DNA from: Stutzerimonas stutzeri KOS6
Lineage (GTDB): Bacteria > Pseudomonadota > Gammaproteobacteria > Pseudomonadales > Pseudomonadaceae
NCBI RefSeq assembly: GCF_000307775.2
Contig: NZ_KK020677.1
Coordinates: 583,095-647,094 of the forward strand
Direction: 5' to 3'
DNA: 64,000 nucleotides
A program made the position numbers and the translations under genes. Below the pieces are notes generated by a model. It had not been told where the DNA came from and ran no database searches. It worked only from the letters and a program-made list of their open reading frames with translations. Each line of letters begins with the position of its first letter. The first letter of the stretch is position 1. Of the stretch, positions 1-64,000 are shown piece after piece.

Positions 1-110
1 GCGCCAAAGTGGCCGTGCATCTGGAGCAGCCGCTCGACATCGACTACGACGCCAAGGGGCGTCGGGTCCACCACCGCACCGGAGAAGCCCATGCATCGGA
101 TCTGGATTGA
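1..110 (+). CDS. ICE conjugation protein, TIGR03752-like, C-terminal end (partial)
   Basis: An open frame enters from the left edge (first full codon at base 3) and ends at the TGA of bases 108-110. Only about 35 residues are present, hydrophilic and ending HASDLD. The identification rests mainly on position: in ICEclc-type elements the TIGR03752 (VirB10/TrbI-like) gene directly precedes the TIGR03751 lipoprotein gene found next. The stop lies inside the next gene, a 20-base overlap that suggests translational coupling. The family assignment is inference from synteny. Confidence 0.55.
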   Translation, partial: AKVAVHLEQPLDIDYDAKGRRVHHRTGEAHASDLD

Positions 111-525
111 CGCGGCCGCCGTGCTGCTGGCGGCCACCCTGCTCGGCGGCTGCGCTACCAGCAAGGAGAAGCTGCTGCCGCACGGCGACAGCACCATGCT
201 CGACATCTGGCATCAGGAGACCGGCGGAAGCGCGGGCGGCGGCCAGGCCGCCCGGCAACTGCTCGATGCGCGCCAGGGCCTGCGCCGGCCGCTGACCGAG
301 GCCGATGTGCAGGCGGCGCCAGGCATGCAGGCGCGCTACACCCGTACCGCGCAGAACGAGATTCACCGCCAGTTCCACCGCCTGCCGAATCCCGACCTGG
401 TGATGTACGTGTTCCCGCACCTGGCGGGCACCGACCCGGTGCCGGTGCCCGGCTACAGCACGGTGTTCCCGCTCTACCAGCGCGTGCAGTACGCGATGCC
501 GGGCGAGCGCGTGGAGGACTACTGA
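91..525 (+). CDS. ICE transfer lipoprotein, TIGR03751 family
   Basis: A 144-residue protein with a lipoprotein signal: a short charged start, a hydrophobic stretch and the lipobox LLGGC at about residues 18-22, so the mature protein should be anchored to the outer membrane. The family is a small conserved part of the mating-pair-formation set of ICEclc/PAGI-2-type elements and probably corresponds to the small VirB7-like lipoprotein; its exact role is unknown. The gene overlaps the preceding one by 20 bases, and its stop overlaps the start of the ATPase gene by one base, so the three are one translational unit. Confidence 0.8.
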   Translation: MHRIWIDAAAVLLAATLLGGCATSKEKLLPHGDSTMLDIWHQETGGSAGGGQAARQLLDARQGLRRPLTEADVQAAPGMQARYTRTAQNEIHRQFHRLPNPDLVMYVFPHLAGTDPVPVPGYSTVFPLYQRVQYAMPGERVEDY

Positions 526-3413
526 TGGCCTGGTCGCTGCCGTGGTCACGCAAGCCCGACGCATCGCCTGCTGACGCCGTAGATGCGGCCGATGATGCCT
601 GGGCACGGCACGTAACGGCCTTGGCGGCACAGGGTGTCGCCGAGCCGGGCAGCGCGCTCGGCCGGGGCCGGCGCAGGCCGGCCACCCAGGCCGACCACGA
701 TGCGCTCTATGGGGTCGCGCCGTCGTTCGCGGACTTGCTGCCCTGGGTCGAGTATCTGCCCGACACCAAGTGCATGCTGCTGGAAGATGGCCAGTCGGTG
801 GCGGCCTTCTTCGAGCTGGCGCCGGTCGGCACCGAGGGCCGCGAGATGGCCTGGCTGTGGCAGGCGCGCGATGCGCTGGAGAACGCCCTGCAGGACTCCT
901 TCGACGAGTTGGACGACAACCCCTGGGTGGTGCAGCTCTACGCTCAGGACGAGGCCGACTGGGACAACTATCTGCGCTCCCTGGCGAACTATCTGCAGCC
1001 GCGTGCGCAGGGCAGCGCGTTCAGCGACTTCTACCTACGCTTCTTCGCCCATCACCTGCGGGCCATCGCCAAGCCGGGTGGCCTGTTCGAGGACACCACG
1101 GTGACGCGCCTGCCGTGGCGCGGCCAGGTCCGGCGCGTGCGCATGGTGGTCTACCGCCGCACGTCCGCGGCCCCGGCCTCGCGGCGCGGCCAGTCGCCCG
1201 AGCAGGCGCTGACCACGATCTGCGACCGCCTCGTCGGCGGGCTGGCGAATGCCGGCGTGAAAGCCCGACGTCTCGGCGCGGCGGACATCCACGCCTGGCT
1301 GATGCGCTGGTTCAACCCGAATCCGACCCTACTCGGCGCCACTGCCGAAGATCGGGAACGCTTCTACGCGCTGACCCGCTACCCGGAAGAGCGGGAGGAG
1401 GGCGAGATCGAACTCGCCGGCGGCACCGACTTCGCGCAGCGCCTGTTCTTCGGCCAGCCCCGCTCGGACGTGCCCAACGGCCTGTGGTTCTTCGACGGCA
1501 TGCCGCATCGGGTGATCGTGATGGATCGCCTGCGCACGCCACCCGTGACGGGCCATCTGACGGGCGAGACGCGCAAAGGCGGCGATGCCATGAACGCGCT
1601 GTTCGACCAGATGCCCGAGGACACGGTGATGTGCCTGACGCTGGTCGCCACGCCCCAGGACGTACTGGAGGCGCACCTCAACCACCTCGCCAGGAAGGCC
1701 GTCGGCGAGACCCTGGCCTCGGAGCAGACCCGGCAGGACGTCCAGCAGGCGCGCGGCCTGATCGGCAGCGCGCACAAGCTCTACCGCGGCGCGCTGGCTT
1801 TCTACCTGCGCGGCCGCGACCTGGCCCAGCTCGATGCGCGCGGCCTGCAGCTCGTCAACGTGATGCTCAACGCCGGCCTGCAACCGGTACGCGAAGAGGA
1901 CGAGGTGGCGCCGCTGAACAGCTATCTGCGCTGGCTGCCGTGCGTGTTCGATCCGGCTGCCGACAAGCGCCAGTGGTACACCCAGCTCATGTTCGCGCAA
2001 CACGCGGCGAACCTGGCGCCGGTCTGGGGCCGCAGCCAGGGCACGGGGCATCCGGGCATCACGTTCTTCAACCGCGGCGGCGGTCCGATCACCTTCGATC
2101 CGTTGAACCGCCTCGACCGGCAGATGAACGCGCATCTGTTCCTGTTCGGCCCCACGGGCTCGGGCAAGAGCGCGACGCTCAACAACATCCTGAATCAGGT
2201 GACGGCGATCTATCGGCCGCGCCTGTTCATCGTCGAGGCGGGCAACAGCTTCGGCCTGTTTGGCGACTTCGCGGCACGGCTGGGTCTCACCGTGCATCGG
2301 GTGAAACTTGCACCCGGCGCGGGCGTCAGTCTGGCTCCGTTCGCCGACGCCTGGCGCCTGGTCGATACGCCGAGCCAGGTACAGACGCTGGACGCCGATG
2401 CGCTCGACGAAGACCAGACCGATGCCGGCATGGCCGTGGAAGGTGACGAGCAGCGCGACGTGCTCGGGGAGCTGGAGATCACTGCGCGACTGATGATCAC
2501 CGGTGGCGAGGACAAGGAAGAAGCGCGCATGACCCGCGCCGACCGCAGCCTGATCCGCCAGTGCATTCTCGATGCGGCACAGCAATGCGTAGCGGAGAAG
2601 CGCACGGTGCTGACCCGCGATGTGCGCGACGCGCTGCGCGAGCGCGCCCGCGACGCCACGCTGCCTGAGATGCGGCGCGCCCGGTTGCTGGAGATGGCCG
2701 ACGCCATGGACATGTTCTGCCAGGGCGTGGACGGCGAGATGTTCGACCGGTCCGGCACGCCGTGGCCCGAGGCGGACATCACCATCGTGGACCTGGCCAC
2801 CTTCGCGCGCGAGGGCTACAACGCCCAACTCTCGATTGCCTACATCTCGCTCATCAACACCGTCAACAACATCGCCGAGCGCGACCAGTTCCTGGGCCGC
2901 CCGATCATCAACGTGACGGACGAAGGCCACATCATCACGAAGAACCCGCTGCTCGCGCCCTACGTGGTCAAGATCACCAAGATGTGGCGCAAGCTCGGCG
3001 CCTGGTTCTGGCTCGCCACGCAGAACCTGGACGACCTGCCGAAAGCGGCCGAGCCCATGCTCAACATGATCGAGTGGTGGATCTGCCTGTCGATGCCACC
3101 CGATGAAGTCGAGAAGATCGCGCGCTTCCGCGAACTCAACGCTTCGCAGAAGGCGCTGATGCTCTCGGCACGCAAGGAGGCCGGCAAGTTCAGCGAGGGC
3201 GTCATCCTGTCCAAGTCGATGGAAGTGCTGTTCCGCGCTGTGCCGCCCAGCCTCTACCTGGCGATGGCGATGACCGAGCCCGAGGAGAAGGCCGAACGCT
3301 TCCAGTTGATGCAGCAGCACGGCATCAGCGAGCTGGATGCCGCCTTCCGCGTGGCCGAGAAGATCGACCGTGCGCGGGGCATCGAACCTCTGACGCTGGA
3401 CACGTTGGCCTGA
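525..3413 (+). CDS. Conjugative transfer ATPase, VirB4/TraC-like, TIGR03744 family
   Basis: A 962-residue protein, the usual size for the TIGR03744 (PFL_4706-type) ATPase of ICEs. A Walker A motif, GPTGSGKS, lies near residues 542-549, followed by a hydrophobic strand (LFIVEAGNSFG). The Walker B-like stretch IINVTDEGHII and the motif WLATQNLDDL lie in the last third, as in VirB4 and TraC. The N-terminal half is the non-catalytic VirB4 domain that contacts the membrane channel. This cytoplasmic motor should power assembly of the type IV secretion channel and pilus. It starts within the last codon of the lipoprotein gene and is followed after 13 bases by the DsbA-like gene. A 701-residue frame on the opposite strand is only a shadow of its high-GC codons. 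Confidence 0.93.
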   Translation: MAWSLPWSRKPDASPADAVDAADDAWARHVTALAAQGVAEPGSALGRGRRRPATQADHDALYGVAPSFADLLPWVEYLPDTKCMLLEDGQSVAAFFELAPVGTEGREMAWLWQARDALENALQDSFDELDDNPWVVQLYAQDEADWDNYLRSLANYLQPRAQGSAFSDFYLRFFAHHLRAIAKPGGLFEDTTVTRLPWRGQVRRVRMVVYRRTSAAPASRRGQSPEQALTTICDRLVGGLANAGVKARRLGAADIHAWLMRWFNPNPTLLGATAEDRERFYALTRYPEEREEGEIELAGGTDFAQRLFFGQPRSDVPNGLWFFDGMPHRVIVMDRLRTPPVTGHLTGETRKGGDAMNALFDQMPEDTVMCLTLVATPQDVLEAHLNHLARKAVGETLASEQTRQDVQQARGLIGSAHKLYRGALAFYLRGRDLAQLDARGLQLVNVMLNAGLQPVREEDEVAPLNSYLRWLPCVFDPAADKRQWYTQLMFAQHAANLAPVWGRSQGTGHPGITFFNRGGGPITFDPLNRLDRQMNAHLFLFGPTGSGKSATLNNILNQVTAIYRPRLFIVEAGNSFGLFGDFAARLGLTVHRVKLAPGAGVSLAPFADAWRLVDTPSQVQTLDADALDEDQTDAGMAVEGDEQRDVLGELEITARLMITGGEDKEEARMTRADRSLIRQCILDAAQQCVAEKRTVLTRDVRDALRERARDATLPEMRRARLLEMADAMDMFCQGVDGEMFDRSGTPWPEADITIVDLATFAREGYNAQLSIAYISLINTVNNIAERDQFLGRPIINVTDEGHIITKNPLLAPYVVKITKMWRKLGAWFWLATQNLDDLPKAAEPMLNMIEWWICLSMPPDEVEKIARFRELNASQKALMLSARKEAGKFSEGVILSKSMEVLFRAVPPSLYLAMAMTEPEEKAERFQLMQQHGISELDAAFRVAEKIDRARGIEPLTLDTLA

Positions 3414-3426
3414 CGGGAGCAACACG

Positions 3427-4170
3427 ATGCGCATGCCCTCATTCGCCCGCCGTCATCCCTGGATCGGTCTGCTGATCGTGGCGACGACTGGGGTTGCCTC
3501 GTGGATGCTGCTGCGCGCGCCGCATCCGGCAACCGAGCCCATGTCCCTGGCCGCCGCCGGGTCCGAAGCGTCGAAACCGGCCGGCCCGCCCTGGCTGTAT
3601 GGCCGTGCCGATGCGCGCTTCACGGTGGTCGGGTACGCCGACCTGGAGTGTCCGTACTGCCGGACCTACTTCCCCGCGCTCAAGCGCTGGATCGACGCCC
3701 ATCCCGAGGTGAACTGGCAGTGGCACCACCTGCCGCTGTCCATGCACGAGCCGGCCGCGACCGCCGGGGCACGCCTGGCCGAGTGCGCGGGCGAGACGGG
3801 CGGACATGCCACGTTCTGGCAGGCCGTGGCGTGGCTCTACTCGAATACCCGTGGCGACGGCCAGGGCCTGCCGGAGGGCCTGCGCTATCCCGACCTCACA
3901 CCAACCATGCAGGGTTGTCTCGACAGCGATCGCCCCGATGCGGTCATCCGTGCCCAGGCGGCGGAAGCGGCACAGCAGGGCATCGCGGCGACGCCGGCCT
4001 TGCAACTGCGCGACCGCGAGTCCGGCAAGACCCTCCTGCTGCATGGTCCCGTCGAAGACGATGCCTTGCTGTCGGCCATCGATCTGCTCGCCGCCGGCAG
4101 CACGACCGCAGCCGAACCCACCCATTCCCCAGACATGCCCGCCGGCGTTGCCGGTGACATGCCCAGGTAG
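3427..4170 (+). CDS. DsbA-family thiol-disulfide protein of the ICE transfer region
   Basis: A 247-residue protein with an N-terminal membrane/signal segment (residues about 11-30, WIGLLIVATTGVASWMLL) and a thioredoxin-fold active site, CPYC, at residues 75-78 within DLECPYCRTYFP. The conserved proline loop reads ATPALQL. Proteins of this type act in the periplasm and form or shuffle disulfides; several products encoded downstream (TraH-, TraU- and TraG-like) are cysteine-rich and likely clients. It lies 13 bases after the ATPase gene in the same operon, a position conserved in ICEclc-like elements. The C-terminal tail of about 25 residues is low-complexity. Confidence 0.88.
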   Translation: MRMPSFARRHPWIGLLIVATTGVASWMLLRAPHPATEPMSLAAAGSEASKPAGPPWLYGRADARFTVVGYADLECPYCRTYFPALKRWIDAHPEVNWQWHHLPLSMHEPAATAGARLAECAGETGGHATFWQAVAWLYSNTRGDGQGLPEGLRYPDLTPTMQGCLDSDRPDAVIRAQAAEAAQQGIAATPALQLRDRESGKTLLLHGPVEDDALLSAIDLLAAGSTTAAEPTHSPDMPAGVAGDMPR

Positions 4171-4365
4171 CCATCGATCTTCAAGGCTGCGGCGCGGCTC
4201 GTCCGCGTTGATCGAAACCCGTTCGCATCGCATCCCTTGACGCGAACAGCCACCGCACCCGCGGTGGTGGATGCCCGCTCGTCACCTGTTCCATCCCCAT
4301 CGTCCCCAGGAGGGTTTGCCCTCCAGGGGCAGGCGCCCTCCGATCTCATCCATTGGAGGTTCGCC

Positions 4366-4860
4366 ATGTCTCTCGTCATCGCCGACTCCCGCCCGGAGTC
4401 GCTCACCCTGATCGCCGCCCAGCACGAAGACTGGATCATCCGGCAGGCCATCACCCTGCTGGAGAACCGCGTGTTCAAGGCCGGTCCGGCGCTGGGCAGT
4501 CCCGCCGCCGTGCGCGACTACCTGCGCCTGAAACTGGTCGCGGAGCCGAACGAAATCTTCGCCGTCGTGTTTCTCGACAACCAGCACCAGGTGCTCGCCT
4601 TCGAGCCGCTGTTCAAGGGCACGGTCGACCAGACTTCGGTGTATCCGAGGGTGGTGGTCCAGCGTGCGCTGGCGCTCAACGCTTCGGCGCTGATCCTGGC
4701 GCATCAGCACCCCTCGGGGAACACCGAGCCCTCGGCCGCTGATCGTGCGATCACCGAGCGGCTGAAGAGTGCCCTGGCCACCGTCGATGTCCGGGTGCTG
4801 GACCACTTCATCGTCGGCAAGGGCAGCCCGTACTCGTTCGCCGAAGCCGGCTTACTGTAG
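4366..4860 (+). CDS. radC: RadC-like JAB-domain protein
   Basis: A 164-residue protein that is essentially the JAB/MPN domain of RadC. The zinc-binding signature [14 protein letters not shown] is visible, with His113 and His115 and the downstream Asp. It lacks the N-terminal helix-hairpin-helix part of chromosomal RadC, as is usual for the short RadC proteins of ICEs and prophages. The start at 4366 is chosen because GGAGG lies 8 bases upstream; the open frame extends back to 4237, but that stretch is proline-rich and has no ribosome site. The function of RadC is unsettled, and a direct repair role is not established. A terminator-like hairpin follows at 4865. Confidence 0.88.
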
Positions 4861-4864
4861 TCCG

Positions 4865-4888
4865 CAGGCGTCCCTCCGGGGGCGCCTG
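4865..4888 (+). terminator. Rho-independent terminator-like hairpin after radC
   Basis: CAGGCG (4865-4870) pairs with CGCCTG (4883-4888), and the interior CCC/GGG can extend the stem. A modest T-rich stretch (TTCCTCTT) follows. It lies 5 bases after the radC stop, at the left border of the inserted methyltransferase/nuclease cassette, and would insulate the cassette from the transfer operon. Confidence 0.6.
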
Positions 4889-4972
4889 TTCCTCTTGCCC
4901 CTCTCCACAAGAACTGCCATGAACGGTTCCGGTTGCCACCTTGGCGATGCGTTCTGATGGTCACGATTTCGG

Positions 4973-4996
4973 AAGCTTGCAAGCTTGCAAGCTTGC
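4973..4996. repeat. Three tandem perfect copies of AAGCTTGC
   Basis: The octamer AAGCTTGC occurs three times without spacer (4973-4980, 4981-4988, 4989-4996). Each copy contains the palindrome AAGCTT. The array lies about 90 bases before the start of the HTH gene of the restriction-like cassette, in the only noncoding stretch upstream of it. An operator for that HTH protein is a reasonable inference; it is untested. Confidence 0.7.
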
Positions 4997-5085
4997 GGGA
5001 TACGCGGCTGAACCGGCCTTTATTTGTTGAGAGGCACACCTTTACATGGCAGAATGTGCGTATTTTCTAGTTGCCAGCAACGCGA

Positions 5086-5562
5086 ATGTCTGCCGTCACC
5101 GCCATCCAGTACACTCAGGATCAGATGCGCACGCTAACTGGCGTGTCCGCCGAAACGGTGCGGCATTGGCGCAAGACCGTGCCCTACTTGGCGTCCAAGA
5201 CCGGGAAGGCTGCCCGATTCACCTTCGCCGATCTCCTTGGCTTGGCCGTTACCAATGAGCTGGTCAGCTCATTGGGCGTGCACATCGCCACCGTCAGCGT
5301 CGGCGTGGACGCGCTTTTTCGGTTGCTGAGCACCAGTGGCGCGTTGGCGCTGAACGGGTCTGTGGCGTTCGTGACGCCCACTTTGGCGAACCTGTGCGAT
5401 ATCGGCCCCGAGGGGGTTGGGCCGGCGCCGGCCCAACCGACTCTCGTGATCCCGCTCGATCCGTTGATCATGCGGCTTCAGCAGCACATGCTGCCGATCG
5501 TCCCGACGCCGAGCCAGGCAGCGTTGCCGTTTCCACCCGAAGCTATCCGGAGTAGGGCGTGA
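5086..5562 (+). CDS. MerR-like helix-turn-helix protein, first gene of the restriction-like cassette
   Basis: A 158-residue protein. Residues about 6-50 form a MerR-type winged helix: YTQDQMRTLTGVSAETVRHW, then a basic stretch and RFTFADLLGLAV, the usual layout of recognition helix and wing. The rest is hydrophobic and proline-rich and resembles nothing I can name. The ATG at 5086 is preferred to an in-frame TTG at 5071; neither has a strong ribosome site. Its stop overlaps the methyltransferase start by 4 bases (GTGA), so the two are coupled. It may act as a controller of the cassette or as a DNA-binding specificity or assembly factor. Not a named family to my knowledge. Confidence 0.7.
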   Translation: MSAVTAIQYTQDQMRTLTGVSAETVRHWRKTVPYLASKTGKAARFTFADLLGLAVTNELVSSLGVHIATVSVGVDALFRLLSTSGALALNGSVAFVTPTLANLCDIGPEGVGPAPAQPTLVIPLDPLIMRLQQHMLPIVPTPSQAALPFPPEAIRSRA

Positions 5563-8522
5563 ACACTGCCACGCTGGAACAGGTGCTCGCCGCAACCGGC
5601 TACCTGCCGGACGGGCGACCCGCGCCCGGCCTTCGGTTGGGGGCTGAGGCGCAGTCCTCGCGCCACGGCCGCGTTTTTGTTCCGGACGCATTGTGGCGCA
5701 GCGCGTCGTCGTTGACCGTCTACTTCAAGTTTGAGCAAAGCGCGCCTGCAGACGATCTGGTCAGCCAGTGGCGACGAGAGGTCTGGAACGAGGGGTTCGC
5801 GCCGTTGCTGTGGGTGATCTCGCCGCAGCGTATCGACCTGTACAACGGTTTCGGCACACCCGCGAAAGAAGGCGATGCCCAGAGACATTTGATTCGGCGT
5901 TTCGAGAACATCGAAGCTTCGCTTCATGAACTGGACGAGTTGGCCGGCCGACTGGCGATCGAGACGGGCCAATTCTGGGCCCAGGTGCCGGCCATCGATC
6001 GCAAGACCAGCGTCGATCAGAAGCTCCTGTCTGACCTTGGATGTCTCGAACGCGATTTGGTCGCAGGCAATCTCGCGCGCGATGCGGCGCAGGCCTTGAT
6101 TGGGCGCGTGATCTTCACCCAGTACCTGATTGACCGCGAGATCGTCAGTGCGGCGCGGTTGAAGCGGGTATGCGGCCGCACGGCGTTGCCGGCGATCCTG
6201 CGCGACCGGCCAGCGACCAGCAAGCTGTTCGCATGGCTGGCCCAGACCTTCAACGGCGATATGTTTCCGCCCTCGTCGGTGAAAACGACACCAGCCGCTC
6301 ACCATTTGACGCGGGTTGCGGAGTTCCTGGAGGCTGTCGATCCTGAAAGCGGGCAACTCAGCTTCTTCCCCTACCAGTTCGACGTGATTCCGGTCGAGCT
6401 CATCAGCTCGATCTACGAGCAGTTTGCACATGCTGAGCCGCAGACTGGAGGAAAGCGCACAGAAGCGTTGCGAAACGGCGTGCACTACACGCGACTGTCC
6501 GTCGTCTCGCTGGTCCTCGATGAGGTCATGGATGGTCTATCTGGACGGGAGTCGGTGCTGGATTTGACGTGCGGCTCCGGTGTCTTCCTGGTCGAAGCGC
6601 TGCGGCGCTTGGTTCATCTTCGCTCGCAAGGTCAGCCGCCCACGAGGGAGCTGATCCGCTCGACGCTCTACGGGCAGGTGTATGGCGTAGACATTAGCGA
6701 AGCCGCGATTCGCGTCGCTGCGTTCAGCCTGTACCTGGCTGCGCTTGAGCTGGACCCTGACCCGCAACCACCGCAGTCCCTGAAGTTCCAGCCATTGATC
6801 GGCAGGACATTGCTCGTCGGTGACGCTCGTACTGTCGAACGTGATGGAGATGGCAAGGCCGTGCTGGCGACGCCGACAGGGCTGAAGCAGTTCGACCTTA
6901 TCGTGGGCAATCCCCCTTGGAGCTTTAGGGGGCAGACAGGAACCGAAGCGCGGCGCAAGACCAGGGTTGCGGGCGTACCTGCGCAACCGCGCGGTGAAGG
7001 CTTGGATTTCGTGTTGCGAGCGGCGGAGTTCTCACATGAGAAGACCCGTTTCGGCATCATTCTTAGCGCGATGCCGTTCTTCAGCCGCAGCGGCACCGGC
7101 ATGGCAGCAGCTCAGCATGTGATGCGAGCCGTGGCTCCGATCACCTTGGTAAATCTGTCCAATTTGTGCAGTTGGCTCTTCGCGACAGCGGCTATGCCCG
7201 CAGTGGTTCTCTTTGCCCGTCATCGACCGAAGCAGCGAACGGATCAGGTCACGGTCGTTCAGATCCCGTGGACGCCCAGCGGTGCAAGGACTCATTCGTT
7301 CGAGGTGGCGCCGAGTGACGTCATCACTTTGACACTCGACGAGATCCAAGAACAGCCGTTGAAGCTCAAGGCAGCAGCCGTTGGCCGGCGCCGTGACCTC
7401 CTATTGCTGGATGACTTGACTTCGGCCCACAGAAATCTGGGCGAGCAACTCTCATTACTCGACACTACCTTCCAGGTTGGATTGATTCGCGGGGCCCCAG
7501 AGAATCAGACGCGCGATGCTCGCCCGCTAAAGGGATTGGATGTACTGCAAGTCAAAGACATGCAGCACTTCAACATTCCCGATGATTTGCCGACTTTCAG
7601 CCAATCGAAGGCACAATGGCCACGATCGCGGGAGATATATCAAGCCCCGCTTCTCATCGTGAAGGAAATGCTTCTGGGGAGTCCACGCGTCTTGGCGGCC
7701 GTCTCCGAGCGGGATCTCGTCTTCACGAACTCATACTTCGCAGTGTCTCTTCCGAGAGGGCACACGCGGACGGCACATTTGCTTGCCACCGTGTTGAGTT
7801 CTGCTTTTGCGACATGGTTCTTCTATCTGACCGCTGCAGAGTTTGGAATCTACAAGAGGAAGCTGCTGGCTCGCGACCTCAGCTTCCTACCGGTGCCTAA
7901 TTTCACGAGCGCAGTGAAATCTGAGGCTGGCCAGCGCCTGCTGCAGATTGAGAAGAATCTGCGCGCCAACGGCACCGACGAGAGGGGATGGGCTGAACTG
8001 GACGAAGCTGTCTTCGATCTGTACGAACTGAACGATGCCGACCGAACTGTCATTCGAGACGGCCTCCTTCGCGCCGGGTGGCAATGGGAAACCGGCCGCG
8101 AATCATCCGTGGAGCCATCGGACAGTCGTACTGAGGTCACGGCGTATGCCAAGACGTTCCTGTCCGTTATCGAGGATTGGCTTTCCGTTCGCAATAAGCG
8201 GCACATGCGCGCCGAAGTGCTCGACTTGCCAAGCAGTTCGGCCTTGCGCGTCGTGCGCTTTGTCTTGGAAGAGGGGCCGGGTAATGCGAGCGTGAGCGTC
8301 GTGGCACCACAAGGCGAATTGGGTGAAGTACTGGCACGTATCGGCAGGCGCCTGAAAGTCAAGATTGCGACCGCGCTCAGTGCAGAGCGGGAATTGCGAG
8401 TGCACGGACGCAACGAAGTCGTGATCATCAAGCCAGCAGCGCGGCGCTACTGGATGGGCATAGCGGCACTGGAAGATGCCGATGCAGTGGTCGCGGAGAG
8501 CTTTTCAGGGGGCAAAGTTTGA
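5559..8522 (+). CDS. N6-adenine DNA methyltransferase of a type IIG/Eco57I- or PglX-like architecture
   Basis: A 987-residue protein starting with GTG in a 4-base overlap with the preceding gene. The AdoMet site (motif I) is VLDLTCGSGVFLVEAL, residues about 331-346, followed by YGVDIS. The catalytic motif IV is DLIVGNPPW, about residues 446-454, diagnostic of N6-adenine methylation. Residues 1-300 are an alpha-rich leader region; residues about 600-850 have the irregular composition of a target-recognition region (SFLPVPNF resembles the boundary seen in type I/IIG enzymes). I see no clear nuclease motif within it, consistent with a separate nuclease being supplied by the next gene. It probably modifies host DNA at a non-palindromic site. 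Confidence 0.85.
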   Translation: MNTATLEQVLAATGYLPDGRPAPGLRLGAEAQSSRHGRVFVPDALWRSASSLTVYFKFEQSAPADDLVSQWRREVWNEGFAPLLWVISPQRIDLYNGFGTPAKEGDAQRHLIRRFENIEASLHELDELAGRLAIETGQFWAQVPAIDRKTSVDQKLLSDLGCLERDLVAGNLARDAAQALIGRVIFTQYLIDREIVSAARLKRVCGRTALPAILRDRPATSKLFAWLAQTFNGDMFPPSSVKTTPAAHHLTRVAEFLEAVDPESGQLSFFPYQFDVIPVELISSIYEQFAHAEPQTGGKRTEALRNGVHYTRLSVVSLVLDEVMDGLSGRESVLDLTCGSGVFLVEALRRLVHLRSQGQPPTRELIRSTLYGQVYGVDISEAAIRVAAFSLYLAALELDPDPQPPQSLKFQPLIGRTLLVGDARTVERDGDGKAVLATPTGLKQFDLIVGNPPWSFRGQTGTEARRKTRVAGVPAQPRGEGLDFVLRAAEFSHEKTRFGIILSAMPFFSRSGTGMAAAQHVMRAVAPITLVNLSNLCSWLFATAAMPAVVLFARHRPKQRTDQVTVVQIPWTPSGARTHSFEVAPSDVITLTLDEIQEQPLKLKAAAVGRRRDLLLLDDLTSAHRNLGEQLSLLDTTFQVGLIRGAPENQTRDARPLKGLDVLQVKDMQHFNIPDDLPTFSQSKAQWPRSREIYQAPLLIVKEMLLGSPRVLAAVSERDLVFTNSYFAVSLPRGHTRTAHLLATVLSSAFATWFFYLTAAEFGIYKRKLLARDLSFLPVPNFTSAVKSEAGQRLLQIEKNLRANGTDERGWAELDEAVFDLYELNDADRTVIRDGLLRAGWQWETGRESSVEPSDSRTEVTAYAKTFLSVIEDWLSVRNKRHMRAEVLDLPSSSALRVVRFVLEEGPGNASVSVVAPQGELGEVLARIGRRLKVKIATALSAERELRVHGRNEVVIIKPAARRYWMGIAALEDADAVVAESFSGGKV

Positions 8523-9190
8523 GGATCCCCTATGAGACACCTCCTGCACTGGGCAGAGAGTTCATTGAACTTGAGCCCGAGGTTGTGGCGGTCATTCTGC
8601 TGACACTGGCCGCAGGTTGGCAGCGAGCATGCGCAGCCGAGGACGTGAATGCCAACGCTGGAGAGGTAATCATGACCGAGCGCCTGCGGGACGGGATGCG
8701 CATTGCGCTGAAGAACTCCCCGTGGAAGCAGATCATGGTGCTACCTGGCACGGAATCGCGATCTAAAAGCAACGTGATGCTACCAGACGGACGTACCGAC
8801 ATCCCGCTGGCGTTCGTCGAAATTTTCTTGCGCACGCAGGAGCATGATCCGCACGCGATCATCGAATGCAAACGAATCGCCGGGTCGGACACTCACTTGT
8901 GTCGAGAGTACGTCGTCGAGGGCATGGATCGATTCATCCAGGAGAAGTACGGCGAGAACCATGCTATCGGCTTCATGGTGGGGTACGTTCTTGCCGGCGT
9001 TCCTTCGGAATCCGCGGATGGCGTCAACGCTTACTTGAGAAGAGTTTCGCGCTCGGTAGATCGCCTCGCCCCGAGCGACATCAGTGACGGGACTTGGCAG
9101 AGCCTACACGCACGCTCCAAGCCGTCGATGCCGATTCGCTTACAGCATGCGTTTCTTGGGTTCGCGGGCACCTCAGCGTCCCGCACCTGA
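8519..9190 (+). CDS. PD-(D/E)XK-like nuclease, third gene of the cassette
   Basis: A 223-residue protein beginning with TTG in a TTGA overlap with the methyltransferase stop; AGGGGG lies 7 bases before it. Residues 90-118 carry the spacing expected of a PD-(D/E)XK core: DGRTDI (Asp94), a hydrophobic strand, then IIECKRI (Glu116, Lys118). A following helix (YVVEGMDRFIQEKYG) contains a glutamine in the position often conserved in restriction-type nucleases, and IGFMVGYVL is the next core strand. A cleaving subunit for the upstream methyltransferase is the simplest reading. The fold is inferred from the motif only, and no close family is recognised. Confidence 0.65.
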   Translation: MRIPYETPPALGREFIELEPEVVAVILLTLAAGWQRACAAEDVNANAGEVIMTERLRDGMRIALKNSPWKQIMVLPGTESRSKSNVMLPDGRTDIPLAFVEIFLRTQEHDPHAIIECKRIAGSDTHLCREYVVEGMDRFIQEKYGENHAIGFMVGYVLAGVPSESADGVNAYLRRVSRSVDRLAPSDISDGTWQSLHARSKPSMPIRLQHAFLGFAGTSASRT

Positions 9191-9241
9191 TCTCCGCCTC
9201 CGACAGGAGGCAATCACAACGCTCACAACGGCATAGGGTAT

Positions 9242-9273
9242 GAAACCGGCAGGGGCCGGATGCGGTTTCTTTG
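9242..9273 (+). terminator. Hairpin terminator closing the restriction-like cassette
   Basis: GAAACCG (9242-9248) pairs with CGGTTTC (9263-9269), with a GGC/GCC pairing inside the loop, and TTTG follows. It lies 52 bases after the nuclease stop and, with the hairpin at 4865, brackets the three-gene insertion on both sides. Confidence 0.6.
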
Positions 9274-9333
9274 TCGCGCTAGATCGGCACTTGAAGTCGA
9301 CTGTGACTTTGATCGACTCCAAGGACGCCCGAT

Positions 9334-9777
9334 ATGCCGGCCCCCGTCTTCAAGGCTTCGCCCCGGCTGCCGACCATCAGCATTGCGCCCGGACTGTGGG
9401 CAGTGCTGTTCATGTTTACCCAGACTGCAGCAGCCGACGTGCTCGTCGTCACCGACAGCCGTCATCCGGTGCAGGCTCCAGCCGGCGTGCGGATCATCGA
9501 GCTGGACCAGGCCACGCGCATCGAGGTCGAACTCGCCGCGCACCTACCGGCCGACCCGCAACAGGCTGCAGCCCTGGTGCGGCAGCGGTTGCAGGACGGT
9601 GGCGAGGCCCTTCAACGCCGCATCGGCCACGCCTACCAAGGTGTCGCGGATGCCTGGGGACTGGGCATCGCCAAGATTCCCGCCGTGGTGGTCGATCGAC
9701 GCTACGTGGTCTACGGCGAGCCCGACGTGCCCCGCGCCGTCGCGCGCATCAACGCCTACCGGAGCGCGCAGCCATGA
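9334..9777 (+). CDS. ICE conjugation protein, TIGR03757 family
   Basis: A 147-residue protein with an N-terminal signal peptide ending near TQTAAA (about residue 34). The mature part begins ADVLVVTDSRHPV and includes a C-terminal segment IAKIPAVVVDRRYVVYG, a thioredoxin-like strand pattern typical of this family, which resembles the pilus-assembly protein TrbC. It probably works in the periplasm in pilus assembly. This is the first transfer gene after the inserted cassette; radC and this gene would be adjacent without it. Its stop overlaps the next start in an ATGA. Confidence 0.85.
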   Translation: MPAPVFKASPRLPTISIAPGLWAVLFMFTQTAAADVLVVTDSRHPVQAPAGVRIIELDQATRIEVELAAHLPADPQQAAALVRQRLQDGGEALQRRIGHAYQGVADAWGLGIAKIPAVVVDRRYVVYGEPDVPRAVARINAYRSAQP

Positions 9778-10718
9778 GCCTCCTGCTGGCACGCCGGCGC
9801 CTGCGCGCCACCGCCGCCTCGCTGCTGCTGAGCGCGGCCACGTCGACGTTCGCCCTGGACACCGCCACCATCGTCTCGTCGGCGCTGTCCCCCGACTGCC
9901 TCGAATACCGCGTGGTCGGAATCTGCTACTGGCTGTACTGCACGCCCTTCGGCTGCTCGGTTCGCACCTCCGTCAAGGTGCGCCACTACGTCCCCGATGC
10001 GGTGGTGTCGAGCTACTCGAACACCGGCGAGAACCCGTGGCTGGAAGTCAGGGCGATGAGCATGCCCAACCCGAGCGCCAAGGCTGGCGGTGACGGCACG
10101 ACCAATCACGACAACGAGAACAACCTCGCCAAGTTTAAGAACGCCGATGTCATCGGCCATCCGGCCGGGATGGTGTTCAGCCAGTTCGCCAGCGCCTCCG
10201 GCTACACCTGCGAAGGCGCGGGCACGGCCTTCATGCCGTATCTGCTGAGCACGCTCGACACGATCGCCTGGCGCTACAACATCCCGGAAGCGTTCTACCC
10301 CGAAGCGCTCATCCCCGGCCGGCGCGAAATCGGTACGCGCACCGGCCTGAACCTCTGGGGCAACGTGTATCCCCGCGGTGGCTTCCTGCACCAGACCGAC
10401 GACCACAAGAGCGGCGCCGTGGTCGCGCAGCGCGCGGGCGACATCGTGACGCGCCGCGGCCAGATCCACGTGTACCAGCCCCTGCTGGCCAACGCCCGCG
10501 ACGGGTACTGGCCGGCCGGCGCGTTGATGGAGACCGACGCCTCGACGGGCAAGTGGCAGGAGCTGACGCCCACGCTCTCGAACAGTTGCGTGGTCTTCCC
10601 GCACAGCCGCACCCGCGTGCAGGCCCAGCAAGGCGACTACGCCTGGGCCTTGTGGCGGCCTTACTCCTGCTGCCGGCGCCGTGGCCAGGTCTTCCTCGGC
10701 AGCGTCGATTTCATGTGA
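9774..10718 (+). CDS. TraU-like ICE protein, TIGR03756 family
   Basis: A 314-residue protein whose ATG overlaps the TGA of the preceding gene (ATGA). Residues 1-25 are a signal peptide (LLLSAATSTFA). The mature protein opens with a cysteine-rich segment (SPDCLEYRVVGICYWLYC) and ends with a paired Cys-Cys near YSCCRRRG, as in TraU relatives of F-type systems. It should be a periplasmic factor for pilus assembly or mating-pair stabilisation, with disulfides probably made by the DsbA-like protein encoded at 3427. The next gene starts 10 bases later. Confidence 0.87.
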   Translation: MSLLLARRRLRATAASLLLSAATSTFALDTATIVSSALSPDCLEYRVVGICYWLYCTPFGCSVRTSVKVRHYVPDAVVSSYSNTGENPWLEVRAMSMPNPSAKAGGDGTTNHDNENNLAKFKNADVIGHPAGMVFSQFASASGYTCEGAGTAFMPYLLSTLDTIAWRYNIPEAFYPEALIPGRREIGTRTGLNLWGNVYPRGGFLHQTDDHKSGAVVAQRAGDIVTRRGQIHVYQPLLANARDGYWPAGALMETDASTGKWQELTPTLSNSCVVFPHSRTRVQAQQGDYAWALWRPYSCCRRRGQVFLGSVDFM

Positions 10719-10728
10719 GGAACCCACG

Positions 10729-12135
10729 ATGAACGCCTCCCTCCCTGACTTCCTGCACCGCGCGAAATCGCCCTTGCGGGCCACGCTGCTCGTGGCGGCC
10801 ATCACGCTGGTCGTCGGCGTCGCCTGGGCGCAGACGCGCATCGATCCCAATGGCGTGAACGTCAGCGGCAGCGTGATCGGCGACGACGTGCTCTACAGCA
10901 TCGGCGGCGGCCGGGCCGTGTCGATGGGTGGTGCCGGCAACATGCAGAGCATCGGCGTCGGCGCCGGCTGGAACAGCAACCTGATCTGCGGCGACATGAG
11001 CATCACCACGACGCTGCAGAACCAGCTCAACGGCATCACCAACGGCTTCCAGACGATCATGAGCAACGTGATCCAGAACGCCACCAGCGCCGTGGCCTCG
11101 CTGCCGGCGCTGATCATCCAGCGCGCCGACCCGGGCCTGTACAACCTGCTCACCAACGGCATCCTGCAGGCGCGCCTGGATTTCGACCGCTCGAAGATGA
11201 CCTGCCGGGCCATCGCCAATCGCATGGCGGACATGGCCGGCGGCCAGGCCGGCTGGGACCAGCTCGCCGAGGGGATGGCGCTGCGGGATGCGGTCAGCAG
11301 CACCGATGCCGTCTCCGCCATCGAGCAGGCCGAGTCCAACAAAGGGAACAACGGCGTGCCCTGGGTCGGCGGCGGCAACGCGGGCGGCTCCGGCCAGAGT
11401 TCGATCAAGGTGGTCGGCGACGTGACGCGAGCGGGCTACAACCTGCTCAACGGGCGCAGCGCCACCGATACCTCGTCGATCGCGCGCAGCGCCTGCAGCA
11501 ACCGCCTGACCTGCCAAACCTGGTCGTCGCCTGGCGCGGCCGCGGACTGGGCGACCCGCGTGTTGGGCGAACGCGAGCAACGCACCTGCGAAAACTGCAC
11601 GAAGACCCAGACCACGCCTGGCGTCGGGCTCACGCCAGTGATCCAGGAAGAGTACGAGGCCAAGCTGCAGGTGCTGCAGGAGCTGGTGACGGGCGCCCGG
11701 CCGACGACGCCGACCAATCTCGACGCGGCCGGCAGCAGCTCGCTGCCGATCACCCGCGGCGTGATCGAGGCCCTGCGTGATGAACCCGACCAGGACGTGC
11801 TGGGCAAGCGCCTGGCGTCGGAGGCGGCGCTGTCCAGCGTGCTGGAGAAGGCCTTGCTGCTGCAACGCACGTTGCTGACCGGCAAGAAGGAGCCGAACGT
11901 CGCCGCCAACGAACTGGCCGTGCAGGCGGTCGACCAGGAGAACAGTGCGCTGGAGCAGGAGATCAACAACCTCAAGACCGAGCTGGAGCTGCGGCGCACG
12001 CTGGCCGGCAACTCGGCGATGGCGATCATCCAGCGCCACAGCACCCGCGCTGCTGGTTCGCGCGGCGTCTTCGAGGGCGACACCACGCGCGACCGTCTGC
12101 GGGAAGTCCAGAAGCCGCGGAGCGGTACGCCATGA
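10729..12135 (+). CDS. TraH-like ICE protein, TIGR03755 family
   Basis: A 468-residue protein; the ATG at 10729 follows GAGGA. Residues 12-34 form a signal segment cleaved near VAWAQ. A glycine-rich early region (SIGGGRAVSMGGAG) and a CENC motif resemble TraH-type pilus-assembly proteins. The C-terminal third (LQVLQELV and later NSALEQEINNLKTELELRR) is predicted coiled coil. It should be periplasmic or outer-membrane associated. Its last codons overlap the following membrane-protein gene by 4 bases. Confidence 0.85.
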   Translation: MNASLPDFLHRAKSPLRATLLVAAITLVVGVAWAQTRIDPNGVNVSGSVIGDDVLYSIGGGRAVSMGGAGNMQSIGVGAGWNSNLICGDMSITTTLQNQLNGITNGFQTIMSNVIQNATSAVASLPALIIQRADPGLYNLLTNGILQARLDFDRSKMTCRAIANRMADMAGGQAGWDQLAEGMALRDAVSSTDAVSAIEQAESNKGNNGVPWVGGGNAGGSGQSSIKVVGDVTRAGYNLLNGRSATDTSSIARSACSNRLTCQTWSSPGAAADWATRVLGEREQRTCENCTKTQTTPGVGLTPVIQEEYEAKLQVLQELVTGARPTTPTNLDAAGSSSLPITRGVIEALRDEPDQDVLGKRLASEAALSSVLEKALLLQRTLLTGKKEPNVAANELAVQAVDQENSALEQEINNLKTELELRRTLAGNSAMAIIQRHSTRAAGSRGVFEGDTTRDRLREVQKPRSGTP

Positions 12136-12485
12136 GCCGGCTGGCCTGGCTGCGGCTGCCATGGCTGTTCAACCGCCGCGTCGGCGTGGCGCTGCTGTGG
12201 ACCTTGCTGGTGGTCGCCGCCGCGGTGGCGGTGAACATCGCCGGCATCCACGTCGTCGGCGGCGTCGAGGGCTGGCAGCACTGGCTGCAGGCGCACGCCG
12301 GCCACTTCTTCGTGTGGCGGCTGTGCCTCTACGGAGCGACGGCTTACGGCTGGTGGTGGATGCGTCGGCGCCTGTTGCGGCGGGAGCCGTCCCGCGAGAC
12401 GCATCAGCGCCTGCTGCGCACGGAGATCGCGGCCGTGATCGCCGTGGTCGCGCTGGAAGCCAGCCAACTGCTGCGGCACGGCTGA
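12132..12485 (+). CDS. Small two-helix membrane protein of the ICE transfer operon
   Basis: A 117-residue protein overlapping the TraH-like gene by ATGA. It has two or three hydrophobic segments: VALLWTLLVVAAAVAVNIAGI (about residues 18-38), a weaker one around FFVWRLCLYGATAYGWWW, and a C-terminal one, EIAAVIAVVALEASQLL. Between them lies a basic loop (MRRRLLRREPSRE). Members sit in this position in ICEclc-like elements, but I know no defined function. An inner-membrane accessory of the transfer channel is plausible. Confidence 0.75.
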   Translation: MSRLAWLRLPWLFNRRVGVALLWTLLVVAAAVAVNIAGIHVVGGVEGWQHWLQAHAGHFFVWRLCLYGATAYGWWWMRRRLLRREPSRETHQRLLRTEIAAVIAVVALEASQLLRHG

Positions 12486-12500
12486 GACCGGGAGGCAGGC

Positions 12501-14024
12501 ATGACGCTCTACACCACGGACTACCTGGAGTATTACCTGACCCTGGTGGCTTGGGTGGTCAACAACGGCATCTGGAGCATCCTCGTGGCCAGCGGCGTGT
12601 TCGCGCTGCCGTTCGTGGCCATCGTGATCCAGGAATGGCTCAAGGCCCGCAGCGAAGGTGCGGACGAGGGCAACAAGGGCGTGCTGTCGTCGATGCGCAT
12701 CGAGAACCGGGTGTGGGTGGCGATCGTGGTCATCATGTTCGCCGGCATCCCGTTCATCCCGGTGGATCTCGCCACGATCAGGTTCGACACCACGCGCTCC
12801 GCGCAATGCCAGGTCAGTGTCCCGCTGCCCAACGACACGGGCTGGTCCAACGTCTACACGGCGCTCAACGACCAGAGCGCGCTGGTGCCGGTGTGGTGGT
12901 TCTTCATGCACGCGCTGTCGAAAGCCGTGACGGGCTCCGCGGTGGCGGCGATTCCCTGCGGCACGGACCTGCGTCAGATTCGCATGGATGTGGATGCCAC
13001 GCGCATCGACGACCCGGTGCTGGCACAGGAGGTCGCCGACTTCACGCACGACTGCTACGGGCCGTCGCGCGCCAAGCTGTTCATGAACCGGCCGACGCTC
13101 TCCGACGAGCAGATGAACGACGTCACCTGGATCGGGTCGAGTTACTTCCTCGACACGCCCGGCTTCTATGACACCTATCGCGCCAAGACCCCACGCACGG
13201 CCTGGCCCTACGACGCGACCCGCGATGCGGGTCTGGCACAGGTGGACAGCGGCGGCGGCTATCCATCCTGCCGGCAGTGGTGGGCCGATGGCGGCCAGGG
13301 ACTGCGCAGCCGGCTGCTGGCACAGGTCGACCCGGACCTGCTGACTCGCATCGGGCGCTGGGTGGGCTTCCTGTCGCAGAGCGAGGTCAATGACTCGGTG
13401 ATCCGCGCCGTGGTCGCGCCGAGGCAGCAGAAGATGAACCAGGGCGCCGTCTACACCGACTACGGCGGCCAGATCGACAAGACGCTGCCGAACATCGTCA
13501 CGCGCGGCGCGAGCGACCTGGGTCTGACCGTCGGTTCGCTGGGCTTCTTTCCTGCGATGGACGTGGTGCGCCAGGCGCTGCCGATGGTGCTGACCATGCT
13601 CAAGATGGCGCTCGTCATCTGCATCCCGCTGGTGCTGCTGATCGGCACCTACGACCTGAAGACGGTGGTGACGGTGAGCTGCGTCCAGTTCGCGCTGTTC
13701 TTCGTGGACTTCTGGTTCCAGCTCGCGCGCTGGATCGACAGCACGATCCTGGATGCGCTCTACGGCTGGGGGTTTGGCGCGGACAGGCCTCACACGAACT
13801 TCGATCCGTTGATCGGTTTGAACAACGCCTTTGGCGACATGTTGCTGAACTTCGTCATGGCGATGATGTTCATCGTGCTGCCGACGTTTTGGGTCATGGC
13901 ATTGGCTTGGGCAGGCGTTCGCACGGGAAATATCGTGCAGGGGTTGTCCACCGCCACCTCGGACGCCAAGGGCGCTGGGGGGCGTGGCGCTGGTATGGCA
14001 ATGAGCGCCGTATCGAAGAAGTGA
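12501..14024 (+). CDS. traG: TraG N-terminal-like conjugal transfer membrane protein
   Basis: A 507-residue polytopic protein. Hydrophobic segments occur at residues about 13-35, 72-90 and in a cluster of at least four in the last 170 residues (MVLTMLKMALVICIPLVLLIG; VQFALFFVDFWF; MLLNFVMAMMFIVLPTFWVMALAW). This matches the TraG_N family, the mating-pair stabilisation protein of F-like systems, and it is not a TraG/VirD4 coupling protein: there is no Walker motif. The central periplasmic loop has paired cysteines. The start follows GGGAGG by 6 bases. It is the last gene of the rightward transfer operon before the opposing DUF3742 gene. Confidence 0.87.
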   Translation: MTLYTTDYLEYYLTLVAWVVNNGIWSILVASGVFALPFVAIVIQEWLKARSEGADEGNKGVLSSMRIENRVWVAIVVIMFAGIPFIPVDLATIRFDTTRSAQCQVSVPLPNDTGWSNVYTALNDQSALVPVWWFFMHALSKAVTGSAVAAIPCGTDLRQIRMDVDATRIDDPVLAQEVADFTHDCYGPSRAKLFMNRPTLSDEQMNDVTWIGSSYFLDTPGFYDTYRAKTPRTAWPYDATRDAGLAQVDSGGGYPSCRQWWADGGQGLRSRLLAQVDPDLLTRIGRWVGFLSQSEVNDSVIRAVVAPRQQKMNQGAVYTDYGGQIDKTLPNIVTRGASDLGLTVGSLGFFPAMDVVRQALPMVLTMLKMALVICIPLVLLIGTYDLKTVVTVSCVQFALFFVDFWFQLARWIDSTILDALYGWGFGADRPHTNFDPLIGLNNAFGDMLLNFVMAMMFIVLPTFWVMALAWAGVRTGNIVQGLSTATSDAKGAGGRGAGMAMSAVSKK

Positions 14025-14031
14025 CCGCCGT

Positions 14032-14403
14032 TCAGTCGTCGTCGGTCACATGCGGGTCGATGCGCCAGTCGCTCTTGTCATAAAGCCCGAAGCCGTTGGG
14101 GCCTTCCCTCCACTCGGGTTGCGGTTCCTCTTGATCAGGGTCGTCGTGCTGCACGAGCCATGCAGCAGTCACCGCAAAGGCGAGCAGCAGGGCCAGCCAG
14201 AACGCGGAGTAGAGCAGCGCACCGAGCACGGCGAGCTTGACGATCCAGAGCACCGCCGTCGCCGCGCCCGCAGGCACCCCGCGCGTCACCAGCCAGCCGG
14301 CGACACGCTGCTCGCGGCGCAGGTATCCACGCCAGGCACGGCCAGCCCCCCGGCCCAGCCGGTGGCTCCAGCGCCCGTTGTGCGTGTTGGCGGTCATGCT
14401 CAT
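14032..14403 (-). CDS. DUF3742-family membrane protein
   Basis: A 123-residue protein read leftward, converging with traG with only 7 bases between the stops. The start at 14403 (MSMTANTHNG) is preferred because GAGG lies just upstream; the frame is open to 14466. A basic N-terminal part (RWSHRLGRGAGRAWRGYLRREQRV) is followed by two hydrophobic helices (AAATAVLWIVKLAVLGALLYSAF and LLLAFAVTAAWLV) and an acidic tail with WREGPNGFGLYDKSDWRIDPH, the conserved end of DUF3742 proteins. It is a constant neighbour of traG in ICEclc-like elements; function unknown. Confidence 0.85.
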   Translation of the reverse strand: MSMTANTHNGRWSHRLGRGAGRAWRGYLRREQRVAGWLVTRGVPAGAATAVLWIVKLAVLGALLYSAFWLALLLAFAVTAAWLVQHDDPDQEEPQPEWREGPNGFGLYDKSDWRIDPHVTDDD

Positions 14404-14523
14404 ATGCCTCGGCTTCAGTGGTGCCTCACCTCGCGGAGCGGCCGGTCGTGGCCTGCCCTCCAGCATAGACCGCGATCAGGAGGGCGGGTTGCGCCCGGCA
14501 GAGCCGGGTTGGCTCGGGTCGTA

Positions 14524-14611
14524 GGTCGATTAGATTATGCACAACAAATCAAACCTTATGCTACTTTCCATGCACGTTCTTGCAATGGCTCTAGGGGTCG
14601 ATTGGATTCTG
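14524..14611. promoter_or_regulatory. Direct-repeat pair upstream of abiEi, candidate autoregulatory operator
   Basis: GGTCGATTAGATTATG (14524-14539) recurs as GGTCGATTGGATTCTG (14596-14611), 14 of 16 bases alike and 72 bases apart. The second copy runs into GTTATTTTTATAAC, a 5-bp inverted repeat ending one base before the abiEi start codon. AbiEi-type antitoxins are known to repress their own promoters by binding repeats there; assigning that role here is inference. Confidence 0.5.
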
Positions 14612-14626
14612 TGTTATTTTTATAAC

Positions 14627-15385
14627 ATGGATCGAAATTCTCGGCACCAGGTAATCAAGCGACTGCAGGCGGGACTCTCCCGTGGGGCGCCGTTCGACCT
14701 TGCCACCCTGAGCCAGTTCGGGGTGTCGCCCCAGCTCGCCGCCCACTATGCCGACGGCGGGTGGCTCGTGCGCCTGGCCCATGGCGTCTATGCCTTCCCG
14801 AACGATGAGTTCGGGGTCTACGGTGCGCTGAAGTTCCTGCAACAGCGTGTGCCCGGCCTGCACGTCGGCGGCAAGAGCGCCCTGGCCCTGCAGGGTGTGC
14901 GGCACAACCTGGGCAGCCGGGAGACGCTGGTGCTGTGGGGCGACGGTCGTTTCGCGTTGCCGGCCTGGTTCACCTCGCGCTTTCCGGCCCGCTACGTCCA
15001 CGCCCGCCTGTTCGACTGGCCGGACACGACGCTGGCCAGCAAGACCCTGACCACGCCGCCTGGCCTGCCCGAGGATCTGCGGGTGGCTGCCTCCGAGCGT
15101 GCCGTTCTGGAGCTGCTGTACGAAGCCGGCGTCAAGCAGAGCCTCGAAGAGGCCCGCAACCTCTTCGATGGACTGCGTTCCCCCCGCAAGGACTTGCTCG
15201 GACAACTGCTGTCCTGCTGCGCCAGCGTGAAGGCCGTGCGCCTGTTCCTCACCTGGGCGCGCGAGACCAGCCTCGTGGATGTCGATGCCCTGCTGGAGCA
15301 GTACCCGGTTCGCACCGGCAGCAACACGCGCTGGATGAGCCGGCTCGATGACGGCACCTTGCTAAGCCTGAGACCTCATGGATAA
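14627..15385 (+). CDS. abiEi: AbiEi-type antitoxin / transcriptional regulator
   Basis: A 252-residue protein. The start at 14627 (MDRNSRHQVIKRLQ) is chosen because it opens the winged-helix domain; an upstream in-frame ATG at 14537 would add a hydrophobic stretch that runs through the repeat region. The N-terminal HTH (LATLSQFGVSPQLAAHYADGGWLVRLAHGVYAF) and the following domain are typical of AbiEi antitoxins of type IV toxin-antitoxin systems, which repress the operon and counteract the AbiEii nucleotidyltransferase. Its last 8 bases overlap abiEii. The pair sits between DUF3742 and traI, a variable spot in the ICE core, and could stabilise the element or block phage. Confidence 0.87.
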   Translation: MDRNSRHQVIKRLQAGLSRGAPFDLATLSQFGVSPQLAAHYADGGWLVRLAHGVYAFPNDEFGVYGALKFLQQRVPGLHVGGKSALALQGVRHNLGSRETLVLWGDGRFALPAWFTSRFPARYVHARLFDWPDTTLASKTLTTPPGLPEDLRVAASERAVLELLYEAGVKQSLEEARNLFDGLRSPRKDLLGQLLSCCASVKAVRLFLTWARETSLVDVDALLEQYPVRTGSNTRWMSRLDDGTLLSLRPHG

Positions 15386-16298
15386 GACCTACGCGGACAC
15401 CGTTCGCCTGCTGCTGGCCGTCGCGCCCGACGTGTTCGCCAACCACATCTTCGCCATGAAGGGCGGCACGGCCATCAACCTCTTCGTGCGGGACATGCCG
15501 CGCCTGTCGGTGGACATCGACGTGGTGTACCTCCCGTGGCAGACGCCGCGCGACGAAGCGCTGCAAGCCATCAACCAGGAGCTGGCCGCCATCGCCACGC
15601 GTGTTGTACCGCTGGGCGTGCAGACACGCCTGGTTCGCGCCAAGGACCTGGGGGACACCAAGCTGATCGTCGAGAACGACGCCCACCAGGTGAAGATCGA
15701 GGTCAACGTCGTGTTCCGAGGCAGTGTGCTGCCCGTCGAGCGGCGGCCGCTGAGCGCCAGGACCAGCGATCTGTTCGGCGTCGAGTTCGAGCTGCCGGTT
15801 CTGGCACCGGACGAGCTGTACGCCAGCAAGCTGGTGGCCGCGCTGGATCGGCAGCACCCCCGCGACCTGTTCGACGTGTGGCAGCTCTTTGAGTCGGGCG
15901 GCATCAGCGACGGCATGGTCGAGTGCTTCGTGATCTATCTGGCGGGCCACAACCGGCCGCCCCACGAAGTGCTGTTCGGCAACGACAAGGACATCGCCGG
16001 CGAGTACGAGCGGGCCTTTGTCGGCATGACCGAAGTGGACTGCTCCCTGGAGACACTGCTCGACGCTCGCGCCAGGATGCGGCGCGAGCTGCCACAGCGA
16101 CTGAGCACCGCGCACAAGCAGTTTCTGAGCGGGCTGGCGCGCGCAGAACCGGACTGGTCGCTGGTGCAGTGCCAGCACGCCGCGCAACTGCCGGCACTGC
16201 GCTGGAAGCTCGCCAATCTCGAAACCTTCCGCAAGCGCCGTCCCGACGACTTCGCAGCGCAATCCGCCGCCCTCGACACCGGCTTGGGCCAGAGCTGA
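15378..16298 (+). CDS. abiEii: AbiEii-type nucleotidyltransferase toxin
   Basis: A 306-residue protein starting inside the end of abiEi. The nucleotidyltransferase signature is plain: FAMKGGTAINLF (about residues 28-39) and LSVDIDVVYLP (about 44-54), i.e. the GG/S...DxD pattern of the DNA polymerase beta-like superfamily, followed by a conserved KIEVNVVFRG strand and LYASKLVAALDRQHPRDLFDVW. AbiEii enzymes (such as MenT and AbiEii) transfer nucleotides to cellular targets and stop growth. The intact motifs suggest an active toxin paired with the upstream antitoxin. Confidence 0.88.
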   Translation: MDKTYADTVRLLLAVAPDVFANHIFAMKGGTAINLFVRDMPRLSVDIDVVYLPWQTPRDEALQAINQELAAIATRVVPLGVQTRLVRAKDLGDTKLIVENDAHQVKIEVNVVFRGSVLPVERRPLSARTSDLFGVEFELPVLAPDELYASKLVAALDRQHPRDLFDVWQLFESGGISDGMVECFVIYLAGHNRPPHEVLFGNDKDIAGEYERAFVGMTEVDCSLETLLDARARMRRELPQRLSTAHKQFLSGLARAEPDWSLVQCQHAAQLPALRWKLANLETFRKRRPDDFAAQSAALDTGLGQS

Positions 16299-16370
16299 CG
16301 AACATCCCGCAGCGCCCCACTTGCCGGGATTGCCCCATGCCGCATTCATCGTGGCACCCGCGCAGCAGCG

Positions 16371-16475
16371 GCCCTATACCCAAAGGCTTCCGACAAAGGC
16401 CAAAGGGCTGAGAAGGGGCAAAGGAAGGGCGCCAAGGGGAAAGGCCCTATCCTGAAAAGGCCAAAAGGCGCCCCT
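16371..16475. other. Candidate oriT: AAAGG-rich repeat tract with inverted repeat before traI
   Basis: This noncoding stretch, ending 26 bases before the relaxase gene, contains seven copies of AAAGG (most as AAAGGC or AAAGGG) on one strand and the inverted pair GGGCGCC (16427-16433)/GGCGCCC (16467-16473). Strand-biased iterons and dyads beside a relaxase gene are the usual appearance of an oriT, and ICEclc is known to carry an oriT near its traI. No nic site can be assigned from the sequence alone. Confidence 0.4.
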
Positions 16476-16501
16476 GAGCAGCCCGTCATCCGGGGTTCGC
16501 C

Positions 16502-18328
16502 ATGCTCTCGCTGTTCCAGCGCAAACGGGTGCCACCCACCGCCGGCACACCGCCCACCTCCGGCATCGAAACTCCAAAAGGGTCGATGCGGCCGGAGTCG
16601 GCCGCATCGCTGCTGGCCACGCCGCGCCGGCAGAAACTGCTGGAACACATCTGGCAGCGCACATCGCTCTCACGCCGACAGTTCGCCGCGCTCTACCTCG
16701 CCCCACTGGAGCGCTACGCCGAGCTGGTCCAGCAGTTCCCGGCCTCCGAGAACCACCACCACGCCTATCCGGGCGGCATGCTGGACCACGGTCTGGAGAT
16801 CGTCGCCTATGCGCTGAAGCTGCGGCAGTCATACCTGCTGCCTGCGGGCGTCACGCCGGAGGCACAGGCGGCCCAGGCCGAAGCCTGGACCGCAGGCACG
16901 GCCTACGCGGCCCTGCTGCACGACATCGGCAAGATTGCGGTCGATCTGCACGTCGAACATGCCGACGGCAGCGTCTGGCATCCCTGGCACGGCCCGCTGC
17001 GAAAGCCCTACCGCTTCCGTTACCGAAAGGAGCGCGAGTACCGCCTGCACAGCGCCGCCACCGGGCTGCTCTACGCGCGCCTTCTCGATCGGGACATCTT
17101 CGACTGGCTCAGCGGCTATCCCGACCTCTGGGCCGCGCTGCTGTACGTGCTGGCCGGCCAGTACGAGCACGCCGGCACGCTCGGCGAACTGGTCGTGCAG
17201 GCCGACCAGGCATCGGTCGCCCAGGAACTCGGCGGCGATCCCAGTAAGGCGCTGGCGGCACCCAAGCATGCGCTGCAACGCAAATTGCTCGACGGCTTGC
17301 GCTACCTGCTCAAGGAGGAATTCAAGTTGAACCAGGCCGGCCCGGCGGACGGCTGGCTGACCCAAGACGCCCTGTGGCTGGTGAGCAAGACCGTCTCCGA
17401 CAAGCTACGCGCACATCTGCTGTCGCAGGGCATCGACGGCATCCCGGCGAGCAATACGGCGGTGTTCAACGTGCTGCAGGATCACGGCATCGTGCAACCG
17501 ACGCCGGATGGCAAGGCGATCTGGAAGGCTGCGGTCACCAGCGAGGCCGGCTGGTCGCACGCCTTCACCTTCCTGAAACTCTCGCCGGCGATGATCTGGG
17601 ATGCCGCCGACCGGCCGGCGCCGTTCGCAGGCCGTGTGCAGGTCGAAGAGGAACAAGCGGAGCCGACGCCGCAGGCGCCGGCGGTGGCCGATGGGCCGCG
17701 CGCGGAAGGCATCGAAGCTGCATCCGCGAGCACGGCGCCGGTCGCATCCGCAGCCATGGACACCGGCGTGGCCGCGCTGCTCGACCTGCTGGGCGACACC
17801 GCTCCACCCACGGCACCGGAGATCCCGAGTTCCCCTGTTGCCGAGCCCGAGCCGGCCCCTTCGACCGTGCCCCCGCCGCAGATGGGCCTCGCGCCTTCCC
17901 AGGATCGCGCGGAGCCCTCCGGGGCGCACTTCATGGCCTGGCTGCGTCAGAGCATCCAGACGCGCAAGCTCATCATCAACGACGCCAAGGCCCTGGTGCA
18001 TACCGTCGCCGGTACGACCTACCTCGTCAGCCCCGGCGTGTTCCAGCGCTACGCGCAGGAGTACCTTCAAGTCGTCGCGCTGGCCAAGCAGGAGAAGCTG
18101 GAGGGGTGGCAGTGGGTACAGAAGCGCTTCGAGAAGCTGGGACAGCACCGCAAGCAGCCGAGCGGGCTGAACATCTGGACCTGCGAAGTCACGGGGCCGC
18201 GCAAGTCGCGCCGGCTGCACGGCTACCTGCTCGCCAGCCCGGATGCGCTGTTCCAGGAGACGCCGCCAGACAACCCATACCTGCGGCTCCTGCATGAGGA
18301 CTTCTTACCAAGCGCGAACCCTCTGTAA
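16502..18328 (+). CDS. traI: TraI-type MobH-family relaxase
   Basis: A 608-residue protein. The MobH histidine motif is ENHHHAYPGGMLDHG with His85-His87, and the HD-hydrolase motif LLHDIGKI with His140-Asp141 follows; both define this relaxase family, which nicks oriT and pilots the strand. Residues about 375-460 are a proline/alanine-rich linker, and a C-terminal winged-helix-like domain (about 465-600, FMAWLRQSIQTRKLIINDAKALVHTV) matches the DUF1528 part of TraI homologs. The start at 16502 follows a GGGG-containing leader. This is the last core gene before the cargo; IS debris begins within about 200 bases of its stop. Confidence 0.92.
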   Translation: MLSLFQRKRVPPTAGTPPTSGIETPKGSMRPESAASLLATPRRQKLLEHIWQRTSLSRRQFAALYLAPLERYAELVQQFPASENHHHAYPGGMLDHGLEIVAYALKLRQSYLLPAGVTPEAQAAQAEAWTAGTAYAALLHDIGKIAVDLHVEHADGSVWHPWHGPLRKPYRFRYRKEREYRLHSAATGLLYARLLDRDIFDWLSGYPDLWAALLYVLAGQYEHAGTLGELVVQADQASVAQELGGDPSKALAAPKHALQRKLLDGLRYLLKEEFKLNQAGPADGWLTQDALWLVSKTVSDKLRAHLLSQGIDGIPASNTAVFNVLQDHGIVQPTPDGKAIWKAAVTSEAGWSHAFTFLKLSPAMIWDAADRPAPFAGRVQVEEEQAEPTPQAPAVADGPRAEGIEAASASTAPVASAAMDTGVAALLDLLGDTAPPTAPEIPSSPVAEPEPAPSTVPPPQMGLAPSQDRAEPSGAHFMAWLRQSIQTRKLIINDAKALVHTVAGTTYLVSPGVFQRYAQEYLQVVALAKQEKLEGWQWVQKRFEKLGQHRKQPSGLNIWTCEVTGPRKSRRLHGYLLASPDALFQETPPDNPYLRLLHEDFLPSANPL

Positions 18329-18534
18329 AACCTGCCCCCTATCCAAGCCGGGAATTAGCAATCTAGGTTGAGCAGGTCGTGAGCTGCATTAAGCGCATGC
18401 TGAGCGGCATCGCCCCCCATTTAGCAACCGATCACGGTTAAGCCCGCCTCCGCGAACCCATGCTGTGGGTAGGTGCCCGTTTTCGGCTCGTCTTATGAAA
18501 AAAGGTGAGCGTCCAGCCGTCCCATCGTTACTCA

Positions 18535-19798
18535 GGTTGAGACGCCGAGGGGCAACAGCTCCTCGATCTGGCTGTTGGGCCAGATGGGCAGTTTTTCCCG
18601 GGGTGTCCTTGAGCCAGGCGCCGGGCTCGAGACCGTTCAGTCTGGTGGTGGCCAGCACGCTCTGGATGGCGGCGGCGCGGTAGCTGCAGCCGGTCGTGTA
18701 GGGCCTGCAGTTTGGGCAGGGCTTTCTGTTCACGCAGCAGCTGCCGGACGGCCGCGTCGAGTGCGCGGGCGCGCCAATCGAGGGCATAGAGATCGGCGAT
18801 GCGCCGCAAGGCCTCGGCTGTCACTGGGCTCCAGGTCGTTGCTGCGGTAGGCCCAGAGTAGGCTCAGATATAGGGGCGTTTGGTTTTCCCCTCGCCGGGA
18901 TCGAGTTGCCGCAGAGGGTGTTTCATCGGCATGCAGCACCTGGCGTTGGAGCAATAAGGCGCGCAGCCGATCCACCAGGGGCTCAAGGCCACGCCGTAGC
19001 GCCCGACTCACTCGGCGAGGGCCGAACGGGCAGGGTGACGCCGTCACGGGCAGCGATCTGTTCGAGGCGGTAGAGCGGCAGGCGGTCAGGTCAGGCGCGG
19101 CCATGCCGCCTTCGATCACTGCCGGCGGAACCGGCGCGGCGCTGATGCTTTCGCACGGGCGGCAGGCTTATTGCGGGCGACTGTGCCAGTGGACGAAGGA
19201 CCTGGCCAGGATCAGGTCGAGCTGCTCGCTGATGTCTTCGCCGATCTTGACCAGCGCGGCGCTGCATTCGGCGGCATGGAACTAGCGAAAACGGCCTTGA
19301 TGCAGACGGCGCTGACCCAACCACACACCGGTGCCGTCCTACTGCGACAGCTTTAGCCGCGAGCCGTGCCGATTGCGAAAGGCATAGGTCGTGCCATCGC
19401 AGGGTGGTCGCCCGAGGGCCTGCTGAAGGTGCACCGAAAGCCCGTCGATCCCCAAGCGCATGTTGATCGGTCGGCCACCAGCCAAACCTGGGCCGGCATT
19501 CGCGTCAGGCCATCCCCCGCAGCAATCCGGCCAACCAGCTTGCATCGACGTCCGCCGGCAACGCCAACCGCCAGCCACTGGCATGCCTGCAGCAGCCACG
19601 CCCCGGCGGACGGCTCCAGCACTGCCACGGGCACCAGGGTAAGCGGCGTGGCCGCCCGCTTGCTGCGCCTGATCCAGTAGGCCAGTGCCTCGGGTTTGAG
19701 CGCATGCTACTGGCAATAAGCAACTGCGTCAGCCCGCTGTCCTGCCAGGCCTGAACATGCCGAGCCCAGGACTCGCGGCGCGCGTGCATCGTTTCCAT
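18535..19798 (-). pseudogene. Decayed IS66-family element (tnpA-tnpB-tnpC remnants)
   Basis: Reading leftward, three shifting frames carry recognisable IS66 pieces. TnpA starts near 19798 (RRESWARHVQAWQDSGLTQ; later VPVAVLEPSAG in another frame). TnpB is a fragment around 19345-19475 (MRLGIDGLSVHLQQALGRPP). TnpC pieces are VDRLRALLLQRQVLHADETP near 18980, AEALRRIADLYALDW near 18800, and a C-terminal LNGLEPGAWLKDTP ending GVST near 18535. Frameshifts and deletions occur throughout and the TnpC length is roughly halved, so the element is dead. It marks the cargo boundary just after traI. Confidence 0.75.
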
Positions 19799-20156
19799 AT
19801 AAATCCCCTACTGGAAAAGCACAGGATGCAGGGCGGGGTGTTCGAGCAAAAAGGGGGGGGGACGCTTACTGTCGATACGCGGCGGCAGCCGCAAGACCGT
19901 CGCCGCGAGCAGCCTGTCCAGCACGCTCGAATACATGGATGAAAAGCGCATGCAGGCTGATACCGGTAGTTTGCGAAACGGCGCGGAGGATCAGCGCGGA
20001 GCTGGGCAGCAGCCAGGGTAGTTGGCTGCATGCCGAGAAGATCGGCGGCTTTTGCTGCCTGGTGGGTTCCGCGCGTTCGAGATTCGGGTTAATGAGATGG
20101 TCATCCCCACCCTCCGAGGGCACACTTTCGCAGGGTGTTTTATTTCGGAGGCCATC
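19799..20156. other. Noncoding junction between IS66 and IS110 remnants
   Basis: No gene is supported here. A G-tract of nine bases (19853-19861) is present. A leftward frame reading LPWLLPSSALILRAVSQTTGISLHALFIHVFERAG looks like coding debris of a further element but cannot be assigned. GGAGG at 20147-20151 is the ribosome site of the IS110 transposase that follows. Confidence 0.5.
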
Positions 20157-21192
20157 ATCACGAGCGCAGTTGCACTGGTAGGGATTGATCCGGGCAAGCA
20201 AAGCTTTCATCTACACGGAAAAGACGGCTCTGGCCGGAAGATCTTTCGCACGAAAGCGACACGCCAGCAAATGATGCGATTGCTTGGCATCCTGCCGGCT
20301 TGCACGGTGGTGATGAAGCCTGCGCCGGAGCGCACTTCATGGCGCGCCAACCGACGGCGCTCGGGCATGAAGTGAAATTGATCTCGCCGCAGTTCGTGCG
20401 TCCTTTCGTCAAGGGCAACAAGAACGACTTCATTGATGCCGAAGCGATCTGGGAAGCCGCCTCGCGGCCCAGCATGCGCTTCGTCTCGCCCAAGACCGAG
20501 GCCCGGCAAACGCTTTCGGTATTGCACCGGATGCGTGATTCGCTGGTGCGTGATCGTACCAAGACGGCCAACCAGGCCCACGGTTTCCTGCTGGAGTTCG
20601 GCATCAGCCTGCCCAAGGGACTATCGCTGGTCAGACGACTGCCGAGCACGTTGGATGAGCATGAGCTGCCGCCTCGGCTGGTCGCACTCCTAACGCGCCT
20701 GCATCAGCATTCACGCTATCTGGACGGACAGATCAAGGCACTGGACAAGGAAATGACCACCCAGCTTGAGGAAGATGACCTGGGGAGTCGCTTGCTGACG
20801 ATTCCCTGTGTCGGCCCGATCACGGCCAGCCTGTTATCGGCCGAAATGGCGATGGCAAGCAGTATGGCGGCAGCCGTGATTTCGCGGCATCGGTGGGGCT
20901 GGTGCCCCGCCAGCACAGCACCGGCGGTCGAGCCAATTTGCTGGGGATGAGCAAACGAGGGGACAAGAATCTGCGGCGACTTCTAGTGCAATGCGCCCGG
21001 GTCTAGCCGCAGCGCCTGAAGCATCAGCAGGGCGCCCTGGCCGACTGGGTCCGTTCGCTACGAGAGCGACGCCGCTCGAATCACTCGAATGTAGTGGTGT
21101 GCGCCCTGGCCAACAAGTTCGCCCGAATCGCCTGGGCGATCGCTGCCAACCACTCGGAATTCGAAGCAGGGCCAGTCGTCTACGCCGCCTGA
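20157..21192 (+). pseudogene. IS110-family transposase, inactivated by frameshifts and a stop
   Basis: The RuvC-like N-terminal domain is clear (VALVGIDPGKQSFHLHGKDG), followed by the middle helical part (ISPQFVRPFVKGNKNDFIDAEAIWEAA) and the transposase_20 domain (LTIPCVGPITASLLSAEM; then DFAASVGLVPRQHSTGG in another frame). Three lesions are visible. A base is missing near 20315 (ATGAAGCC where the frame needs ATGGAAGCC). Another is missing near 20847 (ATGGCGATGG). An in-frame TAG stands at 21004. The expected start after GGAGG reads ATC, so the start codon may be lost too. The element is immobile unless helped in trans. Confidence 0.82.
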
Positions 21193-21292
21193 CCCGGCCA
21201 TTACAGCTGTACCACGGAACACCCTTCCAGGTTTTGCGATGCTGAACAACCGATGACGTGAACGGCCACCGGCTTGGTGAAGAACCTGACAT

Positions 21293-21313
21293 AAAAAACG
21301 GCTTTCGAAGCCG
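21293..21313 (-). terminator. Rho-independent terminator on the minus strand
   Basis: CGGCTTTCGAAGCCG (21299-21313) is a 6-bp stem with a 3-base loop. On the minus strand it is followed by TTTTTT (complement of 21293-21298). It lies about 190 bases beyond the stop of the leftward FAD oxidoreductase gene and is its likely terminator. The rest of the stretch 21193-21504 holds no gene that I can see. Confidence 0.65.
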
Positions 21314-21504
21314 CCGGCTTGTCAGGATCACCAGGCGCGACTCTCATCGTGGCGCGAGGCAGCCCAAACGAGACGCCGGATAGATTTACGCAAGCCATAG
21401 AATCATCGCTGGTCAGTATTGCAGAAACGGGGTGACCGTAAATTTTTTCTTCAAAAAATCTCTTGCAGCACCCATCAGGCGGCGACCGCCGCCACCACCC
21501 CCAC

Positions 21505-22935
21505 TCAAGACGCCAGAATCTTCCCCGGATTCATGATCCCGTGCGGATCGAGCGCGCGCTTCACCGTCGCGATCAAGGACAGCTCCGCCGGATTGCGGCT
21601 GTAGTGCAACCACGGCCGCTTGTGCAGCCCAATGCCGTGCTCGGCCGAGACCGATCCCGACAGGCTGCGCACGATAGCGTAGAATGCGGCCTCGATGCGC
21701 TGTTCGGTCTTGCGGTCGTCAGTCGGCAGCGAACCCACCACGATATGCACGTTGCCGTCGCCGACGTGGCCGAAGTAGATCGCCCGAACGCCGGGGAAAT
21801 CGCGCGCCAGCGCCTCGCGCATCCGGGCCACGCATTCCTCGATGCCCGAGATGGGCGCGGACACGTCGAAGTTGATGGTGGGCGCGAAGGTGCGCAGCAT
21901 CTCGGAGATGGCATCGCGCAGTTCCCAGAAGGCTTGGGTCTGCGTGTGAGATTGGGCCACGGCGGCGTCGGCGATCCAGCCTTCGGCCAGCGCGTGTTCC
22001 AACATCGCCTCGAAGCGCGCCGCATCCTCTTCGGGTGCGGCCGCCTGCAGGTCCAGCAGCACGTATAGTGGATACGTGGCCGGCAGCGGCGCGGCGATGC
22101 CGCCGGCGGTTGTGGCCGCGGCATAGTAGTCCTGCCACATCATCTCGAATGCGCTGACCCGGCCGCCCAGGAGCTGCTGCGCATGGCGCAGCAGCTTGAT
22201 GGCCGAGCCGAAATCGGGCGCGGCTACCAACGCGGTATTGGCGCCCGAGACGCCCGGATGCAGGCGGAGCACGGCCTGCGTGATGATGCCCAGCGTGCCC
22301 TCGGTGCCGATGAACAGATGCTTCAGATCGGGGCCGGCATTGTTCTTGACCATCTTGTTCATCATGGACAGCACGGTTCCGTCGGGCAGCACGGCTTCCA
22401 GTCCCAGCACCAGGTCGCGCGCCATGCCGTAGCGGATCACGCGGTTGCCGCCCGCATTGGTGGCGATGTTGCCGCCGATCTGGCAGGAGCCGCGCGCGCC
22501 CAGGTCCAGCGCGAACAGAAAGCCCGCCGCCTGCGCGGCTTCCTGAACGACCTGCAGCGGCGTGCCGGCCAGCACGGTCATGGTGGCTGAGGCAGGGTCC
22601 AGTTCGACCACGCCGGACATGCGCTCCAGTGAAACGAGCACGCAGCCTTCTATCGGCGTGGCACCGCCGGCCAGGCCGGTCAGCCCGCCCTGCGGCACCA
22701 CCGGGCAGCGTCCTGCATGGCATAATGCCAGCACGCGCGCAATTTCGGCGGTGTCGTGCGGGCGCACCAAGGCCAGCGGCCTGCCGCCTTCCTCACCGCT
22801 CCAGTCGTTCAGGTACCGGGCCTCGATGTCGGCGCCCGCCAGCACTTCGCCGATGCTGGCGTCGGCGCGCAGCGCGGCCAGAATTCGTTTAGGGTTCCAG
22901 GGCCCGGACGCCGGTTCCGATGCAGTGATGTTCAT
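21505..22935 (-). CDS. FAD-binding oxidoreductase, GlcD / D-2-hydroxyacid dehydrogenase type
   Basis: A 476-residue intact enzyme of the FAD_binding_4 / FAD-oxidase C family (glycolate oxidase GlcD, D-lactate and D-2-hydroxyglutarate dehydrogenases). The FAD-binding part contains PQGGLTGLAGGATP (about residues 83-96), DLGARGSCQIGGNIATNAGG and GTEGTLGIIT. The C-terminal part has HVGDGNVHIVV and ends SAEHGIGLHKR...MNPGKIL, the family signature. The ATG at 22935 follows AGAGGAGT. It stands alone between IS fragments with its own upstream dyad (23116-23125) and terminator. The substrate is unknown; a link to naphthalene metabolism is not evident. Confidence 0.88.
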   Translation of the reverse strand: MNITASEPASGPWNPKRILAALRADASIGEVLAGADIEARYLNDWSGEEGGRPLALVRPHDTAEIARVLALCHAGRCPVVPQGGLTGLAGGATPIEGCVLVSLERMSGVVELDPASATMTVLAGTPLQVVQEAAQAAGFLFALDLGARGSCQIGGNIATNAGGNRVIRYGMARDLVLGLEAVLPDGTVLSMMNKMVKNNAGPDLKHLFIGTEGTLGIITQAVLRLHPGVSGANTALVAAPDFGSAIKLLRHAQQLLGGRVSAFEMMWQDYYAAATTAGGIAAPLPATYPLYVLLDLQAAAPEEDAARFEAMLEHALAEGWIADAAVAQSHTQTQAFWELRDAISEMLRTFAPTINFDVSAPISGIEECVARMREALARDFPGVRAIYFGHVGDGNVHIVVGSLPTDDRKTEQRIEAAFYAIVRSLSGSVSAEHGIGLHKRPWLHYSRNPAELSLIATVKRALDPHGIMNPGKILAS

Positions 22936-23115
22936 GAAGAGACTCCTCTTCCAGTTTATGGAACGGCCAGCGTGTCCAGCCTTTATGATGGGCGGCCGCG
23001 GATTCTGGGGAAAGAGCGAGTTACTAACCCGAAATTTTGTATCCGGACAGTCAAAAAGTTTTCCGATAAATATCCATGAAACCCATAACACGCTGATGCT
23101 TTTGTGTTTTTATGA

Positions 23116-23125
23116 TGTCAGACAA
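23116..23125 (-). promoter_or_regulatory. FCD/GntR-type operator-like dyad upstream of the FAD oxidoreductase
   Basis: On the minus strand the sequence reads TTGTCTGACA(T), an imperfect dyad of TTGTC/GACAA type, the form recognised by FadR/LldR-subfamily GntR regulators that often control lactate and hydroxyacid oxidases. It lies about 180 bases before the gene. No regulator gene is present; the sequence beyond it is an ISL3 fragment. Function is inferred. The remaining bases of 22936-23240 hold no gene. Confidence 0.4.
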
Positions 23126-23240
23126 TACCCCGAAATATCATTGCGATGTTCGAATACTTTGTTCCTCATTAGTAACAGGCGAGGAAGTGGGTAGATTGGC
23201 AGTCGCTAAACATCCCAACCCCCACACCCTGCTGTCGCCA

Positions 23241-23645
23241 TGCAGCGGCCAGGCGATTCGCCCATTCTTCGAGTGGCTCGGTGAGCACTGCCAGCATATC
23301 GAGGCGGTCGCCATGGACATGAACACCGCTTTCGACCTGGAAGTGCAGCGGCACTGCCCTCAAGCCGACGTGGCCTACGACCTGTTCCATGGGGTGGCGC
23401 GCTACGGTCGTGAGGTGATCGACCATAGTCGCGTCGACCAGGCCAACCTCCTGCGCGATAACAAAACAGCGCGCAAGGTGGTGGTCAAGCGCAGCCGCTG
23501 GCTGCTGCTGCGCAACGCTGAGAACCTCAAGGACGGCCAAGCCGTGCAGTTGCAGGAATTGCTCGCCGCCAACCAGCCATTGGCCCACGGTCTATCTGCC
23601 ACCGCCAAACTGAACGGGCTTGCCGACCTAGCATCCATCGGCTGA
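23241..23645 (+). pseudogene. ISL3-family transposase fragment
   Basis: An internal piece of an ISL3 DDE transposase. The blocks QAIRPFFEWLGEHCQHIEAV, AMDMNTAFDLEVQRHCPQAD, VAYDLFHGVARYGREVIDHS and RWLLLRNAENLKDGQAVQLQ are in frame. N-terminal zinc finger/HTH and C-terminal parts are missing. The end frame drifts after NQPLA (the next residues fit TVYL in another frame), so there is also a frameshift. The open frame starts at 23112, but the first part is unrelated. It abuts the end of the nah lower operon. Confidence 0.75.
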
Positions 23646-23769
23646 TCTGTTTCTCGCTCCGCTTATTACCGAAACCGCCTAAAGAGATCAGAAGGCCAGT
23701 CAATGCTGCTGATTTCCTTCTGGAAGCCAGCCGCATGATGCGTTCGGGCGCGAAAGTCGAAATCTACCT

Positions 23770-24210
23770 CTACCCCAAACTGGATGCCTCATGATGCCCT
23801 ATGGCCGCCAAGCCCGCTGCCGCGCAGGCTTCGTCCTGCCCCTCGTCGGCCCCAGAGACGCCGATGCCGCCGATGCATTCACCATCGAGTAGGATCGGCA
23901 GGCCCCCGCCGAACACCACCAGCCGCTCGCGTCTCGGCAGGCCGATGCGCAGGCGCGGGTTGTCACCCAGCACGTCGAGCCAGTCGCGGGTGGGGAAGCC
24001 GAAGCTCACGGCGGTGTACGCCTTGTCTTCGGCAATTTCCCGTGAATGTAGAAAGGCGCCGTTCATGCGCAGATAGGCCAACGGCAGGCCGGAGTGGTCA
24101 ACCACACAGACGTTAATGCGCACGCCTAGCTTCTCTGCATGTGCCACGGCCGCACGGGTGGCGGCATAGGCGGCTTCCCAGTGCAGCGAGCGTTGATTCG
24201 TTGTTCTCAT
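23770..24210 (-). CDS. nahX: HbpS/GlcG-family (DUF336) protein, NahX-like
   Basis: A 146-residue protein of the HbpS/GlcG family (PF03928). Typical blocks are INVCVVDHSGLPLAYLRMNGA, SREIAEDKAYTAVSF and VVFGGGLPILLDGECIGGIGVSGADEGQDEACA. This is the terminal gene of the lower naphthalene operon, the position called nahX in the P. stutzeri AN10-type operon. The family binds heme or cobalamin-like ligands in some members, but the role in naphthalene degradation is unproven. It lies 30 bases after nahJ. ISL3 debris starts about 125 bases beyond its stop, so any further operon genes have been lost. Confidence 0.82.
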   Translation of the reverse strand: MRTTNQRSLHWEAAYAATRAAVAHAEKLGVRINVCVVDHSGLPLAYLRMNGAFLHSREIAEDKAYTAVSFGFPTRDWLDVLGDNPRLRIGLPRRERLVVFGGGLPILLDGECIGGIGVSGADEGQDEACAAAGLAAIGHHEASSLG

Positions 24211-24240
24211 GTGCCGGACTCTGTGCAGGAGGAGGCAGGC

Positions 24241-24432
24241 TCATCGACCAATGGCCTTGGCGCTTTCGCCGCCGATGCCGAAGTGGCCTTTGGGCATCTC
24301 GGTTATAATCACTCGCACGCTGGTCAGCGGCGCATCCAGGGAGCGCGAGATGGCCTCGCTGACTTCGCGAATGAGGGTTTCCTTCTGCTCGTCGCTGCGG
24401 CCTTCAAGGATGTGGATCTGGGCAATAGGCAT
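24241..24432 (-). CDS. nahJ: 4-oxalocrotonate tautomerase
   Basis: A 63-residue protein; after removal of Met the N-terminus is Pro1, the catalytic base of the family ([21 protein letters not shown]). Arg11 and Arg39-like residues are in the usual places (GR at 11-12; [19 protein letters not shown]). It interconverts 2-hydroxymuconate and 4-oxalocrotonate in the dehydrogenase branch of catechol meta-cleavage, as a hexamer in the cytoplasm. It sits between nahK and nahX, the canonical order. Confidence 0.95.
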
Positions 24433-24480
24433 GGTGTGCCTCCTGAAGAAGAGGCCGCCCGGGCAGGGCGGCCGGATGGC

Positions 24481-25275
24481 TCAGACGAAGCGCGCGGAGA
24501 CGCTGCCAAGCCCCTGGTAGCGCACGGTGATGTTGTCGCCCGGCGCTACTGCGACGGCGGCGGTGATGCCGCCAGTCATGATGAAGGTGCCGGCCGGTAT
24601 GTGTTCGTCGCGCTCTGCCAGCAGGTTGGCCAGCATGGCCACGCTGGACAGCGGATGGCCGAGCACTGCGGCGCCGGCACCAAGTTCCACCACCTCGCCG
24701 TTCTTCTCCATCACCACGCCGAGAGTGCGCAGGTCGACATCCTCGAGGTTGGCCATGCGGCCTCCGGTGATGTAGCGGGTCGACGAGGCGTTGTCGGCCA
24801 CCACGCTGATCAGGTCGAACTTGAAATTCTCATAGCGCGAGTCGATTACCTCGACGGTGGGGATCACGTAGTCGACCGCGGCGATCACGTCGCCGATATG
24901 GCAACCAGGCCCGACCAGCGGTGCCTTGGTGACCACCGCGATTTCCGCCTCGATCTTGGGGTGGATCAGCTTGGAACAGTCCACCGTGCCGCCGTCGGGC
25001 ACGCTGAAGTAGTCGGCGAGAAAGCCGTAGATCGGCGTCTCCACGCCCATCTGTGCCATCTTCGCCCATGAGGTCAGGCCCATCTTCAGGCCGACGATCT
25101 TGTTGCCGCGCTCCTCCTTGCGCCGGCGGATTTCCCACTGGATGTCGTAGGCATCGGCGAAGGTCATCTCGGGATAGTCGTTGGTGACCTTGTGGATGTC
25201 ATGGGCCTGCAATTCGGCGTTCTCGATGTGCTCGGCCAGGGCCAGCACCTGCTCGCGGTTGAGGGTACGGTTCAT
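24481..25275 (-). CDS. nahK: 4-oxalocrotonate decarboxylase
   Basis: A 264-residue protein of the hydratase/decarboxylase family (DmpH/XylI/NahK). It decarboxylates 4-oxalocrotonate to 2-oxopent-4-enoate and normally forms a complex with the hydratase NahL, to which it is a paralog. Family blocks include [35 protein letters not shown] and [15 protein letters not shown]. Its ATG overlaps the stop of nahM as ATGA, so the two are translationally coupled. A 48-base gap separates it from nahJ. Confidence 0.94.
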
Positions 25276-26312
25276 GCGCTCACCTTCTGGTTCTGGCGGG
25301 CCCGGGACATATCCAGGGCGAGGTCTTCGATCATGTCTTCCTGGCCACCGACGGTGCCGCGGCGCCCCAGCTCGACCAGAATGTCGCGGGCCGGCACGCC
25401 GTATTTCTTCTCGGCGCGCTGGGCGAACAGCAGGAATGAGCTGTATACGCCGGCATAGCCCAGGGTCAGCGCATCGCGGTCGACGCGGATCGGCTGGTCC
25501 ATCATCGGCACGACGAGGTCTTCGGCCACATCCATGATCTTGTAGAGGTCGATGCCGGTTTCCACGCCCATGCGCTTGCACACCGCGACGAAGACTTCCA
25601 GCGGGGTGTTGCCGGCACCCGCGCCTAGCCCTGCGACCGAGCCGTCGATGCGCGAGGCGCCGGCCTCGATGGCCGCCAGCGAGTTGGCGATGGCCATGCC
25701 CATGTTGTGGTGACCGTGGAAGCCGATCTCGGTGGCCGGGTTCAGCTCGGCGCGCAGCAGGCCGATCTTCTCGCTGACTTCATCGGGCAGCATGTAGCCG
25801 GCGGAGTCGGTGCAATAGATGCAGTTGGCGCCGTAGCTTTCCATCAGCCGCGCCTGCTCCAGCACTTTTTCGGCGCTGATCATGTGCGCCATCATCAGGA
25901 AGCCGACGGTATCGGCGCCCAGCTTGCGCGACATGCCGATGTGCTGCTCGGAGACATCGGCCTCGGTGCAATGCGTGGCCACTCGAATGGTGGAGACGCC
26001 ACAGTCGAGCGCCATCTTCAGGTGGTCGACCGTGCCGATGCCCGGCAGCAGCAGGGCGGATACCTTGGCCTGCTTGAGGCGCGGGATCACCGCACGCAGG
26101 TATTCCTCGTCGCTGTGCGCGGGGAAACCGTAGTTGATCGAGCGACCGCCGAGGCCGTCGCCGTGGGTGATCTCGATCAGTGGCATGCCGGCGGCGTCGA
26201 GGCCGGTGGCGACCGCGATCATCTGCTCGAGGCTGATCTGGTGGCGCTTGGCGTGCATGCCGTCGCGCAGGCTCATGTCGTGCAGGGTGACGTTCTTGCC
26301 TTGCAGATTCAT
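25272..26312 (-). CDS. nahM: 4-hydroxy-2-oxovalerate aldolase
   Basis: A 346-residue class II pyruvate-type aldolase (DmpG/NahM). The start [18 protein letters not shown] carries the catalytic Arg-Asp (LRDGMHA), and the Mn-binding HGHHNMG motif lies near residues 198-205 ([14 protein letters not shown]). It cleaves 4-hydroxy-2-oxovalerate to pyruvate and acetaldehyde and channels the aldehyde to NahO, with which it forms a complex. It follows nahO by 12 bases and overlaps nahK. Confidence 0.95.
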
Positions 26313-26324
26313 GGTGCGACTCCT

Positions 26325-27248
26325 TTAGGCCAGTGCCGCTTCACGACGTGGCAGTTGAATGGTGCCGCTGGCGATTTCCTCGGCGAACATCTCGCCGGTG
26401 CGCAGGGCGGCGGCGGTCATGATGTCGAGGTTGCCGGCGTACTTGGGCAGGTAGTCGCCCAGGCCCTCGACCTCCATGAAGATCGAGACGCGGTTGCCGT
26501 CGAATACCGGGCCATTCTTCAGCCGGTAGCCGGGCACGTACTTCTGCACCTCGGCGATCATCGCGTGGACCGATGCGGTGATCGCATCCTGGTCCGGTTC
26601 GGTTTCGGTCAGGCAGTGGATGGTGTCGCGCATCATCAGCGGCGGCTCGGCCGGGTTGACGACGATGATCGCCTTGCCTTCCTTGGCCCCGCCGACCTGC
26701 TCGATGGCGCCGGCGGTGGTGCGGGTGAACTCGTCGATGTTCTTGCGGGTGCCCGGGCCGATGGAGCGCGAGGACACGGTGGCGACGATCTCGCCGTAGG
26801 CCACCGGCTGCACGCGCGATACCGCGGCGACCATCGGGATGGTGGCCTGGCCACCACAGGTGACCATGTTGACGTTCATTTCCAGCGTGCCGACATGCTG
26901 CTTGAGGTTCACCGGCGGCACGCAGTACGGGCCGATGGCGGCCGGGGTCAGGTCGACCATCAGCACGCCCAGCTCGTTGAGCTTGCGGCTGTTCTCGGCG
27001 TGTACATAGGCGGAGGTGGCATCGAAGGCGATGCGGATATCGTCCTCGAGCACGTGCGGCAGCAGGCCGTCGACGCCCTCGGCGGTGGTCTTCAGGCCGA
27101 ACTCGCGGGCGCGCTTGAGGCCATCGGACTCGGGGTCGATGCCGACCATCCAGACCGGCTCGATCCACTCGGAACGCAGCATCTTCATCACCAGATCTGT
27201 GCCGATGTTGCCCGGGCCGATAATGGCGGCTTTCAGTTTCTTGCTCAT
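26325..27248 (-). CDS. nahO: Acetaldehyde dehydrogenase (acylating)
   Basis: A 307-residue protein of the DmpF/NahO family. The NAD-binding motif is [16 protein letters not shown]; the catalytic cysteine is in [13 protein letters not shown] (about residue 131). It converts acetaldehyde and CoA to acetyl-CoA with NAD reduction, completing the lower pathway. Its partner aldolase gene nahM follows immediately, matching the known bifunctional channeling complex. GC content is high here, as in the rest of the distal operon. Confidence 0.95.
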
Positions 27249-27262
27249 CAGGCTGTCCTCGA

Positions 27263-28048
27263 TCAGATGAAGCGCACGGAGGCGCTGCCGATGCCGCCGA
27301 TCTCGACGCGCATGAAATCACCGGCCTTGACCGGTTCCAGCGGAACCAGCGAGCCGGACAGGATCACTTCGCCGGCCTTGAGGCCAATGCCGAAGTGGCC
27401 GAGGGTGTTGGCCAGCCAGGCCACGCAGTTGACCGGCGAGCCGAGCGCAGCCGCTCCAGCGCCGGTGGAGAGCAGCTGGCCGTTCTTCTCAACCAGCATG
27501 CCGCAGGTGACCAGATCGACCTGGCGCGGTGAGACGGCCTGGTCCCCCAGCACGAACAGCCCGCAGGAGGCGTTGTCCGCGACGGTGTCCTGGATCTTGA
27601 TCTTCCAGTCCTGGATGCGCGAATCGACCACTTCGAAGCAGGGGATCACGCATTCGGTGGCAGCCAGCACGTCGGCGTTGGTCACGCCCGGCCCCATCAA
27701 ATCCTTCTTGAGGATGAAGGCGATCTCGCCCTCGGCGCGTGGCTGGATCAGCCGCTCGCTGATCGGCATTGCCTCGCCGCTGTTGTAGACCATGGCATCG
27801 GTGAGGTAGCCGAAGTCCGGCTGGTGCACGCTGAGCATGTTCTGCACGGCCTTGCTGGTGACGCCGATCTTCTTGCCGATCACCCGCTCGCCGGCCGCCA
27901 GGCGGCGTTCGAGCATGCGCAGGGAGATGTGGTAGGCGTCCTCGACCGTGATGTCGAAGCCGCGGCTGGTCAGCGGCGACACGGTCTCGCGCTGGACCAT
28001 CGCCTGGTAGAGCTCGTCGCCGAGTTCGTTGATCAATGTCTTGTCCAT
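27263..28048 (-). CDS. nahL: 2-oxopent-4-enoate hydratase
   Basis: A 261-residue hydratase (DmpE/NahL/XylJ). The start at 28048 ([20 protein letters not shown]) is the family start; the open frame runs much further upstream through the nahN gene, which is a shadow. Metal-site blocks are [15 protein letters not shown] and [11 protein letters not shown]. It adds water to 2-hydroxypenta-2,4-dienoate to give 4-hydroxy-2-oxovalerate. It is a paralog of NahK two genes downstream. Intergenic gaps on both sides are 11-14 bases. Confidence 0.94.
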
Positions 28049-28059
28049 ATCGGTCTCTC

Positions 28060-28908
28060 TCAGGAATGGAGGGCGTCGGCCTCGGCGAGGAAATTCTCGA
28101 CCAGGCGGGCGAAACGCTCGGCGTGTTCGATCTGGGTCCAGTGGCCGCAATGGCCAAAGACGTGGAGTTGGGCGTTGGGAATCCACTGCGCGAGGGTCAG
28201 CGAAGCCTGCAGCGGGATGATCCGATCCTCGCGGCCATGGATGACCAGGGTTTCGTGGGGCAGGGCGCGGATATCGGCCTCGTTGCTGGCCAGATCGTCG
28301 ACTCCGTTCTGCCGTGGCGGCGGGAACATCGCGGCGAACGACTCCTGGAAGCCCGGGCGGATGCTGGCTTGGTAGCGCAGCTCGGCCAGCTCGTCGTTGA
28401 CCAGGGTGCGGTCGTGGGCGAACAGATCGAGCAGCCTGCGCATGTTGGCCAGCGACGGCGTGTAGCCCCACGCCATTTCCAGCCCCTCGGTGATCGGAAA
28501 GGCCACGCCGACGCTGCCCATCAGCACCAGCCGGCGCACGCGCTCGGGGTGACGGATGGCCAGTGCCAGCGCCAGCCCGCCGCCGAACGAGTTGCCGACG
28601 ATGTCGCCCTGCTGGATGCCGAGGGCGTCGAGCACGCCGATGGCATGCTCGACCCAGCGCGCCTGGCTGTATTGTCCATCGGCCGGACGTTCGCTGTAGC
28701 CGAAGCCGAGCATGTCCGGAGCGACCACCCGGCGCGTCTGCGCCAGCTGCGGAATGATCCCGCGCCAGTTGGCCCAGGCGGTGACGCCCGGCCCGGAGCC
28801 GTGGATCAGCAGAACCGGGAAGCCTTCGCCCTGATCATGCAGGTTGGTGCGGTAGCCAGCGGCGAGGATTTCGCGACCGATTTCAGGGCTTTGCTGCGGT
28901 GCGTTCAT
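28060..28908 (-). CDS. nahN: 2-hydroxymuconic semialdehyde hydrolase
   Basis: A 282-residue alpha/beta hydrolase (DmpD/XylF/NahN). The oxyanion-hole region is LIHGSGPGVTAW, the nucleophile elbow GNSFGGGLA (Ser about 107), the acid HGREDRIIP and the catalytic His HCGHWTQIEH. It hydrolyses the ring-cleavage product to formate (or acetate, for methylated substrates) and 2-oxopent-4-enoate, the alternative branch to NahI/NahJ/NahK. It follows nahI by 10 bases. Confidence 0.95.
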   Translation of the reverse strand: MNAPQQSPEIGREILAAGYRTNLHDQGEGFPVLLIHGSGPGVTAWANWRGIIPQLAQTRRVVAPDMLGFGYSERPADGQYSQARWVEHAIGVLDALGIQQGDIVGNSFGGGLALALAIRHPERVRRLVLMGSVGVAFPITEGLEMAWGYTPSLANMRRLLDLFAHDRTLVNDELAELRYQASIRPGFQESFAAMFPPPRQNGVDDLASNEADIRALPHETLVIHGREDRIIPLQASLTLAQWIPNAQLHVFGHCGHWTQIEHAERFARLVENFLAEADALHS

Positions 28909-28918
28909 GGCCAGCTCC

Positions 28919-30379
28919 TCAGAGTTTCACACAGATGTTTTTCAGCTCGGTGTAGAATTCCAGCGAGTGCACACCCCCTTCGCGCCCGATGCCCGACTGC
29001 TTGCTGCCGCCGAAGGCGGTGCGCAGGTCGCGCAGGAACCAGCTGTTGACCCAGACGATGCCGGCCTCGATCTGCCCGGCGACGCGGTGGGCGCGCGAAG
29101 CGTTCTCGGTCCAGATCGCCGAGGCCAGGCCGTAAGGCAGGCTGTTGGCCAGTTCAATGGCTTCCTCCTCGCTGTCGAACGGGCGGATATGGCAGCAGGG
29201 GCCGAAGATTTCCTCGGTGACCACCGCCGAATCGTCGGTCAGGCCGGTCCAGATGGTCGGCTGCACCCAGGCGCCGCCGGCCAGGTGCGCCGGCATCTCC
29301 GGCACGCCGCCGCCGGTGACAACGGTGGCGCCGTCGTCGACTGCCTGCTGGTAGTAACTGAGGACTTTTTCACGGTGCTTGTGGCTGATCAGCGGGCCGA
29401 AATTGGCCTCTGGATCGTTCGGTTCGCCGATCTTCAACGCTTCGGCGCCGGCCTTCAGGCGGGCGACGAACGCGTCGAAGATCGGCCGCTCGACATACAC
29501 CCGCTCGGTGCCCAGGCAGACTTGGCCGCAGTTGGCGAAGGCCGAGCGCAGGGTGCCCTCGATGGCCTTGTCCAGGTCACAGTCGGCGAAGACGATGCCG
29601 GCGTTCTTGCCGCCCAGCTCCAGCGACACCTGGCGCACGCCCTTGGCCGCGGCGCGCATGATGGTTTCGCCGGTGCCGGTCTCGCCGGTGAAGGTGTAGG
29701 CGTCGACGTCCGGGTGCTCGGTGAGGAAGGCCCCGGCCGAATCGCCGCCGAAACCGTGCACCACGTTGTACACGCCGGCCGGCACACCGGCGGCCTGCAT
29801 CACCTCGCCGAGCAGGGTGGCGGTCAGCGGGGTTTCCTCGGATGGTTTTACCACCACGCAGTTGCCGCAGGCCAGGGCCGGGCCGACTTTCCAGGTCATC
29901 AGCAGCAGCGGCAGGTTCCACGGGCTGATCACGCCGATCACCCCCTTGGGCCGGCGCACGCCGTAGTTGAGTGCACCGGCGCCGTCCGGGGTGGCCATCT
30001 CGAAGGCTTCGGTCGGCACGTTCTTGATCAGGTCGGCGAACACCTTGAAATTGGCCGCGCCGCGCGGAATGTCGATGTGGCTGGCCAGGGATTTGGGCTT
30101 GCCGGTGTCCAGGCATTCGGCCTCGAGAAACTCATCGAAGCGCGCCGTGACGCCATCGGCCACGCGATGCAGAATCTCAGCGCGCTCGGCCACCGTCATC
30201 TTCCCCCATGGTCCCTTCAGCGCAGCGCGTGCCGCCCTGACCGCGGCGTCGACCTCGGCGCGGCCGGCCTCGTGCACGCGGCCGATCACCTGGCCATTGA
30301 CCGGGTTGATGTCCTCGAAGGTGCGGCCGCTGGCCGAATCGACGAAGGCACCGTTAATGAAATGCTTGATCTCTTTCAT
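28919..30379 (-). CDS. nahI: 2-hydroxymuconic semialdehyde dehydrogenase
   Basis: A 486-residue NAD-dependent aldehyde dehydrogenase (DmpC/XylG/NahI). The general base Glu is in VSLELGGKNAG and the catalytic Cys in FANCGQVCLGTERVYV; the NAD-fold motif TFTGETGTGETI precedes them. It oxidises 2-hydroxymuconic semialdehyde to 2-hydroxymuconate. It lies 34 bases after nahH. A long opposite-strand frame over the same region is a shadow. Confidence 0.95.
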   Translation of the reverse strand: MKEIKHFINGAFVDSASGRTFEDINPVNGQVIGRVHEAGRAEVDAAVRAARAALKGPWGKMTVAERAEILHRVADGVTARFDEFLEAECLDTGKPKSLASHIDIPRGAANFKVFADLIKNVPTEAFEMATPDGAGALNYGVRRPKGVIGVISPWNLPLLLMTWKVGPALACGNCVVVKPSEETPLTATLLGEVMQAAGVPAGVYNVVHGFGGDSAGAFLTEHPDVDAYTFTGETGTGETIMRAAAKGVRQVSLELGGKNAGIVFADCDLDKAIEGTLRSAFANCGQVCLGTERVYVERPIFDAFVARLKAGAEALKIGEPNDPEANFGPLISHKHREKVLSYYQQAVDDGATVVTGGGVPEMPAHLAGGAWVQPTIWTGLTDDSAVVTEEIFGPCCHIRPFDSEEEAIELANSLPYGLASAIWTENASRAHRVAGQIEAGIVWVNSWFLRDLRTAFGGSKQSGIGREGGVHSLEFYTELKNICVKL

Positions 30380-30413
30380 CTGCGCAATCTCTGCAATAAG
30401 TCGAACCGAACCA

Positions 30414-31337
30414 TCAGGTCAGCACGGTCATGAATCGTTCGTTGAGCACACGGTCGTGATAGAAGATCGCCTTGCCCAGGTCCTTAGCCAGCCAGGTCAC
30501 CGGCTTGTGATCCGGATAGCTGTAGTTGCCGCCGCAGAACACCTCGCTGCGGTTACCGGACGGGTCGAAGAAGTAGATGGTCTTGCCGTGGGTCAGGCCA
30601 TGACGGGTCGGGCCGATGTCGATAGAGGTGTCGGTCATGGAGATCAGGTCGGCGGCGCGAAGCACGTCTTCCCAGGTTTCGAGGTGAAAGGACACATGAT
30701 GGAGGCGGCCTTTTTCCGGATGGTGAATGAAGGCCACGTCGTGGGCCTTGGTCGACAGACTGAGGAACTGGGCGACGCGCGTGCCATTTTCGTCCAGCAC
30801 CTGTTCGGCCAGATAGAAGCCGAGCACCTTGGTGAACAGGTCATAGGTCGCCGGCAATTCGTCGCCATACAGTAGGCAATGATCGAAACGCACAGCCGCC
30901 ATGCCTTTCAGATCGCGCGGCCATGCCTCGGGATTGACCTCATTCACACCCCACTTTCCAGTATATTCCTTGTCTGCATACAACTCGAAGTGATGCCCGG
31001 AGGGTGCCTGGAAGCGCACGCGCCGGCCACAACTGTTCAGCTCACCTGCGGGTAGCTGCTCAACGGCACAGCCATATGCCGTCAGATCCCGCTCCAGTTG
31101 CCGGAGAGCATCCTCATCCACAACCTTGAAACCCATAAAATCCATACCAGGTTCGTCGGCTTCGCGTAGCACCACGGAGAATTTGTCAACTTCGGTCCAA
31201 GCCTTGAGATAGACACGGCCCTGATCGTCACGGTCCATCTCGATCAGGCCCAGCAACTCGACGTAGTGTTCCAGGGCCTTGCTCATGTCCAGTACACGCA
31301 GCTGCACATGGCCGGGGCGCATTATACCTTTGTTCAT
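30414..31337 (-). CDS. nahH: Catechol 2,3-dioxygenase
   Basis: A 307-residue extradiol dioxygenase, the same length as XylE. The iron ligands are visible: His in [10 protein letters not shown], His in [10 protein letters not shown] and Glu in [10 protein letters not shown], equivalent to His153, His214 and Glu265. It opens the catechol ring to 2-hydroxymuconic semialdehyde. Its start overlaps the stop of nahT. The first third of the gene (above about 30940) is much less GC-rich than the rest of it, suggesting a recombination junction inside the gene. Confidence 0.95.
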
Positions 31338-31672
31338 GACGTCACCTTTTCTCTTTGTTGTGGGTCGACCGTATTTTCATAGCACGGCTTTGAATAACGC
31401 TCGATACATAGATCGCTACGGGCAAACAGTCGGCAGGCCAGGGCGTAGCCTTGTTCGCGGGCCTCTACCGGTACGTGCTTGCAGCTCATACGCCCGCATT
31501 CGTAATCACCGGTCAGCACCCGCACCTTACACAGGCCGCACCCGCCGCCGCGACAGCCAACTGGTAGGCAGTGCTTGTTCTGGGCCTCCATAGCACGAAG
31601 CACTGACTGCTGCGGCTGGCAGACGAAGCTCTCCCCATCAGGCCGTACAGTGATTTCAAAGACCGTTGGCAT
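31334..31672 (-). CDS. nahT: Chloroplast-type [2Fe-2S] ferredoxin that reactivates catechol 2,3-dioxygenase
   Basis: A 112-residue XylT/NahT-like ferredoxin. The cluster ligands follow the pattern C-x4-C-x2-C...[17 protein letters not shown] and YALACRLF. Members reduce the Fe(III) of inactivated NahH/XylE back to Fe(II). The start at 31672 is supported by GGAGG nine bases upstream; an in-frame upstream ATG at 31705 lacks one. The stop overlaps nahH by 4 bases, so reactivator and dioxygenase are co-translated. Confidence 0.92.
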
Positions 31673-32114
31673 CCCGCCTCCGTCGACATGTGCGTCAGTG
31701 GGCACCGCTGCAGGACCTCCAAATACAAGTCCTGACCAGTTTGGCGATCGCTAGGGAAGTATTGATTGTCATCGCGGGAGCGCTGATTATTAAGGTGTAA
31801 CGGAACGAACTCTTGTTATTGGTTTGCATTGTTCTCTCTAGCGATGCTCTTTGGCGCAGCATGTATGAAATCCTAATGGGTTACCGTGGTATCTGCGGTC
31901 CACTGGCACCAATGCGGTGGCTGCCTGTGCTTAGATCAGAATCTAACTATATTTACAGATCCAACGGCTCCCATGGGCGTCGGCCTAGCGGCTGAAACAA
32001 AGTGATATTTTGCACCTAGCACTAAACGCAAGCCTATGTGCATCACGTAACCCGTTCGCAGAAAACACTTCAATTACTCGCCTTCGAAACCTTAGCCACT
32101 ATCGACACGGCCTC
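31673..32114 (-). other. 442-base gap between nahG and nahT
   Basis: No coding region is supported here on either strand: frames are short, AT-richer than the flanks and lack ribosome sites. It may hold an internal promoter, RNA structure or remnants of a lost gene. I see no strong hairpin. It is longer than any other gap inside the lower operon. Confidence 0.5.
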
Positions 32115-33428
32115 TTACCCTTGACGCAGCGCAATTTGCTCATGCGCCTCCCAGCCCATGCGCAGTCGGGCCTCAGCCACATCGGCATCGAGATCATGGT
32201 TCCATAGCCAGTCGAAACGAGTCGCCAGTATTTCCCCCACCAGCTGTTCGTCCGCACCTACAATGGGGTCGCGCAACTCGTATAACTCGCCGGTTTCCAC
32301 AGTGGTTCGTTGCACACGACAGGCATGAGGGCGGCGCAGGTCGTCGTAAGCTCCAAGCAGCTCGGGGAGGTTGCCTGTTTCGGTCCGACTATCGCCCAAC
32401 AGCCGGGCGAGGAAATAGGCGTCCTCAAGCCCTTGCCCTGCACCGGCCCCTTGGTGCGGCAGCATGGCGTGCGCTGCGTCGCCGATCAGGGCAACCCGAC
32501 CGTGTACGTAGCCTGGCAGTTCCGGCAGGTCATGCAGTGCCCAGAGAGTTGGCGCCGGGATGCACCCCAGTAAGGCGCGCGGGGCATCGCCCCAGCCCGC
32601 GAACGCATCGAGCATCTCGCGCTGGCTCGCTTCCCGTACCCAGGGAGCGTCCGCGGGCCAAGTCGGTTCCGGCTGGCTACGGTCGGAGGTGAACGCTACC
32701 ACGTTGACAATGCGGCCTTTTCTCACCGGGAAGGTAAGAATATGGCCATCGAGCCCTAAGTACATCTGCGGGACATCCACCAAGTGCTCGTCAATGCCCT
32801 TTATTCTAAAGGCTTCGCGCAGTTGCAGGCTATCTACCATGCCCCGGTATGCACAGGTACCGCTAAAACGTGGTTCTAGATGATCCAGCCCCTGACCTTC
32901 CAGCACATAGCTACGAAGCGCTGACTTAATGCCGTCGGCGCCGATTAGAAGATCGCAGCGGTACTCTGTGCCGTCGGCGAATAGCACTTGCAGTTCATCA
33001 CCCTGCTGCTCGATTTGGGTGGCACGCTTCCTAAATTGGGCGATACCTTCTGGAAGGTGTCTTACTAGGGCGTCAAGGAAATCAGCCCGGTGTACAGAGG
33101 ACTGACCTACGCCCGGCGCAATGGTGGCGCCTAGATAGCTAGCATCGCTACCGCGCCGCCATTCAAACCAAATATCCTCCCAAGGCTGCGGAGTCCGATC
33201 AGCAACCTGAAAGTAGGATTGACCCAAACCCAAACCGACAATGGCGCGCACTGCGTTAGGCCCGAAGGACACACCAGCACCGACTTCACCGAACGCCGGG
33301 GCAGCCTCGAATAGCTGCACATTAAGATGGGAGTGTTTGCACAAGCTCAATGCCAAGGCAAGGCCTGAAATTCCGCCGCCGACTATAGCGACGCGCAAGG
33401 CTGGTTTCTTAGCGTTCATGTCGTTCAT
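32115..33428 (-). CDS. nahG: Salicylate 1-hydroxylase
   Basis: A 437-residue flavoprotein monooxygenase. The FAD motif VAIVGGGISGLALAL, the DG motif LLIGADGIKSALRS and the second FAD motif RVALIGDAAHAMLPHQGAGAG are intact. The sequence closely resembles NahG of NAH7-type plasmids from memory (blocks such as PWEDIWFEWRRGSDASYLGA and the C-terminus LRQG). It decarboxylates and hydroxylates salicylate to catechol using NADH and O2. A second start three codons in (33419) is possible. It is the first gene of the lower operon, divergent from nahR. Confidence 0.95.
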   Translation of the reverse strand: MNDMNAKKPALRVAIVGGGISGLALALSLCKHSHLNVQLFEAAPAFGEVGAGVSFGPNAVRAIVGLGLGQSYFQVADRTPQPWEDIWFEWRRGSDASYLGATIAPGVGQSSVHRADFLDALVRHLPEGIAQFRKRATQIEQQGDELQVLFADGTEYRCDLLIGADGIKSALRSYVLEGQGLDHLEPRFSGTCAYRGMVDSLQLREAFRIKGIDEHLVDVPQMYLGLDGHILTFPVRKGRIVNVVAFTSDRSQPEPTWPADAPWVREASQREMLDAFAGWGDAPRALLGCIPAPTLWALHDLPELPGYVHGRVALIGDAAHAMLPHQGAGAGQGLEDAYFLARLLGDSRTETGNLPELLGAYDDLRRPHACRVQRTTVETGELYELRDPIVGADEQLVGEILATRFDWLWNHDLDADVAEARLRMGWEAHEQIALRQG

Positions 33429-33583
33429 GCAATACCTGTCATGACTTTATTATTGGGATATCTCCAACAGTAGCGAAGCCATAACTATTGATAAATACAC
33501 TAATCCCTATATTATATATTCATAGTGAGAATGTCCGATGCTGCCGCTCTGGCAGGACCACGTCAACAGCATAGCGAGGCTCC
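33429..33583. promoter_or_regulatory. Divergent nahR/nahG promoter region with NahR-like box
   Basis: On the nahG-coding strand ATTCTCACTATGAATAT (33532-33516) resembles the ATTC-N6-7-TGA NahR box and lies about 88-104 bases before the nahG start. The surrounding sequence is AT-rich (TATATAATATAG), suitable for divergent promoters. NahR is known to activate the sal promoter with salicylate and to bind this intergenic region; the exact site here is inferred. Confidence 0.6.
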
Positions 33584-34486
33584 ATGGAACTGCATGACCT
33601 GGATTTAAACCTGCTGGTAGTATTCAACCAGTTGATGGTCGACAAGCGTGTCTCTATCGTCGCGCAAAGCCTAGGCCTAACCCAACCTGCCGTAAGCAAC
33701 GCCCTGAAGCGCCTGCGCACCGCACTGCAGGACGAACTATTCGTGCGTACCCACCAAGGCATGGAGCCTACGCCCTATGCTGCACATTTAGCTGAGCCTA
33801 TCGCCCATGCCATGCACAGTCTGCGCGAAGCGCTACATCACGAAGAGCGTTTCGATCCTTTAACCAGCGAGCGTACCTTCACCTTGGCCATGACCGACAT
33901 TGGTGAGATATATTTCATGCCGCGGTTAATAGATGCGCTCACTCGTAAGGCCCCCCATTGCACAATCAGCACGGTACGCGGCAGCTCGGTGAGTTTGGGA
34001 CAGTCGTTACTAGACGGTACAGTAGATTTGGCCGTAGGCCTGCTACCCAACCTACAGGCCGGCTTCTTACAGCGTCGGCTTCTCCATAACCGCTACGTGT
34101 GCTTGTGCCGTAAGAACCACCCGGCCACCAGAGAGCCACTGACCTTGGAGCGCTTCTGTGCCTACAGCCATATACGTGTCATCGCCGCCAGCACTGGCCA
34201 CGGCGAAGTAGATTCCCATATGGCGCGAGCTGGCATCCGGCGGGACATTCGCCTAGAGGTTCCGCACTTCGTCGCCGTCGGCCATATCCTCCAGCATACG
34301 GAGCTACTCGCCACCGTACCTGAGCGCTTCGCTGACTGCTGTGTAGAGCCCTTCGGTTTGAGCGTGCTGCCAATCCCCATCGACCTACCAGAAATCCCCA
34401 TTAACATGTTCTGGCACGCAAAATATCACAAGGACCTAGCCAACATCTGGTTGCGACAACTGATGTTCGAGCTGTTTTCGGATTGA
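33584..34486 (+). CDS. nahR: LysR-type activator NahR
   Basis: A 300-residue LysR-type regulator. The N-terminal HTH is LDLNLLVVFNQLMVDKRVSIVAQSLGLTQPAVSNALKRL. The effector domain contains FTLAMTDIGEIYFMPRL and the C-terminus reads MFWHAKYHKDLANIWLRQLMFELFSD, both characteristic of NahR. It binds salicylate and activates both nah operons. Transcribed away from nahG across a 155-base shared control region. Codon use is AT-richer than in the distal lower operon, like nahG and nahT. Confidence 0.95.
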   Translation: MELHDLDLNLLVVFNQLMVDKRVSIVAQSLGLTQPAVSNALKRLRTALQDELFVRTHQGMEPTPYAAHLAEPIAHAMHSLREALHHEERFDPLTSERTFTLAMTDIGEIYFMPRLIDALTRKAPHCTISTVRGSSVSLGQSLLDGTVDLAVGLLPNLQAGFLQRRLLHNRYVCLCRKNHPATREPLTLERFCAYSHIRVIAASTGHGEVDSHMARAGIRRDIRLEVPHFVAVGHILQHTELLATVPERFADCCVEPFGLSVLPIPIDLPEIPINMFWHAKYHKDLANIWLRQLMFELFSD

Positions 34487-34541
34487 GTGACAATCCGGGG
34501 TGATCGATACGTAAGCGTACGCCGAACTCACCTTGCGTGAT

Positions 34542-34760
34542 TCAGGCAGGTACCCACTGATGCGGCAGCAGTTGGCCGATCTTACTGGCCCGCTGCGTAG
34601 GCAGTCGTGTCAGCACGTCCTTGAGATAGGCATACGGATCATGTCCGTTCATGCGGGCCGACTGGATCAGGCTCATGATCGCCGCCGCTCGTTTGCCGCT
34701 GCGTAGCGACCCGGCAAACAACCAGTTCGATGGACTTGCCCCTACCAAACCGGACACCAA
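34542..34760 (-). pseudogene. IS66-family TnpC C-terminal remnant
   Basis: A 72-residue leftward frame reading NWLFAGSLRSGKRAAAIMSL followed by QSARMNGHDPYAYLKDVLTRLP and ending LLPHQWVPA is the conserved end of an IS66 TnpC transposase (compare [20 protein letters not shown] in the intact copy at 48301). The rest of the element is gone. It lies about 55 bases beyond nahR. Confidence 0.8.
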
Positions 34761-35092
34761 CTCCCCGTTGATGCTACTGCCAAGCGCCTGAATTCCCTCG
34801 GCGAGCGATATTTCAAAGCGCTGTGCGGATGCTGCTCGTTCTAATCAACATAAGCAGCCTCGACAAGGCCGCGACGTTAGCCCAGGTGGGTCAGTTTTAC
34901 ATCGGCCTTGACACATGCAGCTGCATACTTTCCCCTCAATATTCATGCCGGCGATGATATCTATACAAATTCGCTTATTTACTTATATAACAGCCTTCTC
35001 TATTTTTCACCCAACGGCATCATTAATGGGAGCGTGGTCAGAGCGGGCTCTCACGCCACGGCATGAGACGCTGCAACTCACCGCCCCTGTTA
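34761..35092. other. Intergenic IS junction debris
   Basis: No gene is supported. The first half continues IS-like high-GC sequence in broken frames; a segment around 34885 (GGTGGGTCAGTTTTACATCGGCC) resembles the end of an IS21-type element, weakly. The second half (34910-35040) is AT-rich and anonymous. It ends at the TA target of the IS5 copy. Confidence 0.4.
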
Positions 35093-36286
35093 AGGAAACT
35101 CTGAAGAAGACTTCCTGATTTGGCAAAATGCCCAGACTCTCCACCCGCCCGAGTTTCCGATGAAGCAGATGACCTTCGCCGACGCCGAGTACGCCGGTAA
35201 GCGCAAGCAGACCCGCAAGGAATTGTTCCTGATCGAGATGGATCGGGTTGTGCCATGGAAGGGTTTGATTGCCTTGATCGAGCCGTATTACCCCAAGGGC
35301 GAAGGCGGCCGACCCGCCTATCCGCTGATGGCGATGCTGCGCGTACATCTGATGCAAAACTGGTTCGGCTACAGCGATCCGGCGATGGAGGAAGCGCTGT
35401 ACGAGACCACCATCCTGCGTCAGTTCGCCGGGTTGAGACTGGAGCGCATTCCGGACGAGACCACCATCCTCAATTTCCGCCGGCTGCTGGAGAAGCGTGA
35501 GTTGGCGGCCGGTATCCTTGGCGTGATCAATGGCTACCTGGGAGATCGCGGCCTGTCGCTGCGCCAAGGCACCATCGTCGATGCCACGCTGATCAATGCG
35601 CCGAGTTCGACCAAGAACAAGGACGGCAAACGCGACCCGGAGATGCACCAGACCAAGAAGGGTAACCAATATTACTTCGGCATGAAGGCCCACATCGGAG
35701 TGGATGATGAGTCGGGTCTGGTACACAGCGTAGTCGGTACGCCAGCCAACGTGGCGGATGTCACTCAGGTCGACAAGTTACTGCACGGCGACGAAAACGT
35801 CGTTTGCGCCGATGCCGGCTACACGGGCGTCGAAAAGCGCTCCGAACATGAAGGCCGGGCGGTGATCTGGCAGGTCGCGGCACGCCGCAGCACTTACAAG
35901 AAGCTTGGCAAGAGCAGCCCGCTCTACAAAGCCAAGCGCAAGGTCGAGAAGGCCAAGGCGCAGGTGCGGGCGAAGGTCGAGCACCCGTTTCGGGTGATCA
36001 AGCGCCAGTTTGGTTACACCAAAGTTCGCTTTCGAGGGCTGGTGAAGAACACGGCGCAGTTAGTGACGCTGTTCGCCCTGTCGAACCTGTGGATGGCGCG
36101 CCGACATTTACTGGCGAATACAGGAGAGGTGCGCCTGTAATGTGGGAAATGGCCGGCGCGAGGTGCTCGCGGCGGCTAAAAATCCAGAAAAAATGGATGA
36201 TTCGATCGTTTTTTAGACGAATCGCCGCTTTTAAAATTGGCAGGGCTGAAGTCAGCCAGAAATACGTGACTACTTCAGACCATCCT
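35093..36286 (+). mobile_element. Complete IS5-family element, copy 1
   Basis: Imperfect terminal inverted repeats AGGAAACTCTGAAGAAG and (reverse complement of the right end) AGGATGGTCTGAAGTAG bound a 1194-base element with one transposase gene. TA flanks both sides (35091-35092 and 36287-36288), consistent with a 2-base (or TTA-type 3-base) target duplication. Pieces of the same element recur at 38124-38709 (inverted), 47682-47837, 49906-50318 and 50349-50626. Confidence 0.85.
35160..36140 (+). CDS. IS5-family transposase
   Basis: A 326-residue intact DDE transposase. Residues 1-110 contain the IS5 N-terminal domain (YPLMAMLRVHLMQNWFGYSD; IPDETTILNFRRLLE). The catalytic acids are in TIVDATLINAPSSTKN, VVCADAGYTGVEKR and RAKVEHPFRVIKRQFGYTKV. 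It appears functional, so it could act on the truncated copies nearby that keep terminal repeats. GC content and codons differ from the flanking AT-richer DNA. Confidence 0.93.
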   Translation: MKQMTFADAEYAGKRKQTRKELFLIEMDRVVPWKGLIALIEPYYPKGEGGRPAYPLMAMLRVHLMQNWFGYSDPAMEEALYETTILRQFAGLRLERIPDETTILNFRRLLEKRELAAGILGVINGYLGDRGLSLRQGTIVDATLINAPSSTKNKDGKRDPEMHQTKKGNQYYFGMKAHIGVDDESGLVHSVVGTPANVADVTQVDKLLHGDENVVCADAGYTGVEKRSEHEGRAVIWQVAARRSTYKKLGKSSPLYKAKRKVEKAKAQVRAKVEHPFRVIKRQFGYTKVRFRGLVKNTAQLVTLFALSNLWMARRHLLANTGEVRL

Positions 36287-36307
36287 TATAAGAAAGAGAT
36301 AATAATT

Positions 36308-37558
36308 ATGAATGAAAAAGAAACCAATAAAATACGCCGCATTGCTGTGGTCGGTGGCGGCATCGGTGGCTTGACCTTTGCGATTGCGATGCGCCACCAC
36401 GGTATCGACGTTGATATATACGAGCAAGCGGAGGAGTTGCGTGAGGTGGGTGCCGCGGTCGCATTATCCGCCAATGCCACGCGTTTTTATTATAACCACT
36501 GGGGTTTGGGCGAGGAGTTTGACGAGGCTGCGTTTGAAATCTCTGCTTTGATCTACCGGGACGGAAAGACTGGCCGTGAAATCGGCAGGCACGCCGGCGG
36601 GCTGGCGTATCGAGACCTTTTCGGCGGCCCATATCTCGGCATCCACCGGGCCGAGTTGCAACGAATCCTCTCCACCAAGGTGGGTATGGAACGCATCCAC
36701 CTGAATAAACGCCTAGTAAATATCGATGACACTGGCGAACAGGTAGTGTTACATTTTAAGGATGGCAGCAAAGCGGAAGCCGATATAGTCATCGGTGCTG
36801 ACGGGATGCGTTCCACCGTACGGAATTTGATGCTCGGCTATGAAGATTACATATACGCGGGGTACACAGCATTTCGTGGGATTGTTCCAATCGATAAAAT
36901 ACCGAGCATGCCTGATCCGACCGCTATTCAATTCTGGATGGGTGAGTCCGGCCACTGTCTTCACTACCCGATCGGCGGAGACAGAAAAGGAGACATCAAT
37001 TTCTTTCTCGTAGAGCGCACTCCGACGACTTGGCCACTAAAACAGTCGACTGCGCCTACAGACGACGGTGAACAGCTACGCCTCTTCAAGGACTGGCATC
37101 CTGCTCTCGTCGAGATGATCGCTTCGAACACCTTGAAGACAGTAAATCAGCGATGGGGAATGGTTTATCGTATGACCCTTGGCCGCTGGAGCAAAGGTCG
37201 GGTAACGCTGCTCGGTGATGCTGCACATTCCCTAGTACCGCACCATGGACAGGGTGCCAACCAGTCGATCGAGGATGCCGTGGTCCTTGCTGACTGCATT
37301 GCCGCTGCGGGTTCCGCGTCGATTGCAGAAACCTTTGAACGTTACGAGCGACTGCGTCGTGGCCGGGCGCGCAAAGTTGTGTATGCGTCCGTGACCACTG
37401 GCGATATGTTGCACTTGCCACCGGGTGAAGAGAGGGATCGGCGCGATGCACGTCTTGCATCTCATGATGCCATGGTGCATCACCTCGATTGGATCCACGG
37501 CTTCGATGCTAGCGATCTCAACGAGCCGGATGAACGCCAGGGCGGCACCTGGTTGTGA
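36308..37558 (+). CDS. nahW: FAD-dependent aromatic monooxygenase, probable second salicylate hydroxylase (NahW-like)
   Basis: A 416-residue flavoprotein hydroxylase with the FAD motif IAVVGGGIGGLTFAIAMRHHG, the DG motif IVIGADGMRSTVRN and RVTLLGDAAHSLVPHHGQGANQSIEDA. It belongs to the same family as NahG but is a distant paralog. P. stutzeri AN10 is known to have an extra salicylate hydroxylase gene, nahW, near its meta-cleavage operon; the position here fits, but identity was not checked, and 3-hydroxybenzoate or 6-hydroxynicotinate hydroxylase are alternatives. The ATG at 36308 follows AAGAAAGAGA. The right end of IS5 copy 1 lies only 21 bases upstream, so its native promoter is displaced. 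Confidence 0.72.
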   Translation: MNEKETNKIRRIAVVGGGIGGLTFAIAMRHHGIDVDIYEQAEELREVGAAVALSANATRFYYNHWGLGEEFDEAAFEISALIYRDGKTGREIGRHAGGLAYRDLFGGPYLGIHRAELQRILSTKVGMERIHLNKRLVNIDDTGEQVVLHFKDGSKAEADIVIGADGMRSTVRNLMLGYEDYIYAGYTAFRGIVPIDKIPSMPDPTAIQFWMGESGHCLHYPIGGDRKGDINFFLVERTPTTWPLKQSTAPTDDGEQLRLFKDWHPALVEMIASNTLKTVNQRWGMVYRMTLGRWSKGRVTLLGDAAHSLVPHHGQGANQSIEDAVVLADCIAAAGSASIAETFERYERLRRGRARKVVYASVTTGDMLHLPPGEERDRRDARLASHDAMVHHLDWIHGFDASDLNEPDERQGGTWL

Positions 37559-37699
37559 TGCGGGCTTTCTACGTCACCTCGGAATGTAATTTACCGTAGA
37601 AGACCTGTGGTGCAATGCTACTCACCTAAGCGGAGCAGCATTGCGATTAACCGGGAAGCGAGTTGTGGAAATCTTTACCATCCTGGGTCTTGATGGCCT

Positions 37700-38123
37700 A
37701 AGCCTCTTGGGGCACCTCTAAAAACACTCATCCGGACTGAGCCAGGATTCGAAAGTGCAGCTCCTTGGCATCCGAACGCCGACTTGGGCGCTCGCAGAGC
37801 GTCGTGAATGGCCGGTTGCATCACGCAACCGGTGCCCGGTTCAGGTCATTTCCAGCAGGCTCGACACTATGACGACGTTTATATGAGGTTCACTTGTGTT
37901 AGCCGTACCCGCTCATCCCTAGCTAATCTCCGCCTTGATGCTGGCAGATTCAGTCTGGCCTCGCGGTTCGACCTACCGAAATATCGGCGGTAACATTGTC
38001 CCAGAGCTTCAGACCCGGCTGTTACCGGCCACGCCTGTCTGGGTAGGGAACGAGTGGTGGAACAGTCGGTTCCGTCGGGCGTTAACCTGCGGAACAGAAA
38101 CCCATGCGACTTTCGGGTCGCAC
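37700..38123 (-). ncRNA. Probable group II intron 5' fragment inserted in IS5 copy 2
   Basis: Read on the minus strand, the IS5 transposase frame breaks after GGCA, and the foreign sequence begins GTGCGACCCGAAAGTCGC, the GTGYG start of a group II intron followed by a GCGAC/GTCGC hairpin. Downstream there are many stem-loops and no long frame; CCGGTTGC/GCAACCGG (near 37812-37832) is one perfect hairpin. GCCGA within the presumed domain I could pair with TCGGC of the 5' exon (EBS1/IBS1-like). The ORF and domain V are absent, so the intron is truncated; its far end is uncertain, and 37559-37700 holds nothing I can identify. Confidence 0.5.
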
Positions 38124-38709
38124 TGCCGAAGTAATATTGGTTACCCTTCTTGGTCTGGTGCATCTCCGGGTCGCGTTTGCCGTCCTTGTTCTTGGTCGAA
38201 CTCGGCACATTGATCAGCGTGGCATCGACGATGGTGCCTTGGCGCAGCGACAGGCCGCGATCTCCCAGGTAGCCATTGATCATGCCAAGGATACCGGCCG
38301 CCAACTCATGCTTCTCCAGCAGCCGGCGGAAATTGAGGATGGTGGTCTCGTCAGGAATGCGCTCCAAGCTCAACCCGGCGAACTGACGCAGGATGGTGGT
38401 CTCGTACAGCGCTTCTTCCATCGCCGGATCGCTGTAGCCGAACCAGTTTTGCATCAGATGTACGCGCAGCATCGCCATCAGCGGATAGGCGGGTCGGCCG
38501 CCTTCGCCCTTGGGGTAATGCGGCTCGATCAAGGCAATCAAACCCTTCCATGGCACAACCCGATCCATCTCGATCAGGAACAATTCCTTGCGGGTCTGCT
38601 TGCGCTTACCGGCGTACTCGGCGTCGGCGAAAGTGATCTGTTTCATCGGAAACTCGGGCGGGTGGAGAGTCTGGGCATTTTGCCAAATCAGGAAGTCTTC
38701 TTCAGAGTT
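38124..38709 (-). pseudogene. IS5-family transposase, copy 2, truncated
   Basis: The first 163 or so codons of the copy 1 transposase, nearly identical (start at 38646, MKQITFADAEYAGKRKQTRK), in the opposite orientation. The frame is broken after GNQYYFG by foreign sequence beginning GTGCG. The left terminal repeat survives as far as TTCAGAGTT (38701-38709), missing the last few bases. It truncates the TetR-family gene that follows. Together copies 1 and 2 flank the nahW-like gene in inverted orientation. Confidence 0.85.
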
Positions 38710-38996
38710 CAGAGCCCAACATGTGCCGTATTGTTATTCAGCAGATCATGGCAGGGAGCCCGCCCAGCATGGTGAGCGAAACCCTGGAAGGATTGGCAGA
38801 GGATTTACGGCAATTTCACGCGCAAGGCTTGCTCAAATTCTGTCCGAAGGACACCGCTCAGTTGCTCTGGATGTCCGCCCTTGGTGCACTGACTTTTGCT
38901 GTCAGTGTGGAGAGTACCGCTCTGGAAGGCTCGGATGAGCCTTCCTTACAAAAAGCGCTGCTCGATATAACGCTGGATGCGTTATTCCAGCAATGA
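38710..38996 (+). pseudogene. TetR-family regulator, C-terminal fragment cut by IS5
   Basis: An open frame of about 95 residues running out of the IS5 boundary: IMAGSPPSMVSETLEGLAED, DLRQFHAQGLLKFCPKDTAQ and ALLDITLDALFQQ fit the ligand-binding C-terminal domain of a TetR regulator. The DNA-binding N-terminal half is missing. The ATG at 38721 is internal and probably meaningless. It converges with the MBL hydrolase gene, which it may once have controlled. Confidence 0.65.
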
Positions 38997-39026
38997 TGAG
39001 ATTCGGCAGCCCGGCCGCTTTGCTTG

Positions 39027-40019
39027 TTATGGCGCCGATGCCGAGTCTACTTCGACTGGCGAAAACTCTGCGGGTACCCACGAATAGCCGTTGCCTGTGC
39101 CCCGTACATGCCCCAGACCGGGGAAGGGGAGATGCGCGCCAGCCACCCAGAATTTTTCCTCGGAACTGAGAGCCAGCATCCTCATTCTGGAAGATCGGGC
39201 TTGTTCCTTGTCCCAGTCAGCCTCTATGACCACCTCAGGATGCTTGAACTGTACTGCATGGTTATGCAGCACGTCGCCCCAGACCATCAAGTTGTCATCA
39301 CCAGCGCGGAAAAGATAACCGGTATGTCCCGGGGTGTGACCGTGGCTGGGCACACTTTCCACACCGGGGAGAATATCGGTTTTGAAACGCTGGAGTTTTT
39401 CCTCAACATATGGCGCCACTGCTGCACGCGCCATATTGAAGAACGGCTGGTCGGCTTCGGCGACATCATCCAATGAGGTATCCAGCCAGAATTCCGCTTC
39501 AGCCTGGGGAATATGAATGGTTGCATTGGGAAACACTGCGGCACCTTCAGCATCTGCCAGACCGCAGGAGTGATCAGGATGAAGATGCGTAAGAAGAACA
39601 GTGTCGACCTGCTCCGTCGTGTAACCCGATGCCTGGAGGTTTTCTTTCAGAAAGCCCATGGTCGAACCGAAACATGCTGCCGCCCCGGCATCCACCAGAA
39701 TCAGATTATTGCCCGTATTGATGAGGTATCCATTTACAGCTGTCTGTATGCCGCTTTCGGCATCGATGAACATCGCATCCAGCAGGCTATCCAGACTCTC
39801 GGTGCTGATCCCCTGCAGCCATTCCGGATCAAGACGAACATAGCCGTCATACAAAGCGGTGACCTCTAGATCGCCCATATTCATCCGATAGTAACCGGCG
39901 ACCTGCTGCGGCTGTGTGGCGACCGGCTCTGCGGTCACCGGCGATAATGCGATGCCGTTCATGAGGCTCGCACAGCCGACCGCTGCAGCGAACCGGTATA
40001 GGGTGCGTAACGTGGACAT
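39027..40019 (-). CDS. Secreted MBL-fold metallo-hydrolase
   Basis: A 330-residue metallo-beta-lactamase-fold protein with a signal peptide (residues 1-30, cleaved near VTAEP). The metal motif THLHPDHSCGL (HxHxDH), the later His in VPSHGHTPGHTGY and Asp in MVWGDVLHNHAV are in place. These enzymes hydrolyse lactones, esters or thiols; the exact substrate is unknown. A periplasmic location is predicted. It is the first of a block without IS interruption (39027-46303) that looks like ordinary Pseudomonas chromosomal DNA. Confidence 0.85.
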   Translation of the reverse strand: MSTLRTLYRFAAAVGCASLMNGIALSPVTAEPVATQPQQVAGYYRMNMGDLEVTALYDGYVRLDPEWLQGISTESLDSLLDAMFIDAESGIQTAVNGYLINTGNNLILVDAGAAACFGSTMGFLKENLQASGYTTEQVDTVLLTHLHPDHSCGLADAEGAAVFPNATIHIPQAEAEFWLDTSLDDVAEADQPFFNMARAAVAPYVEEKLQRFKTDILPGVESVPSHGHTPGHTGYLFRAGDDNLMVWGDVLHNHAVQFKHPEVVIEADWDKEQARSSRMRMLALSSEEKFWVAGAHLPFPGLGHVRGTGNGYSWVPAEFSPVEVDSASAP

Positions 40020-40118
40020 GAATTATATTCCCGGTTTGATGAATAATAATCATGAACGAGTGTATCGGCGATATAAGCGCGAATCAACGTTAGTGATGAA
40101 AACAGAGAGGCAGGCTCA

Positions 40119-42077
<1,959 letters not shown>

Positions 42078-42083
42078 TTCTCC

Positions 42084-42992
42084 TTACTCCTGTTCGTGGG
42101 CCAGCAGGGCATGGGCTACCTTGGAGCCGTTGGGACGGCCTAACACATCACAAATGCGCTGGCCGGCCGCAACCAGTCGTTGCAAATCGACACCAGTGTC
42201 GATGCCCATGCCCTGCAGCATGTACAGCACATCCTCACTGGCGACATTACCGCTGGCGCCAGGGGCATAGGGGCAACCACCGAGCCCGGCGACCGAGCTG
42301 TCGAATACGCTGACGCCTTCCAGCAAGGCGGCATAGATGTTGCTCAATGCCTGCCCGTAGGTATCATGGAAATGCCCCGCCAGCTGCCGCCGGGGCACCT
42401 GTGCGGCGACCCGGTCGATCAGTCGGCTGGTGGCGCTGGCCACTCCCACGCCGATGGTGTCACCGAGGGATACTTCATAGCAGCCCATGGCGATCAGCTC
42501 GGCGGCGATGCTGGCGACCTGGCTCGGAGCGACGGCGCCGTCATACGGGCAACCCAGCACACAGGAAATGTAGCCGCGTACACGGATGTCCTGGCGCTCG
42601 GCTGCAGCCATGACCGGTGCGAAGCGCTGCAGGCTCTCGCTGATCGAGCAGTTGATGTTGCGTTGGGAGAAGCCCTCCGAAGCGGCGGCGAATACCGCCA
42701 CTTCCGTCACGCCGGCGCCGATAGCTGCCTGCAGACCCTGCAGATTGGGTACCAGCGCGGTGTAACGCACGCCAGGACTGCGTTGGATGCCGGCGAACAC
42801 CGTTGCGGAATCAGCCATCTGCGGCACCCACTTCGGCGAGACGAAGCTGCCGGTCTCGATATGGCTGACGCCGGCCTCCGTCAGATCGTTCACCAGCCGG
42901 ACGCGATCCGTCACGCTGATCGGGTGGCGCTCATTCTGCAGTCCGTCCCGTGGGCCGACTTCAACCAGGCGTACGTGGTGGGGTAGGGGCAT
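42084..42992 (-). CDS. mvaB: Hydroxymethylglutaryl-CoA lyase
   Basis: A 302-residue HMGL-like TIM-barrel enzyme. The start at 42992 (MPLPHHVRLVEVGPRDGLQNE) fits the family; the frame is open to 43082. Catalytic features are EVGPRDGLQNE (Arg-Asp), the metal-binding HFHDTYGQAL and the signature cysteine loop GLGGCPYAPGASGN. It splits HMG-CoA into acetoacetate and acetyl-CoA. The acetoacetyl-CoA synthetase gene follows at 6 bases, forming a leucine/ketone-body utilisation pair that is unrelated to naphthalene chemistry. Confidence 0.93.
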   Translation of the reverse strand: MPLPHHVRLVEVGPRDGLQNERHPISVTDRVRLVNDLTEAGVSHIETGSFVSPKWVPQMADSATVFAGIQRSPGVRYTALVPNLQGLQAAIGAGVTEVAVFAAASEGFSQRNINCSISESLQRFAPVMAAAERQDIRVRGYISCVLGCPYDGAVAPSQVASIAAELIAMGCYEVSLGDTIGVGVASATSRLIDRVAAQVPRRQLAGHFHDTYGQALSNIYAALLEGVSVFDSSVAGLGGCPYAPGASGNVASEDVLYMLQGMGIDTGVDLQRLVAAGQRICDVLGRPNGSKVAHALLAHEQE

Positions 42993-43193
42993 CGTTATCT
43001 CCGGCAGCCAAGCATGTCGAAGAGTATAGCGGCGCCCGGCGGTCCGGGCGGCTATTGAAAGTGTGCGGTTATCGAACATCACATCTGTTGGTCAGCAAGT
43101 GGATCTCCTATGCTGCGCTCGTCCAGTGATGGCGGGTCTAGGCCGATGCCTGGCTTGCCTACTCGCTAACAACAAAGTAACAAGGAGAAAAAT

Positions 43194-44255
43194 ATGAAGG
43201 CAGCCGTCTATTACGGACCGCAGGACATCCGCTGCACCCAGGTGCCTGATGCTGCGATCAAGGCCGATCACGAAATGCTGGTGAGAGTAGTCGCCACCTC
43301 CATTTGCGGTTCGGACCTGCACCTGTATCGCGGAGCGCTGGACCCCATCATGGAGAAAGGGGTATCCCAGACCGGCCATGAACTCGTCGGAGAAGTGGTG
43401 CAGGTGGGCAGGGCAGTCGGGCGGTTCAAGCCCGGCGACCGAGTCAGCATGGCCTATTCGGCCTCCTGCGGTCACTGCTATATGTGCGAGGTGGGTCAGA
43501 CGGCGCATTGCGAGACCACGCACAATGCCGTTTATGGCTTTGGGCTTCCCTTCGGCAATCTGAACGGCACCCACGCCGAGGCGCTGGTGCTCCCCTACGC
43601 CGATACGCACACGATCAAGGTGCCCAAGGAGATTCCCGACGAGGCTGCACTCACGCTGTCTTGCAACCTGCCTACGGCGGTGATCGCCAATCGCCTCGCG
43701 GATATTCAGCCCGGGGAAACCGTGGCGCTGGTGGGCTGCGGTCCGACGGGGTTGATGACCCTCGACATCGCCATGCAGCGCGCCCCAGGCCGGATGGTCG
43801 CGCTGGACAAGATCGCCCACCGCCTGGAATACACCCGCAAGCAGGGTGCGGTCGCGATCAATGCAAGCGAGGAAGGCTGGAAGGAGAAGGCCCTCGCCGA
43901 AACGGGCGGCCGCGGCTTCGACAAGGTGATCGAAGTGGTTGGCTATCCCGAAGCCTTGCAGATGTGCCTCGACCTGGTACGCCCCGGCGGGACGGTGGTT
44001 GCTATCGGCGTGTTCTGCGATGACAAGTTCAACCTCAATCTGGCTGATGTGTTTCTACGCAACATCACGCTGCACATGAATGGTTTCGCCAACGCTCAGC
44101 CTTACATGTGGGAAGCCTTGAGGATGATGGAGACTGGAGTGGTGAATCCGGCAACCCTGTTCTCGCATCAGTTCAAGCTGGATCAAGTGGACGACGCGTT
44201 CAAGACATTCCACGAGAAAACGGATGGTGCCATGAAGATGCTGATCCGGCCTTGA
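43194..44255 (+). CDS. Zinc-dependent medium-chain dehydrogenase
   Basis: A 353-residue alcohol-dehydrogenase-family protein. The catalytic zinc motif TSICGSDLHLYRG and GHELVGEVVQVG, a structural zinc site with spaced cysteines (CGHCYMCEVGQTAHC) and the NAD motif VGCGPTGLMTLDIA are present. The substrate is unclear; the formaldehyde or glutathione-independent aldehyde dehydrogenase branch is possible from the CGHCYMC region. AAGGAG lies 8 bases before the ATG. It is divergent from the HMG-CoA lyase gene. Confidence 0.87.
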   Translation: MKAAVYYGPQDIRCTQVPDAAIKADHEMLVRVVATSICGSDLHLYRGALDPIMEKGVSQTGHELVGEVVQVGRAVGRFKPGDRVSMAYSASCGHCYMCEVGQTAHCETTHNAVYGFGLPFGNLNGTHAEALVLPYADTHTIKVPKEIPDEAALTLSCNLPTAVIANRLADIQPGETVALVGCGPTGLMTLDIAMQRAPGRMVALDKIAHRLEYTRKQGAVAINASEEGWKEKALAETGGRGFDKVIEVVGYPEALQMCLDLVRPGGTVVAIGVFCDDKFNLNLADVFLRNITLHMNGFANAQPYMWEALRMMETGVVNPATLFSHQFKLDQVDDAFKTFHEKTDGAMKMLIRP

Positions 44256-44753
44256 ATACGGCTCTTGGGGTAGCGATAGGGTGCGCCTGCCGCGCAGGCG
44301 AGTATTGGCAGTCGTATTTCTGGAGAACTTGAGCAGCGCGCTGGTGACCGACGACCGTGCCCGCCGGAGCCATGAGGTGGGCATCTCTACCAGGAAGCGT
44401 TTGCGAGCATGTTCCCGCCGCCGCGCCAACGCGGGATGGACATGCTGGCGAGTGACGAGTCGGACATTCAACAGCAAGGAGACCTTGATTGCCCAGGGGC
44501 GAGAGGATCGCGTGATTCTCCTCTCGAGTTCTTATCGCCTGTTTGAGCTGATTGATCGCGTCCCGTAGTATGTCTTCGGTCACTGCGGCCATTGGACGAA
44601 AACCAGCATGCCGCGACCTTCAATCGCCTGGTGAGTTTTTTTATTGCCGAGTAGTGACTCGGCTTGTCACCGGAGAAACCAGCGCCGCGTGGCAGTTTGC
44701 GGCGGCCCCGCGTAGGGCTGCAATTTGTAGCATGACCCAAAGGAGAAGCAACG
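44256..44753. other. 498-base gap with no supported gene
   Basis: Frames on both strands here are short or have atypical composition; a leftward frame from 44592 (AAVTEDILRDAINQLKQAIR) opens plausibly but turns into arginine/alanine-rich shadow-like sequence and overlaps the end of the dehydrogenase gene. I cannot support a product. AAAGGAGAAG at 44740-44749 is the ribosome site of the following GST gene. Confidence 0.45.
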
Positions 44754-45362
44754 ATGAAGCTTTACTACAGCCCGGGAGCCTGTTCCCTGTCCCCTCATAT
44801 CGTCCTCAATGAGGGGGGATTTTCCTTCGAGACGGAAAAGGTCGACCTCGCCACCAAGAAGACCGAAAGCGGTGGCGATTACACCGCCATCAACCCGAAT
44901 GGCTACGTGCCAGCATTGGTGCTGAAGGACGGTGAGGTGCTGACCGAAGGGTCGGCCATCATCCAGTACCTGGCCGACCGCGTGCCGGAGAAGAAACTCA
45001 CGCCGCCCGCTGACACGATGGAGCGTTACCGGCTGCAGGAGTGGCTCAACTTCATTTCCACCGAGCTGCACAAAGCGTTTGCCCCGCTATTCAACCCGAA
45101 CGCGCCGGAGGAATGGAAAACGCAGATGAAAGACCTGCTTGCCCGGCGTTTTGACTACGTGTCAAAGAAACTCGACGGCAAACAGTATCTGATGGGTGAC
45201 ACCTTCACGTCAGCTGACGCCTATCTGTTTACCGTCCTAGGCTGGGGGCAGTGGGCAGCGGTTGATCTTTCACCTTGGCCAGTGCTGACCAGCTATGTCA
45301 GCCGCGTTGCCGCTCGGCCGGCCGTGCACGCAACGTTGAAAGCCGAGGGGCTGGTTAGCTGA
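44754..45362 (+). CDS. Glutathione S-transferase
   Basis: A 202-residue cytosolic GST of the beta/BphK-like type. The thioredoxin-fold N-terminus is MKLYYSPGACSLSPHIVL with Cys10, the conserved catalytic cysteine of beta-class enzymes, then VPALVLKDGEVLTEGSAIIQYL (cis-Pro and Glu-Ser glutathione site). The C-terminal helical domain has the N-capping motif FTSADAYLFTVLGW. GSTs often accompany aromatic degradation genes, where they detoxify epoxide or halogenated by-products; here that is inference. Confidence 0.9.
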   Translation: MKLYYSPGACSLSPHIVLNEGGFSFETEKVDLATKKTESGGDYTAINPNGYVPALVLKDGEVLTEGSAIIQYLADRVPEKKLTPPADTMERYRLQEWLNFISTELHKAFAPLFNPNAPEEWKTQMKDLLARRFDYVSKKLDGKQYLMGDTFTSADAYLFTVLGWGQWAAVDLSPWPVLTSYVSRVAARPAVHATLKAEGLVS

Positions 45363-45625
45363 CGGATTTCAGAGCACGCCTTCTGTGAGGGCGAAGCCCC
45401 GCAAGTTAGACCTGTGGCGATGTAGAGGAAAAATATGGTTGGACACGGCTGTGGGCGCGACAGTTTGCGCCCACAGCCATGCCCACAAAGACAAACCTGT
45501 CTGTGTAGATTCAGACTCGCTCACCGTAGAAATGTATCCGTTAACTAAAAGTATCCATTTGATCATTACCGGATACGCGTCTTGCGCACTTAGCGAGAGG
45601 CCACATTTTAACAATGAGGGAAATC

Positions 45626-46303
45626 ATGAAGATATTGATCGTATTGACGTCCCATGACACGTTGGGTGACACCGGCAAGAAAACAGGCTTCTGGTTGGAG
45701 GAGTTTGCAGCACCCTATTATGTCCTCAAGGATGCTGGCGCGGAAATCACGCTAGCCTCCCCGAAAGGTGGGCACCCCCCACTCGACCCGAAGAGCGAAG
45801 AGCCGGACTTTCAAACTGCAGCAACCGCTCGTTTCAAGCAGGACAAAGAAACACAGGCGGCCCTTGCCAACACCTCGAGGCTTTCAGCCATCAGAGCGGA
45901 TGAGTACGACGCAGTTTTCTATCCCGGTGGGCACGGGCCGCTGTGGGACCTGTCTGGGGATGCCGACTCGGTCGCGCTGATCGAGGCAATGTATGCCGCC
46001 GGCAAACCGGTTTCCGCGGTCTGTCATGCGCCTGGCGTGTTGCGGTATGCCCGCAAACCGGATGGGAGCCCGATAGTCCAAGGCAAACGGGTGACCGGTT
46101 TCTCCAATAGCGAAGAGGCCGCAGTCCAATTGACTAATGTCGTGCCATTCCTGGTAGAGGACGAGTTGAAAAAACACGGCGGTGACTATTCCAAAGGACC
46201 CGACTGGCTCCCCTTTGCTGTAGTGGACGGAAATCTTGTTACCGGCCAGAACCCTGCCTCATCGGAGGAAGTCGCACATGAAGTGTTGAAAATGCTGCGA
46301 TGA
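45626..46303 (+). CDS. DJ-1/PfpI-family protein (type 1 glutamine amidotransferase-like)
   Basis: A 225-residue protein of the HchA/YajL/DJ-1 group. The nucleophile elbow is SAVCHAPGVLRYA (Cys about 133-His), and an acidic residue in the strand FYPGGHGPLWDL precedes it. Such proteins act as glyoxalase III-like or protein/DNA deglycases and protect against reactive carbonyls. The start at 45626 follows GAGGG. With the GST and the dehydrogenase it may form a small detoxification neighbourhood. The 263 bases upstream hold no gene. Confidence 0.87.
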   Translation: MKILIVLTSHDTLGDTGKKTGFWLEEFAAPYYVLKDAGAEITLASPKGGHPPLDPKSEEPDFQTAATARFKQDKETQAALANTSRLSAIRADEYDAVFYPGGHGPLWDLSGDADSVALIEAMYAAGKPVSAVCHAPGVLRYARKPDGSPIVQGKRVTGFSNSEEAAVQLTNVVPFLVEDELKKHGGDYSKGPDWLPFAVVDGNLVTGQNPASSEEVAHEVLKMLR

Positions 46304-46401
46304 TCTCTGGCGGTTCAAACTTGACAGTCTGGCCTGTGCCTTTCTCCGCCCTCGAAGGAGTTGCGCATCCGGCGACGGCGCTCCAATGAATGTTGTAGTG
46401 G

Positions 46402-47336
46402 TCAACTAATTCCGGACACCTCGATAGGTGGTTTCGACGCCATCGCCCGCTCGTAAACGGTCGGTGGCAGATATCCCAGTTTCGAGTGCAGCCGCTCGTT
46501 GTTGTAAAACCCAACGATGTATTCCACGATGTCACGTATCGCTTCTGCGTGATTGGCGTAGTCGCGGCGCCATACCCGCTCCATTTTCAAACTCAGAAAA
46601 AAGCGTTCCATCACTGAGTTGTCCCAGCAGTTACCTTTACGGCTCATGCTTTGCTGCATGTCATTTCGCGCCAGCAACGCTCTGTAGCTTGCGCTGGCGT
46701 ACTGGCTACCGCGATCCGAGTGGGCGATCAGGCCAGGTGGCGGTTGACGCTGAGCAATTGCCAGCTGCATTGCACTACACACCAGCTCGGCAGGCATGTT
46801 CGGGGCCATGGACCAACCCACGATCTTGCGTGAGAACAAATCCAATACCACAGCCAGGTACAGCCAGCCGCTGCGGGTCCGGATGTAGGTAATGTCCGCT
46901 ACCCAGGCCTTGTTTACCGCCTCAGGCTCGAATTGACGATTCAGTACATTGTCGGCAACTGGCAGGTCGTGCTTGCTATCGGTCGTGTGCACAAACTTAC
47001 GCTTCCAAGCCGAACGCAGGCCGTTGGCACGCATCAAGCGACGAATTTTATAAACGCCGATTTCCATACCCTTGGCGCGCAACGCTTTACGTAACGGACG
47101 GCTCCCATAGCAGCCGCCACTCGCATCAAACGACGCTTTGAGCTGCACGGTCACGGGGCAAACCGATGCTGGCGTGTCGGCACGCCTGTTTGCCTCGTAG
47201 AACCCCGATCGGCTGACCCCCAGCAGCCGACAGACATACGCCACCGAATAAGCCTTCTGTTGCAGCTGCCGAACCAGGCGATACGTTACTTCAGCTCGCG
47301 GGCAAAGAAGGCGGTGGCTTTTTTCCTTAATGAGCT
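46402..47336 (-). pseudogene. IS3-family element, orfB nearly complete, 5' end missing
   Basis: A leftward frame of about 300 residues carries the full IS3 OrfB integrase core: HTH_21-like YSVAYVCRLLGVSRSGFYEA, then NKAWVADITYIRTRSGWLYL, LIAHSDRGSQYAS and KGNCWDNSVMERFFLSLK with the DDE residues, and the end ERLHSKLGYLPPTVYE. The right terminal sequence TGGTCAACTAATTCCGGACA is at about 46398. OrfA and the other end are missing: the sequence changes to recombinase debris at about 47336, so it cannot transpose alone. Confidence 0.8.
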
Positions 47337-47681
47337 TCCCCCGTTGCCAACCAATGTGCAAGCGGGCTGCGCAAGATCACTGCCGGTCGTATCGATTGCG
47401 GCACTCGGCTTGATCGAGCGTCTCTACGTGCTGTCACCGGACCGCCTATCGCGAAAGTACGCGCACCAGGTTCTTCTCATCGAGGAACTGTCGGCGTTCG
47501 GCGTCGAGGTCGTGATTCCTCAATCACGCCATCGGCGCGACCCCGGAAGAGGCGCTGTTGCTGCAGATGCAGGGCATGATCGCTGAATACGAGCGCGCCA
47601 AGATCATGGAGCGCAATCGTCGCGGCAAGCTTCATGGCGCGAAGCGCGGCAGTGTCAATGTGCTCTCGACGGCGCCCTATG
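47337..47681 (+). pseudogene. Serine recombinase fragment
   Basis: Two frames carry parts of the catalytic and linker region of a large serine recombinase: ERLYVLSPDRLSRKYAHQVL with LIEELSAFGVEVV, then, after a shift near 47520, AIGATPEEALLLQMQGMIAE and YERAKIMERNRRGKLHGAKR. N- and C-terminal ends are absent. The fragment is sandwiched between IS3 and IS5 remnants and is not functional. Confidence 0.7.
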
Positions 47682-47837
47682 GGTGATCTGGCAGGTCGCG
47701 GCACGCCGCAATACTTACAAAAAGCTTGGCAAGAGCAGCCCGCTCTACAAAGCCAAGCGCAAGGTCGAGAAGGCCAAGGCGCAGGTGCGGGCCAAGGTCG
47801 AGCACCCGTTTCGGGTGATCAAGCGCCAGTTTGGTTA
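47682..47837 (+). pseudogene. IS5 fragment left of IS66 (copy A, left part)
   Basis: This is the segment of the IS5 transposase from VIWQVAARR to IKRQFG, nearly identical to 35862-36015. It ends with TTTGGTTA (47830-47837), which recurs at 50349-50356 on the far side of the IS66 sequences: the 8-base target duplication of an IS66-type insertion. The 5' part of this IS5 copy is missing. Confidence 0.85.
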
Positions 47838-47921
47838 GTAAGCGCTCCATAAACCCCATCTTCAAACGAACCGATAGCCAGACGATGCTGCGCTCCTGAT
47901 TTCTTTTCAGGAGCAGCTGCC

Positions 47922-48281
47922 ATGATGCGTCCCGACGCCAAGGTGCAGAAGGTCTATCTCTATCCCAAGCCTGTCGACTTTCGTAAATCCATCAACGGCC
48001 TGGCGGCACTCGTCGAGTTGGATATAAAGGTGGAAGTGTTCAACCCGGTACTGTTCGTGTTCCTCAATCGCAGCCGCAACCAGGTGAAGATCCTCTATTG
48101 GGAGCGTAATGGTTTCTGCCTGTGGCTCAAACGCCTAGAGGCCGAGCGCTTCAAGACCAAGCCCGATGCCGGCGATGAGCCCATCGAGCTGACGGTCGAC
48201 GAATTGAACTGGCTGCTCGACGGCATCGACCTCTGGCGAAACCGCCCTCATCAAGTCCTGACGCCGCGTTACGTGGCCTGA
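47922..48281 (+). CDS. tnpB: IS66 TnpB (Orf2-like) protein
   Basis: A 119-residue IS66 Orf2 protein. The family block VYLYPKPVDFRKSINGLAAL is followed by NPVLFVFLNRSRNQVKILYW and ERNGFCLWLKRLEAERFK. TnpB is required for transposition of IS66 elements, but its activity is unknown. The start follows AGGAGCAGC by a few bases. tnpC begins 19 bases after it. Confidence 0.92.
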   Translation: MMRPDAKVQKVYLYPKPVDFRKSINGLAALVELDIKVEVFNPVLFVFLNRSRNQVKILYWERNGFCLWLKRLEAERFKTKPDAGDEPIELTVDELNWLLDGIDLWRNRPHQVLTPRYVA

Positions 48282-48300
48282 GCCGGTATAATCCACGGCC

Positions 48301-49861
48301 ATGATTGCCGTGCCCGATACCCTTCCTGACGATCCCGACGCGCTCAAACAGTTGCTGTCGCAAGTGTTGCTGGCACGTCAATCTGATCTGAACAAAATCA
48401 GTCAACTTCAGGAACAGGTCGCTCTGCTGCGCCACAAACTGTTCTCGCCGAAGTCAGAGCGCAGCCCCGAGGATGCGCGACTCGCCGCAGTTGGCCATGT
48501 TCAACGAGGCCGAAGAGCTGGTCGAAGAGGGTGCTTGCACTGACGAGCCAGGCGGTGATGGAGCTGAGGCAGAAGAGGTTATGGTGCCGCTCAAGCGCCG
48601 TGGCAAGCGCAAGCCGCTGCCGGCCAAGCTACCGCGTATTGACGTCATTCACGAACTGCCCGAGCACGCGCTGACCTGCGAGTGCGGCTGCCGCAAGCAG
48701 GCCATCGGCGAAGAAACCAGCGAGCAGCTGGAGATCATCCCGATGCAGGTGCGGGTGATCCGCCATATCCGCAAGACCTATGCCTGCAAGGCCTGCGAAG
48801 CGGCACCGGTCACCGCCGACAAGCCAGCCCAGCTGATCGAGAAAAGCCTGGCCAGCCCCAGCGTGCTGGCGATGCTGCTGGCCACCAAGTACGCCGACGG
48901 CATCCCGCTGTACCGCTTCGAGAGGATGCTCAGCCGGCACGGCATCGACATCTCTCGCCAGACCCTGGCGCGCTGGGTAATCCAGTGCGGCGAACAGCTG
49001 CAACCCGTGATCAACCTGATGCGCGACCGGCTGCTCGACTACCCGGTGCTGCACTGCGACGAAACCCGGCTGCAGGTACTGCATGAGCCGGGTCGTGACC
49101 CCACCACGCAATCCTGGATGTGGGTGCAAAGCGGTGGGCCACCCGACAAACCGGTGATCCTGTTCGACTACTCATCCAGCCGTGCGCAGGAAGTACCGCT
49201 GCGCCTGCTCGCAGGCTACCGCGGCTACCTGATGACTGACGACTATGCCGGCTACAACGCCGTGGCCGCACAAGAGGGCATCGAACGCCTGGCCTGCTGG
49301 GCGCATGCGCGACGCAAGTTCGTCGAAGCACAGAAGGTGCAGCCCAAGGGCAAGACCGGGCGCGCCGACATCGTGCTGAACCTGATCAATAAGCTTTACG
49401 GCATCGAGCGTGAGCTGAAAGAAGCCGACGACAGCGGGCGCCTCGCCGCCCGCCAGCAGCGCAGCCGACCGATCATCGACCAACTTAAGACCTGGCTGGA
49501 CAAGACCCAACCACAGGTCGCCGGACAGACCGCCCTGGGCAAGGCGGTGAACTACCTGGCCAGCAACTGGAGCCGCTTGGTGCGCTACCTCGAAGGCGGC
49601 CACCTGCCAATCGACAACAACCGCGCCGAGAACGCCATCCGCCCGTTCGTCATCGGCCGCAAGAACTGGCTGTTCAGCGACACCCCGAAAGGCGCCAGGG
49701 CCAGCGCGCAGATCTACAGCCTGATCGAAACCGCCAAGGCCAACGGCCAGGAACCTTACGCCTGGCTGCGCCACATCCTCGAACGCCTGCCGACCGCCAG
49801 CAGCGTAGACGACTGCGAAGCACTGCTGCCATGGAACTGCTCGCCAGCAACTGCATCCTGA
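48301..49861 (+). pseudogene. tnpC: IS66 TnpC transposase with one frameshift
   Basis: The first 58 or so codons (MIAVPDTLPDDPDALKQLLS; then [20 protein letters not shown]) lie in one frame and the remaining 460 in another, joined near 48475: one extra base in GATGCGCGACTCG (GATGCCGACTCG-like expected). After the joint the zinc-finger region ([25 protein letters not shown]) and the DDE domain ([46 protein letters not shown]) are intact. The joint is not a recognisable slippery sequence, so inactivation or a sequencing error is more likely than programmed shifting. Confidence 0.8.
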
Positions 49862-49905
49862 CTTGCGAACCTTGTTAGCGGTAGGTGGGTTTATGGAGCG
49901 CTTAC

Positions 49906-50318
49906 GTCGCGGCACGCCGCAGCACTTACAAGAAGCTTGGCAAGAGCAGCCCGCTCTACAAAGCCAAGCGCAAGGTCGAGAAGGCCAAGGCGCAGGTGCG
50001 GGCGAAGGTCGAGCACCCGTTTCGGGTGATCAAGCGCCAGTTTGGTTACACCAAAGTTCGCTTTCGAGGGCTGGTGAAGAACACGGCGCAGTTGGTGACG
50101 CTGTTCGCCCTGTCGAACCTGTGGATGGCGCGCCGACATTTACTGGCGAATACAGGAGAGGTGCGCCTGTAATGCGGGAAATGGCCGCCGCGAGGTGCTC
50201 GCGGCGGCTAAAAACCCAGAAAGAATGGATGATTCGATCGTTTTTTAGACGAATCGCCGCTTTTGAAATTGGCAGGGCTGAAGTCAGCCAGAAATACGTG
50301 ACTACTTCAGACCGTCCT
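49906..50318 (+). pseudogene. IS5 tail (copy B, right part)
   Basis: This begins GTCGCGGCACG directly at the IS66 right end and continues through the last 80 or so codons of the IS5 transposase (SSPLYKAKRKVEKAKAQVRA to RRHLLANTGEVRL) to the right terminal repeat ending ACCGTCCT. It differs from the neighbouring copy A tail at several positions (for example AAAACCCAG versus AAAATCCAG), so it is a distinct copy. It is followed by TA and a 28-base IS66 end. Confidence 0.85.
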
Positions 50319-50320
50319 TA

Positions 50321-50348
50321 GCGGTAGGTGGGTTTATGGAGCGCTTAC
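50321..50348 (+). mobile_element. 28-base second copy of the IS66 right end
   Basis: Identical to 49878-49905, the right end of the adjacent IS66, and followed at once by TTTGGTTA, the partner of the target repeat at 47830-47837. This is the original right end of the first IS66 insertion, cut off from its element by a later IS5 insertion at the TA that precedes GCGGTAGG in IS66. Confidence 0.85.
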
Positions 50349-50626
50349 TTTGGTTACACCAAAGTTCGCTTTCGAGGGCTGGTGAAGAACACGGCGCAGT
50401 TGGTGACGCTGTTCGCCCTGTCGAACCTGTGGATGGCGCGCCGACATTTACTGGCGAATACAGGAGAGGTGCGCCTGTAATGCGGGAAATGGCCGCCGCG
50501 AGGTGCTCGCGGCGGCTAAAAATCCAGAAAGAATGGATGATTCGATCGTTTTTTAGACGAATCGCCGCTTTTAAAATTGGCAGGGCTGAAGTCAGCCAGA
50601 AATACGTGACTACTTCAGACCATCCT
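50349..50626 (+). pseudogene. IS5 tail (copy A, right part)
   Basis: Begins with TTTGGTTACACC and carries the last 53 or so codons of the IS5 transposase (FGYTKVRFRGLVKNTAQLVT to GEVRL) and the right terminal repeat ending CCATCCT. Together with 47682-47837 it makes up one IS5 copy into which IS66 inserted. The stretch 50627-50724 after it holds nothing recognisable. Confidence 0.85.
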
Positions 50627-50724
50627 AGTCAACCAGATCGCTATTGCCCCCGAAGATCGAGCCAACAAAGACAGCGGCTAAAATTAATTAGTACGAACTT
50701 CAGATGCTCACGATAGCGATTTAA

Positions 50725-52125
50725 TCAGAATGAATAATTATAGGCTAAGACGAAATTATCTTGCGACATGGACGATCTCACGGGCGACGAGGTGTTGTAA
50801 GCCGATCGATTGGTCATACTTTGCTCGAAGGCATGCGAATACGCAGCATCGAACCTACCCGATTTTGATACTTGGTAGCTGAATCCCAAGGAAGCGTGTT
50901 TCCGCAAAATACCCGGAACTAGCGCCAACAATCCCTCATCATTAAAGGGCTGCGTCGCCTGACGGTAACCTGCTCGCACTGTTAAATTCGGGGTAGCTGC
51001 ATACGAAGCCCCAATCGCCACTATTGTTTGATCCTTGGCATTTTGAGGAAGTCTTAAGTCGACATCACCAACATCACTAGAAAACCCTACCTTTATATCC
51101 TTCCAGGCATCCTTCCAAAAAACGCGAGACACATCAACAGCAACGAGTAATTTGTCCGTAACTTGGTGGCTCAGACCCACGTCAAGTTTGGCAGGGGTAT
51201 TAAAGTCTAAAACACGAACCTCGCCCTCGATAGGCACATTACCGATGAGGCCATCTACCGCGGTAACAGTCCCCTTCCCTTTCAAATCGTTCATATGGCT
51301 TTTGAGCATGTAGGAGATACCCAACTTGGTCGTTGGCGTAATCTTATATAGCAAACCTAACCTACCCGAGTATCCCCAACCATCGACACCACTCGCAAGT
51401 TCCTTGTTTTGGCTAACGCTCAAATGCACACCCCGCGGGTCGGGTAAAGTGCCGATCAAGCCCAACAGCGAACCGGACACACGCCCATCACCGGCGAGAC
51501 TACCCAACTGGTTCGTTCCCAGCAAATAATCGAGATTCAAAGCAGTCCATTTTGCATCTAGCGATCCACCGATAACAAGACGATCGTTAATCTTAAAACT
51601 CACGGCAAAAGGTATGTCAAGTACAAACAAGCGACTGGCGTTCTCAAGGCCGGTATCAGCATCGGCGGCATAGCCCATTCCGCCAATATCGCCGCGGGAC
51701 AAAAAACTGTCCTTCCCATACTCGACCCCTATCCCCGCTTGTGCGAATATGCCCGCGCCAAAGGTCCAGTTAGAAACTTTACGGATAAAAGCAAGCTGAG
51801 GGGCAACATAGGGGCCTCTATTATTAGAATGCCGACTTGATGACGCTTTCTCGCCTGTACCAAGATTGGTGGCGCTGATATCTGTGGTAATCAGATCTAG
51901 CCCTAGCAGTATTTCACCTGTCGCATCAGACAAGTCCATTGTCGCTGGGTTGACCATCATTGACGCGGGCCCGACATAATGAGCAACAGCCGTACCGCCC
52001 ATGCTTCTGGAAACCGCGCCAAAGCCCTCCAAAAACACACCATCCGTCGCTACCGCATGGCTTGACGCAATACCCAAGATCGCAGTACTAATTGTTTTAT
52101 TGAGTAAATTTGTTTTTTTAATCAT
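50725..52125 (-). CDS. FadL/TodX-family outer membrane channel
   Basis: A 466-residue outer-membrane beta-barrel of the FadL/TodX/XylN family. A signal peptide (ISTAILGIASSHAVA) precedes the mature start TDGVFLEGFGAVSRSMGGTAVA, which is the FadL-like hatch region (compare GMGGA motifs); NPATM follows. The sequence ends in Phe, as outer-membrane proteins do. It should admit naphthalene or related hydrocarbons. The ATG at 52125 is preferred (GGTGG upstream) to a GTG at 52134. It lies downstream of nahD and a broken dehydrogenase gene, read in the same direction as the upper operon. Confidence 0.87.
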   Translation of the reverse strand: MIKKTNLLNKTISTAILGIASSHAVATDGVFLEGFGAVSRSMGGTAVAHYVGPASMMVNPATMDLSDATGEILLGLDLITTDISATNLGTGEKASSSRHSNNRGPYVAPQLAFIRKVSNWTFGAGIFAQAGIGVEYGKDSFLSRGDIGGMGYAADADTGLENASRLFVLDIPFAVSFKINDRLVIGGSLDAKWTALNLDYLLGTNQLGSLAGDGRVSGSLLGLIGTLPDPRGVHLSVSQNKELASGVDGWGYSGRLGLLYKITPTTKLGISYMLKSHMNDLKGKGTVTAVDGLIGNVPIEGEVRVLDFNTPAKLDVGLSHQVTDKLLVAVDVSRVFWKDAWKDIKVGFSSDVGDVDLRLPQNAKDQTIVAIGASYAATPNLTVRAGYRQATQPFNDEGLLALVPGILRKHASLGFSYQVSKSGRFDAAYSHAFEQSMTNRSAYNTSSPVRSSMSQDNFVLAYNYSF

Positions 52126-52233
52126 ATGTTCCACCGTTTATTAATTTTGTTTTTGGGATACAACATAACTAAAAGCAAACTGCCCGCAACCTTAGAAAAG
52201 CCCACACGAGCCGCGTAATTCTACCAGCACGTT

Positions 52234-52590
52234 TCAACCAATATGGAGCACCGGCTTGAGCGTGACCCCTTCTTCCGAGTCTTCGGCGGCTCGATTGATT
52301 TCCTCAAAAGGATAAAACTTAATTAGCTTGTAAAATAGAAACTTCCCCTGGCGATAAAGTTCCACCAACCTCGGAATAAAAATATCTGAAATCGACTGAT
52401 CTTCGACGATTCCACGAAGCTTACGATTGAATAGCAGGAACTACACCAGGCCCTTCATGCCCTAAAACCATCGGGAGCGGAACCGGATAATGCTGATCGC
52501 GACAAATCAGATCCGTATGACACAACCCGGTCGCAACCAATATAACGAGAACTTGATCTTCTGCAGCTCATTAAGAGCTACATGCCCGAA
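52234..52590 (-). pseudogene. Aryl-alcohol dehydrogenase (XylB/AreB-like) relic with internal deletion
   Basis: Read leftward, an N-terminal piece [20 protein letters not shown] with [20 protein letters not shown] ends in a stop. A C-terminal piece [20 protein letters not shown] with [20 protein letters not shown] and KPVLHIG follows and stops at 52234. These are the two ends of a zinc-dependent benzyl-alcohol dehydrogenase; about 250 residues of the middle are gone. It lies between nahD and the FadL-like gene. Confidence 0.85.
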
Positions 52591-52608
52591 TAAGAATGGG
52601 CCGTTTTT

Positions 52609-53277
52609 TTACGGACTATTGCCGCTTTGATTTCCATCTCCTTCTGTTACCGGTTTTACTCCGGTTTCCCCCGCGGCGGCTATTCCAGCACTACAGCCGC
52701 ACCTCAGTGTGTTCTCGAGCATAAATAGACGGTCGTTGCCCCACCACATTTGATCGCCCAAAAACATCGTTGGTACACCGAATACTTTACGTTCGATGGC
52801 GGCCTGGGTATGCTCATCATACGCATTTGTTGCAGCGTCGCTGCTGAGAAACTCCTCGAAAGCAGCGCGATCCCACCCTAGAGTCCCGCACACTAGGGCA
52901 AGCAGGCTTTCCGAGTCCAGAGCTATACCTTCCCCCCAAACTGCATTGAATACTGTATTCACGTAAGCAGCAGTCTGCGTTTCGGCACCCGAGTAATAGA
53001 GCCCAGCATTCATCCGTTGGCTATTGTAATTGGCAGGAAATAAAAACGGTAATCCGTACAGCTCGGCCCAGCGTTTTAAATCCACCATCAAATAGGCAAG
53101 TTTGACTTTCAGATCGCGATTGGAGGGGCCTACGTTTCCGATGGCGATTTTGGCTCGCGCCAAATCAATCGAGTGATAGCGAATGGAAAAGCTATAATCG
53201 TGGGCTAGCTTCGACAAGCGATGGTTAGCCAAGTAAGAAAAAGGGCTCAAAAAGTCGAAATAGAAATCAACAATCAC
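52609..53277 (-). CDS. nahD: 2-hydroxychromene-2-carboxylate isomerase
   Basis: A 222-residue DsbA/GST-kappa-fold isomerase. VDFYFDFLSPFSYLANHRL (with the catalytic Ser for glutathione), VKLAYLMVDLKRWAELYGLP and VFGVPTMFLGDQMWWGNDRL are characteristic of NahD. It converts 2-hydroxychromene-2-carboxylate to trans-o-hydroxybenzylidenepyruvate using glutathione. The start is taken as GTG 53277 (VIVDFYF), 9 bases after GGAG; TTG at 53283 is possible. After FMLE the C-terminal 30 residues differ from the usual NahD tail as I recall it. Confidence 0.92.
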   Translation of the reverse strand: MIVDFYFDFLSPFSYLANHRLSKLAHDYSFSIRYHSIDLARAKIAIGNVGPSNRDLKVKLAYLMVDLKRWAELYGLPFLFPANYNSQRMNAGLYYSGAETQTAAYVNTVFNAVWGEGIALDSESLLALVCGTLGWDRAAFEEFLSSDAATNAYDEHTQAAIERKVFGVPTMFLGDQMWWGNDRLFMLENTLRCGCSAGIAAAGETGVKPVTEGDGNQSGNSP

Positions 53278-53362
53278 AATCAAACACTCCAAAAAACTAA
53301 GCCAACCAACAGTGGGTTGCCTCATCAAGGATGGCACCCATCGTCGGCTTGATATGCTGGCT

Positions 53363-53512
53363 TCATTCGGTATTCCTAAAGCCTGACTTCACACCCGAGT
53401 CTGCGAGACTAGCAGTCTTAGCTAAATTTGCCGAACTGGCGACGCCTACTAGTAGCGCAAGAAATATGATTAATCTAATATATTTCAAATCGTTCAGCGT
53501 CTTTTCCAGCAT
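53363..53512 (-). CDS. Small ORF (49 aa) with hydrophobic segment between nahE and nahD
   Basis: A short frame in the nah operon orientation: MLEKTLNDLKYIRLIIFLAL followed by LVGVASSANLAKTASLADSG. The IRLIIFLALLVGVASSANLA part looks like a signal peptide or single membrane segment. It starts 23 bases after the nahE stop and ends about 85 bases before nahD. The ribosome site is weak. It may be the start of a decayed gene or a genuine small membrane peptide; no homolog is known to me. Confidence 0.35.
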   Translation of the reverse strand: MLEKTLNDLKYIRLIIFLALLVGVASSANLAKTASLADSGVKSGFRNTE

Positions 53513-53535
53513 TTCGCCAGACCAATCGAGTTGGA

Positions 53536-54540
53536 CTACTTCAATTCCTTGCTGTATTTAGCATGCAGTGCGGCCCAAGCTTTGCCTGACTTAAGGGCGC
53601 CAGCAATATAGTCTTCTGGGACGATGTTATAGGGCGGACGGCATGGTCCAGCTGTGAGCCAGCCAGCTGCATCCATGCGTGCTTTTTCAAGTCCGATGTT
53701 GTATTTCGAGAACTCCGAAAAGTCGCCACGCGGAAACAATGTCGAATCGGCTGCGCGCATGTCATCGGAGATGGCTTTGGCCTTGATCCAGTCACCGCTG
53801 CTCTTGGCCTGATCCACTGCATCACGCAACATGATGGCGGTAGCCGGGCCGCACATGGAGCCGCTTGACCAGAACGCGGTCATGCGCTCAGGATTGATGC
53901 GTGCGGCCGCGTAATAGTCATCCTCGTGTGGAAGGAAGCGGATGTTGGGTGCCAATTTCAGGTCCAAGTCAAGCATTCCGATGCCTAGATATTTGGCAGT
54001 TACTACCTGCGGAATTTTGGACATTTCTGCCCAGAAGGGGCGAGGGAAGTCGAACTTGAAGGCTTCAGGGTTAGCGTAAATCGCAATGGCAGCCTCCGGT
54101 ACCGCCTCTGCAACATCACGATAGAACTGGACCGCTGTGGGCAGGTCCATCTTCACCCACATTGGGACACCGAGCATGGTACCGCTGGCGCCCATATCCA
54201 TAAACTCACGAGTTTGGCGGATGACTTCGCGGGTATTCAAGGCCGTGGTGCCGCAGAAATAAGGCACGCGACCACGAATGGTTTCGACAATCGTCGAAAC
54301 ATAGTCACGTTTTTCCTCCCAGGTCAACGTAGCGCACTCGCCAAAAGTGCCCATACTTAAAATTCCGTTGACACCAGCCGCAATCAGTTCTTCAACTATG
54401 CGAGCAGTCTCGTTTAAGTCAACTGTGTTAGTGCTGCGCCAGTTAGAAGCATCCGGAGTAGCCGGCGTTGGCATAATAGCCCAGACACCATGGATATCCT
54501 CGGCAGTAAGACGCGCTGGTTTCATAGTTTTATTCGACAT
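53536..54540 (-). CDS. nahE: trans-o-Hydroxybenzylidenepyruvate hydratase-aldolase
   Basis: A 334-residue class I aldolase of the DHDPS family. [20 protein letters not shown] (substrate-binding GT-x-GE), the Schiff-base Lys in [13 protein letters not shown] and the YAN motif in [11 protein letters not shown] are present. It cleaves the side chain to salicylaldehyde and pyruvate. A second-last step of the upper pathway. It is preceded by the OmpW-like relic and followed by the 49-codon ORF. Confidence 0.95.
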
Positions 54541-54946
54541 GGAGACACTCTTGGTTAGGTAAAAAAGCTGGAACTAGGTTAGTCAGAATCGTTGTCCAAT
54601 CGCGACCGACTCCAAATTACGGATCTAGAGTTACCGTAGCTGTAGCCTCTTGGAGCCCAATCACCCTTATACGTTCGGTTTAAGGAACAGCTTCCGGATA
54701 TCAATACTAACGAGCCAGTCGCTCGTTAAGTCAACATGAACTTGCAGTGCTGGGCCCCATGCATGATCTGCATCGAACGACTGAGACTAGCATCCTCATT
54801 CGCCACGATCCTTGCATAATCTATTACAGCCCCGATGTGAGGGTGAACCGGAGCAAAATCGGGAAAATTAATACTGCAGGAGCATAAGTAATTTTCCCCA
54901 ACGCATATCTGGAAGAGAGCCTGCGCCTGTAACTTTGGTTGTAGTT
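54541..54946 (-). pseudogene. nahQ: OmpW-family relic at the nahQ position
   Basis: Between nahC and nahE, where nah operons carry nahQ, no intact gene exists. Broken leftward frames read ITYAPAVLIF, then FAPVHPHIGAVIDYARIVANEDASLS, then AWGPALQVHVDLTSDWLVSI with DIRKLFLKPN: the second half of an OmpW-type outer-membrane protein (Y-P-VG-G-NY, WGPALQ-G-D and DWL-DVRK patterns). At least two frameshifts and the loss of the N-terminal half make it non-functional. Linking it with nahQ is based on position. Confidence 0.72.
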
Positions 54947-55855
54947 TTAACTCAATTTTACATCCATGCCGTAGCCAGTGGTCTCGATACCATGGCCAAA
55001 GATGTCTCCAACGTAGTACTCCGCTTCGTCTATGGCCTTGGCACCTCGCCAGCCGGGCTCAATGAGCCAGCCGGAAGGTGTTGCGCCATAGAACGTCAGC
55101 GCCTTGTCGTTAGCATGAATGCCAAGTTGCAAGGCAATGTCAATGTCGTTCTTTACAAACTGTTGATGGGTGTATCCCAGATCCTCTATGTCGGTGTACT
55201 CAAGCATCACATGATTGAGCCTCTTTTCAGCGGGCATGGCACCAAACCCAATGGAGTGGTCCCGACCATTGCAATGCATGAACGTTAGTTCGCCAGTCAT
55301 GCCGTTGGGCAGCGGGATCCGGTATTCGACGTCCCCACGCAATCCCAGAAGACTATAGAACTTGTGAGCAGCTTCGACATCGGTCTGGCGAACGATGCAA
55401 TGACCCAGGCCTTGGTCACCAGTCACAAACTTGCCGTGCAGGGGGCGGCCGGGATGGAACGGGTTGCTCATGTCGATCCGCGGCCCCCAGAATATCTCGG
55501 TCGGGTTGCCGCCTGGATCTACTGTCTTCATCAGGCCCAACACCATTCGTTCCTGAGCCTCGGCTTTATCGCAGACGCGAACATCGTAACCGGCGTCAAT
55601 GAGTTTTTGACCGAGAGCCTCGAACTCCGGTTTTCCGGACACACGCCAGCCCAGGTATTCCAGGTCGTCCTGGCCGTTATGATGGACCACGATTCGATGA
55701 TGCCAGTAATCCATACGTAGATAGAAACGGTCCTTCTCACCTTCATCAAGAACTTGCAGGCCCAGCATATTCGTGGCGAATGATTTCCACGCATCAGGAT
55801 CCTTGACCGAGATGCCCATGTATCCGAGTTCAATAACTGCAGGTTGCTTACTCAT
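54947..55855 (-). CDS. nahC: 1,2-Dihydroxynaphthalene dioxygenase
   Basis: A 302-residue two-domain extradiol dioxygenase. Iron ligands are His in [12 protein letters not shown], His in [11 protein letters not shown] and Glu in [11 protein letters not shown]; the usual NahC length is 302. It opens 1,2-dihydroxynaphthalene to 2-hydroxychromene-2-carboxylate. The N-terminus [19 protein letters not shown] is typical. It lies 27 bases after nahF. The gene is distinct in family (BphC-like) from the catechol dioxygenase nahH of the lower operon. Confidence 0.95.
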
Positions 55856-55882
55856 AGTTTGATTCCATGGAGTTAGTGCTTA

Positions 55883-57334
55883 TTAGAAGGGATACTGCTG
55901 CTCGAAAGGCTCGATGGTCAGCCACTTGAGCTCTGTGAACTCATCGATCACAGCACGGCCGTCGAAGCGCCCGTAGCCAGTGTTCTTAGTGCCTCCGTAT
56001 GGAGCCTGCGCCTCGCTTTGGACAGTCGATCCGTTAATGTGCACTGAACCATATTCGATGGACATGCCCACGCGCAAAGCACGGTTGATGTCGCGGCCAA
56101 ATACGCCCGACGACAGGCCATAGGCGCTGTCGTTGGCAATGCGAATGGCCTCTGCTTCGCCGTTGCAACGGATCACCACAGTGATGGGACCGAAGGTCTC
56201 CTCATCGTAGATCCGCATGTTGGATTTGACGTGATCCAGGATCGTGGCCGGCATGACCGCACCTTGGGCCATGCCGCCGCAGGCAACTGTGGCTCCTTTG
56301 TCGATCGCGTCCTTGAACAAACCATTGATCCGCTCGCCTGAATTTGGCGAGACCATTGGGCCGATGATGCAGTCGCCAGTTACGCATGGGTCGCCCGCGC
56401 TCAAACGCTTGGCCTTTTCGGCAAACTTGGCGACAAATTCGTCGGCGATCTTCTCATCAACCACCAAGCGCTCAGTGGACATGCAGATCTGACCTTGGAA
56501 CAGGAAGCTACCGAACACCGCTGCCTTGACAGCTGCGTCGATGTCCGCGTCATCCAGAACAATAAGTGGGGACTTGCCACCGAGCTCCAGCAGGCAGCGC
56601 TTGAGGTGTTGCGCGGCCTTCTGCGCGATAATACTGCCCACGCGGGTGGAGCCCGTGAAGTTGATGCGTCGGATCTCCTTGGCTGAGATCAGTGCGTCGG
56701 CGATCTCGGGCGAACGGTCAGGCGAAGAGTTGAGATAGTTGAGCACGCCAGCAGGCAGCCCGGCTTCCTGCACGCACTGGGTGATCAGGGCATGCGTCGC
56801 GGGACTAAACTCAGAACCTTTGAATACCACCGCGTTGCCGCAGACCAGCGGATAAGCGATGGCTCGTGCCGCCAGCACTGCGGTGCCGTTCCACGGCACG
56901 ATGCTCAGGATCGGACCGACCGGCTGACGTAGCGTCATTGAGAGCGTGTCAGACTTGTCTGTCGGAATAGTTTCCCCCTGAATTTGTGTAGCCAGCGATG
57001 CCGCTTCACGGAACACATTGGCTGACATCTGGACATTGAAGCCGGCCCAAAGAGCGGAGGCTCCCACCTCCTTGGCCATCACTTCGATAAACTCGGGTGT
57101 TTTACTTTCCATAACCTCAGCGACCCTCAGCAGAAGGCGGCGACGCTCCGAAGGTCCAACAGTCTTCCAGGTCTGGAAAGCCTCTTGGGCAGCTTGCGCG
57201 GCCTTTAACGCATCCATCACCGTGGAGTTTGCACACTCCGTCATCACCTCACCACTGACGGGGTGCTTTCGCTCGAAGGTCTGTTGGTCACTGGAATTGA
57301 CCCAGACATTGTTGATAAACAATTTTGTATTCAT
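55883..57334 (-). CDS. nahF: Salicylaldehyde dehydrogenase
   Basis: A 483-residue aldehyde dehydrogenase. Base Glu in CLLELGGKSPLIV, catalytic Cys in FLFQGQICMSTERLVV and the NAD motif INFTGSTRVGSIIA are present. It oxidises salicylaldehyde to salicylate, the last reaction of the upper pathway and the source of the NahR inducer. It follows nahB by 47 bases and is intact end to end. Confidence 0.95.
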   Translation of the reverse strand: MNTKLFINNVWVNSSDQQTFERKHPVSGEVMTECANSTVMDALKAAQAAQEAFQTWKTVGPSERRRLLLRVAEVMESKTPEFIEVMAKEVGASALWAGFNVQMSANVFREAASLATQIQGETIPTDKSDTLSMTLRQPVGPILSIVPWNGTAVLAARAIAYPLVCGNAVVFKGSEFSPATHALITQCVQEAGLPAGVLNYLNSSPDRSPEIADALISAKEIRRINFTGSTRVGSIIAQKAAQHLKRCLLELGGKSPLIVLDDADIDAAVKAAVFGSFLFQGQICMSTERLVVDEKIADEFVAKFAEKAKRLSAGDPCVTGDCIIGPMVSPNSGERINGLFKDAIDKGATVACGGMAQGAVMPATILDHVKSNMRIYDEETFGPITVVIRCNGEAEAIRIANDSAYGLSSGVFGRDINRALRVGMSIEYGSVHINGSTVQSEAQAPYGGTKNTGYGRFDGRAVIDEFTELKWLTIEPFEQQYPF

Positions 57335-57381
57335 GCGGTTTTACCAGAAATTTAGTTATTATTTCAAGATAGGCGACAAAC

Positions 57382-58161
57382 CTACTTGCGACCGAGCGCC
57401 ATCCCTCCATCTATATTAATGACAGTCCCGGTAATGAATTTCCCTTGATCTCGCGACGCCAACAACAAATAGGGTGCCACTACGTCTTCGGCCTTGGCTG
57501 CAAATCCAAGAGGCGTTAGACCCTTGATCATGTCCTCGATACCGGGCATGTTTTCCATGTGAGTTTTGTCGAAGCCGGCGCTTGCGGGACCGCACAGAGG
57601 CGTCACAGTGCCGCCCGGTGCTACGGCGTTGACGCGAATGTGGGGAGCCAATTCGTAAGCCAAAGCTTTCATCATGCCCAGGACCGCATGCTTGCTGGCG
57701 ATGTAGCAAGAACCACCAGCACCGACCGCATGGGACGACACTGAAGCGGTCATCACCACTGATCCGCTAGTCTTTTTCAGTTCCTGCAGGGCGGCCCTGA
57801 TACCGCTGAAATAGCTCTTGACATTGATGTTGAATATCTCATCAAAACTGCTCGATATTTTCTCCCAAGGCTCTTCGATGCCAAGCATGTAATCCCAAAT
57901 ACCGGCATTTGCAATGAAACAATCGAGATGGCCGAATCTATCGGTTGTTTGCTTTATCAGCTTCTCATTTGTTGCGTGGTCCCGGACATCGCCCACGACG
58001 ATCTCGAGTGCGTCCTTGAACTCATTGCAAAGGCTCGCCTTTTGCTCCTCGTTTTGTACGAGAGCGGATACGCAATAACCGGCGGACTTAAAGGATCGAA
58101 CCAGTTCGAGACCAATTCCTGAGCCAGCACCGGTTATCGAAACGACTTGTTGATTGCTCAT
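57382..58161 (-). CDS. nahB: cis-1,2-Dihydro-1,2-dihydroxynaphthalene dehydrogenase
   Basis: A 259-residue short-chain dehydrogenase. The cofactor motif is SITGAGSGIGLELVRSF, the NAG motif FIANAGIWDY and the catalytic SxnYxxxK in SVSSHAVGAGGSCYIASKHA. The start at 58161 (MSNQQVVSITG) matches the usual NahB length; the frame is open 8 codons further. It oxidises the cis-dihydrodiol to 1,2-dihydroxynaphthalene with NAD. Confidence 0.95.
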   Translation of the reverse strand: MSNQQVVSITGAGSGIGLELVRSFKSAGYCVSALVQNEEQKASLCNEFKDALEIVVGDVRDHATNEKLIKQTTDRFGHLDCFIANAGIWDYMLGIEEPWEKISSSFDEIFNINVKSYFSGIRAALQELKKTSGSVVMTASVSSHAVGAGGSCYIASKHAVLGMMKALAYELAPHIRVNAVAPGGTVTPLCGPASAGFDKTHMENMPGIEDMIKGLTPLGFAAKAEDVVAPYLLLASRDQGKFITGTVINIDGGMALGRK

Positions 58162-58230
58162 ACACACAAATTTCCTTTTGAACAATGGGACCGCTTGTAG
58201 CAGTCACCATTTGTAAAGGCGATTATTGGG

Positions 58231-58812
58231 TCACATAAAGATCATCACATTGTGCGTCTGGAATGTGCGCTCTGGATAATCAATCAATCGTTGGACCAAC
58301 TTACGCGCTCCATCTTCGCCGCGCTTCCATTTATCCTCCCGAGTGGCATAGAAGACATCGACTTGATTGCCGCGTCGTGCTCGGTGAACAATTAGGTTGG
58401 AGCGAATGTGAAGCAAATCTTCATTTTCGTCCATTGCAGCCTGGATATTTGTGATGAAACGAGTAAAGCGCACCTTTGGACTATTGCCCCAGTTTTGCGG
58501 ATCCAGTTGATGCGCTACGCGAACTTCCAGTTGTTCATAATTCTCGTTGAAAATGTTCATGGTTTCATTGAGCTGGTAACGGCGCTCGGAAGCTGAGCGC
58601 AGTTCGCGTGAGATAATCTGATATTTCACCTCTGAGTCCACGCAGTGCTCTAACCAGGCGCGGTAAGCCTGAATGTCTAAAAGATGCGCTTCCCGGGTTA
58701 GCAACGTGGTAGCTTCTTGTTGCAAAGCCTCGTCGCCGGAATTGAAGAAACGAAGAAACTCTTCGGCGTCGTGGGCGGAGACAAGCTTGTCTTCCTGAAT
58801 ATTAATCATCAT
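58231..58812 (-). CDS. nahAd: Naphthalene 1,2-dioxygenase beta subunit
   Basis: A 193-residue ring-hydroxylating dioxygenase small subunit (NTF2-like fold). MMINIQEDKLVSAHDAEEF and QLDPQNWGNSPKVRFTRFIT are characteristic of NahAd. It is structural in the alpha3beta3 oxygenase. It follows nahAc by 15 bases and belongs to the same mRNA. Confidence 0.95.
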   Translation of the reverse strand: MMINIQEDKLVSAHDAEEFLRFFNSGDEALQQEATTLLTREAHLLDIQAYRAWLEHCVDSEVKYQIISRELRSASERRYQLNETMNIFNENYEQLEVRVAHQLDPQNWGNSPKVRFTRFITNIQAAMDENEDLLHIRSNLIVHRARRGNQVDVFYATREDKWKRGEDGARKLVQRLIDYPERTFQTHNVMIFM

Positions 58813-58827
58813 GGTCCCTCTCGTCTG

Positions 58828-60177
58828 TTAGCGATCAGTAGTCTTTGCCAGTTCGGTATGCCAATTTTTAGAGACATCCTCGAATTCAGCCCAGCTAGAG
58901 CTGCTGATGTGCGCGCCGTAAGCCCGATAGAAGCCACGATAACTGGTCTCGCCAATCGCCGATTTGCCGACGATGCCAGGATAAACCTCGTCGCCGTATA
59001 CGTCCCCGTCGAAACCCAGGTTGGAAACCAGATCGCCATCTCTGGACTGATATTTCTTGGCGTTTTGCGATACCGTTTCCATATTGTCGTTGTCGTCGCT
59101 TTCCCAGAAGCCAGCAGGCCCAAACGTTCTCTGAACCGCGTCGACCAAGCGGCGCTTGAGATCCTCGGGCAGGTCTTTTTCGACCATGGCGTAGGTCCAT
59201 ACCTCAGTGGTATTTGCGTCGATCGGGTGCCATACCTTGAAGACACCCGAGCAGGTCAGAAAACTGTTGTTCGGGAAAACGGTGCAGTTGAGGTGGCTGC
59301 GATAGATTCGTGCGCGAACCTCGCCAATTTCTTTGTTCAGCCGTTCCTGCTTAGCACCGCCGAAGGCCATCAATTCCGGAACCAGGTCTGCGCTGTGCAC
59401 GCCTGAATATACGTCCCACAACACACCCATGCCGCTGCCGTATTTGGAGGTCATTTGCAGACCTGCACCTTCTGGGGGCAAAGCTGCGTTGCCAGCTAAC
59501 GACGAGAAGACCGACTGCCCTGAGCGAAGCGAAGACGCATGCGTCCAACCCACGTGGTACGCATCCCCCGTAAAGTTTTCCGCGGGCGCTTTCCAGTTAG
59601 CCTTGATTATGACCTTTCCTGGAGGACCGATCAGTTCTAGCCCTCCGGAATGCTTAAACATAGGCTCCAGGTACCAGCCAGCGTCCCCCATGTAGTCTTT
59701 GAGAGAAGGGGCTTCCTCATCGAAGCAACCATAGATGAAGCCATGGAAGCTCTCTACACGAGCGACTTCTTTCAATCCCATACATTTCTTGTCGAGCGCC
59801 TCGCCATACAGTTCTTTTTCAAACGGGACGCTCTGCAGTTCACCGTTAGCGCCGAAGCCCCAGCCGTGATAGCTGCAAACGAAACCTTTAGCATTACCTG
59901 CTTCTGCGTGTACCAGCGTCTTGCCACGGTGACGACAAACGTTCAGAAAAGCACGAATCGAACCGTCGTTCTGCCTGGAGACGATAACCTCATCAACCCC
60001 CATTTTTGCCGTAACATAGTCGCCAGGGGACGGAATCAGGCTGTCATGAGTCAGGAAAAGCCAGTTCCGAGCAAAAATGGTTTCCAGTTCGCGCTGGAAA
60101 AGTTCTTCGTCGCCATGAATCAGGTGTTTTTGGGTCAGCCCAGATTCACTCACCAAGTTTTTATTTTTGTAATTCAT
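58828..60177 (-). CDS. nahAc: Naphthalene 1,2-dioxygenase alpha subunit
   Basis: A 449-residue catalytic subunit, the exact usual length. The Rieske ligands are CRHRGKTL and CSYHGWGFG; the mononuclear iron ligands are in GDAYHVGWTHAS (His208, His213 equivalents) and ESDDNDNMET (Asp362 equivalent). It adds O2 to naphthalene giving the cis-dihydrodiol. Several residues differ from the NAH7/pDTG1 sequence as I recall it (for example LVSESGLTQKHL and YKNKN at the start), so it is a sister allele rather than the classic one. The active-site residue corresponding to Phe352 lies within a conserved region. Confidence 0.96.
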   Translation of the reverse strand: MNYKNKNLVSESGLTQKHLIHGDEELFQRELETIFARNWLFLTHDSLIPSPGDYVTAKMGVDEVIVSRQNDGSIRAFLNVCRHRGKTLVHAEAGNAKGFVCSYHGWGFGANGELQSVPFEKELYGEALDKKCMGLKEVARVESFHGFIYGCFDEEAPSLKDYMGDAGWYLEPMFKHSGGLELIGPPGKVIIKANWKAPAENFTGDAYHVGWTHASSLRSGQSVFSSLAGNAALPPEGAGLQMTSKYGSGMGVLWDVYSGVHSADLVPELMAFGGAKQERLNKEIGEVRARIYRSHLNCTVFPNNSFLTCSGVFKVWHPIDANTTEVWTYAMVEKDLPEDLKRRLVDAVQRTFGPAGFWESDDNDNMETVSQNAKKYQSRDGDLVSNLGFDGDVYGDEVYPGIVGKSAIGETSYRGFYRAYGAHISSSSWAEFEDVSKNWHTELAKTTDR

Positions 60178-60245
60178 ATTTTCACCTCAAGAGATCGAAT
60201 GGGGGGATTACGCTCTAGGGTCCGGGGTGCCTCCTATTAAAATTC

Positions 60246-60560
60246 TCAGCTCAAATCAATCATCACACGCTGGCCCTCAATCTTCACTCGGTATGTTTTG
60301 ATGTTCTGTGTCACAGGGGCGCACAAGGCCCTGCCTGTGCAAACATCAAATCTACCTTGATGCAAAGGACATTCAATTTCTCTGCCTTCTAGAAAGCCAT
60401 CACTCATGCGGGCAGCACCATGTGTGCACAGGTTGTCGGTAGCGTAGATTTCGCCTTCCACTTCATACAGCGCTAGTTCCTTACCTTCGACTGTCACGCC
60501 GAGGACGTCACCTTCAGGGATTTCATAAAGAGCGACTGCGTCAATCCATTTTTCTGTCAT
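60246..60560 (-). CDS. nahAb: Naphthalene dioxygenase ferredoxin
   Basis: A 104-residue Rieske ferredoxin with [11 protein letters not shown] and CPLHQGRFD ligands (C-x-H, C-x2-H). It carries electrons from NahAa to NahAc. The start at 60560 ([11 protein letters not shown]) fits the family; the frame runs 14 codons further upstream. Its stop precedes nahAc by 68 bases. Confidence 0.95.
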
Positions 60561-60703
60561 AAAGCTATCTTCAAATGGGGTAATGATGGAGTTAGAGATC
60601 ATTCAGCTGTCCCAAATATTCTGACGCGGCTGTTGTTAGTGATGCTCATTTAAGTGTCTTCCTGATGAATTCTCGATGTACAGAGGTGCAGGGTCGGGGC
60701 AAT

Positions 60704-61690
60704 TCAGACCCCGCTGGGATAGAAGGCATCGGCATAAATATGTTCGGGCGATATTCCAAGAACTTTGGCGACGGTGCATAGAGCGTCAACCATCGCTGGT
60801 GCGCCGCACAGGTAGGCTCTCCACCCAGCCAGCGAGGGAATGTCTTTTTCAATCAAATCGGTAATTAGGCCGGCTCGCTGGCCCTCATTAATCGGGCCCG
60901 TCGCGATCACTGTATGGACAGTCAGTTGAGGGTGGATAGCCGCGAGTTGGTTCAATCGGTCTGCGTCGTAAAGGTCTTGCTGACTGCGCACCCCGAAATA
61001 AAGGTGGATGGGGTTCGTCATTCCCGACTTCAGCGCGCCGCGAACAATCGACAGCACCGGTGCGAGTCCGGTCCCGCCGCCCACACACAGCATCGGCCCG
61101 GTGTGAGCCTGACGCAGATAGGCCGTACCAAGAGGCCCGCTCAACTTAATGCTTGTACCTTCGCGGACGTGCTCGAAAATATACTCCGTGACACGCCCGC
61201 CCGGCACTTTGCGGATATGGAACTCCATTTCTTGGTCATCTGGCAGACCAGCCATTGAATATGGACGCACATGTTCGGGACTGAACTGTAGCATCGCGTA
61301 CTGTCCGGGTGAGAACTCGAAGGGCTTGGCGAGGCGAATGCGGATGCGGCGAATATCGTGAGTGGGCGACTCGACGGCGACAACCATGCCTTTGATGATT
61401 CGCGCCGGGTGAGTGACTATGTCGTCTGAGTCTATGATCTCAATTGCGCAATTGCTGGTGAGCACTGACTGACAGGCGAGTACATAATGCTCTTCGATGC
61501 GATTTGAGTCACCGCTTTTCGCCGCCGAACTAATGACGCTGCCATCTATAACTCGGCAGCGGCAAGTACCGCATCGTCCAGACATACAGCTGTAGGAAAT
61601 ACCCACACGGTGCTCACGGAGCACTTCCAAAAGGTTGGCACCGGAATCAAAAGGCAAGCGGCGATTGTTCGGTAGTACGAGAAGTTCCAT
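60704..61690 (-). CDS. nahAa: Naphthalene dioxygenase ferredoxin reductase
   Basis: A 328-residue reductase. The N-terminal plant-type [2Fe-2S] domain has [13 protein letters not shown] and a distal Cys (LACQSV); the FAD site is [12 protein letters not shown] and the NAD site [16 protein letters not shown]; the C-terminus [12 protein letters not shown] and DAFYPSG. It takes electrons from NADH to NahAb. First gene of the upper operon; its 5' region (61691-61800) holds the promoter. The 143-base gap to nahAb holds no gene. Confidence 0.95.
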
Positions 61691-61800
61691 AGATCTAGCT
61701 TCTTTATTTATATGTTTTATGGTTCCATGATCATTGACTGTATTCTAATAGTCAATAAACCATAAATGAATATTAGTATCACTAATATGAATAATGTCCA
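61691..61800 (-). promoter_or_regulatory. Upper-operon (nahA) promoter region with NahR-like box and dyads
   Basis: On the minus strand ATTCATATTAGTGAT (61792-61778) matches the NahR box form (ATTC-N7-TGAT) and lies about 88-102 bases before the nahAa start, the same distance as the box before nahG. It overlaps a perfect dyad ATATTAGT-GAT-ACTAATAT (61788-61770). Downstream, ATTGACT-N10-AGTCAAT is a further 7-bp dyad whose TTGACT could serve as a -35 element. NahR activation of this promoter is established for nah operons; the assignment here is by similarity. Confidence 0.65.
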
Positions 61801-61828
61801 GGCCATCCCTTACCGGCCCGTTGTTTGA

Positions 61829-63682
61829 CTACACGACCCCGACCCGCAGCGGGGTCCATTCGCTTTCCTTCACCGCTGTGCTCACGGCCATGACGAGCTT
61901 GTCGAGATTGCTGGCAGTCACGCCCTCCAGTGCCGAGCGCCCCCGCAGCATCGAGCGCGGCTGCAGCAGTGCATGGTAGATCTGCCAAGGGTCCGCACCC
62001 CTGGTCAGCTTCAGGACAGACTGGATCAGCTCGTGCTTGAGCGGGTCGAGGTGCCAGTCCGGCACGCGCTGGCCGCGGTTGCCCACGTTCAAAGCCAGCA
62101 AGTTGCCCGCCTGGATCTCATAGCTGATCCACCTGCGGGATTTGCCCGCTATCTTGGCAAACGCAGCGACGGGAAGGTTGTGCGGCGCTTCGAAGACATC
62201 GAACAAATCCATTCTCTCGCGCTGAATGTCCGAAGGTACCAGCGGCGCGGCCGATCGCTGGGGCGGCACTGCCGGCAGCCGATGTGCGGCGGCAGAAACC
62301 AACGGCATGGCGTCACCCGGCTTCGTCACGAGCAGGCTTGGCGAAGCGGCAACCGGCGTAGAGGGCGCGCTTGCGGTTTGCTCAGTGGGGAATGCGGGCA
62401 CGCCTTCCAGATGCACGGTGAGCGGCATGCTGGCCGCCTCGACCTGGTTCTGCTCGAAGAGGTCGAGGCGATCGGCCCAGTCCTGCATCATGCGTCGACG
62501 CTGCTCCACGTACTCGGCATGGTTGTAGGTGGCGCTGACCTTGTTGGGATCGACATGCGAAAGCTGTGCATCCACCCAGACTTTCGGGTAGCCGATCTCG
62601 TTGAGCGCAGTGGACATCGTGCCACGGATACCGTGTCCGGTCAGGCGTTCCTGATAGCCCATGCGTTTGAGCGCACCATTGAGCGTGTTCTCGCTGATGC
62701 GCTTCTTCAGGTCGCTGTCGTGCCGGAACAGGTAGCGCTGGGCCGGCTTGAACTCATCGAGCAGGTGCCGGACGATCTCCATGGCCTGAATCGACAGCGG
62801 CACGATGTAGGGCGGGATGTCCTTCGGCTGCTGCCGCTTCTTGCGCATATCCACCTGGAGTTGCTTCACGACGTCGGGCGGGATGATCCACAGCCCTCGG
62901 TCCAGATCGAATTGATCCGGCATCGCCTGCCGCAGCTCGCCGGTTCGCACGCCGGTCAGCAGCAATAGCCGCAGCCCGAGCTGGGTCTGCCGCCTGCCGC
63001 GATAGCTGCGCAGCCGCTGCAACAGCCTTGGCAGCTCGGCCATGCGCAGGAACGGGTTGTGGTTGACGGGTGGCAGCGGCAGCGCCACCACATCGAGATC
63101 GAAGGCGGGGTTCTGCTCTAGGCCCGGCACGATCACCAGCGCGTAGCGGAACAGTTGGTTGAACCACGTCCTGACTTTCTCGGCGACGGAGAGCGCCCTG
63201 CGCTTCTCGATCCTGGCGATCACCTCCAGGAGGTCGGGCCGCTTGATCTCATAGATCGACTGCTTGCCCAAGGTCGGCAGCACATCCTTGTCGAAGATGC
63301 GCGGAAGGATCGAGAGAGTCGTCTGCCGGCCTTCCTTGAGGCTGAGCCCGCGATGCTTGAGCCACTTGCGATACACCGCCTCGAAGGTGTTTTCGTCGGC
63401 GAGCCGGACAGCGGTGCGCTTCTGCTTGCGGTGATCGCGAGGATTGGTGCCTTTGGCCAGCAGGGCGCGCGCTTCATCGCGCAGGCTGCGGGCCTCGCGA
63501 AGCGTCACCTCCGGGTAGGTGCCGAGCGACATCCGCTTCTGCTTGCCCGCCCAGTAGTAGCGGAAGTGCCAAGTCCTGCCACCGGCAGCGGTGACGGCCA
63601 GGGAGAGGCCATCCAGGTCAGGGAGGGTGTATGCCTTGCCAGTCGCCTTGGCCTGTCGAACGGCCAGGTCTGAGAGTGCCAT
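61829..63682 (-). CDS. int: IntB13-type tyrosine integrase of the ICE
   Basis: A 617-residue P4-family integrase. The N-terminal DUF4102 domain (LSDLAVRQAKATGKAYTLPD) is followed by the SAM-like core and the catalytic domain: Arg in LLTGVRTGELRQA, the HGIR box LTGHGIRGTMSTALN, and LSHVDPNKVSATYNHAEY with the nucleophilic Tyr. About 200 residues follow this core, beginning EQNQVEAASMPL; they include a linker and a domain DVFEAPHNLPVAAFAKIAGK with SYEIQAGNLLALNVGNRGQR and DPWQIYHALLQ, unusual for integrases outside this group. The start at 63682 (MALSDLAVRQ) fits the family. The gene points away from the tRNA-Gly gene beside it, the ICEclc layout. Confidence 0.93.
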   Translation of the reverse strand: MALSDLAVRQAKATGKAYTLPDLDGLSLAVTAAGGRTWHFRYYWAGKQKRMSLGTYPEVTLREARSLRDEARALLAKGTNPRDHRKQKRTAVRLADENTFEAVYRKWLKHRGLSLKEGRQTTLSILPRIFDKDVLPTLGKQSIYEIKRPDLLEVIARIEKRRALSVAEKVRTWFNQLFRYALVIVPGLEQNPAFDLDVVALPLPPVNHNPFLRMAELPRLLQRLRSYRGRRQTQLGLRLLLLTGVRTGELRQAMPDQFDLDRGLWIIPPDVVKQLQVDMRKKRQQPKDIPPYIVPLSIQAMEIVRHLLDEFKPAQRYLFRHDSDLKKRISENTLNGALKRMGYQERLTGHGIRGTMSTALNEIGYPKVWVDAQLSHVDPNKVSATYNHAEYVEQRRRMMQDWADRLDLFEQNQVEAASMPLTVHLEGVPAFPTEQTASAPSTPVAASPSLLVTKPGDAMPLVSAAAHRLPAVPPQRSAAPLVPSDIQRERMDLFDVFEAPHNLPVAAFAKIAGKSRRWISYEIQAGNLLALNVGNRGQRVPDWHLDPLKHELIQSVLKLTRGADPWQIYHALLQPRSMLRGRSALEGVTASNLDKLVMAVSTAVKESEWTPLRVGVV

Positions 63683-63776
63683 GCTCTTGCTCCGAACATG
63701 AGTCAGGAACCAGATGCTGGTCACGTCGACCTCGCCTCTCCATCAACAATCCGGAATCAGCCGCGCCCGCAAAAAT

Positions 63777-63905
63777 GGACTTGTTTGTGGACTTAAAAGT
63801 CCCGGCTGTAGGCGGATCGCAGTGGACCACAGCAGAACGTCAAAGAGAGGAAAAGTCCTTGTGAGGCAACGACTTGCAGACTCTCTTGGACTTCTGCGGA
63901 AGTCC
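63777..63905. promoter_or_regulatory. Array of six GGACTT half-sites between integrase and attachment site
   Basis: GGACTT or its complement AAGTCC occurs at 63777, 63789, 63797, 63853, 63888 and 63900. Two adjoining sites form GGACTT-AA-AAGTCC (63789-63802), and the last two lie in overlapping dyads GGACTTC/GAAGTCC (63888-63905) and CTGCGGA/TCCGCAG (63894-63909). The density in 130 bases is well above chance. Arm-type integrase or recombination-directionality-factor sites, or operators of the int promoter, are likely. The protein bound is unknown. Confidence 0.6.
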
Positions 63906-63919
63906 GCAGAATGATGCAG

Positions 63920-63937
63920 TGGAGCGGGCGAAGGGAA
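63920..63937 (-). other. Predicted ICE attachment site (att) in the 3' end of tRNA-Gly
   Basis: ICEclc-family integrases insert at the last 18 bases of tRNA-Gly genes; here the 3' end with the encoded CCA covers 63920-63937, and the integrase gene lies directly inside. This would be one end (attL or attR) of the element, reconstituting an intact tRNA. A second copy should flank the other end, outside this window. The exact crossover cannot be fixed from one end. Confidence 0.6.
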
Positions 63938-63993
63938 TCGAACCCTCGTCATGAGCTTGGGAAGCTCAGGTAATGCCATTATACGACGCCCGC
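63920..63993 (-). tRNA. tRNA-Gly (anticodon CCC)
   Basis: On the minus strand the 74-base gene starts GCGGGCG and ends CGCCCGC-T-CCA (acceptor stem of 7 pairs, discriminator T, encoded CCA). The anticodon stem-loop is TGAGC-TTCCCAA-GCTCA, giving anticodon CCC; the T arm contains GGTTCGATTCC. It reads GGG glycine codons. It lies at the right window edge, with its 3' end facing the integrase gene, as expected for an ICE in tRNA-Gly. Confidence 0.95.
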
Positions 63994-64000
63994 TAAGGGG

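Follow-up and report, generated by a model that had tools for sequence, protein, structure and literature searches.

Integrase sites of described elements and the ICEclc family

Elements of the ICEclc family are described as carrying a P4-type integrase beside tRNA-Gly, with 18-bp repeats at both ends (PMC10732049). Where ICEclc is treated in PMC4111918, a 450-bp attP and presumed IHF sites are reported and arm sites are not given; integrase arm sites are themselves a known kind of thing, but we found no description of them for this family in the open literature searched, a search that the original IntB13 paper falls outside. ICEclc is reported to carry an outward-facing constitutive promoter, Pcirc (PMC9286271, PMC6561031), which drives int in the excised circle (PMC13023037). 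The named element closest to the one described here is ICEnahCSV86 of Pseudomonas bharatica CSV86, which occupies a tRNA-Gly(CCC) site with the 18-bp repeat TTCCCTTCGCCCGCTCCA and has a published length of 105 kb (PMC9298801); we found no mention of arm sites in the accessible text of that report.

Better-described arm sites come from more distant systems. ICEMlSymR7A has repeated attP arm sites for its integrase IntS, and a model has been presented in which the attP-bound integrase shuts off its own gene; it differs from the element studied here in its motif (TGKTGGTATC), in having five sites and in its dedicated recombination directionality factor (RDF), RdfS (PMC11963761). Integrase sites overlap the int promoter at intS/attL of prophage KplE1, giving self-repression (PMC2951348), and autorepression of phage P4 int is likewise reported, as cited in PMC7286903. 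In KplE1 and P4 the overlap lies on the int side, whereas the overlapped promoter-like site of our element is at its far left end and is joined to int only when a circle forms.

The integrative element of Stutzerimonas stutzeri KOS6

The stretch of DNA analysed here (the window) is 64,000 nucleotides long and ends in the integrase-proximal end of a 122-kb integrative element (122.4 kb from core to core), whose host site is a tRNA-Gly(CCC) gene. The features that define this end are:

61829-63682, minus strand: int, 617 aa, with Arm-DNA-bind_3 (residues 3-88), central and catalytic domains
63920-63937, minus strand: att core, 18 bp, repeated without change at the element's left end (G000:C3:524632-524649)
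63920-63993, minus strand: tRNA-Gly(CCC), the integration site

The att core is the 18-bp 3' end of the tRNA gene, and recurs exactly 122.4 kb away (G000:C3:524632). As expected of a heterobivalent tyrosine integrase, the int product begins with an N-terminal arm-binding domain (PF13356, Arm-DNA-bind_3; E 3.2e-24), and the distance from core to int is nearly constant, at 243-253 bp, among the loci in which a core was found. A P4-type integrase beside tRNA-Gly and an 18-bp repeat at each end are thus both present, and on its sequence the element is assigned to the ICEclc family with ICEnahCSV86 as its closest named relative. The integrase of that host (L009) is 100% identical to the int product over residues 1-617, and the same half-site pairs lie upstream of its int and at its left end (L116); the elements are unlike in length, at 105 kb as published (PMC9298801) and 122 kb in KOS6.

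A second element, of the ICEclc type, is present in the same genome (G000:C1:129112-231968; L275, L161), with ~102.8 kb between its cores; the published ICEclc att sequence GTCTCGTTTCCCGCTCCA is found at its right end, and with one mismatch at its left. We also note that the conjugative plasmid pKF715A of P. putida KF715 (NZ_AP015030.1, 20442-22578) contains an integrase region 99.1% identical to this one, and that the match starts at the att core and excludes the rest of the tRNA gene.

Half-sites between int and the tRNA gene

The initial annotation drew attention to six GGACTT half-sites within about 130 bases, one palindromic pair among them, and two overlapping dyads beside the tRNA gene. 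The sequence bears out these elements: GGACTT occurs on the plus strand at 63777, 63789 and 63888 and on the minus strand at 63797, 63853 and 63900 (all within 63777-63905), the palindrome is GGACTTAAAAGTCC at 63789-63802, and both dyads are present and overlap. The tRNA gene occupies 63920-63993, so that 10 bases intervene between it and the dyads.

The clustering as such says little. There are 25 copies of GGACTT in the 64-kb window against a shuffle mean of 21, and the expectation for this hexamer alone in 133 bp is ~0.04 copies. However, when all hexamers and positions are considered, 7 of 60 simulated 64-kb windows reach at least six copies of some hexamer in 133 bp, and we therefore regard the cluster by itself as mildly surprising, and set it aside as stand-alone evidence; what the array means rests on comparison with related elements.

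For this purpose the upstream regions of 80 integrase loci, including that of the window (71 distinct), were aligned, and conservation was scored as the mean over 11 representatives of diverged subgroups. The forward sites, and the reverse copy within the palindrome, are as follows:

63776-63783, plus strand: R1, predicted arm-type half-site TGGACTT, first of a direct pair spaced 12 bp (TGGAC 10.6/11; GGACTT 9.7)
63788-63795, plus strand: R2, predicted arm-type half-site TGGACTT, second of the pair (TGGAC 10.8/11; GGACTT 10.0)
63823-63828, plus strand: R3, possible arm-like site TGGACC (9.6/11; function inferred only)
63887-63893, plus strand: R4, probable core-proximal arm-like site TGGACTT (TGGAC 10.4/11; GGACTT 10.0)
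63797-63802, minus strand: reverse GGACTT, the right half of the palindrome (mean 9.7/11; altered in several diverged relatives)

R3 was not among the six copies listed originally, nor was a further related conserved stretch, CGACTT at 63870-63875. For the reverse (AAGTCC) copies the values are 9.7, 8.7 and 9.3 of 11, where the regional mean is 8.8. Scored as full hexamers the forward sites range from 9.7 to 10.0, so that R1 has no advantage over the reverse copy at 63797 (9.7); the forward pair is distinguished by its TGGAC block, by its spacing of 12 bp and by the concerted change of its two copies.

The annotation took a lack of conserved half-sites in elements with near-identical integrases as grounds for refuting its reading, and the comparison does not refute it: the pattern [TA]GG[AG]C-N7-TGG[AG]C is present in 79 of the 79 relatives with enough upstream sequence (two loci, L013 and L054, are too short there to be counted). 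A de novo scan upstream of the integrases recovers matches of at least 7/8 at a spacing of 12 in 36 of 45 clusters, compared with a mean of 2.9 and a maximum of 5 in ten shuffles. Base 6 of the half-site is identical between the two right copies in all 80 loci that have the pair, counting that of the window (62 T, 17 A, 1 C), and the ICEclc-type element of this genome, whose integrase is about 60-63% identical, has TGGCCT in both right copies upstream of int. The layout of this second element is the same, with 12-bp pairs at both ends, but its half-sites are of the type GGCCT where the studied element has GGACT, and its right pair is 132/120 bp from the core in place of 144/132. As for R4, it lies 33-34 bp from the core in the right ends that carry TGGAC at that place.

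Taken as arm sites for the integrase, the array therefore divides: the assignment is strongly supported for R1 (63776) and R2 (63788), probable for R4 (63887) and possible for R3 (63823), and does not extend to the reverse copies. The 'six half-sites' thus become two to four predicted integrase sites, plus reverse copies with another function or none.

A separate set of YGGA repeats about 10 bp apart occupies approximately 63811-63840 and includes R3; these could be excisionase (RDF) sites or extra integrase sites. Repeats at a spacing of 10 occur in 22 of the 45 clusters (shuffle mean 2.3), and many, though not all, of them fall in this interval.

A matching pair at the left end

The left end of the element contains TGGACTC-GATTG-TGGACTC, 78 bp from the core and with the same spacing (12 bp) and orientation as the right pair. 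Of the 19 occurrences of TGGAC-N7-TGGAC in the 4.95-Mb genome, just two fall within the element, one at each end; both are plus-strand pairs, at distances of 78 bp (left) and 144 bp (right) from the core of that end. Expressed relative to the core, the copies are at -144/-132 (right) and +78/+90 (left), and sites are therefore found on both of its sides.

Searching 50 genomes with the left end gives matches in 31, in which conservation of the repeats is not independent evidence because the query contains them. Twenty left ends were located through the att core and nothing else, each on one contig with its right end. Of these, 18 show a 12-bp direct match of 5/8 or better at +77 to +79, the exceptions being L286 (4/8) and L328 (3/8). 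Among 34 distinct left ends, a hand-picked set that takes in those of the 50-genome search, most of them recovered because they resemble the left end of the element itself, arm pair included, 24 have G2 and C5 in both copies at +78, with 2 at the next best offset; the remaining ten have degenerate or one-base-shifted versions. The left end of the ICEclc-type element of the same genome carries AGGCCT/TAGCCT at the same positions, +78/+90, and several elements have matching types at right and left, such as TGGACTA (L179/L331) and GGCCT (L193/L330).

Two further arrangements occur among these loci. G018:C5 (148730 and 257281; L153, L124) carries a natural mosaic on one contig, with a T-type right arm and an A-type left arm. 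At G584:C1:1354850 (L310) there is an apparent tandem of two ICEs sharing one common att core, with a TGGACTT pair on one side of it and TAGACC/TGTACC on the other.

Residue 48 of the integrase and base 6 of the half-sites

The concerted change at base 6 can be compared with the integrases themselves. Starting from 195 loci, 146 were distinct and long enough and were thinned to 74 taxa, ten of which lack a credible pair; omitting the frame-ambiguous L201 leaves a table of 63. When 399 integrase residues were scanned blind over these 63 taxa, residue 48 scored by far the highest against base 6, at 0.84, with the runner-up at 0.44; keeping L201 as it stood leaves residue 48 in front (0.78 and 0.42). 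It is also first in the subsets of at least 45, 55 and 59% identity, and for either copy alone; the same scan applied to the spacer bases finds no such leading residue.

Gln at residue 48 accompanies T in 44 of 45 taxa, Arg accompanies C in four of four and Glu C in six of six, while Pro, Ser, Gly and Ala are mostly found with A or are mixed. Not every row conforms: Pro, Ala and Gly have mixed bases in some distant rows, and L228 (Q48) has C in one copy. Gln48 changes at least eight times on a tree of the catalytic part. The starred branches of the catalytic-domain tree provide five independent pairs, with a mean of 4.8 concordant and none opposite (p 0.0625, which is the lowest value that a sign test on five pairs can return). 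Site sequence in this way tracks the arm-binding domain, with base 6 of the right pair following residue 48 and five starred pairs as independent comparisons, and does so more loosely at the left ends. There, both copies fit in 12 of the 20 core-located ends, one copy fits in six, one end is ambiguous (L328) and one is contrary (L307, an Arg48 element with T and T); most of the 12 are the common type, because T is common, and the six one-copy fits are four Pro48 elements (A and T), G018 (Gln48, A and T) and L332.

A second candidate association, of residue 49 with base 3, has strong counts but is confounded by descent, with ~3 of 6 independent pairs agreeing and the rest showing no difference, and for this reason we do not claim it.

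An AlphaFold model of integrase residues 1-95, used here only for the order of strands around residue 48, has strands at 37-44 and 47-55 and places residue 48 at the start of a strand, just past the turn (mean pLDDT 68, moderate). Szwagierczak in 2009 is said to have described a four-stranded DNA-binding sheet in the HPI/HAI7 arm domains. From the alignments, residue 48 of the arm-binding domain seems to read base 6 of each docking site, and this residue-base association is the part of the results that exceeds what was expected. We offer, as a tentative proposal with rather less than even odds, that something near a one-residue code sets arm-site specificity, with T (paired to A on the opposite strand) read by Gln, C by Arg or Glu and mostly A by small residues, and that, with the far-end pair wrapping a promoter for int that exists only in the circle, the same code sets autorepression.

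These observations bear on the identity of the protein that uses the repeats. The annotation had allowed that they serve an RDF, and an AlpA- or Xis-like excisionase binding the direct repeats so as to set the direction of recombination would accord with the description of RDF sites as direct repeats spaced by one turn of the helix (PMC7498355), as would the separate ~10-bp phasing of the YGGA repeats. But it is a residue of the integrase itself that covaries with base 6 of the 12-bp pair, which points to the integrase over a separate excisionase, and the pairs are present at both ends; moreover, the integrase/excisionase module of the family is described in a 2026 paper as a single recombinase (PMC13393423), and the table in the review PMC4111918 gives no RDF for ICEclc. 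We consider it very improbable that the pair is an RDF site.

Dyads, hairpins and the int leader

Three inverted repeats lie within or close to the array:

63888-63905: dyad B, GGACTTC-TGCG-GAAGTCC (four-base loop)
63894-63909: dyad A, CTGCGGA-AG-TCCGCAG, containing the reverse GGACTT at 63900
63853-63875, minus strand: weak terminator-like hairpin facing int, AAGTCGTTG / CAAGGACTT followed by TTTT, containing the reverse GGACTT at 63853

A quite different account of the region is that it functions mainly as an RNA or DNA structural switch, in which transcription reading through from the tRNA promoter is attenuated by stem-loops in the int leader, or in which the two dyads form in alternation. 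There is a precedent in ICEclc, where stem-loops in the int leader are proposed to lower tRNA-int transcripts (PMC13023037), and the ICEclc-type relative in this genome has a clear, strong hairpin with a U-tract between tRNA and int. The leader of the window folds better than its shuffles (z -3.7), but a consensus RNA fold was rejected, its covariation support being almost nil (-0.68 kcal/mol). The mutually exclusive dyads of the initial annotation are not conserved as a pair. Dyad B shows no covariation, its centre pair being lost in 12 of 19 distinct rows without compensating change. Dyad A is 87.2% paired over alignment cells and has two pairs with double changes. One of 500 shuffles attains its covariation score, and on three measures it outdoes almost every shuffle, although two of its base pairs are broken, one in 5 and the other in 7 of the 19 rows. 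A switch between alternating hairpins is thus unsupported, and dyad A alone retains some covariation.

Pairing in the 63853-63875 hairpin holds in 86.5% of cells, barely above the 85.1% of shuffles, and a consensus scan of 63600-64000 found no intrinsic terminator (a G+C-rich stem plus U run) between tRNA and int. The hairpin may nevertheless shield int from transcription that starts at the tRNA promoter, which would agree with PMC13023037, and a structural role for the 63853 copy may coexist with arm sites elsewhere in the array. As the principal explanation of the region a structural switch is unlikely, and it leaves both the left-end pair and the association with residue 48 unexplained.

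Two other observations concern the leader. An Rfam scan returns the tRNA alone above cut-off; a CPEB3 ribozyme-like match (63811-63898, plus strand) scores 20.1 bits against a cut-off of 35 bits and is probably due to chance. A hairpin over the Shine-Dalgarno region of int (63690-63709, minus strand; TTCCTGA...TCAGGAG) is paired in 99.2% of cells and near-invariant in the 19 distinct rows, with one A missing in the window and a few near relatives.

Promoters and possible autorepression

A promoter scan near int found none, so that Pint is unlocated. At the left end there is one promoter-like site facing the core, TTGACC-18-CACAAT, the -10 of which lies at +86..+91, between the two half-sites. 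The same pattern is present in 25 of the 34 distinct left ends; the nine that lack it all come from the diverged sets. Because the left pair straddles the -10 of this Pcirc-like outward promoter, the integrase would be in a position to repress int following excision, and the arrangement, with its analogues in other elements, suggests autorepression in the circle. The annotation had also put forward a switch of the int promoter before and after excision: this is plausible by way of the left-end pair and the promoter-like site that it overlaps, but not by way of the hairpins.

Might some other regulator use the array? A host or element protein such as BisDC could bind it and activate int in transfer-competent cells, and a common 27-bp motif is indeed reported in ICEclc transfer-competence promoters (PMC9286271). 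That a pair of the same kind is present at the left end, and that a residue of the integrase covaries with the pair, makes a regulator of this type the least probable of the explanations considered.

We favour the reading that the region is the integrase-side arm of the attP of an ICEclc-family element, with half-site pairs at both ends that would serve both the intasome and autorepression in the circle, and on the sequence comparisons we give it a probability of about 0.88. From the site pairs computed at both ends, with their kept 12-bp spacing, concerted change and covariation of base 6 with residue 48, we infer binding, a role in the intasome and autorepression, as follows. The N-terminal arm-binding domain would bind TGGAC(T) half-sites, those of the integrase-side arm being the 12-bp pair (63776, 63788) and probably the core-proximal site at 63887, and those of the left arm the matching pair at +78/+90 from the core. 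On excision the pairs would come to flank the core, where integrase could assemble the intasome. As the left pair brackets the -10 of the Pcirc-like outward promoter, integrase bound to attP in the circle would then repress int.

Implications for the ICEclc family

The ICEclc family is widespread, and the arm sites predicted here are the docking array that the integrase of the KOS6 element apparently uses at insertion and excision. Knowing them defines attP, makes it possible to test which elements can cross-mobilise, and provides a simple hypothesis for the silencing of int in the excised circle. The association with residue 48 makes arm specificity directly testable. If the proposed code is true, it would allow the arm sites of elements not yet seen to be predicted from the sequence of the protein, and it could explain the absence of cross-excision between neighbouring ICEs of one genome.
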